Assembly (NCBI GenBank): GCA_018607135.1 | Contig: JABBCA010000084.1 | Location: 1 to 40,782, forward strand | From: Opitutales bacterium | GTDB taxonomy: Bacteria > Verrucomicrobiota > Verrucomicrobiia > Opitutales > Coraliomargaritaceae | Length of the DNA: 40,782 nt | Reading direction: 5' to 3' | In this document: positions 1 through 40,782 of the stretch, one piece after another | How the letters are laid out: each line of letters begins with the position of its first letter | Numbering within the stretch: the first letter of the stretch is position 1 | Notes under the pieces: generated by a model | What the model was told of the DNA's origin: nothing | Database searches by the model: none | Seen by the model: only the letters and a program-made list of their open reading frames with translations | Made by a program: the position numbers and the translations under genes

Positions 1-2
1 GC

Positions 3-2420
<2,418 letters not shown>

Positions 2421-2445
2421 CACTCATTTTATCGAAGCAACGAAG

Positions 2446-2473
2446 CTAACTTCTAGCTACTAACTTCTAACTT
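2446..2473 (+). repeat. Heptanucleotide tandem repeat before gyrA
   Basis: Four head-to-tail 7-base units: CTAACTT, CTAGCTA, CTAACTT, CTAACTT. They lie in the gyrB-gyrA spacer and end 9 bases before the gyrA start codon. No Shine-Dalgarno sequence is present between repeat and ATG. A different period-7 repeat lies before parE at 14203-14223. Confidence 0.75.
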
Positions 2474-2482
2474 CTTTTCAAC

Positions 2483-4993
2483 ATGTCCGAAGAATTACCA
2501 CCATCTATTCCCAGCGAGAATAATCCCGCTGAAGTGACGTCGATTATCGATATCATGCAGACCGCCTACATCGATTACTCGATGTCCGTGATCGTCTCGC
2601 GCGCCCTGCCCGATGCACGTGACGGCTTTAAGCCCGTGCAACGCCGTATTCTCTACGCAATGCTTCGAGAAGGCCTACTCCACAACCGCAACTTTGATAA
2701 GTGCGCGGGTGTGGTCGGAGAAGTCTTGAAGAACTATCACCCACACGGTGACGGCTCCGTTTACGACACGCTCGTTCGATTGGCTCAAGATTGGGTCATG
2801 CGTTACCCGCTCATCATGCCGCAAGGTAACTTCGGTTCGATTGATGGCGATCCACCAGCTGCGTATCGTTACACTGAGTGTAAGCTTCAGTCCATTGCCG
2901 AAGAAATGCTTAAGAATATCGACGAAGATACCGTCGATTTCGTGCCTAATTATAAGGAAAGCACTACGGAGCCTTCCGTGCTTCCAGCGGCAATGCCAAA
3001 TTTGTTGATGAATGGCTCAACAGGGATCGCGGTCGGCATGACCACAAATATCCCGCCGCACAATCTCGGCGAGCTGATCGACGCGACCTGCGCAATCATC
3101 GACAATCCTTCGATTGAAATGGATGATCTAATAAAGATCATCCCCGGTCCAGACTTCCCTGGCGGTGGTTTTGTCCACGGCACAGCCGGCATCCAAAGCT
3201 ACCTACGCACTGGTCGCGGAATCGTTCGCACGCGCGGCATAGCTGAGGTCGTTGAGTCCAAAGGAAAAGAAGAGATCATCATTTCCGCAATCCCCTACAA
3301 TGTGAATCGAGCGTCCCTAGTGATGCGTATTGCTGAACTCATTACCACAAAGGCGATCGATGGCATTTCCGACCTACGTGATGAGTCCACAGAAACGACT
3401 CGCATCGTTATCGAACTCAAGCGCGGCGCGATACCGCGCGTGATCATCAATCAACTCTACAAGAGCACTCCACTCGAAAGCTCCTTCGGCGTCATCTTAC
3501 TCGCGCTCGACAACCGTCGCCCGAAGCAAATGAACATCAAAGAGATGATCAACTGCTACGTCGACCACCGTCGTGAAGTTATCTACCGACGCACGCAATT
3601 CCAACTTCGTAAAGCAGAAGCACGTGCACACATTCTCGAAGGCTTCAAAATCGCTCTAGATAACCTAGACGACTTCGTTAAGATCATACGCGCATCCAAA
3701 AACCGTGAAGAAGCGAAGGTCAACCTGATGGCGAAGTATCCGCTCTCAGAAATACAAACCAATGCAATTCTCGAACTACGCCTCTATCAACTGACCGGTC
3801 TTGAACGCGGCAAAATTGAAGAAGAGTATCTCGCGCTTATGGCGCTCATCGAAGAGCTTCGCCACATTCTCAATAACGAGCAGCGCTTGCTCGAAGTGAT
3901 TAAGCAAGAGCTTGGGGAGATGAAAGCCAAATATAGCAATCCACGCCGCTCGAAGATCCTAGATGTCGATGGCGATCTCAGTATGGAAGATATCATTCCA
4001 AATGAAGGCTGTATGATTACCATCACCCACAAGGGCTTTATGAAACGCACCTCTCTCGACGAATACCGCTCGCAGAAACGCGGCGGTAAGGGAGTAATCG
4101 GATCTGGCCAATATGAGGACGACTTCGTTGAACACCTCTTCACCGCAAGCACACACGACTATATCATGTTCTTCATGAACAACGGTCGAGTATATGTTGA
4201 GAAGGTTTACAACATTCCTGAAGGTAGTCGCACGGCTAAAGGCCGAGCGATCGCGAATATCATCGAACTGCAAAAAAATGAGAAAATTGCAGCCATGATT
4301 TGTGTGAAAGACTTTGACGAATCGGAGCATCGCATCGTTCTCGCTACCGAGAATGGCGTGACCAAGAAGACCCTACTCTCAGACTATCGTAACCATCGCA
4401 AAGGCGGACTCATCGGCATCAATATTGATGATGGTGACAACCTTGTCGGCGCTCGCCTGACGAATGGTAACGACGATATTCTACTAGTCACCAGCAACGC
4501 GCAGTCCATTCGCTTTAACGAGTCCGACCTCCGCGATCAAGGACGCGCTACACGTGGTGTCCGTGGTATCAAGCTCAAAACAGATAAAGATAAAGTGGTC
4601 GCTATCGAAATCGTTAACGATGAGGAGAAGCTTCTCATTGCAGGTGCCAACGGACTCGGCAAGCGCACTGACTTTAGCGACTATCGCGTCCAATCGCGTG
4701 GCGGTTCTGGGATCATTGCAATCAAATCCGACAAAGTCGCTGGCGCACTCAGTGTCACCGATGAGGACGAGATTATGATGTTTACACAGAAAGGACAAGC
4801 CGTCCGTAGCCCGATCAAAGATGTCCGCATCACTGGTCGCGCGGCAAGTGGCGTCAAACTAGTCAATCTAGCTGACAAAGATAGGCTCATCGGCATCAGC
4901 AAGGTTATTGCCTCTGAAGAAGACGAGGCAGGCGATGGCGAAGAAGGCAGCGAAGGAGCAGCTGAAGCACCCGTAGAGGGCGGCGAGGAGTAA
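2483..4993 (+). CDS. gyrA: DNA gyrase subunit A
   Basis: Breakage-reunion subunit of gyrase, 836 aa (E. coli 875). The N-terminal winged-helix/tower part carries the catalytic tyrosine in AAYRYTE (Tyr130). The C-terminal beta-pinwheel has a near-canonical GyrA box QKRGGKG at 531-537, which marks a supercoiling gyrase rather than a ParC. The tail from about 812 is very rich in Glu, Gly and Ala. At the position of E. coli Ser83 there is Gly91 (HGDGSVYD), while the Asp87 equivalent is kept (Asp95). The ATG follows gyrB by 62 bases and has no Shine-Dalgarno sequence; the gene ends just before a strong terminator at 5017. Confidence 0.98.
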   Translation: MSEELPPSIPSENNPAEVTSIIDIMQTAYIDYSMSVIVSRALPDARDGFKPVQRRILYAMLREGLLHNRNFDKCAGVVGEVLKNYHPHGDGSVYDTLVRLAQDWVMRYPLIMPQGNFGSIDGDPPAAYRYTECKLQSIAEEMLKNIDEDTVDFVPNYKESTTEPSVLPAAMPNLLMNGSTGIAVGMTTNIPPHNLGELIDATCAIIDNPSIEMDDLIKIIPGPDFPGGGFVHGTAGIQSYLRTGRGIVRTRGIAEVVESKGKEEIIISAIPYNVNRASLVMRIAELITTKAIDGISDLRDESTETTRIVIELKRGAIPRVIINQLYKSTPLESSFGVILLALDNRRPKQMNIKEMINCYVDHRREVIYRRTQFQLRKAEARAHILEGFKIALDNLDDFVKIIRASKNREEAKVNLMAKYPLSEIQTNAILELRLYQLTGLERGKIEEEYLALMALIEELRHILNNEQRLLEVIKQELGEMKAKYSNPRRSKILDVDGDLSMEDIIPNEGCMITITHKGFMKRTSLDEYRSQKRGGKGVIGSGQYEDDFVEHLFTASTHDYIMFFMNNGRVYVEKVYNIPEGSRTAKGRAIANIIELQKNEKIAAMICVKDFDESEHRIVLATENGVTKKTLLSDYRNHRKGGLIGINIDDGDNLVGARLTNGNDDILLVTSNAQSIRFNESDLRDQGRATRGVRGIKLKTDKDKVVAIEIVNDEEKLLIAGANGLGKRTDFSDYRVQSRGGSGIIAIKSDKVAGALSVTDEDEIMMFTQKGQAVRSPIKDVRITGRAASGVKLVNLADKDRLIGISKVIASEEDEAGDGEEGSEGAAEAPVEGGEE

Positions 4994-5016
4994 GCCCGTT
5001 CACACTTCAAGACACT

Positions 5017-5045
5017 AAGGCCGCTCATTTAGAGCGGCCTTTTTT
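5017..5045 (+). terminator. Rho-independent terminator of gyrBA
   Basis: Perfect 10-bp stem AAGGCCGCTC / GAGCGGCCTT around the loop ATTTA, running straight into a T tract. It begins 24 bases after the gyrA stop codon. Confidence 0.93.
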
Positions 5046-5123
5046 GTAATGCCCGTGTATTATTTAGAGAATTTGTTAAGGACAAAGGTTTACATTAGTC
5101 AAAAGCATCACCATAAATAGAAC

Positions 5124-5915
5124 ATGCCAATAAGCCTCCTCCACTCAACGTCGACAAAGTTCACAAGTCTGCTTTATTTCGCTGTGTTTAGCTGCTTGGT
5201 GGCTACCTCTGTAAACGCGAGTGAGATTCAAGTGGGTTCAAGTTATGCTGATGTAATTCAAATACTGGGAGAACCCGATGGAGAGCTAAAGCTTGGTCAA
5301 AAATCGATTCTCACCTACGGCAAAGCCAAAATTAAACTCCTCAATAACAACGTCGTCTCAGTAAGCTCCGAGCTAGAGAAACAACTCTTGGAGCGGAGTC
5401 AGACCAAGTCTGAAGTCGAAGCGAATCGGGACAAAGGTCTTGTGAATTTCAGGGGTAAGTGGGTCACGCCAAATCAAAGGGATGCTGTGCTCAAATCAGA
5501 ATTAATAGCCAAACAAAAGTATAATAAATCCAGAAGCGTAGCGCTTCACAGCCAACAACTCTGGCACACTGACGTCAATAGAGCGATGCAACTGGCTAAA
5601 TCCACAAATAAACAGCTGCTCTTAAACTTTACTGGGTCCGACTGGTGTGGATGGTGCATCCGACTGGATAATGAAGTATTTTCTCAACAAGGCTTCATCA
5701 ATTATGCCAAAAGTAATTACATTCTAGTCAAAGTTGACTTCCCGAAACGTAGCACTCAAACCGATCAACTTAGGAAGCAAAATAGGAGCCTAGCCAATAA
5801 GTATAGGGTCCGCGCTTACCCGACCATAGTGCTCGTGGATTCTAACGGAAAACCATTAGCTCGGAGTGGCTATGTCAAAGGTGGTCCTGAGGCCTTTCTT
5901 CGCACACTTAGGTAG
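5124..5915 (+). CDS. Secreted thioredoxin-fold protein with CGWC motif
   Basis: 263 aa. Residues 1-32 form a signal peptide (hydrophobic stretch, cleavage probably after VNA), so the protein is exported. Residues about 36-80 (VGSSYADVIQILGEPDG, then LTYG) resemble the SmpA/OmlA (BamE) type repeat. A short GLVNFRGKWVTP segment follows, then a thioredoxin-like domain from about 147 to the end with DWCGWC (Cys175, Cys178) and a cis-proline candidate in RAYPTIV. The redox motif suggests a periplasmic thiol-disulfide role; the substrate is unknown. It is a single gene, flanked upstream by the gyrA terminator and downstream by a gene-poor stretch. Confidence 0.85.
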   Translation: MPISLLHSTSTKFTSLLYFAVFSCLVATSVNASEIQVGSSYADVIQILGEPDGELKLGQKSILTYGKAKIKLLNNNVVSVSSELEKQLLERSQTKSEVEANRDKGLVNFRGKWVTPNQRDAVLKSELIAKQKYNKSRSVALHSQQLWHTDVNRAMQLAKSTNKQLLLNFTGSDWCGWCIRLDNEVFSQQGFINYAKSNYILVKVDFPKRSTQTDQLRKQNRSLANKYRVRAYPTIVLVDSNGKPLARSGYVKGGPEAFLRTLR

Positions 5916-5976
5916 GCCCTCGATCCCTTACCTTCTAACTTTTGCTTCCGGCTCGGCTTGGTCGGACGGCCCTAAA

Positions 5977-6165
5977 CTACTTCGAGCGCAATAAAAATGC
6001 CTGGAATGCTTGATCTACATTCTGCGGGCCTTTCGACCGAGTGAAACCTAGGTTTTCTGCCTGTTGACGCAAACTTCTACCTGAAGCACCCAGTCGTCTC
6101 GATCCTACTAAATGGCGTAGATAAGCGATTGGGCGAGTTCGTGGGGTAGAGAATGCATCCTTCAT
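5977..6165 (-). CDS. Small basic hypothetical protein (doubtful)
   Basis: 62 codons in the 361-base gap between the thioredoxin-fold gene and topB, in the same direction as topB and 111 bases beyond its stop. The product is Arg/Gln-rich (for example SGRSLRQQAENLGF) with no signal peptide or membrane segment. I do not recognise a family. There is no clear ribosome site (only AGAG about 10 bases upstream). It could be a genuine small protein, the remnant of a larger gene, or a chance ORF. The rest of the gap (5916-5976 and 6166-6276) shows no gene, RNA or terminator I can support. Confidence 0.35.
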   Translation of the reverse strand: MKDAFSTPRTRPIAYLRHLVGSRRLGASGRSLRQQAENLGFTRSKGPQNVDQAFQAFLLRSK

Positions 6166-6276
6166 AAGGTAAACTCTCTATTTTTCACATGCGGTTTTCC
6201 ATTATATTCTGCGAAGATAGACCCCTTTTACAGATTGATTACAAGCCTGGTGCACAAATAGACATCTATTCTCAAG

Positions 6277-8622
6277 CTAGGAAAAATCAAATTTCACTTC
6301 ATGGCCGACCACCTTCAATTTAGCATCGAAGTCCTTGCCAGCCTTAGACTTAAAGCCTTTTAGAACTCCAGAAGTGCCACCTTCAAGCACCTGTTTCACT
6401 TCATCTAAAGCGATCTGCCGCTGAGCCATAGTTTTCCATACTACGAACTTACAGCCATTGCGCCAATTGGAACAACCGTAGGCCTTAGCGCCCTCAACCA
6501 CATCACCTCCACAGACAGGACAAGGCCCAATTGTGGAGTCGTCACGACCGCCCTTCTCCACTTCAGCTTCTTCGTGCTGTAATTTGCCTTTCTTATTCAA
6601 AATCAAAGTCGAGAAGTGTTTCTTTCCTTTAATTGTGATTGGATGCGGCGTAAGGCTACGCTTGTGTGACAGTATCTCTCGTGCCAGTTGTGGAGGTATA
6701 TCCACCCCCCAATGCTTTGCGGGTAGCACGAATTTACACCCCTGTTTCCACTGCGTGCAACCGTATGCTTGTTTACCGCGCATGACTGGTGAATTACAGA
6801 TCGGACAGGGCCCTAGATGTAACAAATCGATCGTTTTCGCTGCGGTGCACTGTAAAATCTCACGGGTATAATCTGCGACTTCGGACATGAATTGAGACGA
6901 ATCATACTCACCCCGTTCCACTTGTTTGAGACGAAACTCCCAATCACCTGTAAGCTCTGGTGATTTTAAACGCTCATCTTGAATCAATGAAACCAATGCA
7001 CGACCAGACTCAGTGCTGACTAAGCTTTTACCTTTGCGCTCTACATAGGTGCGCTGGATCAACACCTCAATAATTGAAGCGCGTGTCGCAGGCGTGCCGA
7101 CCCCTTTGTCTTTAAGTGCTTCCTTTAAGTCTTCGTCTTCGATGACTTTACCCGCAGTTTCCATGAGCTGCAGCAAACTGGCCTCATTGAACCGCTTCGG
7201 AGCCGAGGTTTTAAACTGAGGCAGTGATGGTTCGTGCGGATTACTTTCACCTTCTTGAAAATCGGGAAGTTCTTGAGCACTTTCCTCCTCCTCGCCTTCC
7301 TTAGCGTTCTCAGAGACCGCTGCTTTAGACTCTTTTGGATATAAAGCCTGCCATCCAGCATCAATGACTACCTTGCCTCGCGCCCTAAAAGCTTCGCTTG
7401 CAGCAACTGCCTCCACTACGGTGACCGCCTTCATACAAGCCGGATAGAAGACCGCTATCAAACGTGTAACGACTGCATCGTATAGTTTGGCTTCATCGCC
7501 ACTCAGACGGTCGCCGAGAATTTCGGTGGGAATGATCGCGTGGTGGTCGGACACCTTCTTATCATCTACGATCCGTTTCGTAAACTTCAGCTCGGTAGTA
7601 TTTACAGGTTCAAGCTCGGCCGACTTAATCCGTCGAAGTGCTTCAAGCAGCGGCGCAATAGTAGGTTCAATATCTGAACTTAAATACCGACTATCTGTTC
7701 GCGGATACGTCAGGTGCTTACTTTCGTAGAGACTCTGAGCGAGCTTCAGCGTCTGATCCGCAGTAAACCCGTAACGTTTATTCATGTCCTGCTGCAACGA
7801 GGTCAAATCATACAGCAGCGGCGGATTGGCTTTCTCGTTCTTCTTAGTAACGGATTGGATCACGAGTTCCTCTCCGTTGACTCTTTCTATTACGGCTTCG
7901 GCCTTGGTCTTGTCTTCAAACTTGCCCACAGTATGCTTAAACTTTGCGCCACGACACACTGTATGCACTTCCCAGAAATCCTTTGGTATGAAAAATTCAA
8001 TATCTAAATCGCGATTCACAATCATCGCGAGAATCGGCGTCTGCACACGCCCCAAGCTCAGCAATAGATTACGTTGGCCATACTCCACCGTAAAAAACCG
8101 CGTAGCATTCAGACCCACAATCCAGTCGGCCTCACTGCGACACTTCGCTGCGGCGTATAAATTATCATAGGCTGAACTCGACTCCAGTTTAGCGAAGCCT
8201 TTCTGGATCGCGGACTCTGTAAGCGAACTGATCCATAACCGCTTGCAAGGCTTCGACTCACACTTCGCCCAAGTTAAGATATAACGAAAAATCAACTCCC
8301 CCTCTCGTCCCGCGTCCGTCGCACATACAATTTCCTCGGCCTCTTCAAAGAGCCGCTTAATTGTCATCAACTGCTCTTCAGCTGAACCGTCCTTCCGAGT
8401 TCGCAACTTAAATTCGCTGGGAATAATGGGGAGATTACTCAGCCGCCAAGATTTCCATTTTGGATTATAATCCTCTGGTTCCTGCAACTCAACCATATGG
8501 CCAAATGCCCAGGTCACAATCCACGCATCACCTTTAAGAAAGCCTTTTCCTTGGCTGGTGGCGCCCAAAAACTTAGCGATGTCGCGAGCCACGGAGGGCT
8601 TCTCTGCTAAAACAACTTTCAT
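6277..8622 (-). CDS. topB: DNA topoisomerase III
   Basis: Type IA topoisomerase that passes single strands and decatenates. 781 aa, longer than E. coli TopB (653). The TOPRIM domain starts at the N terminus (VLAEKPSVARDIAKFLG) and includes DAGREGELIF near 103-112. The catalytic tyrosine is Tyr306 in LTYPRTDSRYL. After the core there is an acidic linker (about 435-470). The C-terminal third carries two CPxC...GC zinc-ribbon repeats of the topoisomerase C-terminal type, each followed by W and CKF. The start is ATG with the family's usual M-K-V-V-L-A-E-K-P-S opening. The zinc-ribbon gene 34 bases upstream is probably in the same transcript. Confidence 0.96.
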   Translation of the reverse strand: MKVVLAEKPSVARDIAKFLGATSQGKGFLKGDAWIVTWAFGHMVELQEPEDYNPKWKSWRLSNLPIIPSEFKLRTRKDGSAEEQLMTIKRLFEEAEEIVCATDAGREGELIFRYILTWAKCESKPCKRLWISSLTESAIQKGFAKLESSSAYDNLYAAAKCRSEADWIVGLNATRFFTVEYGQRNLLLSLGRVQTPILAMIVNRDLDIEFFIPKDFWEVHTVCRGAKFKHTVGKFEDKTKAEAVIERVNGEELVIQSVTKKNEKANPPLLYDLTSLQQDMNKRYGFTADQTLKLAQSLYESKHLTYPRTDSRYLSSDIEPTIAPLLEALRRIKSAELEPVNTTELKFTKRIVDDKKVSDHHAIIPTEILGDRLSGDEAKLYDAVVTRLIAVFYPACMKAVTVVEAVAASEAFRARGKVVIDAGWQALYPKESKAAVSENAKEGEEEESAQELPDFQEGESNPHEPSLPQFKTSAPKRFNEASLLQLMETAGKVIEDEDLKEALKDKGVGTPATRASIIEVLIQRTYVERKGKSLVSTESGRALVSLIQDERLKSPELTGDWEFRLKQVERGEYDSSQFMSEVADYTREILQCTAAKTIDLLHLGPCPICNSPVMRGKQAYGCTQWKQGCKFVLPAKHWGVDIPPQLAREILSHKRSLTPHPITIKGKKHFSTLILNKKGKLQHEEAEVEKGGRDDSTIGPCPVCGGDVVEGAKAYGCSNWRNGCKFVVWKTMAQRQIALDEVKQVLEGGTSGVLKGFKSKAGKDFDAKLKVVGHEVKFDFS

Positions 8623-8656
8623 TCAAGCTCAACGACACTGCCCAACTCCACATCAT

Positions 8657-9361
8657 TTAAGCATAGACCATACGCGCACATTGATCACAAAAATGTGGTT
8701 CACCTGGGACCATCGCAGCTTTGGACACTTCATTCGACACGCGTAGATGGCAACCACCGCACTTGTGTGCTTCAATTGGCACCACGTAAGGAGCACGCTT
8801 GGTCAACGTTCTAACACGATCGTAGTGCTCTAAATAGCCCGCATCTGCATCGTCACGACACTTGTCTAGCGCAGATTTAGCAGCATCAATCGACGCCTTC
8901 AAATTCGCTTCACGTTCACCCAGTAAAGTGATTTCATTTCGCTGCACTTCAATCCGCTTATCAATTAAAGCCTTCTCCGCCTCAAAGGACTCTCTCTGCG
9001 TATCAATTTCCAACATCAGCTCGATTTCCTGCTCTTCCAACTGGCTGATTTCAGCTTCAGTCTGCTCGATCTGTAAAGTCATGGCACGATAATCGTCATT
9101 CTTTTTGATTTCTAGCTGCTGTGTGCGAAATCGAGCCAACGCGGCCTCTTTAGACTTCACTTCAACATCGAGCTCATGCCGTTGCACCTCTTTTTCCTTT
9201 AGTGCCTGACTCGCTGCCTCAGTATTTGCCTCCTCACTTTGAATTAACTTTTCAATCGCTGCCCTCTCCAGCGGTATCCTATCGAGCTCCTGCTCGATTT
9301 TCTGTAGCGATGTGTCGCGGTCCTGGACAATAAGAAGCTTTTCGATTTGCGGGTCAGACAT
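8657..9361 (-). CDS. Coiled-coil protein with C-terminal C4 zinc ribbon (CT398-like)
   Basis: 234 aa, soluble. Residues about 1-170 are almost entirely charged heptads predicted to form a long antiparallel coiled coil. A C-terminal C4 zinc ribbon has Cys201, Cys204, Cys225 and Cys228. This is the architecture of the chlamydial CT398/DUF164 family, for which nucleic-acid or sigma-54/secretion contacts have been proposed; the function here is not shown by the sequence. It is the first gene of a minus-strand pair with topB (34 bases apart) and diverges from the TPR gene, with 61 bases between start codons. Confidence 0.88.
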   Translation of the reverse strand: MSDPQIEKLLIVQDRDTSLQKIEQELDRIPLERAAIEKLIQSEEANTEAASQALKEKEVQRHELDVEVKSKEAALARFRTQQLEIKKNDDYRAMTLQIEQTEAEISQLEEQEIELMLEIDTQRESFEAEKALIDKRIEVQRNEITLLGEREANLKASIDAAKSALDKCRDDADAGYLEHYDRVRTLTKRAPYVVPIEAHKCGGCHLRVSNEVSKAAMVPGEPHFCDQCARMVYA

Positions 9362-9422
9362 ATGTGAGATAACTCTCCTTTACTCAAAACTCAACACCAC
9401 ACAGAGCAACACAAAAGACACC

Positions 9423-9782
9423 ATGAGCGACACTTCTCTCCAAGATCAAATCGACGACGCTACACTCGACTTCACATTAGGTGAAAGCGCTGCCGCAATT
9501 CAAAAGCTGCAAATTTTGGTCGATGCACACGCCGATTCCTTCGAAGCATGGCACGCCCTGACAGAAGTCTACTTTTCTGAAGCCGATTACGATGCGGCAC
9601 TCTCAGCGGGAGAAGCCGCTCATGGACTCAAGCCGGACGACATTCATATCAACACCAGCCTGTCTCGCATTTGGATGGAACGTGGAGATAAGAACAAAGC
9701 CGAGCACTTCGGTGCGCAAGCTCGAATGCTCGGTTGGAAGGACGAACTAAAATCTCCCCCCGAAACGGACTCCATTTCTTAG
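9423..9782 (+). CDS. Small TPR-repeat protein
   Basis: 119 aa, cytoplasmic. About two to three tetratricopeptide repeats are visible (AWHALTEVYFSEADYDAALS; INTSLSRIWMERGDKNKAEH), which would act as a protein-protein scaffold; the partner is unknown. The frame stays open upstream to 9312, but that part overlaps the divergent zinc-ribbon gene and reads as junk, so ATG 9423 is the likely start. The leader AAAGACACC has no Shine-Dalgarno sequence. accA follows after 50 bases and may share the transcript. Confidence 0.85.
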   Translation: MSDTSLQDQIDDATLDFTLGESAAAIQKLQILVDAHADSFEAWHALTEVYFSEADYDAALSAGEAAHGLKPDDIHINTSLSRIWMERGDKNKAEHFGAQARMLGWKDELKSPPETDSIS

Positions 9783-9832
9783 CGATTCAAGGCATTGACA
9801 GTTGAACCGAGCGAGCTCTAAAGTGCACCCAC

Positions 9833-10807
9833 ATGGAAGATGTAACTTACACCCTAGAATTTGAAAAACCTCTACGTGAGCTAGAGAAACAGCTCATCAC
9901 GCTTCGCACTGTCTCCGACGAGTCCAAGGTGGACGTCAGCAGTGAAATCAAAGCTATTGAGGAAAAAATAGAAAAAACTAAATCGGATATTTATTCGAAC
10001 CTCACACCTTGGCAACGCGTGCAACTCTCGCGCCACCCCAAACGCCCCTATTCACTAGATTATATCGCACAAGTATTTACCGACTTCGAAGAACTTCATG
10101 GAGATCGTCGCTTTCGCGAAGATGCTGCCATTGTTGGTGGTCCAGCCTTCCTTGATGGCCAAGCAATTATGGTAATCGGTCAGCAAAAAGGCCGAAACAC
10201 CAGAGACAATTTGAAGCGCAATTTTGGTTGCCCACACCCAGAAGGTTATCGTAAAGCGATGCGCTTGATGAATATGGCAGAAAAGTTTGAAATGCCAATT
10301 GTGACACTCATTGACACTCCTGGTGCCTATCCCGGAATCGGTGCAGAAGAACGACACGTTGCCGAAGCAATCGCAGTGAACATTCGAGATATGAGCGCAC
10401 TTAAGGTCCCGATCATTTCAATTGTGATTGGAGAAGGAGGTTCGGGCGGTGCGCTTGGCATGGCAGTCGCTGACGAAGTGATGATCATGGAAAACAGCTA
10501 CTATTCGGTAATTTCTCCAGAAGGCTGCGCTGCTATTTTGTGGAAGGACCGAGCCGCAGCACCCAAGGCAGCCGACGCCCTCCGCTTTAGTCCAGAGCAT
10601 TTAAAAGAATTTAAGGTCGTAGATCGCATCATCAAAGAACCAACAGGAGGCGCCCATCGCGACCACTCAATCGCTGCAGCTGCTGTCAAAGAAGCGATCA
10701 CCGACTCGCTTAAAAAACTCCAGAAGAAGAGCACTAAAAAACTACTGGATGAGCGATACGCCAAGTTTCGTAATCTCGGCATTTTCGCTGAAACCGTTGA
10801 GGCATAA
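9833..10807 (+). CDS. accA: Acetyl-CoA carboxylase carboxyltransferase subunit alpha
   Basis: 324 aa (E. coli 319). With AccD it transfers the carboxyl group from biotin to acetyl-CoA, giving malonyl-CoA for fatty acid synthesis in the cytoplasm. Typical features are the N-terminal helical LEFEKPLRELEKQ segment, ELHGDR, the GYRKAMRLM stretch, TLIDTPGAYPG, and the oxyanion-hole segment GEGGSGGALG followed by SVISPEGCAAILWKD. accD is not in the window. The gene ends before a palindromic terminator at 10825. Confidence 0.97.
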   Translation: MEDVTYTLEFEKPLRELEKQLITLRTVSDESKVDVSSEIKAIEEKIEKTKSDIYSNLTPWQRVQLSRHPKRPYSLDYIAQVFTDFEELHGDRRFREDAAIVGGPAFLDGQAIMVIGQQKGRNTRDNLKRNFGCPHPEGYRKAMRLMNMAEKFEMPIVTLIDTPGAYPGIGAEERHVAEAIAVNIRDMSALKVPIISIVIGEGGSGGALGMAVADEVMIMENSYYSVISPEGCAAILWKDRAAAPKAADALRFSPEHLKEFKVVDRIIKEPTGGAHRDHSIAAAAVKEAITDSLKKLQKKSTKKLLDERYAKFRNLGIFAETVEA

Positions 10808-10824
10808 TCGACTTGCTGTCTACT

Positions 10825-10860
10825 TTCAAAAAGGCTGCTAGGTTTACGAGCCTTTTTGAA
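10825..10860 (+). terminator. Terminator downstream of accA
   Basis: Perfect 12-bp inverted repeat TTCAAAAAGGCT / AGCCTTTTTGAA around a 12-base loop, starting 17 bases after the accA stop. The right arm carries the T run, as in many rho-independent terminators; the symmetry could also stop transcription from the right. Confidence 0.85.
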
Positions 10861-10867
10861 TTCTTTA

Positions 10868-10945
10868 ATGGGAGGACCTGTTCCGCTATGTCCGCAAAGC
10901 GAAAGCTCATCGCAGCCATCGAGTGAGGTTGACCGGCCCTCCCAT
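10868..10945. repeat. Structured intergenic inverted-repeat element
   Basis: A 78-base unit bounded by perfect 8-base arms ATGGGAGG and CCTCCCAT, with pairing extending imperfectly inward (ACC.GT against AC.GG). Inside are shorter self-complementary segments (CGCT/AGCG; CTCA.TCG/CGA.TGAG). It fills the convergent gap between accA and the MBL gene. It looks like a dispersed, non-coding REP- or MITE-like element, but only one copy is visible here. Confidence 0.5.
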
Positions 10946-10976
10946 CCCGATAGGAGGATATGTGCTCAACTCTACC

Positions 10977-11759
10977 CTACCAGCTCACACGCAAACCATC
11001 ATAGGCTAAACGCACATTATCAGGTAGTGCATTTTCCGTAGTCTCGTGATCTACCATGTAGGTCATGTGCGTGAGAAAAGAAATCTGCGCACCCATTTCA
11101 ACGGCAGTCTGCGCGGCTTCATCAACGGTCATGTGCGACGGATGCGGATTTGGTCGCAAACCATCAAGCACTACAACATCCGCCTCTTCGGCGATCAGGC
11201 GAGCTTCCTCACCAACCTCTTTACAATCAGTAAAGTAAGCCAGTTTCTTACCGGTATCATTCTCTGTGAAGACCAAACCCAATACCTCCATGGGGCCATG
11301 AGGTAAGACCACGGACTCAATCAAACCACCAGGCACTTCAAGCTCTTTGGGCATTTCATTCAATTGAAATGCTGGATACCCCTTCACTACAGGTTTGTCC
11401 ATAATCGCATAAGGAAAAATTTCACGAATACGCTGTAAACCCTGCACACTGCTATAAACTGGTAAAGCAAGCCCACCTTTCAAATCGCAAAAACGGCGTA
11501 AATCATCCATACCTAAAATATGATCGGCATGAGGATGCGTTAAAATGAACGCATCAATTTGCTGAATGCCATTTTGGATACACTGCATTCGGAACTCAGG
11601 CGCTGCGTCGACCTGAATGTGATACCCACCCATTTCGACATGAATTGAGGCGCGAGTCCTCCAATTCATTGGATTGTTTAAATCACAGCCTTCGCCCTCG
11701 GGTTGAGCAATCATCGGAACGCCCTGAGATGTGCCCGTGCCTAAAAATACTAATTCCAT
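10977..11759 (-). CDS. MBL-fold metallohydrolase (PhnP-like)
   Basis: 260 aa from ATG 11759. A longer TTG-started frame reaches 11813, but the family begins M-x-L-x-F-L-G-T-G-T-S-Q-G, which fits the internal ATG. Metal ligands are seen in THPHADHILGMDD; further His/Asp ligands lie in FTDCKEVG and FLTHMTYMVDH. This is the beta-lactamase-fold group containing PhnP cyclic phosphodiesterases and related hydrolases. The true substrate cannot be told from sequence, and no phosphonate lyase genes are nearby. The secreted phosphatase-family gene is 65 bases upstream on the same strand. Confidence 0.88.
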   Translation of the reverse strand: MELVFLGTGTSQGVPMIAQPEGEGCDLNNPMNWRTRASIHVEMGGYHIQVDAAPEFRMQCIQNGIQQIDAFILTHPHADHILGMDDLRRFCDLKGGLALPVYSSVQGLQRIREIFPYAIMDKPVVKGYPAFQLNEMPKELEVPGGLIESVVLPHGPMEVLGLVFTENDTGKKLAYFTDCKEVGEEARLIAEEADVVVLDGLRPNPHPSHMTVDEAAQTAVEMGAQISFLTHMTYMVDHETTENALPDNVRLAYDGLRVSW

Positions 11760-11824
11760 AATTTCGAGTAACTTGTCGCACATTTCGCCTCTGGCAACTG
11801 AGTATCGCCACAATAGAGGGATTT

Positions 11825-12724
11825 CTACTTCTCTTTAAAAACCAAGTCCATGTAAACCATGCGGTGATCACTGCCTACCTGCTTCAAATCCTGATCTACA
11901 ATCGTGCCCTGGCCGTTCTTAATAAACTCCATCATGCTTGGAGAGGCCACAAATCCATCTACCGTTTGATACATCGAATGTTTTTTGTAGTAATAAGTCC
12001 ACTCCGCTCCTCGTGAATCAAAAGCTGGAACCATCGAACCAATTTCTAGTTTACCTCGCACGTAGAAACGTCGCAAGGGTGCACTCCTCGGAAACGCGTT
12101 AAAATCACCGGCGATCAGGTAGTTAAATCGCTTTTGATCGATCGTGCGCTTCACAATCATGTTCCTACATGTTTCGGCTTCGCGTATTCTGCGCAGCCTC
12201 GCCTCGGGATCCTCCTTATCTTCTGTCCAACGACTTTTCAAATGCAGACCAAAGACAGTAAAGCGTTCGTTGTTCGACCCTATAAAGCTCACCTCAAGCA
12301 AGCCACGCTTTACACGCTCACGGCGATCCAAGTATTTAAAATCTAGATACTTATGTTTTTTCACTTCACTGGGTTGCAACATCGAAAGCATCGCAACGTG
12401 ACGCACTTGATCCGGTCCTGCCATATGCACCGCATAAGGATAATGCAGTCCCTCACGGTTCAAGTCCGAGCGCAACTCCTCCAAGAACTCAACACTTCCG
12501 ATCTCCTGCAGGACTAAGATATCTGGACGCACGTCCAAAATAACCTCTCGAACCACCGTTTTTTCGACTTCTGGTTTCGGATACATCGGACGCCAAGTAT
12601 TGCCCACTTGACGGTCAGTGATTACATAGTTTCGAACATTATAGGTAGCGATGCGAACTTCAGCGGCTTGCAGCCCGCAAGCGAGCAAACCAATCCAAAT
12701 CCACTGTATGCCAAATACCTTCAA
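11825..12724 (-). CDS. Secreted endonuclease/exonuclease/phosphatase family protein
   Basis: 299 aa with a TTG start. An N-terminal signal peptide (IWIGLLACGLQA) makes it an exported protein. EEP-fold motifs in order are RIATYNVRNY, LVLQEIG (metal-binding Glu), GLHLKSRW, AGDFNAFP and the terminal GSDHRMVYMDL (catalytic Asp-His). Members hydrolyse phosphodiesters of nucleic acids or phospholipids; a role in scavenging extracellular DNA or phosphate is inference. No ATG fits the frame before the signal peptide, which supports the TTG start. Confidence 0.87.
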   Translation of the reverse strand: MKVFGIQWIWIGLLACGLQAAEVRIATYNVRNYVITDRQVGNTWRPMYPKPEVEKTVVREVILDVRPDILVLQEIGSVEFLEELRSDLNREGLHYPYAVHMAGPDQVRHVAMLSMLQPSEVKKHKYLDFKYLDRRERVKRGLLEVSFIGSNNERFTVFGLHLKSRWTEDKEDPEARLRRIREAETCRNMIVKRTIDQKRFNYLIAGDFNAFPRSAPLRRFYVRGKLEIGSMVPAFDSRGAEWTYYYKKHSMYQTVDGFVASPSMMEFIKNGQGTIVDQDLKQVGSDHRMVYMDLVFKEK

Positions 12725-12763
12725 AGCTATAACACACTAACTGGCTTTCAAGAAAAGACCACC

Positions 12764-14017
12764 TCAATCCTGCGAGTCCATAGATGCTTCACGCTCCAAC
12801 AACGTCGGATGTGAATAATAAAAGCTGCTATAGATTGGATGTGGCGTCAAATTGCTCAAATTTTCCTTGTGTAGTTTGCGTAATGCACGGCTCAAAGGCG
12901 CAGCACTCCCCATCGCATCCTTGGCAAATGCATCCGCTTCATACTCATGCTTGCGAGACAAGCGACTCGTCAATGGTGAAAGCCAGAAGGTCAGTAGACC
13001 ACTGAGCAGCATAAACAAAAGCAACACAGGCACAATATAGGTTGCGTCGGCTGCATTGAATAAAAAAGCCTCCGCCAACCAAGTTCCATTAGCGAGCCAA
13101 CCTAACAAAGCAAACATGCCGAGTGTGCTCAATCCAGACATCGCGATCATTTTCGGAATGTGGCCAAGTTTGTAGTGGCCGATCTCATGCGCGAGCACTG
13201 CCTCCAACTCCTCCTCATCCATTTGCTTAATCAATGTGTCGTATAGCACGATTCGGCGAAAGCGCCCAAAACCCGCAAAATACGCATTGGAGTGTCCAGA
13301 GCGTTTACTACCATCTACCACCAGAATGGTCTGCGCCTGAAAACCGGTGCGATCCGACAAGGCAAAGAGTCGATCTTTCAAGCTACCCTCTTCCAAAGGC
13401 TCAAACTTGTTAAACAGAGGCATAATAAACATGGGATAAGCAACCACCATGACTAATTGAAAGATGAAGAAGACCGAAAAGCCCCATACCCACCATAATG
13501 AGCCAGCAGCATCTACCAGGAAGATCAACAACGCCAAAAGCGGAAACCCAATGATGAAGCCCACGATCATTCCCTTAATTTTATCCACAATCCACAACTT
13601 TAAGGTGCTCTTATTGAAGCCGAAACGTTCCTCCAATTTAAAAGTGCTCCACCAATCAAAAGGCAGCCCGGGAATGCCTAGAATCACTCCAATCGCAAAC
13701 AACACGCACGCCTGCCCCCAAACCCCATAGCCTAGCGCTCCACTCAAACTGCTATACAACCATGGCAAAAAACCGAGTAACAGGACCGATGCGAGCACCA
13801 AACTATCGTAGACCTCATTCAAAATACCGAACCGTGTTTTCGCGAGTGTGTATTCGATTGATTTTTGATAGGTAGGCTGATCAATAAAGTCCTTAAATGC
13901 CTCTGGAACCTCAGCTGACTGATCGCGTGCATGACGCATGTTCATACAGTCCAGAATAATACCCGTAACGAGCTTCAAAACCAATAGGCCAACGAAAATA
14001 ATAAGAATGGTATTCAT
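12764..14017 (-). CDS. M48 family metalloprotease (Ste24/CAAX prenyl protease type)
   Basis: 417 aa integral membrane zinc protease. Several membrane segments (about 3-22, 70-92, 98-118, 150-172, 178-200) precede the catalytic HEIGH at 277-281. The distal glutamate and [11 protein letters not shown] region follow near the C-terminal end, as in Ste24. The frame extends upstream to ATG 14089, but that 24-residue addition is polar and unlike the family; ATG 14017 leads directly into the first membrane helix. The probable role is envelope protein quality control or processing. It diverges from parE. Confidence 0.92.
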
Positions 14018-14198
14018 GTGAAAGGCGCCTAAAACACAGGCATTCTCGGCATGGGTAAAGCAAATCTTTGTTAATAGCGACTCGGACATTCTGGCCTGAT
14101 AGCTGAGCTAGCAGAAATACGACGCCTGTCAGAGTAGTGGCTGACCGACTCCTGTGCCGCTTAATCAGTGGCAAACTCGAAAATTTCTAAAATTCGAT

Positions 14199-14226
14199 GT
14201 TGGACGATCGACGATCGACGTTCAAC
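14199..14226. repeat. Period-7 repeat and hairpin before parE
   Basis: Three 7-base units GACGATC, GACGATC, GACGTTC (14203-14223), enclosed by GTTGGACG at the left and CGTTCAAC at the right. The ends pair with one G-T. It lies 56 bases before the parE ATG, in the divergent space between the M48 protease and parE. It might be an expression element or a dispersed repeat. Confidence 0.6.
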
Positions 14227-14281
14227 TTACACTCGGTATCGCTGTTACCCATCTTTTAACTTTCATTCCCCCACACAATAC

Positions 14282-16135
<1,854 letters not shown>

Positions 16136-16217
16136 CCAAGCAATGAGTGAGGCACTTGTCGGTTCCTCTTCGACGAGACTGTCACTAGGACGAAATTCGT
16201 GGTCTTTAACTTGAAGC

Positions 16218-16694
16218 CTAATACTCAACTGCTGTTCGGCGCGGCTTCTTGAGAACAGTGTAGTCTGCATCGTTCACTTTAGCCGTGTAGAAATACATTC
16301 GTTCATAGCTTTTATTTTCTAAAATTCCTTGAAAATGTAATAGTTCCTCTAAGTTCGCGAATGTCATTTTCTTTTGAAAGACACCTTGCGATGATTTCCC
16401 GCTAATCAAAACGAAATGCTGTTGGCTCTGCTGTGACTGGCCATACATCACCAACTCGATGAAGATGGACTCTATCTGAGAACCATTATCTCCCAAGTAT
16501 ATGTTAGGGTAATCTAGATTGAAAGGGTATTGTCTCACTACTTGCGGCGCAGGTGGCGGAGTCGGCGCAGGAGGCTGAGGTTGCTCCGCAGGCGGTGCTA
16601 AAATGCCCCGCACTAGACTTCGAAAAGCATCATCATCGGCGAATAGCGAAAATGGTAACACACAGCAGACTGCAGTAAGAATACGTTTGTTCAT
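16218..16694 (-). CDS. Secreted proline-rich hypothetical protein
   Basis: 158 aa. Signal peptide 1-19 (hydrophobic core, cleavage after LFA). A Pro/Ala-rich linker PPAEQPQPPAPTPPPAP occupies about 34-50, then a roughly 100-residue domain with alternating hydrophobic residues suggestive of beta structure (IESIFIELVMYG; QHFVLISG). I do not recognise a family. The linker suggests a periplasmic or surface domain held away from a membrane or partner. Start ATG 16694; the gene converges with parE with an 82-base gap that shows no clear terminator. Confidence 0.7.
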   Translation of the reverse strand: MNKRILTAVCCVLPFSLFADDDAFRSLVRGILAPPAEQPQPPAPTPPPAPQVVRQYPFNLDYPNIYLGDNGSQIESIFIELVMYGQSQQSQQHFVLISGKSSQGVFQKKMTFANLEELLHFQGILENKSYERMYFYTAKVNDADYTVLKKPRRTAVEY

Positions 16695-16833
16695 GCTATA
16701 GACTTATAATCACTCTCGGCTTTAGCGCTAGAAAAAAGCAACCAGTCTAATGACAGATCTCTAAAGAATGCCGCAGCAACCTGCCCAGGGTAAACTCATG
16801 AATTTATCTTGTGCGCAAACACTCTTGGAAAGA

Positions 16834-17328
16834 TCAACCTTCACGATAGAAGACGTGGGCTCCAATCCGAGTGGTAAACACCATTTGTTCGCGCCAACTC
16901 TTGGGCGGGTGAATGCAATAATGAGTCGCACCACCAGTGTTATCCACTCCCAACTTTCCCTCGCAATAAGCATCCACTAGCCCTAAAGCATACTCCCAAG
17001 TGCGATCCTTCCTTGCACGTGCAATCGCAGGGCCATAATCTGGATGCGGTTGAGAAGTAATCGCGTTTAAGCAGGAAAACGCCTTTTTACGAGCCACTTG
17101 AGACAACGCAAATTCTGGATTCCCCTTGGCTCGATTATTAATCACATGCAGCACTGCCTGCATCCCTGCTTCCCCCTGACACGCTGCTTCGAGCACCAAA
17201 ACGCTGGCAATGATCTGCCGTTCGTAGCTAGTCACTTCGCCATTCAACTTAGGGCAGCTCAACAGCAACAGCGCTACGAATACACGTAGACAATGTCTGT
17301 TGAGAAAATTGAAGCGACTTGGACTCAT
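16834..17328 (-). CDS. SleB-type cell wall hydrolase (Hydrolase_2)
   Basis: 164 aa from ATG 17328; an in-frame ATG at 17397 would add 23 residues. From 17328 the protein opens with RHCLRVFVALLLLSC, a plausible signal or lipoprotein-like export sequence. The catalytic domain begins at VLEAACQGEAG, the position of the active-site Glu in SleB/CwlJ-like lytic transglycosylases. It ends with DNTGGATHYCIHPPKSW, the usual GA.h(Y/F) motif. In a non-sporing Gram-negative this would cleave peptidoglycan during growth or remodelling. The RlmI-like gene is upstream on the same strand. Confidence 0.82.
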   Translation of the reverse strand: MSPSRFNFLNRHCLRVFVALLLLSCPKLNGEVTSYERQIIASVLVLEAACQGEAGMQAVLHVINNRAKGNPEFALSQVARKKAFSCLNAITSQPHPDYGPAIARARKDRTWEYALGLVDAYCEGKLGVDNTGGATHYCIHPPKSWREQMVFTTRIGAHVFYREG

Positions 17329-17482
17329 AATTAAAAACGGGGAGAAAAGAGTCCTTCGAATAAATACCAAGACAAGGCTATAAGATCTGAAAGCCATTCT
17401 TTAACAATACCCTTACAGGTTGTTCACCTATAATAAGCTTCATTGGTTGAGCGACACTGTGGTGCTCAAATTAGTGGTGGGA

Positions 17483-18631
17483 TTACTCCACTTGAAGGAT
17501 GAGTCCTTTCAAATAATTACTCTCGGGCAGATTCAGTAAAGTCGGAAAATCAAATGGCTGACCAGTGCGGGCAAATATTCGACCTTCGCGCCCCGCAAGC
17601 GCTGCTGCCGATGCAATTAGCCGTTCAAAAGCATCTAGATTGACTGAAGCTGAACGCGCATAGGTCGCCAAGATTCCGCCGCTTGGTAAACAGCGAAACG
17701 CATCGACGTGCAGAGCACGTAGTGCCTCAAAGTCCCGTGCTTCAACCGATGGCGGGTCCAAAATAACACAATCAAAGTCGCCAACTTCACGCTCAGCTAG
17801 GAACGCTGCGGCATCACAATCCATCGATTCAATAAAACAATCATTCTTCTGTGCATGCGCGCCAATCGCTTTCACGCAGTCTTCAGAGAGATCCAAAGCC
17901 ACCACATGCTCAGCTCCTCCACGCAGTGCATGAAGTGCAAATCCTCCTGCATGCGCATATGCATCCAGCACACAACGCCCCTCACAGAGACTACCCACTA
18001 GTAAATGCTGCTCACGCTGATCGAGGAAGACCTGCGGCTTGTCTGGATTGAGAAAATCCACCCGATACGCCACCGCATCGATCTCGACCCATCGCCCCTT
18101 CAAGTTGTGACCAGTCAAAGTCGTGACGGTGCGCTCTAAAGCAAATGCTGACCTTGCGCTCACATGATTTAGAAAGACAATCTCTTGTGGCTGGCAGGCC
18201 TCTTTTAATAGATCGGCAATCAACTCCAGATGTTGATCCACCGCAGCAGTCTCAGCCGTAATCGTCAAAATCTGCTCATACTGCTCCACGATCAGTCCTG
18301 GTAAATAATCCGCATCTGAATGAATCAAGCGTTGGCAGCCCTCTTCACCGCGCCGCCCCAAGGCTTCATGAATTGCAGAAGCGAGATAAGCCTCTCCCCA
18401 TTCGACGCCTTCGGCAAAACTATAACGCCGCCATGCCCCAACAGGATCGCGTGGATCATAAATACCACAACCGTAGACATGGCCTTGTGCGTCCTGCAAC
18501 TCAACTGCAGTCGCTGGAGCGATCGAATCGTCTACAATGATATCAGCGAGCTGCACCCAAGGGTGTCCCGAGTTTTCGAACGATGCTGCAGTCTGCAACA
18601 CGGCGATGGGCTCTCCTGTAAATGAATCCAT
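17483..18631 (-). CDS. RlmI-like class I SAM-dependent rRNA methyltransferase
   Basis: 382 aa. A PUA-like N-terminal domain (VQLADIIVDDS...GCGIYDP), then an EEHEE-type central segment with FLNPDKPQVFLDQR, then a Rossmann methyltransferase with SAM motif VLDAYAHAGGFALHAL (221-236), acidic VVALDLSE, and motif IV ILDPPSVE (290-297). The order matches RlmI/YccW, the 23S rRNA m5C1962 enzyme. At the site of the RlmI catalytic cysteine (FSCSG) this protein reads TYARSAS with Arg326, so m5C chemistry is doubtful. It sits 12 bases after the LptF/G gene and is probably co-transcribed with it. Confidence 0.85.
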   Translation of the reverse strand: MDSFTGEPIAVLQTAASFENSGHPWVQLADIIVDDSIAPATAVELQDAQGHVYGCGIYDPRDPVGAWRRYSFAEGVEWGEAYLASAIHEALGRRGEEGCQRLIHSDADYLPGLIVEQYEQILTITAETAAVDQHLELIADLLKEACQPQEIVFLNHVSARSAFALERTVTTLTGHNLKGRWVEIDAVAYRVDFLNPDKPQVFLDQREQHLLVGSLCEGRCVLDAYAHAGGFALHALRGGAEHVVALDLSEDCVKAIGAHAQKNDCFIESMDCDAAAFLAEREVGDFDCVILDPPSVEARDFEALRALHVDAFRCLPSGGILATYARSASVNLDAFERLIASAAALAGREGRIFARTGQPFDFPTLLNLPESNYLKGLILQVE

Positions 18632-18643
18632 AATTTAAAGACA

Positions 18644-19756
18644 CTAACGTGCTTTGCGGAAAAGCTGCACAGCCATACCCAACATAATAATATTCGGCAA
18701 CCATGCCGCGAGAAGAGCAGAGATGATTTGTCGCTCACCTAAAATGGACGCCACACTGACTAAGACATAGAAGAAAGCGAAGAATCCCATACATTTTGAG
18801 ACGCCTATCATCGGATTGGTGCGCACACCCGATACCGCAAAAGGCACTGCGATACCCACCACGACTAGACAACTAAAGGGAACCGCAAGTAAAGAGAAGT
18901 AGCGCACCAAATAAGCATGCACCTTCGGGTTCTCCTCTGGAGGAATCAACTCAATGATCTCACGTAGCTCAAAAAGCGAGAGCTCTTTAGGTTTTTTGTG
19001 CAGCGCAAGCATCAAATTTGGATCCTCATTAAAATCTTCAAAAGTCTTTTCTTTAAATGGCAATGCACGTAGCAAGTCGCCCGTCTCGGAGTCGAACAAA
19101 AGCTCTCGCCCATCGACAAACACCCATTGCCCCTGAGTGTTGTCATAATACGCCTCACTCGCGGAAATTCGGGCGGTTTCCACACCACCTGATTCCGACC
19201 GTTGATAAACATTCACACCGGATCCAAGCCAAGTAATTTCACTAAAGCGATTCATGAACCAGAGGCGCCCTTGCTTGCGATTGTCAAAACCTAGGTTGTG
19301 AATCAAACCGATGTTGGAACCTTCGACTCCCTGTTCTGAGGCGAGCTCTAAGTTCTCGATGAATGTGCGCGACTGCTCGACCGACTTAGGCACCACCGAT
19401 GCCGTTAAATAAAGCAACAACAAGGAAAGCACAAGCCCAGCACCCCAGAGTGATCGACTGATGCGAAAGAGACTCGCACCCGTAGCCCGCATCGCAATGA
19501 CTTCATTATTTCGATGCAAGGTGCCCAAGGAAAACAACAACGAAACCAAGAAGGCTATCGGTAAGATAGCAGGCAAATAAGTGGGTAATGCCAGAGCGTA
19601 GTAAAAGCAAATCTGCCCGACACTCGCATGATACTCCAATAGATCGGGCAATGAATCATACATGTTTTGCAAAATAAGAATGCCGACGATCACGCCCAGC
19701 GTAAGCGCAAAGCCCACCGCCCATTCTTTCAAAACATACCGATCAATTAGTGACAT
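18644..19756 (-). CDS. LptF/LptG family permease (YjgP/YjgQ)
   Basis: 370 aa inner-membrane component of the LPS exporter LptB2FG. Three N-terminal helices (about 14-32, 50-75, 98-120), a periplasmic beta-jellyroll domain of about 150 residues, then three C-terminal helices (about 283-365). The family motif is visible in SLGTLHRNNEVIAMRATG. LptF and LptG cannot be told apart with certainty; only one is present, so the partner must be elsewhere. Start ATG 19756, opening M-S-L-I-D-R-Y-V-L-K-E as usual. It diverges from the NSS transporter with 97 bases between starts. Confidence 0.92.
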   Translation of the reverse strand: MSLIDRYVLKEWAVGFALTLGVIVGILILQNMYDSLPDLLEYHASVGQICFYYALALPTYLPAILPIAFLVSLLFSLGTLHRNNEVIAMRATGASLFRISRSLWGAGLVLSLLLLYLTASVVPKSVEQSRTFIENLELASEQGVEGSNIGLIHNLGFDNRKQGRLWFMNRFSEITWLGSGVNVYQRSESGGVETARISASEAYYDNTQGQWVFVDGRELLFDSETGDLLRALPFKEKTFEDFNEDPNLMLALHKKPKELSLFELREIIELIPPEENPKVHAYLVRYFSLLAVPFSCLVVVGIAVPFAVSGVRTNPMIGVSKCMGFFAFFYVLVSVASILGERQIISALLAAWLPNIIMLGMAVQLFRKAR

Positions 19757-19853
19757 ACCTTGTTCTACGACACCCTTGTGGGTAAAGTCACTCAGTTTGC
19801 GCAGATTTTTTTGCTGGCATGACGGTTCAGCTGGTCGCTAGATAGACCCCAGC

Positions 19854-21578
19854 ATGGTTAAACGCATCAAAGAATCTTGGAACTCCCGCTTAGGAGTCAT
19901 TCTCGCAGTTGCCGGTAGCGCCGTAGGTCTAGGCAACTTCCTTCGATTTCCAGGCCAAGCAGCCGAATACGGCGGTGGCGCTTTCATGATCGCCTACTTC
20001 ATCTCATTCTTGCTTATTGGATTGCCGATTTGCTGGGCGGAATGGACCATGGGGCGCATGGGGGGCCAAGCAGGCTTCAACTCTTCACCTGGTATTTTTA
20101 ACTACATCACGCGTAAGCCTACATTCAAATATCTCGGAGTCATCGGCGTGTTGATTCCAGTGATCATTTACATGTATTACGTCTACATCGAGGCATGGTG
20201 CTTGGGCTATGCAGTGAACTTTCTAGCTGGAAATATGAACTTTGAAGATGTCGGGCAAGCGGGTCACTTCTGGGGGAAGTTCATTGGTATTGAAGCCGAC
20301 GGTAGCGCTCTCGGGTTTGGGCTGAAGCAAGTCGGATTTTATCTGATTCTTGTTTTTATTTTAAATTTTGTGCTGATTTATCGTGGCATCTCTAAGGGAA
20401 TCGAACTCTTTTGCCGTTATGCGATGCCGACCTTGGTGGTGATCGCATTCATCATTTTACTGCGAGTCCTCACACTTGGAACACCCGACGCAAACCACCC
20501 AGCACGCAATGTCTCCAACGGGCTAGGCTTTATGTGGAATCCCGTGAAACATGTAGTCGAACATAAGAACGAAATAGGCGATTGGATTGTAGAAAAAGAG
20601 GTTGTCGATGCGGGTCAACTTGAAGCCGCTGAAACCGCTGCCATTGCGGATGAAACTATGCGTGTGCGGCACATATCTGTTAAGGAACAGCTCTTCAATC
20701 CTCAGCTCTGGCTCGCTGCGGCGGGTCAAATTTTCTTCTCACTTTCAGTAGGATTTGGCGTCATCATTACTTACTCTAGCTACCTCTCTAAAAAAGACGA
20801 TGTCGTGCTCAGCGGTCTTGCCGCCACCAGTGCGAATGAATTTTGTGAGGTTGCGCTGGGTGGCCTGATCACCCTGCCAGCCGCAGTAACCTTTCTCGGA
20901 GTTGCTGGCGTTGCTGGCATGGGAACCTTCGGGCTAGGCTTCAATGTCTTGCCCATGGTGTTTGCCAATATGGCCTTCGGAGCGACTTTTGGCTTCTTAT
21001 TCTTCTTCCTGCTATTTCTTGCTGCTGTGACTAGTTCGCTGTCAATGCTACAGCCAGGAATCGCATTCTTAGAAGAAGCCTTAAAAATCTCACGCAAGCA
21101 ATCGGTCGCTTTACTCGGACTAATTACTGCGGTGGGCTGTGGATTTGTGGTCTATTTCAGCGCAGGAGTGAAAGCACTCGACACCATGGATTTCTGGGTA
21201 GGCACTTTCTTAATCTTCGTGCTCTCAACGATACAAATCATCATTTTCGGTTGGATCATCGGTGTTGATAAAGGCTTCAAGCTTGCGCATGAGGGTTCTG
21301 CAATTCGCATTCCTAGTATCTTCAAGTTTATTATGAAATGGGTCAGTCCCCTCTTCTTGATTGTCATCTTTGCACTCTGGGTTGCAGCTAATGTGTTTGG
21401 CATCGATTTTAGCACAGGTGAAGCTAACTACAGTAGTTATGTAAAGGATCTCTTCATCCAGCCGAATACAGTCGCATGGCTCAGCATTGCTCTCATCGGG
21501 ATTGTGGCAGCGCTGTTCGTCTTTATCGTCTCGTTAAACACAAACTATAAAACCCTCACCAAGGAGGATGTAAAATGA
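19854..21578 (+). CDS. Sodium-dependent transporter, NSS/SNF family
   Basis: 574 aa LeuT-fold symporter. The family signature is [23 protein letters not shown] (7-33). About 12 membrane segments are visible, including the unwound TM6 region [20 protein letters not shown]. It would import amino acids or related substrates with sodium. Odd feature: a hydrophilic stretch of about 50 residues at 231-281 (Glu/Asp/Ala-rich) sits just before TM6, where LeuT has a short loop. The stop overlaps the ATG of a tiny membrane-protein gene (ATGA), indicating a two-subunit MetPS-like system. Confidence 0.94.
21561..21567 (+). promoter_or_regulatory. Strong Shine-Dalgarno site for the MetS-like gene
   Basis: AAGGAGG, 7 bases before ATG 21575, inside the end of the transporter gene. 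It is the only textbook ribosome site I found ahead of a gene in this window and supports the overlapping start. Confidence 0.85.
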
Positions 21579-21718
21579 CAGTTTACGGTTGGTTAATTAT
21601 GGCGCTATCAGTTGGCTCAGTGAGCTGCCTCTTGGCATGGTGCGTCTTCAAAGTCTTCACTGTGCCCGAAGAATCGGAGCATGTGCACGGCTTCGAGCAA
21701 GAGACACCCGATGTTTAA
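21575..21718 (+). CDS. Small single-span membrane subunit (MetS-like) of the NSS transporter
   Basis: 47 aa, [18 protein letters not shown] at the N terminus, giving one membrane helix (about 4-28) and a short acidic cytoplasmic tail ending EQETPDV. The ATG overlaps the TGA of the transporter (ATGA) and is preceded by a full AAGGAGG. This matches the gene pair metP-metS of methionine/alanine NSS importers, where the small subunit is needed for transport. The substrate here is inferred only from this analogy. Confidence 0.85.
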
Positions 21719-21727
21719 AGGCGCTCG

Positions 21728-22126
21728 TTAGATCCCAAACTCGGCTTTAAACGCGGCACTCCCAGCCTCAAACTCAGCACGTATGGGCGCGGCAGCAGAT
21801 GAGATGTCTCCGAGTGCACCACTATCGATGCTGTGCTCAATCGCTCGGTAAAAGGCTGCCAATCGAGCAAGGCCCAAGTTCCCAGCGCTTCCTGCAATGA
21901 AGTGCACAATTTTGCGCAGGTCAACCACTGCGTTTGCCATGCAGACCCGTTCCAGTTCAGCGAGCTTTGCGCGACTTTCTGAATCAAACAAATTAAACAG
22001 CTCACCAATCAAAGCCATCGATTCTTCTTCATCATCAATTAGTAGGAGCATCTCAATTTGTTCACGATCCATTACTGGCGTGTCTTGATCGAAAGCGACT
22101 ACAGAATATATGTGTGAATCTGACAT
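21728..22126 (-). CDS. Stand-alone Hpt (histidine phosphotransfer) domain protein
   Basis: 132 aa. An all-helical Hpt domain with the phosphoacceptor His75 in VHFIAGSAGNLGLARL, which fits the family pattern H-x-(I/L)-(K/A)-G-(S/A)-(S/A)-x-N-(L/I)-G. No kinase or receiver domain is attached, so it would relay phosphate between a hybrid kinase and a response regulator encoded elsewhere. It is the last gene of a minus-strand run, 12 bases after the glycosyltransferase, and its stop lies 9 bases from the MetS-like stop (convergent). Confidence 0.86.
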   Translation of the reverse strand: MSDSHIYSVVAFDQDTPVMDREQIEMLLLIDDEEESMALIGELFNLFDSESRAKLAELERVCMANAVVDLRKIVHFIAGSAGNLGLARLAAFYRAIEHSIDSGALGDISSAAAPIRAEFEAGSAAFKAEFGI

Positions 22127-22138
22127 AGTAAAGGGGCA

Positions 22139-23383
22139 TTATACTTCCCTACCTTGATGCACCAAACCAAGCACTTTTTCAACATAGATTTCCATCGAAT
22201 GCTGATCCATCAAACGTTGACGGCATTCTTTGGCGATACTCGCACCTGCATCAGGCAGCTCTAAGAAACGTTGAATCGATTGAACCATAGCTCCGACGTC
22301 ATCTCGCTCGTAGAGCAAAGCGGTTTCGCCGTCTTTAACGATTTCTTGAATACCGCCATCGCGTGAAATCAAACATGGCAAGCCGGACAGCATCGCCTCT
22401 ACTGGCGTCATAGGCAACGGATCGTCGCAACGACTCGTAAAAAGCAGTGCATCGTAATTTGCGTAGTGTTCGGACAACTCCCCAGGTCGGATCGCAACCA
22501 TCTCTACCGAGTCAGACAAGCCCATCTCATTGATGCGCTCACGCATTTCCTTGCGCTCAATGGGCTCTCCCATGCCGAAGATATCTAGGCTTACTTGTTC
22601 GCCTGCATCTTTTAGTTGGGCAAATGCTTCTAATGCAAGCTCTGGAGCCTTATCAGTAGATAAGCGGCCCGCCCACATGAAGCGGCCATTGTGTGTATAC
22701 ACTCGCTTCGGGGTGACTTCGCTGAGATTCAATGCTGAATGCACGACTGGAACCGATTCTATACCTACGACACCGTTTCGCATTAAAGATTCCTTCAAGT
22801 CGGCGCTCGCAAACCATGCATTCGAAAAGCTCAACTCTGAACCTGTGTAAACAGGCAACAGCCTCTGAGTGCGACGCCGCCCACCCGATATCGTCATTAA
22901 TAACTTTTTAACTCGTGCACTCAATGAATGCTGCTGCTTCCACCACCATTGCCATGGGTCCATATCGAAGACATCTGGTTGCAACCAGTTAGTGTGTAGA
23001 TCAAAAGCAACACGCAAGCCGCGGTCTTGCAATCGCTTGAATAAAGACTTGGATAACTGAGAGCAGCCCCAAACAAGCACCAGGTCTGGCTTAAAACGTT
23101 CGATCCGATAATCGACGATAGCAGCATTTTCCAATTCAATTGCCAATACATCTTGGTAACTGAGTTGTCTCAGTTCCTCGTCAGACATCACTGCCGACAA
23201 AATCAGCTCACGAAACACCCCCTTATCTGAAGCCACGCCACCGGGTGGGACACGATAGTTCGAAGTCAACACCTGTAAGCGATGCCCCTGCTTCGACAAG
23301 GCCTCAGCGACTTGCTGGCAACGGGCATCATGACCGCTCGATCCAAGCGGTGGATAAAAACTGGTGACAACAAGGATCTTCAC
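22139..23383 (-). CDS. Glycosyltransferase family 4 (GT-B fold)
   Basis: 414 aa with a GTG start that gives the typical opening VKILVVTSFYPPLGSSGHD. The N-terminal Rossmann domain has a GGVA-type acceptor loop. The C-terminal donor domain has FMWAGRLSTDKAPELALEAF and the E-x7-E type segment EAMLSGLPCLISRDGG, characteristic of GT4 retaining enzymes using nucleotide sugars. The product could be a cell-surface glycan or glycolipid; donor and acceptor are unknown. It lies between ptsI and the Hpt gene on the minus strand. Confidence 0.9.
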   Translation of the reverse strand: MKILVVTSFYPPLGSSGHDARCQQVAEALSKQGHRLQVLTSNYRVPPGGVASDKGVFRELILSAVMSDEELRQLSYQDVLAIELENAAIVDYRIERFKPDLVLVWGCSQLSKSLFKRLQDRGLRVAFDLHTNWLQPDVFDMDPWQWWWKQQHSLSARVKKLLMTISGGRRRTQRLLPVYTGSELSFSNAWFASADLKESLMRNGVVGIESVPVVHSALNLSEVTPKRVYTHNGRFMWAGRLSTDKAPELALEAFAQLKDAGEQVSLDIFGMGEPIERKEMRERINEMGLSDSVEMVAIRPGELSEHYANYDALLFTSRCDDPLPMTPVEAMLSGLPCLISRDGGIQEIVKDGETALLYERDDVGAMVQSIQRFLELPDAGASIAKECRQRLMDQHSMEIYVEKVLGLVHQGREV

Positions 23384-23480
23384 GAATTAATAGAATAACA
23401 ATCACAGGTAGTTAACGCCACCTACATAGCAAACGAATTGTGAAAAATTTGAGCTCGATCGCAAAAAAAAGTAAGCTTGC

Positions 23481-25241
23481 CTACTTCAATAAGTCGCCAA
23501 TTGAGTCGTTTTTAAAAGACTCTAACAAGTCCATCGTTTTAGCAGACGAATTTGACTCCAATACATCCACTACTAATTGCTGAGCCGCTTTCATGTTGAT
23601 TTGTCGTATTAAATACTTCACCTCTGGGAGACTACTGGCCGTCAGGCTCAGCGAACTAGCCCCCATGCCGACCAGCAAGGCGGCAAACATCGGTTCTCCT
23701 GCAATTTCACCACAGATACTGACTGGAATCTTGGCCTGATTACCACCATCGATAATTGCCTTGATGGTTCTTAAAACGGCAGGATGAGCTGGATCGTAAA
23801 GGTGTGCCACGCGATCATTCAATCGGTCCACGGCCATTAGATACTGGATCAAATCATTCGTGCCAATGCTTAGAAAATCCGCTTGTTCAGCTATTAAATC
23901 GACCACAATCGCAGCACTGGGCACTTCAACCATTGCACCAACCTCGATGTTTTCATCAAAAGCAATGCCCTGCTCACGCAGTTCCCTTTTCACTGATTCA
24001 AGGACCTCATTTGCACGGCGGAGTTCCACGACACCACTGATCATTGGATACATGAGCTTCACATTTCCATTCGCACTGGCCCGTAAAATTGCTCGTAGCT
24101 GAGTTTTAAAAATACCTATGTTTTCCAAACAAAAACGTATGGCACGAAATCCCATAAAAGAGTTGTCCTCTTTCACGCGTTGATCGCCAATCGTCTTATC
24201 GCCTCCAACATCTAAAGTGCGTATGATCACAGGATTGCTACCTGAGGCTTTGGCAACAGCGACATACTCGTCATATTGAACTTCTTCTGAAGGGTAGCCG
24301 TGGTGACGAAGAAAAATCCCCTCCGTTCGAAACAAGCCGACGCCATCAAGTTGCATCGATAGAGCCTGCTCCATATCTTGAGCACCCTCCACATTTGCCA
24401 TCAAGTCGATGGCAACACCATCCTTGGTGCAGCTAGGCTCAGCAATCGAACTCGCGTAAATAGTATCGAGCTTCTTACGCTCCGTAGCCAGCTTACCATA
24501 CTTGTAGAGGCGCTCTTGCGTCGGATTGATAACAATGATGCCGTCATGACCATCCAATAGAATTTGGTCACCACTCTTGATATGCTTCGTCGCATCATGC
24601 ATTCCCACGACTGCAGGAATGCGTAAAGAACGAGCCATAATCACTGAATGACTGGTCTTGCCACCCACATCCGTCGCAAAGCCCAATAACTTGCTTCGAT
24701 CCATATCAGCCGTGTCCGAAGGGGTGATATCTTCAGAAATGACAATACTATCGCTAGGAATATCTCCCAAATTGACTTTTTGCATCCCTATCAAGTTATG
24801 CAATAAACGTCGGGTCACATCGCGAATGTCCGAAACACGCTCTTTGAGGTATTCATCCTCCATAGAACTGAAGAAGGAAATGTAACGTTGAGCGACATTG
24901 TTATAACAGTGCTCCACATTCTTCTGCAAATTACGCACCTCACTCGCAACTTCAGAAATCAATGCACTGTCTTCGAGCACCATCAAATGAGCATCAAAAA
25001 TTGCAGCCTCACCATCTCCTAAGCTCTCAGCCACCTTATTTCGAACCGCTGTGATCTCAGCACGCGTCTCTATAATCGCCTGCTCTAGGCGCTCCATCTC
25101 AGACTCAACTGCCGTCTCAGCTATATCGAAATTGGGCACCTCCAATTGGTTCTGTAAATAGACCAAAGCGGTGCCATGGGCCACCCCTGGAGATGCAGGA
25201 ATGCCTTCTAAAATGATTTCTTTGCTTACAGGTTTGGACAC
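23481..25241 (-). CDS. ptsI: PTS enzyme I (phosphoenolpyruvate-protein phosphotransferase)
   Basis: 586 aa (E. coli 575) with a GTG start. It takes phosphate from PEP and passes it to HPr. Domains are the N-terminal helical HPr-binding part (about 25-145), the phospho-histidine domain with His198 in GGKTSHSVIMARS, and the C-terminal PEP-binding TIM barrel (LFRTEGIFLRH, IRTLDVGGDK, GTNDLIQYLMAVDR, and the catalytic Cys in SICGEIAGE). No ptsH or enzyme II gene is adjacent; ispE lies 65 bases upstream and a glycosyltransferase downstream. It may serve sugar uptake encoded elsewhere or a regulatory PTS. Confidence 0.96.
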   Translation of the reverse strand: MSKPVSKEIILEGIPASPGVAHGTALVYLQNQLEVPNFDIAETAVESEMERLEQAIIETRAEITAVRNKVAESLGDGEAAIFDAHLMVLEDSALISEVASEVRNLQKNVEHCYNNVAQRYISFFSSMEDEYLKERVSDIRDVTRRLLHNLIGMQKVNLGDIPSDSIVISEDITPSDTADMDRSKLLGFATDVGGKTSHSVIMARSLRIPAVVGMHDATKHIKSGDQILLDGHDGIIVINPTQERLYKYGKLATERKKLDTIYASSIAEPSCTKDGVAIDLMANVEGAQDMEQALSMQLDGVGLFRTEGIFLRHHGYPSEEVQYDEYVAVAKASGSNPVIIRTLDVGGDKTIGDQRVKEDNSFMGFRAIRFCLENIGIFKTQLRAILRASANGNVKLMYPMISGVVELRRANEVLESVKRELREQGIAFDENIEVGAMVEVPSAAIVVDLIAEQADFLSIGTNDLIQYLMAVDRLNDRVAHLYDPAHPAVLRTIKAIIDGGNQAKIPVSICGEIAGEPMFAALLVGMGASSLSLTASSLPEVKYLIRQINMKAAQQLVVDVLESNSSAKTMDLLESFKNDSIGDLLK

Positions 25242-25306
25242 TGGATTAGTTATAAAGTAAATGTGGGCATTACAGCAATAGCACCTCGTATATTCATATT
25301 TTCAAA

Positions 25307-26248
25307 TCATGAGACTGAAGTGACAACCCAAAAGGCAGAGTCCCCCCAAGCATCACAACAAATTTCATGCAATCGAGAAAATGAACATATATTTTCGTTA
25401 AGTATTGAAAAGCAACAACTTCCACTGCCACTCATTAAAGCCGAAATCCCCTTCTCACGAAGAAGTTCCAATAAGCAGGCCAAGCTAATGTATTTATACC
25501 CGACAATCGGCTCGAACGAATTAAAAAGCAAGACCCTAGGTTCCTGCGACTTTATAAATTCTTGCACTCGTAACTGAGCATCAGAGGCAGACTCATAACT
25601 CGCTGGAGCATGCCTGCGCAGCTGTCCGTATGCCCAGTGCGTATTGATACTATAATTGGGCCGAAATAAAGCGATTGGTAAGCCACGAAGCACTTCTGCT
25701 AAACTCGAATCCAAGGGTTTAATCACTTCCCCCCTACCACTCATCAATGAGGGACGCGGATCGATAAAGAACGGGCAATCCGAGCCCAACTCTGCTGCCA
25801 ATTTGAGCAATTCAAACTTAGACAATCGCTCGCCCATCAGTTGGTTCATCCCCAACAAAGCAGTCGAAGCATTACTACTGCCCCCACCCAAACCTGCACC
25901 CATCGGAATGCTTTTCTCTAAATCAAATTCGAAATACACCGCCTCTCCAACAGCTTCTCGAAACAATCTAGCAGCTTTTAAAACGAGATTATCCAAACCA
26001 ATGGGCACCTCCGGATCGGTGCAGCTCAAAGTATCCGCTGTTCCATGAGCACGCGCAACCTTAAGCTGGTCCCCAAAATCCAATGCCACCACGACCGATG
26101 TGAGCGCGTGAAAACCGTCTGCTTGTGGTCCATGGACGGATAGCATTAAATTTACCTTCGCTGGAGACGCGAGCTCGACTGTGTCTAAGGCAACACTCAT
26201 ACCATCGTTCATACGCAGAGAATTTGCGGTCGCCAAACAAAATAACAT
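25307..26248 (-). CDS. ispE: 4-diphosphocytidyl-2-C-methyl-D-erythritol kinase
   Basis: GHMP-family kinase of the MEP isoprenoid pathway that phosphorylates CDP-ME. 313 aa from ATG 26248, but in-frame ATGs at 26212 and 26200 give the more usual length (E. coli 283), and the first 15 residues look unlike the family, so the true start may be internal. Motifs are SPAKVNLMLSV (substrate Lys), the ATP loop PMGAGLGGGSSNAS, and the C-terminal LMSGSGSCCFSI glycine motif. It diverges from pyrF (44 bases) and is followed by ptsI. ispD is on the other strand less than 1 kb away. Confidence 0.93.
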   Translation of the reverse strand: MLFCLATANSLRMNDGMSVALDTVELASPAKVNLMLSVHGPQADGFHALTSVVVALDFGDQLKVARAHGTADTLSCTDPEVPIGLDNLVLKAARLFREAVGEAVYFEFDLEKSIPMGAGLGGGSSNASTALLGMNQLMGERLSKFELLKLAAELGSDCPFFIDPRPSLMSGRGEVIKPLDSSLAEVLRGLPIALFRPNYSINTHWAYGQLRRHAPASYESASDAQLRVQEFIKSQEPRVLLFNSFEPIVGYKYISLACLLELLREKGISALMSGSGSCCFSILNENICSFSRLHEICCDAWGDSAFWVVTSVS

Positions 26249-26292
26249 TTTTGCACTTTGCCTTCAGCACTTAGACTGCTACTTCATACTAC

Positions 26293-26994
26293 ATGTCGAA
26301 TCAAAATAATTGCGCACTCATTTTAGCACTAGATCTAGAAACACGCGAAGAGGCTTTCGCGATGTTGGATCGCTTAGGCGACTCCATCGAATGGGTCAAA
26401 ATCGGCTTACAGCTATTCACTGCCTATGGGCCTGACTTCGTCCGGGAAATCGCCGACAAGGGCTATAAAGTTTTCCTCGATCTAAAGCTCTACGACATTC
26501 CCAATACAGTTGCCAAAGCAGTGCAAAGTATCGCCAGCCTGCCCGTCCAACTACTCACCTTGCATGGCTCTGGTGGATCCGAAATGCTCGAATGGGCAAA
26601 TAAGGCACGGGCCGATCACGCGCCCAATCTTAACTTGCTAGCAGTCACCGTTCTAACCTCAATGAACGAGACGCAGCTACGTGAACTCAATATTAAAGCA
26701 ACTCCGGAGCAGCAAGTCATCCACCTAGCGAACATGAGTCTCAATGCCGGCATTCAAGGTCTGGTCTGCTCATCTTTAGAGTTATGTCCACTTCGAGCGC
26801 GCTTCGGCAACGATCCAATCATTGTCACACCAGGAATTCGCCCAGCGGGTAGTTCTGCGGATGAGCAAAAACGTATCATGACACCTACAGCGGCAGCCGC
26901 TGCAGGCTCCAGCTACATCGTTGTAGGACGCCCAATCCTCAAAGCTGACGATCCAGCCCATGCGGCACATGCCATTCAGGCAGAGCTCGCTTAA
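26293..26994 (+). CDS. pyrF: Orotidine 5'-phosphate decarboxylase
   Basis: 233 aa TIM-barrel enzyme converting OMP to UMP, the last step of pyrimidine synthesis. Catalytic motif FLDLKLYDIPNTV (Lys and Asp of the D-x-K-x-x-D tetrad), N-terminal ILALDLETREEA, and the phosphate-binding C terminus TPGIRPAG and YIVVGRPILKADDP. Length and motifs match the bacterial short type (E. coli 245). Start ATG 26293 after TTCATACTAC, no Shine-Dalgarno. ispD begins 20 bases downstream, so the two are likely one transcript. Confidence 0.96.
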   Translation: MSNQNNCALILALDLETREEAFAMLDRLGDSIEWVKIGLQLFTAYGPDFVREIADKGYKVFLDLKLYDIPNTVAKAVQSIASLPVQLLTLHGSGGSEMLEWANKARADHAPNLNLLAVTVLTSMNETQLRELNIKATPEQQVIHLANMSLNAGIQGLVCSSLELCPLRARFGNDPIIVTPGIRPAGSSADEQKRIMTPTAAAAAGSSYIVVGRPILKADDPAHAAHAIQAELA

Positions 26995-27014
26995 ATTCCA
27001 TTCGTCACACGCCT

Positions 27015-27713
27015 ATGTCTCGCACTGCAATACTCCTCGCTGCCGGAAGCGGCAGTCGTATGCAAGGTAATGTTCAAGACAAAGTCCTCGAGCCACTCAA
27101 TGGCTTGCCCATTTTCCTGCACAGCGCGCAAGCATTCTTGGACTCTAAGGTCGTTGATCAATTGACTATTGTTTATCGCGATGAGGAACAGCGACACGCA
27201 CTTACAGAGTCACTGCAACGTATTGATTTAGGCACTGTAACAGTCACGTGGGCACTGGGTGGTAAAGAAAGACAAGACTCCGTATTCAACGCACTTCGAG
27301 CACAAGCTGAAAACTGCCAACAAGTATTCATACACGATAGCGCACGCCCACTCATCACCAGTGCTGCAATACGTTCCATCGCCGACTCATTGAATACCCA
27401 CAAAGCAGCCGTGCTCGCACATCCAGTGGTGGACACGATTAAGCGCATACCTAAAGCAAATGGACTTCAAGACATCACCCTCGAAGACCTAGAACGCGAC
27501 CGACTCTGGGCAATGGAGACACCGCAAGCATTTGATTTTCAAACCATTTTGAAGGCCTATCAGCACGTAAAAAAGAATGCGCTCAGCATAACAGACGACA
27601 CCGCAGCCGTCGCAACCATCGGCATACAGACCACCATCGTGCCCAACGACTCGCCAAACATTAAAATCACCACTGCAGGCGATTTAAAGTTCGCGGAGTT
27701 CCTTTGCGCATAG
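27015..27713 (+). CDS. ispD: 2-C-methyl-D-erythritol 4-phosphate cytidylyltransferase
   Basis: 232 aa (E. coli 236). Third step of the MEP pathway, joining CTP and MEP to CDP-ME. CTP-binding loop AILLAAGSGSRMQG at the N terminus, then VFIHDSARPLIT, LAHPVVDTIKRI, LWAMETPQAF and the closing ITTAGDLKFAE, all standard for IspD. Fused IspF is absent. It lies 20 bases after pyrF. A pair of strong hairpins at 27723-27799 begins 10 bases past the stop and may end its transcript. Confidence 0.96.
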   Translation: MSRTAILLAAGSGSRMQGNVQDKVLEPLNGLPIFLHSAQAFLDSKVVDQLTIVYRDEEQRHALTESLQRIDLGTVTVTWALGGKERQDSVFNALRAQAENCQQVFIHDSARPLITSAAIRSIADSLNTHKAAVLAHPVVDTIKRIPKANGLQDITLEDLERDRLWAMETPQAFDFQTILKAYQHVKKNALSITDDTAAVATIGIQTTIVPNDSPNIKITTAGDLKFAEFLCA

Positions 27714-27722
27714 GCTTAGCCC

Positions 27723-27799
27723 AAAGGAGGACGGACATTCCTGTCCGTCATATTGCACCTGCCCCCTGACAAACAAGGACAAGAATGTCCTTGCTCCTT
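27723..27799. repeat. Two-hairpin REP/BIME-like palindromic repeat
   Basis: Two inverted arms of about 25 bases (27724-27748 and 27775-27799) match each other in opposite orientation at about 21 of 25 positions. Each arm also folds alone: GACGGACA-TTCC-TGTCCGTC is a perfect 8-bp stem with tetraloop, and AAGGACA-AGAA-TGTCCTT a perfect 7-bp stem with tetraloop. It lies between the convergent ispD and the small lipoprotein gene. Confidence 0.75.
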
Positions 27800-27804
27800 A
27801 AAAC

Positions 27805-27833
27805 AAAAAAGCGGCCCACAAATGGACCGCTTT
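27805..27833 (-). terminator. Terminator of the entericidin-like gene
   Basis: Read on the minus strand: stem AAAGCGGTCC / GGGCCGCTTT with one internal mismatch, loop ATTTGT, followed by a T tract. It begins about 30 bases beyond the small lipoprotein stop codon. Confidence 0.8.
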
Positions 27834-27862
27834 GATATAAAAGATATAGAGCTGCAGCCTAT

Positions 27863-28000
27863 CTAGCTACCTGCGTTTTGCATCTTCTCGCCAAGATTCT
27901 CCACGTCTTCGCCGAGGCCCTTCATTGTGTTGCAACCAGATAGAACTAGAGCTGAAATGATTAAAGCAGCAGCGATCAGTCGTTGTAATGTCTTATTCAT
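27863..28000 (-). CDS. Entericidin-like small lipoprotein
   Basis: 45 aa. A signal sequence RLIAAALIISALVLSGC ends in a lipobox (LSGC, lipidated Cys23). The mature peptide is only 23 residues (CNTMKGLGEDVENLGEKMQN), with the G.GEDVE..G motif of the entericidin EcnA/EcnB family. It would be anchored in a membrane facing the periplasm. Known members are tied to envelope stress or stationary-phase lysis, but the role here is unknown. It has its own terminator at 27805-27833; the OppF-like gene lies 42 bases upstream on the same strand. Confidence 0.85.
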   Translation of the reverse strand: MNKTLQRLIAAALIISALVLSGCNTMKGLGEDVENLGEKMQNAGS

Positions 28001-28042
28001 GGGAGTAAAATTAACCGCTTGTGCGGGAGAATCAAGTGTAAG

Positions 28043-28852
28043 CTACAACTTTGGCACCGCCTCCAGTAGTTTTACCGTGTAAGGGTGTTGCGGGTTAGAA
28101 TAAATCTCATCCGCAGAAGCTTGCTCCACGATTTGCCCCTCGGTCATCACCAGCACCTGATCACTAATGTGCTCCACCACTGCTAAATCGTGTGCAATAA
28201 ATAAATAAGTAAGCCCTAGCTCGTCCTGCAAGTCCTGCAGTAAATTAACAATCTGCGCCTGCACTGAAACATCGAGCGCACTGACAGGCTCATCGCAAAT
28301 GATAAAATCTGGCTCCACCGCGAGTGCGCGAGCGATCCCTATACGTTGACGTTGACCTCCACTAAACTGGTGTGGGTAGCGCTTCATAAACTCAGCACTC
28401 AAGCCCACTTTCTCGAGGAGCTCCGCGACACGCGCTTCTTTCTGCGAACGCGACCACTGCTTAAAGTGAATATCCAGCGGCTCCGCGATGATGCTGTAAA
28501 TCGTCATACGCGGATTTAAGGAGCCAAACGGATCCTGGAAAATAACCTGGATCTTCTTTCGATACGGAAAGAAATCAGACCGCGATAAATGCGCCAAGTC
28601 TTGGCCCTCATATGAGACCGTGCCTTCAGTAATCGGAACCAAGCGAGCAATCGCCCGCCCTGTCGTGGTCTTACCGCTGCCACTTTCACCGACGAGGCCA
28701 ACCGTCTGCCCACGCATTACATCAAAGGAAATGCCATCCACCGCCTTCACCACGTCAACTGTGCGTTGCAAGACACCCCCCTTAATTGGAAAATGCACTT
28801 TCAAGTCACGAACTGAGAGCAATGGGCTTTCGACTGGAGAATCAGAAGACAT
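28043..28852 (-). CDS. Oligopeptide-type ABC transporter ATP-binding protein (OppF/DppF-like)
   Basis: 269 aa ATPase. Walker A GESGSGKT (55-62), Q-loop [15 protein letters not shown], signature [15 protein letters not shown] (163-177), Walker [14 protein letters not shown]-loop FIAHDLAV, and the C-terminal [14 protein letters not shown] of the Opp/Dpp family, though the usual longer tail after it is absent. No permease, OppD or binding protein is adjacent: neighbours are a phosphatase-family gene and a small lipoprotein. It must pair with components encoded elsewhere, or its operon has been broken up. Confidence 0.92.
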
Positions 28853-28907
28853 ACCTACACAGAAATAGTGCTAAACGTAAGGAGCGCAACTGTTGTTCAA
28901 ATTAAGT

Positions 28908-29792
28908 TTAAACATCCGAAAAACAAGCGCGCACCGCATCAGCCAGCTCATCACTGGTCGCATACATGACTCCCTCGTGATTCATAAACGTCGAGTCCTC
29001 ACGATTCAGATCCAAACGACCTCCAGAAAAATTCGTCACCGGTCGCCCTACTGCGGCATAGACCGCAGCGGTGGACGCGAAATCCCAGATCGACCCGCCG
29101 CCTGCTGTCATTTTTGGCACTTTGAAATAACAAGCGGGCGCATGCGCCAAAACACTCAGCGCATTCATCACCGCACCCCCACCAATCTCGATCTCCCAAT
29201 TCGTCATGCCCATCCGTTGAGCCACTCGTTCCATCCCAGAAACCATCGCCTCTCGCTGTGGGTGTGCATCAAAACTGCAGTCGCAATAAAAACGTAAAGT
29301 TGTATCTGGGCTTTCGGAGGCAGCCGGCGCCCAAGGCTCATGATTGCGAAACACTCCCACGCCGTCTATCGCGTGCCACAAGACACCGTCAACTGGATCA
29401 TAGATCACACCGAGCACTGGTTGCCCTTGACTTGAAACCAACGCAATCGAAACCGCATAACCCGGCATCCTTTGTGCGAATGGCAAGGTCCCATCCAGCG
29501 GATCAATGCACCAAAAATAGTCCTGCTGAAAACGGCTCCCATCATCTTCCTGCTCTTCAGTTAATAATGCCAAATCATATGGCTCTAAAGTCGGCACGAG
29601 ATGCTTCAATAGGATCCCTTGGCTCAGCTCGTCCACTTCAGTCACTACTTGCGTGGCGAGGCTCTCGCACCCCTCTTTGCGCTGCACCACAAAATCACGC
29701 TGGCTATAGTCTTGAATTAAAGCACCTGCTTCTAGAGCAGCCCGACTAGCAATAACTATGAGTTCCCTTAGAGTTACCAGGTCCAAATTCAT
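28908..29792 (-). CDS. Inositol monophosphatase family protein (CysQ/IMPase-like)
   Basis: 294 aa, Mg-dependent, Li-sensitive phosphatase fold. Metal ligands: Glu79/80 in LLTEEQED, CIDPLDGTLPF (Asp97, Asp100), and GGGSIWDFASTAAV near 231-244. Members hydrolyse inositol phosphates, 3'-phosphoadenosine phosphates, histidinol phosphate or fructose bisphosphate, and the substrate cannot be told here. The protein opens directly with MNLDLVTLRELIVIAS, supporting ATG 29792. The OppF-like gene is 55 bases downstream. Upstream is a 291-base gap (29793-30083) in which I find no gene or RNA I would defend. Confidence 0.86.
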   Translation of the reverse strand: MNLDLVTLRELIVIASRAALEAGALIQDYSQRDFVVQRKEGCESLATQVVTEVDELSQGILLKHLVPTLEPYDLALLTEEQEDDGSRFQQDYFWCIDPLDGTLPFAQRMPGYAVSIALVSSQGQPVLGVIYDPVDGVLWHAIDGVGVFRNHEPWAPAASESPDTTLRFYCDCSFDAHPQREAMVSGMERVAQRMGMTNWEIEIGGGAVMNALSVLAHAPACYFKVPKMTAGGGSIWDFASTAAVYAAVGRPVTNFSGGRLDLNREDSTFMNHEGVMYATSDELADAVRACFSDV

Positions 29793-30083
29793 AAGTAACA
29801 GCGTAGGCAGATACCATTAGTGGAGCAAAACAAATAGCACACCGTGAAACAATTGCTGGCCCATAAAAAGAGCGCATACAAATCAAATAAATTGTGGGCT
29901 TTAAGCGTAGTCAATGTGAGCCTAACAGATCAATCGTTCCGTGGTTCTCGGGTAACCCAATGGCTGAACTCATATTGGCTATTTCGACTTGATTTGAATT
30001 ATGCACCAGATTGCCGACATGATTCAGCACTTCAGAGCCCAACGTAGGAAAATAGAATTACTTACAGACAACAACTAAACGAT

Positions 30084-31082
30084 TCAATCGCATGTATCCT
30101 CCTCCAAAAGCTGCGCACACACTTCCCAAGCTAAACGTTCGCTATAGCTATGAATCTTCCAGTGCCCGGGGCTCCAGCCTTTTAGAAAGCGATGAAAATC
30201 CGTCCATGCGACTGCATACAAACGACGCCAATCCGTCTCTAAGGCATTGAAATCTAAATGCGATTCTCCTGCAGTCAGCGCCGCACGTAGCTCACTGAAA
30301 TAGAAGTCGAGCAACTTCGCCTCATTGGCTTCACACGATACTTCATCCAGGCAACTCCCTATAAAATAAGCGACGTCCTTCATGCCACACCCCGCACCTA
30401 CATATTGGAAATCCACTGCCGCAACCCCCTGCCCCGCGCCTGCAAAGCAAAAGTTGGCAAGCTTGGCATCGCCATGCACCAAGGTTTGATAAGCGCTCGC
30501 CTTCAATTTTGCATCGATTCTCTCGGCTGCTGCATAGAGCGCTGGATCTTCATTCGCTAAAACCTTCAACTCATCGGGTCGTGTTTCTAAATGCCAGTAA
30601 GTGCCACTCTCCCACAAATCCACAGGAGCCTCCTGCATAAAAATCGCATGGAAATGTGCCAACCATGTAAGGCATGCGCGCACATCAAATACACTCACTT
30701 GATTCCTTCTCTGAGAAAAATCAGCAGCGTCCAAATCCTCCATAATCATAACCACTTCATCACCATGCGTCTCAACATTAAAGCACTGCGGCACGCGGCA
30801 TGAATCACTGCAGCGACTCGCATAGTGACGATACCAAGCGGTCTCCACCTGATAAGACTTCAATTTGCGCTCATGCGATATGTCGGTATTCCATCCACGT
30901 GGATGGTCCTTTGCTTTTGGAGGCGCGACGTGTTTTACGATCACGCTGGATAGCGCTCCACCATCGAGCTCATAACGCACGATGGAGCCATACCCACTCC
31001 ACAGCTTTTGAATCGTTTCACAATGGCGTATCGCGCTCGCTCCAGTGACTCGGAGCACCATCGCCTGTATCGATGCATTCAT
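30084..31082 (-). CDS. Small-molecule kinase, phosphotransferase/EcKinase-like
   Basis: 332 aa protein-kinase-like fold of the aminoglycoside/choline/ecdysteroid kinase group. ATP-lysine region [11 protein letters not shown], hinge [13 protein letters not shown], catalytic loop [11 protein letters not shown] (203-211), and metal-binding Asp224 in [11 protein letters not shown], followed by DVAYFIGSC. The substrate is unknown; resistance should not be assumed, since most chromosomal members phosphorylate metabolites. It starts 7 bases after the YjdM gene and must be co-transcribed with it. Confidence 0.82.
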
Positions 31083-31089
31083 TCGACGA

Positions 31090-31440
31090 CTATGCCTTTT
31101 TGACCACCGAAGTCTTGAGCTTCATACCGCCGAAGCCTGGGATCTTGCAATCGATATCATGATCACCCCCGCAAAGGCGGATGTTCTTCACCTTAGTGCC
31201 AATCTTAAGCACCTCAGAAGTGCCGCCGACCTTCAAGTCTTTAACTACGGTGACCGTGTCACCATCTTGCAGCACATTACCGAAGGCATCCTTATAAACC
31301 GGCCCATCCGATGCTTCCTTCGACACTGCTGCAACAGCGTCGGCGGTAAACTCGTGCCCACAATCTGGGCAGACGAAAAGACTGCCGTCATCGTAGGTAT
31401 ATTCTGAGGCACACTCTGGGCAATTCGGTATATTAGACAT
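31090..31440 (-). CDS. yjdM: YjdM/PhnA family zinc-ribbon protein
   Basis: 116 aa (E. coli YjdM 111). N-terminal zinc ribbon [21 protein letters not shown] (ends CxxC...CxxC, residues 7-27), then an acidic linker and the [20 protein letters not shown] beta domain ending [11 protein letters not shown]. The old name PhnA came from a phosphonate locus in E. coli, but YjdM is not a phosphonate enzyme and its function is unsettled. The kinase gene follows after 7 bases; the MscS channel gene is 98 bases upstream. Confidence 0.93.
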
Positions 31441-31538
31441 ACAAACGAGTCACACTCAGCCGCCACAGCAAAGCAAGGTTCAATTGCCTCCAATCTCAGC
31501 AACTCATGACTGACCAACAGAGCATCTGCAGACCATAC

Positions 31539-32501
31539 CTATTCCTTAGTCTTGGGTGCTTTCACAACTGCTTTTTCCTCAAAGTGACCTTCGACTTCCA
31601 GCATCGCTTCCACTTCAGCATCTTCAGCTTTATCAAAAGCCATTTCCTCTGCCGTTTTTTCTTCGACAACACTAACAGGCTTCACCATGCGCGACTGCCT
31701 TGGGATAAAAACCGAACCTTCTTTTTGCAGGCGCTGATTCATAAATGTCGGTGATACAATTTCCACATTCGCAGCATGTAGAGTGTCTAACATCGCCTTC
31801 TTGAGTCGAGAGCGTGCGGTCAGTAAAATCTTAATGTCTTCTAAAAATCCAGAAACCTTGTAACTAATCGAAAAATCTCCGAGCTCCATGATATGCACAT
31901 ACGGATCTTGTAGCTCTGCTTTTCCAGCAGCCTCGATCAAGAGCGTTTCGACTTGAGTATGCTCGACGTCATACCCTAACGAAATGTTCGCAGATATAAT
32001 GGTTCCTGATGAACGCACCACTGTGACAGCATTGGTCACTAAATATAAATTTGGAAACGTAGTCAGGTCACGATCTTCAGTTTGTATCTCTGTGTGAAAA
32101 ATACCGCGCTCGGTAACGCGCCCTCCAAGCCCTCCAACTTTGATATAATCCCCCACTCGGAAACTCCGCGTGAGCCTCAACATCGATCCAGCAAAGGCAT
32201 TGGCCACAAAAGTCGTCGACGAGAGCGCCATTACACCAGTCATCACTAAGCCCAAAAGACTTAAAATATTCCCCCGTAATGTATCACTGATCGGCAGTGC
32301 CAAAATGATAAAAATCACGCCAACAATACTAAAGGCCAACATCAGCACCTGAGGAATAATCTTACGGTCCGAAAATGCATCGAACTTCTTCCCAAGCCAA
32401 AGCCATTGAATCAATCGCAAGGCCACCACCACCACCGTCGTAATGAGGATCAACGGTAAATAGCTGGGAAGCGCTTCGTAGATTTTTTCGAAGTTGAGCA
32501 T
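31539..32501 (-). CDS. MscS family mechanosensitive channel
   Basis: 320 aa from ATG 32501; a TTG at 32537 would add 12 residues that do not look native. Membrane helices lie at about 13-36, 50-70 and 78-112; the third, pore-lining helix leads into SFRVGDYIKVGGLGGRVTERG, the conserved start of the MscS beta domain. The C-terminal vestibule follows, then an acidic, charged tail (about 290-320). The role is release of osmolytes under hypo-osmotic shock, through the inner membrane. It lies downstream of pdxA. Confidence 0.9.
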   Translation of the reverse strand: MLNFEKIYEALPSYLPLILITTVVVVALRLIQWLWLGKKFDAFSDRKIIPQVLMLAFSIVGVIFIILALPISDTLRGNILSLLGLVMTGVMALSSTTFVANAFAGSMLRLTRSFRVGDYIKVGGLGGRVTERGIFHTEIQTEDRDLTTFPNLYLVTNAVTVVRSSGTIISANISLGYDVEHTQVETLLIEAAGKAELQDPYVHIMELGDFSISYKVSGFLEDIKILLTARSRLKKAMLDTLHAANVEIVSPTFMNQRLQKEGSVFIPRQSRMVKPVSVVEEKTAEEMAFDKAEDAEVEAMLEVEGHFEEKAVVKAPKTKE

Positions 32502-32572
32502 ACCCGACAGGAAGCGCCGATTCACCTCATAGGGCAAATGAAAAAAAAGCGTGGCCCTGAAGTCAACAGGAG

Positions 32573-33505
32573 CTACAATTGGGTTAGTTTCCGAGCCACC
32601 TTTAGCGCGGCCGTAAAGCTGCTAGAGTCTGCGATGCCTTTGCCTGCGATATCAAACCCGGTGCCATGATCTGGACTGGTCCGCACAAAAGGCAGTCCCA
32701 AAGTCACATTCACCGCCGCGTCAAACTCCAAGGTTTTCACCGCAGCTAAGCCTTGATCATGGTAGGCTGCAACCACGACATCAAACTCACCCTTACGTTG
32801 ACGAAAAAAGACAGTGTCCCCTGGGAGGCATTTAGAAAGTCCTGGCATTTGAACGCGCATCGTATCCAACAAGGGGTCCAGCACCTCTCGCTCTTCGAGT
32901 CCTAAAAGTCCGCCCTCGCCTGCATGTGGATTCAAGCCACAGACTCCGATACGCGGCGTCTCGATTCCATAAGACTTCGCAAGCGCATGCGCACGCTGAA
33001 CCGCCAACTTCAAGCAGTCCGCAGTCAACGCATCGGCCACCTCTCGAAGCGGGATATGCCATGTTGCCAAAACGACACGTAGCTCATTACCCACAAAGCC
33101 CATGGTAGGCTCTCCGCCCCATTGCTCAGCAAAAAACTCAGTCTGCCCGGGATGTTTAAAGCCTACTTGCTGTAACCAATGTTTACTGACTGGCCCCGAA
33201 ACCACGCCTCGATATCGACCGTCAATGCAACCTTGAGCTGCAAGTTGCAACGCGCTCAAAGCAATCCTAGCACCTATGTGATCTGGTTGACCAGGTAGGC
33301 ATTGAAAGTGCGGGTCACCAATCGATTCAACGCCCACATTGAGCGCCTCCGCTAAGGGTTCCGCCCACGAGTGCGGGCCAAGTAAGACACAATCCCCACC
33401 ACGAATAGCATCGGCACGCAATGCACTTGCAATCACCTCAGGCCCGACCCCAGCAGGATCTCCGCAAGTGATCACAAGCGGTGCTGAATTCTGAGCAGAC
33501 GCCAT
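32573..33505 (-). CDS. pdxA: 4-hydroxythreonine-4-phosphate dehydrogenase
   Basis: 310 aa (E. coli 329). Oxidises 4-phosphohydroxy-L-threonine in the DXP-dependent route to pyridoxal phosphate, which shares deoxyxylulose phosphate with the MEP pathway (dxs is in this window). Motifs: ITCGDPAGVGPEV, GHPGQTEFFAE, GLNPHAGEGG, AAYHDQGLAAVKTL (metal-binding His) and TSPDHGTGFDIAGKG. Start ATG 33505. It follows lpxA by 13 bases, so the two are in one operon. Confidence 0.96.
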   Translation of the reverse strand: MASAQNSAPLVITCGDPAGVGPEVIASALRADAIRGGDCVLLGPHSWAEPLAEALNVGVESIGDPHFQCLPGQPDHIGARIALSALQLAAQGCIDGRYRGVVSGPVSKHWLQQVGFKHPGQTEFFAEQWGGEPTMGFVGNELRVVLATWHIPLREVADALTADCLKLAVQRAHALAKSYGIETPRIGVCGLNPHAGEGGLLGLEEREVLDPLLDTMRVQMPGLSKCLPGDTVFFRQRKGEFDVVVAAYHDQGLAAVKTLEFDAAVNVTLGLPFVRTSPDHGTGFDIAGKGIADSSSFTAALKVARKLTQL

Positions 33506-33518
33506 TGTTTAATTGAAT

Positions 33519-34316
33519 TTAGTCGTTCGAGTCCGTCGATGATTGCACGAAGCCACGCTTACCCGCTTCAAAGAAACTCAAGAAGCGCGAACCCGTAGAA
33601 GTGGTGCCAAACTCATGCTCACGCGCGGCCTCAGCAGCCTTACGCTTCAAGTTTCCTCCTCCGAAGAACACTGCACGGTAGCAACGTTTCAAATCAGTAA
33701 TGTCACGCTTATCAAATCCACCACGGCGCAGACCCACCATGTTCAAGCCATGCGCCACACTACGGTCAGCGGTCATTACATAGGGCGGCACATCCGCAGT
33801 CACCGACGCGTTACCCGCGACCATTGCATATGCTCCAATGCGGCAAAACTGATGGATCCCAGCACCCCCACCAACAAAGCACTTCTCTCCGATCACGACG
33901 TGCCCGGCTATCATCACATTGTTGGCTAAAATGACCTGATTTGCCAGTTTACAATCATGGGCGACATGCGACTGCGCCATCAAAAAACACTCATTACCGA
34001 CCACTGTATTCTCGCCTGCAGTCGTCGAGCGATTGATCGTGCACCCCTCACGAATCGTAGTGCCCGCACCAATCACCACACCACTTTCAATGGTTTGATC
34101 AAATCCGATGGATTGCGGCACACCGCTAATGACTGCGAAGGAATCCACCGTCACTGAATCTCCCAAGACCGTCCCTTTGCGGAGAATTGCATGGCTCGCA
34201 ATGACGCAGGATTTACCCACGACCACCCCCTCTTCGATCAGCGCATAAGGCCCGACAGTGGAACCTTCACCGAGGGTAGCTTTTTCAGAAACAAGTGCAG
34301 TTGGATGAATCGACAT
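33519..34316 (-). CDS. lpxA: Acyl-ACP:UDP-N-acetylglucosamine O-acyltransferase
   Basis: 265 aa (E. coli 262) from ATG 34316; the TTG at 34328 adds only four residues before the canonical MSIHPTALV. First step of lipid A synthesis. Left-handed beta-helix hexapeptide repeats run through the first 190 residues, with the catalytic His in QSHVAHDCKLANQV, then GGGAGIHQFCRIG and an alpha-helical C terminus. It implies a lipid A-containing outer membrane. murJ is 92 bases upstream and pdxA 13 bases downstream; lpxD, fabZ and lpxB, its usual neighbours, are absent. Confidence 0.95.
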   Translation of the reverse strand: MSIHPTALVSEKATLGEGSTVGPYALIEEGVVVGKSCVIASHAILRKGTVLGDSVTVDSFAVISGVPQSIGFDQTIESGVVIGAGTTIREGCTINRSTTAGENTVVGNECFLMAQSHVAHDCKLANQVILANNVMIAGHVVIGEKCFVGGGAGIHQFCRIGAYAMVAGNASVTADVPPYVMTADRSVAHGLNMVGLRRGGFDKRDITDLKRCYRAVFFGGGNLKRKAAEAAREHEFGTTSTGSRFLSFFEAGKRGFVQSSTDSND

Positions 34317-34408
34317 ATCACAAAGCAAGACTCATTTCACTCAGACATCAAGCGTAGTCCGCGAAATCTCTGAAATCATTTTTTTGCGAATTGAGTCGAA
34401 ACTCTGAG

Positions 34409-35962
34409 CTATTTTGCTTTGCCAAGGATGCGCCTTATCAGCCCCGTGAGCTTATCGAATTCCTCGAATTTAAAAACGAACAATAAGCAGAAATAAACGG
34501 CAGCTCCAATAGGAACCAGCATCCCTACTGCCACTAAAGCATGCAGTTTCTCAATAAGTTCAAAACTTTTGATCACTTGCAATCCGAGGAAACAAGCAAG
34601 CCCCATCAAACAACCCGCCACTAGAATTTTAGAGAGAGCCGACCGCATATAGCGAAAGGCAATGTCAGTGTGCTTCTTAGCCAGCGCTGACCAGAGCAAG
34701 ACTGCCTGGACCAATGCCGCCAGCACATTGGCAGTTGCCAAGCCATTTGCACCCCAGAATTGCATCAGTAAAACACTCGCAAGCGCGTTAATAATCAAAC
34801 AAAGGCCAGCGATGCGCACTGGACTCTTCATATCTTTGCTCGCGTGCAAGCCACGAGTCGCAAATGTCGCTGCTGAATAAAACGGCAAACCGATACCATA
34901 AATCGCAATCAATGGAAGAGTCGCCAGCACATCCGCTCGATCAAAAGCACCCCACTGAAACAACAGTTCGAGAATGGGCTGCCCTAGCACGCAGAGCCCC
35001 ACGCCTGCTGGCACTGAAATACCAATTACCAAACGCGTTCCTTGTATAAAGGCCCGCGAAAAACCCGGGGCATCTCCTGCAGAGCGTGCTTTAGCTAACA
35101 TCGGAAAAAACACCGTAGCCACCGCAACCGTAAAAATCCCAAGCGGCAGTTCCATCAAACGACTTGCAAGATACAAGACCGAGACCGCCGAATCATCTAA
35201 AGTGTATGCCAACAAACGAGAAACTAGAATATTGATCTGTAAAATAGCCGCCCCCATCAGACCAGGTAGAAATAAACTCCAAAGCTCTGACAGAGCAGCC
35301 GTTTGTTTCATTTTAAATTGGGGCCTCCAACCTTGACGAATCAGATCATATGCAGGTGCCGCCAGTTGCAGGAGTCCACCGAGCATGACTCCACCGCAGA
35401 GCCAATACACGAGCTTTGCCGCTTCAGAATCGAGCCACATGGCCGCAGCCAAGGCTCCGATCATCGCAAGATTGAGTAGTATCGGAGTTGAAGCCGCCAC
35501 CGCGAAGCGACCTACTAAGTTCAAACCCGCTGAGATGAGCGCCGCCAAGCAGATGAACAGCATATAAGGCAGTAGCACCACCGCCAATTCAGCCCCCAAT
35601 GCCCAGCGCTCAGAAAGCAGCCCACTCTGTGCGATAAAGCCTAAGGCACACATGCCTAAACTCACCATAGCCACTAATATCAGTAGTAAGCGCACCAGCA
35701 CTTGATTTAAAAAATCAAATGCTCCCTCACGTCCCTCACGCTCCAATATATCTGAGAAAACCGGCACCATTGCCGAGGTAAGTGCTCCTTCACCGAGTAA
35801 GCGACGAAACAGGTTTGGCAGCGTAAATGCCAAAATGAACGCCGAATTCCACAAACTAGCACCCAAGGCAGCGAAAATTAAAACATCACGCAGTAGACCC
35901 AGCAGACGAGAACCGACAGTCGAAAGACTCACTACGGCGATATTTTTAAGTTTACTGGACAT
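34409..35962 (-). CDS. murJ: Lipid II flippase MurJ (MviN)
   Basis: 517 aa (E. coli 511) MOP-superfamily membrane protein with about 14 helices that flips lipid II for peptidoglycan synthesis. Starts MSSKLKNIAVVSLSTVGSRL and contains LLGLLRDVLIFAALG, FTLPNLFRRLLGEGALTSAM (the conserved lateral-gate segment) and LPLIAIYGIGLPFYSAAT. The frame extends upstream to a TTG at 36073, but that 37-residue addition is not membrane-like and overlaps the promoter region; ATG 35962 is preferred. It is probably the first gene of the murJ-lpxA-pdxA run. Confidence 0.96.
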   Translation of the reverse strand: MSSKLKNIAVVSLSTVGSRLLGLLRDVLIFAALGASLWNSAFILAFTLPNLFRRLLGEGALTSAMVPVFSDILEREGREGAFDFLNQVLVRLLLILVAMVSLGMCALGFIAQSGLLSERWALGAELAVVLLPYMLFICLAALISAGLNLVGRFAVAASTPILLNLAMIGALAAAMWLDSEAAKLVYWLCGGVMLGGLLQLAAPAYDLIRQGWRPQFKMKQTAALSELWSLFLPGLMGAAILQINILVSRLLAYTLDDSAVSVLYLASRLMELPLGIFTVAVATVFFPMLAKARSAGDAPGFSRAFIQGTRLVIGISVPAGVGLCVLGQPILELLFQWGAFDRADVLATLPLIAIYGIGLPFYSAATFATRGLHASKDMKSPVRIAGLCLIINALASVLLMQFWGANGLATANVLAALVQAVLLWSALAKKHTDIAFRYMRSALSKILVAGCLMGLACFLGLQVIKSFELIEKLHALVAVGMLVPIGAAVYFCLLFVFKFEEFDKLTGLIRRILGKAK

Positions 35963-36019
35963 AAATCGATATTTTGCAGGCAAACACGCGATTAAATAGA
36001 AACTACTTCCGAAAAAACT

Positions 36020-36049
36020 TTGGCAATTGTATATTTCGTGCTCTATATG
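36020..36049 (+). promoter_or_regulatory. Possible sigma-70 promoter of the pta run
   Basis: TTGGCA and TATATG separated by 18 bases, 59 bases before the pta ATG in the divergent murJ/pta space. The match to -35 and -10 consensus is fair; judged by eye only. Confidence 0.4.
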
Positions 36050-36108
36050 CCTGTGACTCCCGTTGTTTCCCAATCTACCTCAAAACAATTCAACCAATTT
36101 AAACTATC

Positions 36109-37179
36109 ATGCCACTTATCGCAAAACTAGCTGAGCGCCTTAAGCGCCACCCGAAACGTGTCGTCTTCCCAGAAGGCGGCGACCCTCGTATCCTGCAAGC
36201 CGCACGCAAATTTGCCACGCGCGGCCTAGGCATCCCTATTCTACTCGGTGACCGCGCTCAAATTAAGGAAAATGCAGAGCGCCTCAACATCAGCCTTGAT
36301 CGTATTCGCATTATCGAGCCTCGTCGCAGCAGCGAGTGGGACGGTTTCGTCACTAAATTTCAAGGCCTCCGCCGATTTCGGGACATTAAGGCTAAAGATG
36401 CGGAAGAGTATCTAGAGAACCCGAACTACTTCGCGACGATGATGCTAGCAACTTCACAGGCCGATGCGATCGTTTCAGGCGCGACTTCTTCCGCATCCAG
36501 CGCATTGCGCCCTTTATTACAGATTATTCCACGCCACAAAGACGTCTCTAGTGTATCCTCGCTTAACATCTTCGACTTAGAAGACCCGAGAACTGGCAAG
36601 GACCGCGAACTGTTCCTCGCGGACTGCGCAGTCATCCCAGATCCCACGAGTGAGCAACTATGCGACATCGCCGTCAACACCGCGGCGCTACGCTACCACT
36701 TGACCAACACCACTCCGCGAGTGGCACTCCTCAGCTATTCGAGTAAGAGTATTTCGAGTAAAAATCCGACGGTCGCCAAGATGAAGGCCGCCTCCGTGCT
36801 CGCACGACAAAAAGCGCGTGATTTAGACATACCAATGGAAATCGACGGAGAGCTCCAAGTCGATGCCGCGCTCGATTCAGTCGTTGCAAAAACCAAAAAA
36901 ATCGACGGCCCAGTCGCAGGCCAAGCCAATGTCTTGATCTTTCCCGACCTACACTCTGCGAATATCGCTTCAAAGCTGGTCGATGTGCTGACCCGCGCGC
37001 GCAATTACGGCCCCATTCTCACCGGGCTCTCCAAGCCTGCAGCAGAAATCAGTCGTGGTGCCACGGCTAGTGATATCTTTGGCACCGCAGTGATGGTCGC
37101 CTCGCAAGCGATTGATCATAAGCTCCTTTACCCTACCGATGGTGAAGAGCTGAACGAAGACGTCACAAAAATCGATTAG
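36109..37179 (+). CDS. pta: Phosphate acetyltransferase (catalytic PTA_PTB domain)
   Basis: 356 aa. Interconverts acetyl-CoA and acetyl phosphate. Motifs: VVFPEGGDPRILQAA, ADAIVSGATSSASSALRPLLQ, DCAVIPDPTSEQL, IDGELQVDAALDSVV, NVLIFPDLHSANI and GPILTGLSKPA. It equals the C-terminal catalytic part of the 714-residue E. coli Pta; the regulatory N-terminal half is here a separate gene directly downstream (24 bases). ackA is not in the window. Start ATG 36109 after AAACTATC, no Shine-Dalgarno. Confidence 0.93.
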   Translation: MPLIAKLAERLKRHPKRVVFPEGGDPRILQAARKFATRGLGIPILLGDRAQIKENAERLNISLDRIRIIEPRRSSEWDGFVTKFQGLRRFRDIKAKDAEEYLENPNYFATMMLATSQADAIVSGATSSASSALRPLLQIIPRHKDVSSVSSLNIFDLEDPRTGKDRELFLADCAVIPDPTSEQLCDIAVNTAALRYHLTNTTPRVALLSYSSKSISSKNPTVAKMKAASVLARQKARDLDIPMEIDGELQVDAALDSVVAKTKKIDGPVAGQANVLIFPDLHSANIASKLVDVLTRARNYGPILTGLSKPAAEISRGATASDIFGTAVMVASQAIDHKLLYPTDGEELNEDVTKID

Positions 37180-37203
37180 ACACCTCCAAAGAGCGTCCAG
37201 ACT

Positions 37204-38385
37204 ATGTCATCTGCTAACGAAAATCTTTTTACCGAGCCCTGTGATACTGAAGTGCTTATAGTGCCACGCAATAAAAACACTAAACGTATTTTCATCGCGG
37301 CCACCCGCATGAACGACGGTAAGACGACTACCAGTTTAGCACTCTTCTCGGCGCTACGCTCCGTAACTCAAGACGTCGGCTTTATCAAGCCAGTCGGCCA
37401 GCGTTTCGTCGAAGTCGAAGGGCACCAGATCGACGAAGACTCCGTTTTACTCAATCGTATTTTCGACGTAAAAACACCGATGAAAGCGATGAGCCCTATC
37501 GCGATCCATCCCACCTTCACTCGTGAGTTTTTAGATAGCCCCGGAAAAACTCACCCAGAACTCATCAATCAAATGTGTCGCGCATTTGACCGTGCCGCCT
37601 TCAATAACGAATACATCATCATCGAAGGCACTGGGCATGCAGGGGTCGGTTCGGTTTTCAACCTATCCAATGCCGATGTAGCACGTCACTTAAATGCTAA
37701 AGTCATCATCGTCGCTCGGGGCGGTATTGGCCGACCGATTGATGAGATTGCCATGAACAAAGCACTCTTTGCAGAAGCAGGTGTAGAAGTCATCGGAGCC
37801 ATTATCAACAAGGTCGAACCTCACAAGCTTGAGATGGTTGATAAATACTGTCGCATCGCACTCGAACGCATGGGGATTTCTCTGCTTGGCTGCATACCTG
37901 TCGAAAAAAAGCTTACCCAGCCCAATTTACATCAAGTCGTCGAAGAAATTAATGGCACATGGTTGAATGGTGAAAAATACGCCGCATCCACACGCATCGA
38001 TAAGGTCATGATCGGAGCGATGGCGGCCCGAGGCATCGTCGACTATCTACTACCAGGTGTGCTCGTAGTGACTGCAGGTGACCGTGAAGATATCATGCTC
38101 GCTGCCATTGCCGCCGAAGGCGTCGCGGGTAAGCGTATTATTTCTGGCATCATTCTCACCCGCGACACCCATCCACACCCTAAATTGATGGACATGATCG
38201 CAAAAACCGACATCCCCGTAGTCGTTAGCAGCGAAGAAAGCTATGTCGTCGCGTCGAAAATTAACAATATGACCGTAAAGACTCAGCCTAGCGACGCCGA
38301 TAAAATACCAATTATTAAAGACCTTATTACCAAAAACATTGATCTAGACGTGATTCGTGCAGCTTTCCGAGCCGACAATTCCTAG
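37204..38385 (+). CDS. BioD-like P-loop ATPase with DRTGG domain (Pta N-terminal-like)
   Basis: 393 aa. A dethiobiotin-synthetase-like P-loop domain (FIAATRMNDGKTTTSLALF, GK at 39-40; YIIIEGTGHAGVGS; IGAIINKVEP) fills about 27-250. A DRTGG domain follows (about 275-385, VVTAGDREDIMLAAIAA and ISGIILTRD). The same order forms the N-terminal, effector-binding half of long Pta enzymes, where it mediates allosteric control by NADH/pyruvate. Its position right after pta suggests that it regulates that enzyme as a separate subunit. xseB begins 17 bases downstream. Confidence 0.87.
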   Translation: MSSANENLFTEPCDTEVLIVPRNKNTKRIFIAATRMNDGKTTTSLALFSALRSVTQDVGFIKPVGQRFVEVEGHQIDEDSVLLNRIFDVKTPMKAMSPIAIHPTFTREFLDSPGKTHPELINQMCRAFDRAAFNNEYIIIEGTGHAGVGSVFNLSNADVARHLNAKVIIVARGGIGRPIDEIAMNKALFAEAGVEVIGAIINKVEPHKLEMVDKYCRIALERMGISLLGCIPVEKKLTQPNLHQVVEEINGTWLNGEKYAASTRIDKVMIGAMAARGIVDYLLPGVLVVTAGDREDIMLAAIAAEGVAGKRIISGIILTRDTHPHPKLMDMIAKTDIPVVVSSEESYVVASKINNMTVKTQPSDADKIPIIKDLITKNIDLDVIRAAFRADNS

Positions 38386-38402
38386 CTCTATCCCCCAGAC
38401 AC

Positions 38403-38639
38403 ATGGCCAAAGAATCTAAATCGCTCAGCTTCGAAGAAGCACTTGAAAGCCTCGAAGGTATCATCGAATCCATGGAGAGCGGTGAAATCGCTTTAGCCGA
38501 TCTAGTTGCTAAATTTGAGGAAGGCTCTAAGTTACTAAAGACTTGCCAATCACAACTCAAAGAAGCCGAGATTAAGATCGAAAAACTCAATATCAAAACT
38601 GGAGAGTTGGAAGACTTCGAAGACGCTTTAGGCGTTTAA
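38403..38639 (+). CDS. xseB: Exodeoxyribonuclease VII small subunit
   Basis: 78 aa (E. coli 80). Small all-helical subunit that assembles with XseA to degrade single-stranded DNA. Family motif SFEEALESLEGIIESMESGEIALADLVAKFEEG spans about 9-41. The ATG is preceded by CCCAGACAC without a Shine-Dalgarno site. It lies between the DRTGG gene and dxs; an xseB-dxs neighbourhood is common in Proteobacteria (xseB-ispA-dxs). xseA is not in the window. Confidence 0.95.
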   Translation: MAKESKSLSFEEALESLEGIIESMESGEIALADLVAKFEEGSKLLKTCQSQLKEAEIKIEKLNIKTGELEDFEDALGV

Positions 38640-38687
38640 GCGCCACTCTCGGTTTACCGCTGCCACTCTCTTTTTATAATTAGGAAA

Positions 38688-40592
38688 ATGTCTCTACTAG
38701 AGAAGATACAATCACCCGCAGACGTGAAAGCACTGCCGGAAGACGCTCTCCCGCAACTGGCAGAAGAAATACGCCAACGCATCATTTCAGTCACTTCGCA
38801 AAACGGTGGCCATGTAGGTCCCAACCTCGGCGTCGTAGAGCTCACCATCGCCCTGCACCGAGTCTTCGATACGCCCAAAGATCGCTTCTGCTTCGATGTA
38901 GCCCACCAAGGCTACGTCCACAAACTGCTCACAGGTCGCAATGACGAGCGCTTCGACAAGCTCCGTCTCGACGAAGGCCTCAGTGGCTTCCTCAATCGCT
39001 CCGAAAGTCAACACGACGCCTTTGGAGCAGGTCACGCAGGCACTGCCCTGTCCGCTGCACTTGGCATGGCCGCCGCTCGGGATCAACGCGGCAGCGACGA
39101 AAACGTAGTGGCCCTCTGTGGCGATGCGGCCTTCACCTGTGGAATCACAATGGAAGCGCTCAACAACGTAGCGACTTCGACCAAGAAGCTTGTGATTATC
39201 CTCAACGACAATAAGTGGTCCATCGCCAAAAACGTTGGTGCACTTCCACGTTATTTCAACGAGCTCATTACCAACCCGGTCTACAACCAGCTTAACGACG
39301 ACATTGAAGCCCTGCTACAAAAAGTTCCCGGCGGTGAGTCTTTAATCAATTTTGGTTCTAAATGGAAAAAAGAGACCAAAGATTTCTTTGTTCCCTCTTC
39401 GCTATTTGAGAAATTTAACGTGCGCTACATCGGCCCCATCGATGGGCACGACCCCAAGCAGCTCGAACGCTACCTAGAATTTGCTAAAAATGCGGAGCAG
39501 CCAGTTCTACTTCACATCTTGACCACCAAAGGTAAGGGCTACGATGTTGCGATCCAGAACCCAGAACGTTTCCACGGAGCCAGCCCCTTCGATGTGACTA
39601 CTGGCAAAGGTGCTCCTAGCCCTGAAGGCACCCCGCCGAAGTATCAAGACGTGATGGGTGAAACCATGGTCAAACTAGCTTCCAAAGACAAAAATATCGT
39701 AGGCATCACTGCCGCCATGCCAGCTGGAACAGGCATGAACATTCTTGAAAACGCCTTCCCGAAACAATTTTTCGATGTGGGCATCGCCGAAGAACACGCA
39801 GCTCTATTCGCTGCTGGCATGGCGACATCTGGCTTCCACCCGGTTTGCGCTATCTACTCGACATTTTTACAACGCGCATACGATCAAATTATCCACGACA
39901 TTGCGCTCCAGAACCTACCAGTTTTGTTCTGCATGGATCGCTCGGGCCTATCGCCAAACGACGGCGCCACACACCACGGCCTCTTTGACATCTCTTATCT
40001 TCGTTGCGTGCCCACAGCCGTGATCATGGCACCTGCCAACGAGGACGAACTGGCCGACATGATGGCCACAGGTATCCAATATCAAGGCCCTGCATTCATT
40101 CGCTACCCACGAGGAAATGGAATGGGCACACCAATTAAAGATACGCCAAAAGCGATTGAAATTGGAAAGTCTAAGCGTCTTGAAGACGCCGGCGAAATAG
40201 ACATTTGGGCCATTGGCAGTATGGTAGACGACGCTAAAAAGCTAACAGCGCGCCTAAGTGAACACGGCATCAAAGCCGGTGTCGTCAATGCACGATTTGC
40301 AAAACCACTCGACACCCAAGCACTGCTTGAATCCGCAAAAGAAACATCACTCATCGTGACCATGGAAGACCATGTGATCACAGGCGGCTTCGGCACCGCA
40401 GTCATGGAAGCCTTACAAGAAGGCAACACCCTGCGCCCCGTTGAGCGTATTGGCTGGCCAGATACATTTATTGAACACGGCAGTTCCGTTAAACAGCTTC
40501 GCAGCAGCGTAGGCCTGGATGCAGACAGTATTTTCAAACAAGTGCTCAGCCGCATCGAAACTCTCAAAGAAAATTCAGAACAACACGTTTAA
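38688..40592 (+). CDS. dxs: 1-deoxy-D-xylulose-5-phosphate synthase (divergent)
   Basis: 634 aa (E. coli 620). TPP enzyme joining pyruvate and glyceraldehyde 3-phosphate for the MEP pathway and PLP. Retained: NDNKWSIAKNVGAL (171-185), GPIDGHD (249-255), FDVGIAEEHAALFAAGMA (catalytic Glu368), IYSTFLQRAYDQ, DGATHHGLFD (His429), FIRYPRGNG. Deviating: GDAAFTCG instead of the TPP motif GDGA(I/L)TAG, VAHQGYVHK for VGHQAYPHK, and GHAGTALSA for GHSSTSISA. Gene context with xseB, and ispD/ispE elsewhere in the window, favour a genuine DXS. Start ATG 38688 after AATTAGGAAA. Confidence 0.88.
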   Translation: MSLLEKIQSPADVKALPEDALPQLAEEIRQRIISVTSQNGGHVGPNLGVVELTIALHRVFDTPKDRFCFDVAHQGYVHKLLTGRNDERFDKLRLDEGLSGFLNRSESQHDAFGAGHAGTALSAALGMAAARDQRGSDENVVALCGDAAFTCGITMEALNNVATSTKKLVIILNDNKWSIAKNVGALPRYFNELITNPVYNQLNDDIEALLQKVPGGESLINFGSKWKKETKDFFVPSSLFEKFNVRYIGPIDGHDPKQLERYLEFAKNAEQPVLLHILTTKGKGYDVAIQNPERFHGASPFDVTTGKGAPSPEGTPPKYQDVMGETMVKLASKDKNIVGITAAMPAGTGMNILENAFPKQFFDVGIAEEHAALFAAGMATSGFHPVCAIYSTFLQRAYDQIIHDIALQNLPVLFCMDRSGLSPNDGATHHGLFDISYLRCVPTAVIMAPANEDELADMMATGIQYQGPAFIRYPRGNGMGTPIKDTPKAIEIGKSKRLEDAGEIDIWAIGSMVDDAKKLTARLSEHGIKAGVVNARFAKPLDTQALLESAKETSLIVTMEDHVITGGFGTAVMEALQEGNTLRPVERIGWPDTFIEHGSSVKQLRSSVGLDADSIFKQVLSRIETLKENSEQHV

Positions 40593-40727
40593 AGTATTTC
40601 TGAATCCGCATAGAGATTGTAGAGAAACCGCTGAAGTAAAGCATAACGCGTTTGCTCTTGTGATCGTCTCTAATAACAAAGGGCAATATTTTAACCGATT
40701 AACGAAGTATCCGCATCACTTCCAAAC

Positions 40728-40782
40728 ATGCCCAAGCGTCTCAACAGTTTCATCGAAACCCTGGAAGCTATTCACTCCCCTC
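40728..40782 (+). CDS. Start of an unidentified gene, cut by the right edge
   Basis: ATG 40728 opens a frame of 18 codons (MPKRLNSFIETLEAIHSP) to the window end, 135 bases past dxs on the same strand. The leader CACTTCCAAAC resembles those of other genes here. Too short to assign; the space 40593-40727 holds no obvious terminator or RNA. Confidence 0.4.
   Translation, partial: MPKRLNSFIETLEAIHSP

Follow-up and report, generated by a model that had tools for sequence, protein, structure and literature searches.

Concerted loss of the catalytic cysteine and other active-site features in an RlmI-like protein clade of an Opitutia family

The window analysed here, 40,782 nucleotides of contig JABBCA010000084.1 from an Opitutales bacterium, encodes an orthologue of the rRNA methyltransferase RlmI in which the catalytic cysteine and several other active-site features have been lost in concert, while its sequence is still under constraint. 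We read it, with a probability of about 0.5, as the positional RlmI orthologue of a family of Opitutia that has lost m5C activity and would now act as a non-catalytic or weakly catalytic factor binding large-subunit rRNA. We infer the loss of m5C activity from the residues that have changed; a role on rRNA or in assembly, as well as SAM binding, is suggested less strongly. The features of the window that are needed for the analysis are the following.

17483-18631, minus strand: intact open reading frame of the RlmI-like protein (P0001, 382 aa)
18431-18571, minus strand: N-terminal PUA-like domain (PF17785), residues 21-67, for which RNA binding is predicted from the domain
18032-18040, minus strand: K198-P199-Q200, where 86 of 86 canonical relatives have KTG
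17933-17968, minus strand: motif I (SAM-binding), LDAYAHAGGFAL, residues 222-233
17717-17758, minus strand: motif IV, with DPP (292-294) kept, the phenylalanine of DPPxF gone and the loop six residues shorter
17651-17662, minus strand: remnant of motif VI, Y324-A325-R326-S327, with Arg326 at the column of the catalytic cysteine
18644-19756, minus strand: lptF/lptG-like permease gene, upstream neighbour of the RlmI-like gene, which served to mark the position and to control for evolutionary rate

Positions 16218-16694 of the minus strand encode a 158-aa protein with a proline-rich stretch and, by eye, a signal-peptide-like start; a search of Pfam and NCBIfam gave no match for it.

The window protein belongs to the RlmI-like fold family, as indicated by its passing both domain cut-offs (PF10672, 41.1 bits with a cut-off of 27; PF17785/PUA_3, 28.1 bits with a cut-off of 22.6) and by its whole-chain fold. 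Its AlphaFold2 model (pLDDT 94.5) was compared with 2as0, 3c0k, 1wxw and 4dmg (Z 41.7-45.2), and 371-372 residues could be superposed on PH1915 (Z 45.2), on RlmI of E. coli (3c0k, Z 43.2), the 23S rRNA m5C1962 methyltransferase also known as YccW (NF053718, NF011707), and on RlmO (Z 41.7). In sequence searches of the PDB with phmmer, the two Thermus proteins TTHA1280 (1wxw/2cww, Z 42.3) and RlmO (4dmg, m5C1942) were the top two matches, with RlmI and PH1915 also among the best. The best NCBIfam model of RlmI type, NF053718, gave 189.2 bits for the window protein against a cut-off of 575, a weak test given that a canonical relative of the same family (L022, 316.6 bits) falls short as well. RlmI and the window protein share the PUA-like N-terminus, motif I, DPP and the serine that follows the catalytic column.

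In order to place these features, relatives were collected from the window's family (f1) and from the class. An RlmI-like match was found in 268 of the 286 genomes of the class and in 22 of the 43 genomes of the window's family. Additionally, a scan of species genomes gave nine MAG loci assigned to Opitutia (a class of Verrucomicrobiota), Opitutales, Opitutaceae, Puniceicoccaceae or Verrucomicrobiota. A total of 105 full-length proteins were read: that of the window, 19 from other genomes of its family and 85 from outside the family (mostly better-scoring matches, 25 of them loci from the search and 60 fetched). The canonical set (n = 86) consists of the 85 outside proteins and L022 of the window's family, and the remodelled set comprises 19 proteins of the family, that of the window included. 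Partial or unrelated matches (L023 in G024, L024 and L026 in G011, L025 in G023, L027 in G033) were excluded from the counts, and L141-L145 were also left out. The tree was built with 48 of the 105 proteins, the fold alignment with 50, and the control with the neighbouring gene with 12 genomes. A search of the window's own genome for a second full-length RlmI gave none; the next match (46.7 bits), at C2:113656 and the sole other PF10672 match, is a 2igt-like protein, and a second canonical RlmI was rejected on this basis. This 280-aa 2igt-like methyltransferase (L002, G000:C2:113656-114063) carries the motif DPPSFGRGK. A literature search for inactive or Verrucomicrobial RlmI found nothing.

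RNA m5C methyltransferases use a cysteine as nucleophile, and we take the cysteine at the column discussed here to be that of RlmI, in view of its invariance in the 86 canonical proteins and by analogy with motif VI of Nop2. For Nop2, a published study (PMC4510066) connects the cysteine of the motif VI sequence TCS with m5C synthesis. In the phmmer alignments, Arg326 of the window protein is paired with the cysteine of FSCSG in E. coli RlmI (chain residue 340 of 3c0k by alignment counting) and with the cysteine of SCS in TTHA1280, RlmO and PH1915. The column, which in RlmI belongs to a motif VI of the form [STCA]CS, holds cysteine in 86 of 86 canonical proteins and arginine in 19 of 19 remodelled ones. 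Of the latter, 17 read CRS and two read ARS, namely the window protein and a congeneric protein (G009) that is 71% identical to it and also has YARS; a further congener (G010) reads CRS. All four CGN codons are used for the arginine (7, 5, 4 and 3 times, n = 19). A sequencing error behind Arg326 is unlikely in view of the YARS in G009, the arginine in all 19 proteins and the use of four codons. The alignment places no other cysteine of the window protein at the catalytic column; the cysteines kept in the remodelled clade are C216 (19/19), which lies just ahead of the motif I strand in the AlphaFold2 model, C99 (18/19) and C314 (18/19). As judged from the alignment, the window protein is therefore without a nucleophile cysteine for m5C at the motif VI place. 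The original prediction had described an RlmI-like protein with YARSA, and Arg326, where RlmI has the cysteine of FSCSG, and had proposed an alignment with RlmI, RlmK and close homologues as the check; domains, fold and alignment bear the description out, no other cysteine was aligned with the catalytic column, and the relatives show that the change is clade-wide, extending beyond the single window protein.

The loss of the cysteine is accompanied by other changes in the active site. RlmI features such as KTG before LDQ, and DPPxF with a basic loop and RGY, are missing from the window protein. KTG is present in 86 of 86 canonical proteins and is replaced by KP in 19 of 19 remodelled ones. F296, the aromatic residue of DPPxF, is a phenylalanine in all 86 canonical proteins and in none of the 19, and the distance between P294 and L315 is 27 residues in every canonical protein and 21 in every remodelled one. 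K/R298, R302, G303 and Y304 have been largely or wholly lost (G303 and Y304 from 86/86 to 0/19), the K/R300 of canonical proteins has become an invariant aspartate (D300), and F275 near motif III, found in all 86 canonical proteins, is lost as well. Although the overall diversity of the remodelled clade is lower than that of the canonical set (entropy 0.93 vs 1.63), its motif IV loop (295-305) is more diverse (1.82 vs 0.82) and varies more than about three quarters of its positions. The shortened loop is still constrained, since D300 is invariant. It is important to mention that DPPxF and RGY are traits of RlmI and not a requirement of m5C chemistry, because RlmO is an m5C enzyme that reads DPPTL in place of DPPxF and is devoid of RGY; the loss of the aromatic residue is by itself no argument against m5C. 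RlmO and TTHA1280 differ from the window protein in keeping the cysteine of SCS and in having six more residues in the motif IV loop.

In the tree of 48 proteins, rooted at the midpoint, the remodelled proteins group together (starred support of 100), and their sister is the canonical L022 of the same family (starred support of 99), which points to a single origin of the remodelling. Within the clade, the two ARS proteins form a pair that arose later (starred support of 99). The stem of the remodelled clade is the longest inner branch of this tree (0.68). The lptF/G gene adjoins the RlmI-like gene in the window's own genome and in 8 of 8 other remodelled genomes that were examined; moreover, it lies beside or near the canonical RlmI gene of three sister taxa (G023, G153 and G163, 0.9 kb away in the last), so that the position is shared. 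It was not near the canonical RlmI gene in the stretches fetched from G286, G113 and G056. Given the tree and the lptF/G neighbourhood, the window gene is most likely a vertically inherited RlmI in its place and not a paralogue. When the two proteins were compared in the same 12 genomes, the remodelled stem measured 0.765 for the RlmI-like protein vs 0.125 for LptF/G, and the branch of the canonical sister showed the opposite trend (0.21 for RlmI vs 0.71 for LptF/G); in this control the G163 branch is very long (1.9) and the two genes disagree on the position of G010. LptF/G groups G010 with the window's genome (support 95), but the CRS protein of G010 (L020, G010:C95:79360-80448) joins the remodelled clade at its base, with an unstarred support of 85-89. 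Candidate reasons for this conflict are accelerated evolution, exchange of the gene and hidden paralogy.

Since the remodelling, the sequence has been constrained. The 15 closest pairs, which all consist of CRS proteins from genus g4, gave dN/dS values of 0.085 to 0.197. Between the window protein and its G009 congener dN is 0.22 and dS is saturated, so that the value is well below 1 and no ratio is given. Some distant canonical pairs with ratios of 0.80-0.88 were not used, their dN being about 0.55 and their dS taken as saturated.

The rRNA side was also inspected. The 23S rRNA around C1962 was sought in the family with RF02541, which gave no hit (0 of 1 and 0 of 43 genomes), and a short pattern for the site likewise matched 0 of the 43. 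A looser pattern had exact matches in three of eight genomes, each of them from another family (f2), and was absent, with up to three mismatches allowed, from G019 and G036 (f1) and from G065 and G168 (f2); the stretch searched is highly conserved and corresponds to about E. coli 1945-1970. A single match with three mismatches in G153 looks like chance. When the 23S piece of G113 was compared with the f1 genomes, it recovered either nothing or short fragments lying past the site of interest. The absence of the stretch does not track the remodelling, because G065 and G168 also lack a match and the RlmI match of G168 is of canonical rank. Withheld, unassembled or divergent sequence is among the candidate reasons for the missing stretch.

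Much of the side that binds SAM, together with both ends of the protein, appears to be preserved, whereas the side facing the target base seems to have been dismantled. D223, G229 and F231 of motif I are invariant in both groups, and together with D247 and D292-P293-P294 they are invariant in the 19 remodelled proteins. The same residue occupies at least 90% of both groups at, among others, G22, H23, W25, R101, D108, P111, G112, K198, D204, Q205, D223, G229, F231, D292-P294, S327, Q358, D361 and P363. Within the remodelled clade, conservation is seen in motif I and DPP as well as at the C-terminus and in the HPW segment near the N-terminus, and motifs II and III show only average conservation, owing to which SAM binding is not assured. 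The statement in the original prediction that the SAM site and DPP remain is therefore right for D223, G229, F231, D247 and DPP, and does not hold for F296, F275 and six residues of the loop.

An inactive enzyme would not strictly require so many invariant residues, which speaks against our preferred reading; with D300 and R326-S327, they keep a new reaction in play. It is possible, and we put it forward tentatively, that the protein is an active methyltransferase that has been retargeted and, with Arg326 standing in for the cysteine, uses SAM to methylate a different atom, base or sugar, either where RlmI acts or at some other place in the rRNA. Consistent with this, motif I, D247 and DPP are invariant in 19 of 19 proteins, R326 and S327 are invariant despite synonymous variation in their codons, and the burst on the stem was followed by constraint, with 31 positions that are conserved in the remodelled clade and not in the canonical relatives (the closer kinship of the clade explains part of this). 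The relatives RlmK and RlmQ (YwbD, a functional relative) are kin to RlmI and lack the cysteine, and RlmK works without one in motif VI; base N-methyltransferases of the RlmI fold use the aromatic residue after [DN]PP. RlmK, the C-terminal half of RlmKL (3v8v/3v97), makes m7G2069, and m7G2574 is assigned to RlmQ in PMC12805891. The aromatic residue and its loop are, however, what the remodelled clade has lost. RlmK retains DPPTFSNSK, and 3vse, with an asparagine at the catalytic column and its nearest cysteine two columns earlier, retains DPPSFARNK; the combination typical of RlmK and RlmQ, in which the motif VI cysteine is missing but the aromatic DPPxF loop is present, does not occur in the clade, where F296 is missing from 19 of 19 proteins. 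The proposed analogy with RlmK, as an enzyme that methylates another atom or base without such a cysteine, is weakened accordingly. Methylation of another atom, or action on another RNA, as the original prediction suggested, is nevertheless conceivable. RlmK matches residues 78-382 of the model over 272 residues with a Z of about 25, and its NCBIfam model gave the window protein 27.8 bits against a cut-off of 466; 3vse and SMU.776 (2b78/3ldf) share the RlmI fold with Z values of 40.1 and 37.5.

The invariant pair R326-S327 could take part in catalysis by a novel route. That RlmI has turned into a different RNA methyltransferase, with Arg-Ser in place of the cysteine and the base loop discarded, acting for example on the 2'-OH or another atom near C1962, seems improbable to us, and we know of no enzyme of the RlmI family in which such chemistry replaces the cysteine nucleophile.

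It is quite unlikely that m5C is still made in the clade by Cys325 of the CRS proteins, the ARS of the window protein being then a recent secondary loss. Although 17 of the 19 members have Cys325, it would be an inherited neighbour and not a new residue, since 30 of the 86 canonical proteins read CCS and so carry both cysteines. Moreover, the ARS pair, which dropped this cysteine, does not have long terminal branches (0.17 and 0.21, following a common branch of 0.13, compared with 0.011-0.43 for the CRS proteins), and KTG is lost along with the motif IV loop; a shifted catalytic cysteine was therefore given low weight.

No RlmI-like match was found in 21 of the 43 family genomes, many of them small or incomplete; these belong to genera g2, g3, g8, g9 and part of g7, and six of them are of 1.3-2.0 Mb and 96-99% complete. 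The gene thus seems to have been lost in part of the family, which can evidently manage without it, but a non-functional gene on its way out, or an assembly error, is hardly credible for the window, where the frame is intact, the fold is modelled with confidence, YARS recurs in G009, dN/dS is low in the g4 relatives and dN to G009 is 0.22 with dS saturated.

The concerted loss of active-site features favours the non-catalytic, rRNA-binding role. According to this preferred reading, cysteine would have been replaced by arginine and KTG by KP on a single branch, on which the aromatic residue of DPPxF and the basic, RGY-containing motif IV loop would also have been lost, and m5C would no longer be made. 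The PUA-like domain and the C-terminal segment would bind rRNA, the Rossmann domain would hold the fold and perhaps the SAM pocket, and R326-S327, at the former spot of attack on the base, may hold a phosphate or a base. A possible precedent is mt-LAF24 (6yxx_E4), a protein with an RlmI-like fold that is present in an intermediate in the assembly of the mitoribosomal large subunit of T. brucei. The resemblance in fold covers 360 residues (Z 32.7, 19% identity); the sequence match of mt-LAF24 (profile 28-284) stops short of motifs IV-VI, so that the likeness is one of fold. A literature search for mt-LAF24 found nothing.

For the window's family, the label "m5C1962 methyltransferase" is probably wrong. 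The protein represents an orthologue, still in its place, of a well-known rRNA methyltransferase that is without the residues of its chemistry and yet conserved across species, and as such it may offer a naturally occurring case in which to ask whether rRNA methyltransferases persist because of the methyl group or because they bind rRNA during assembly.
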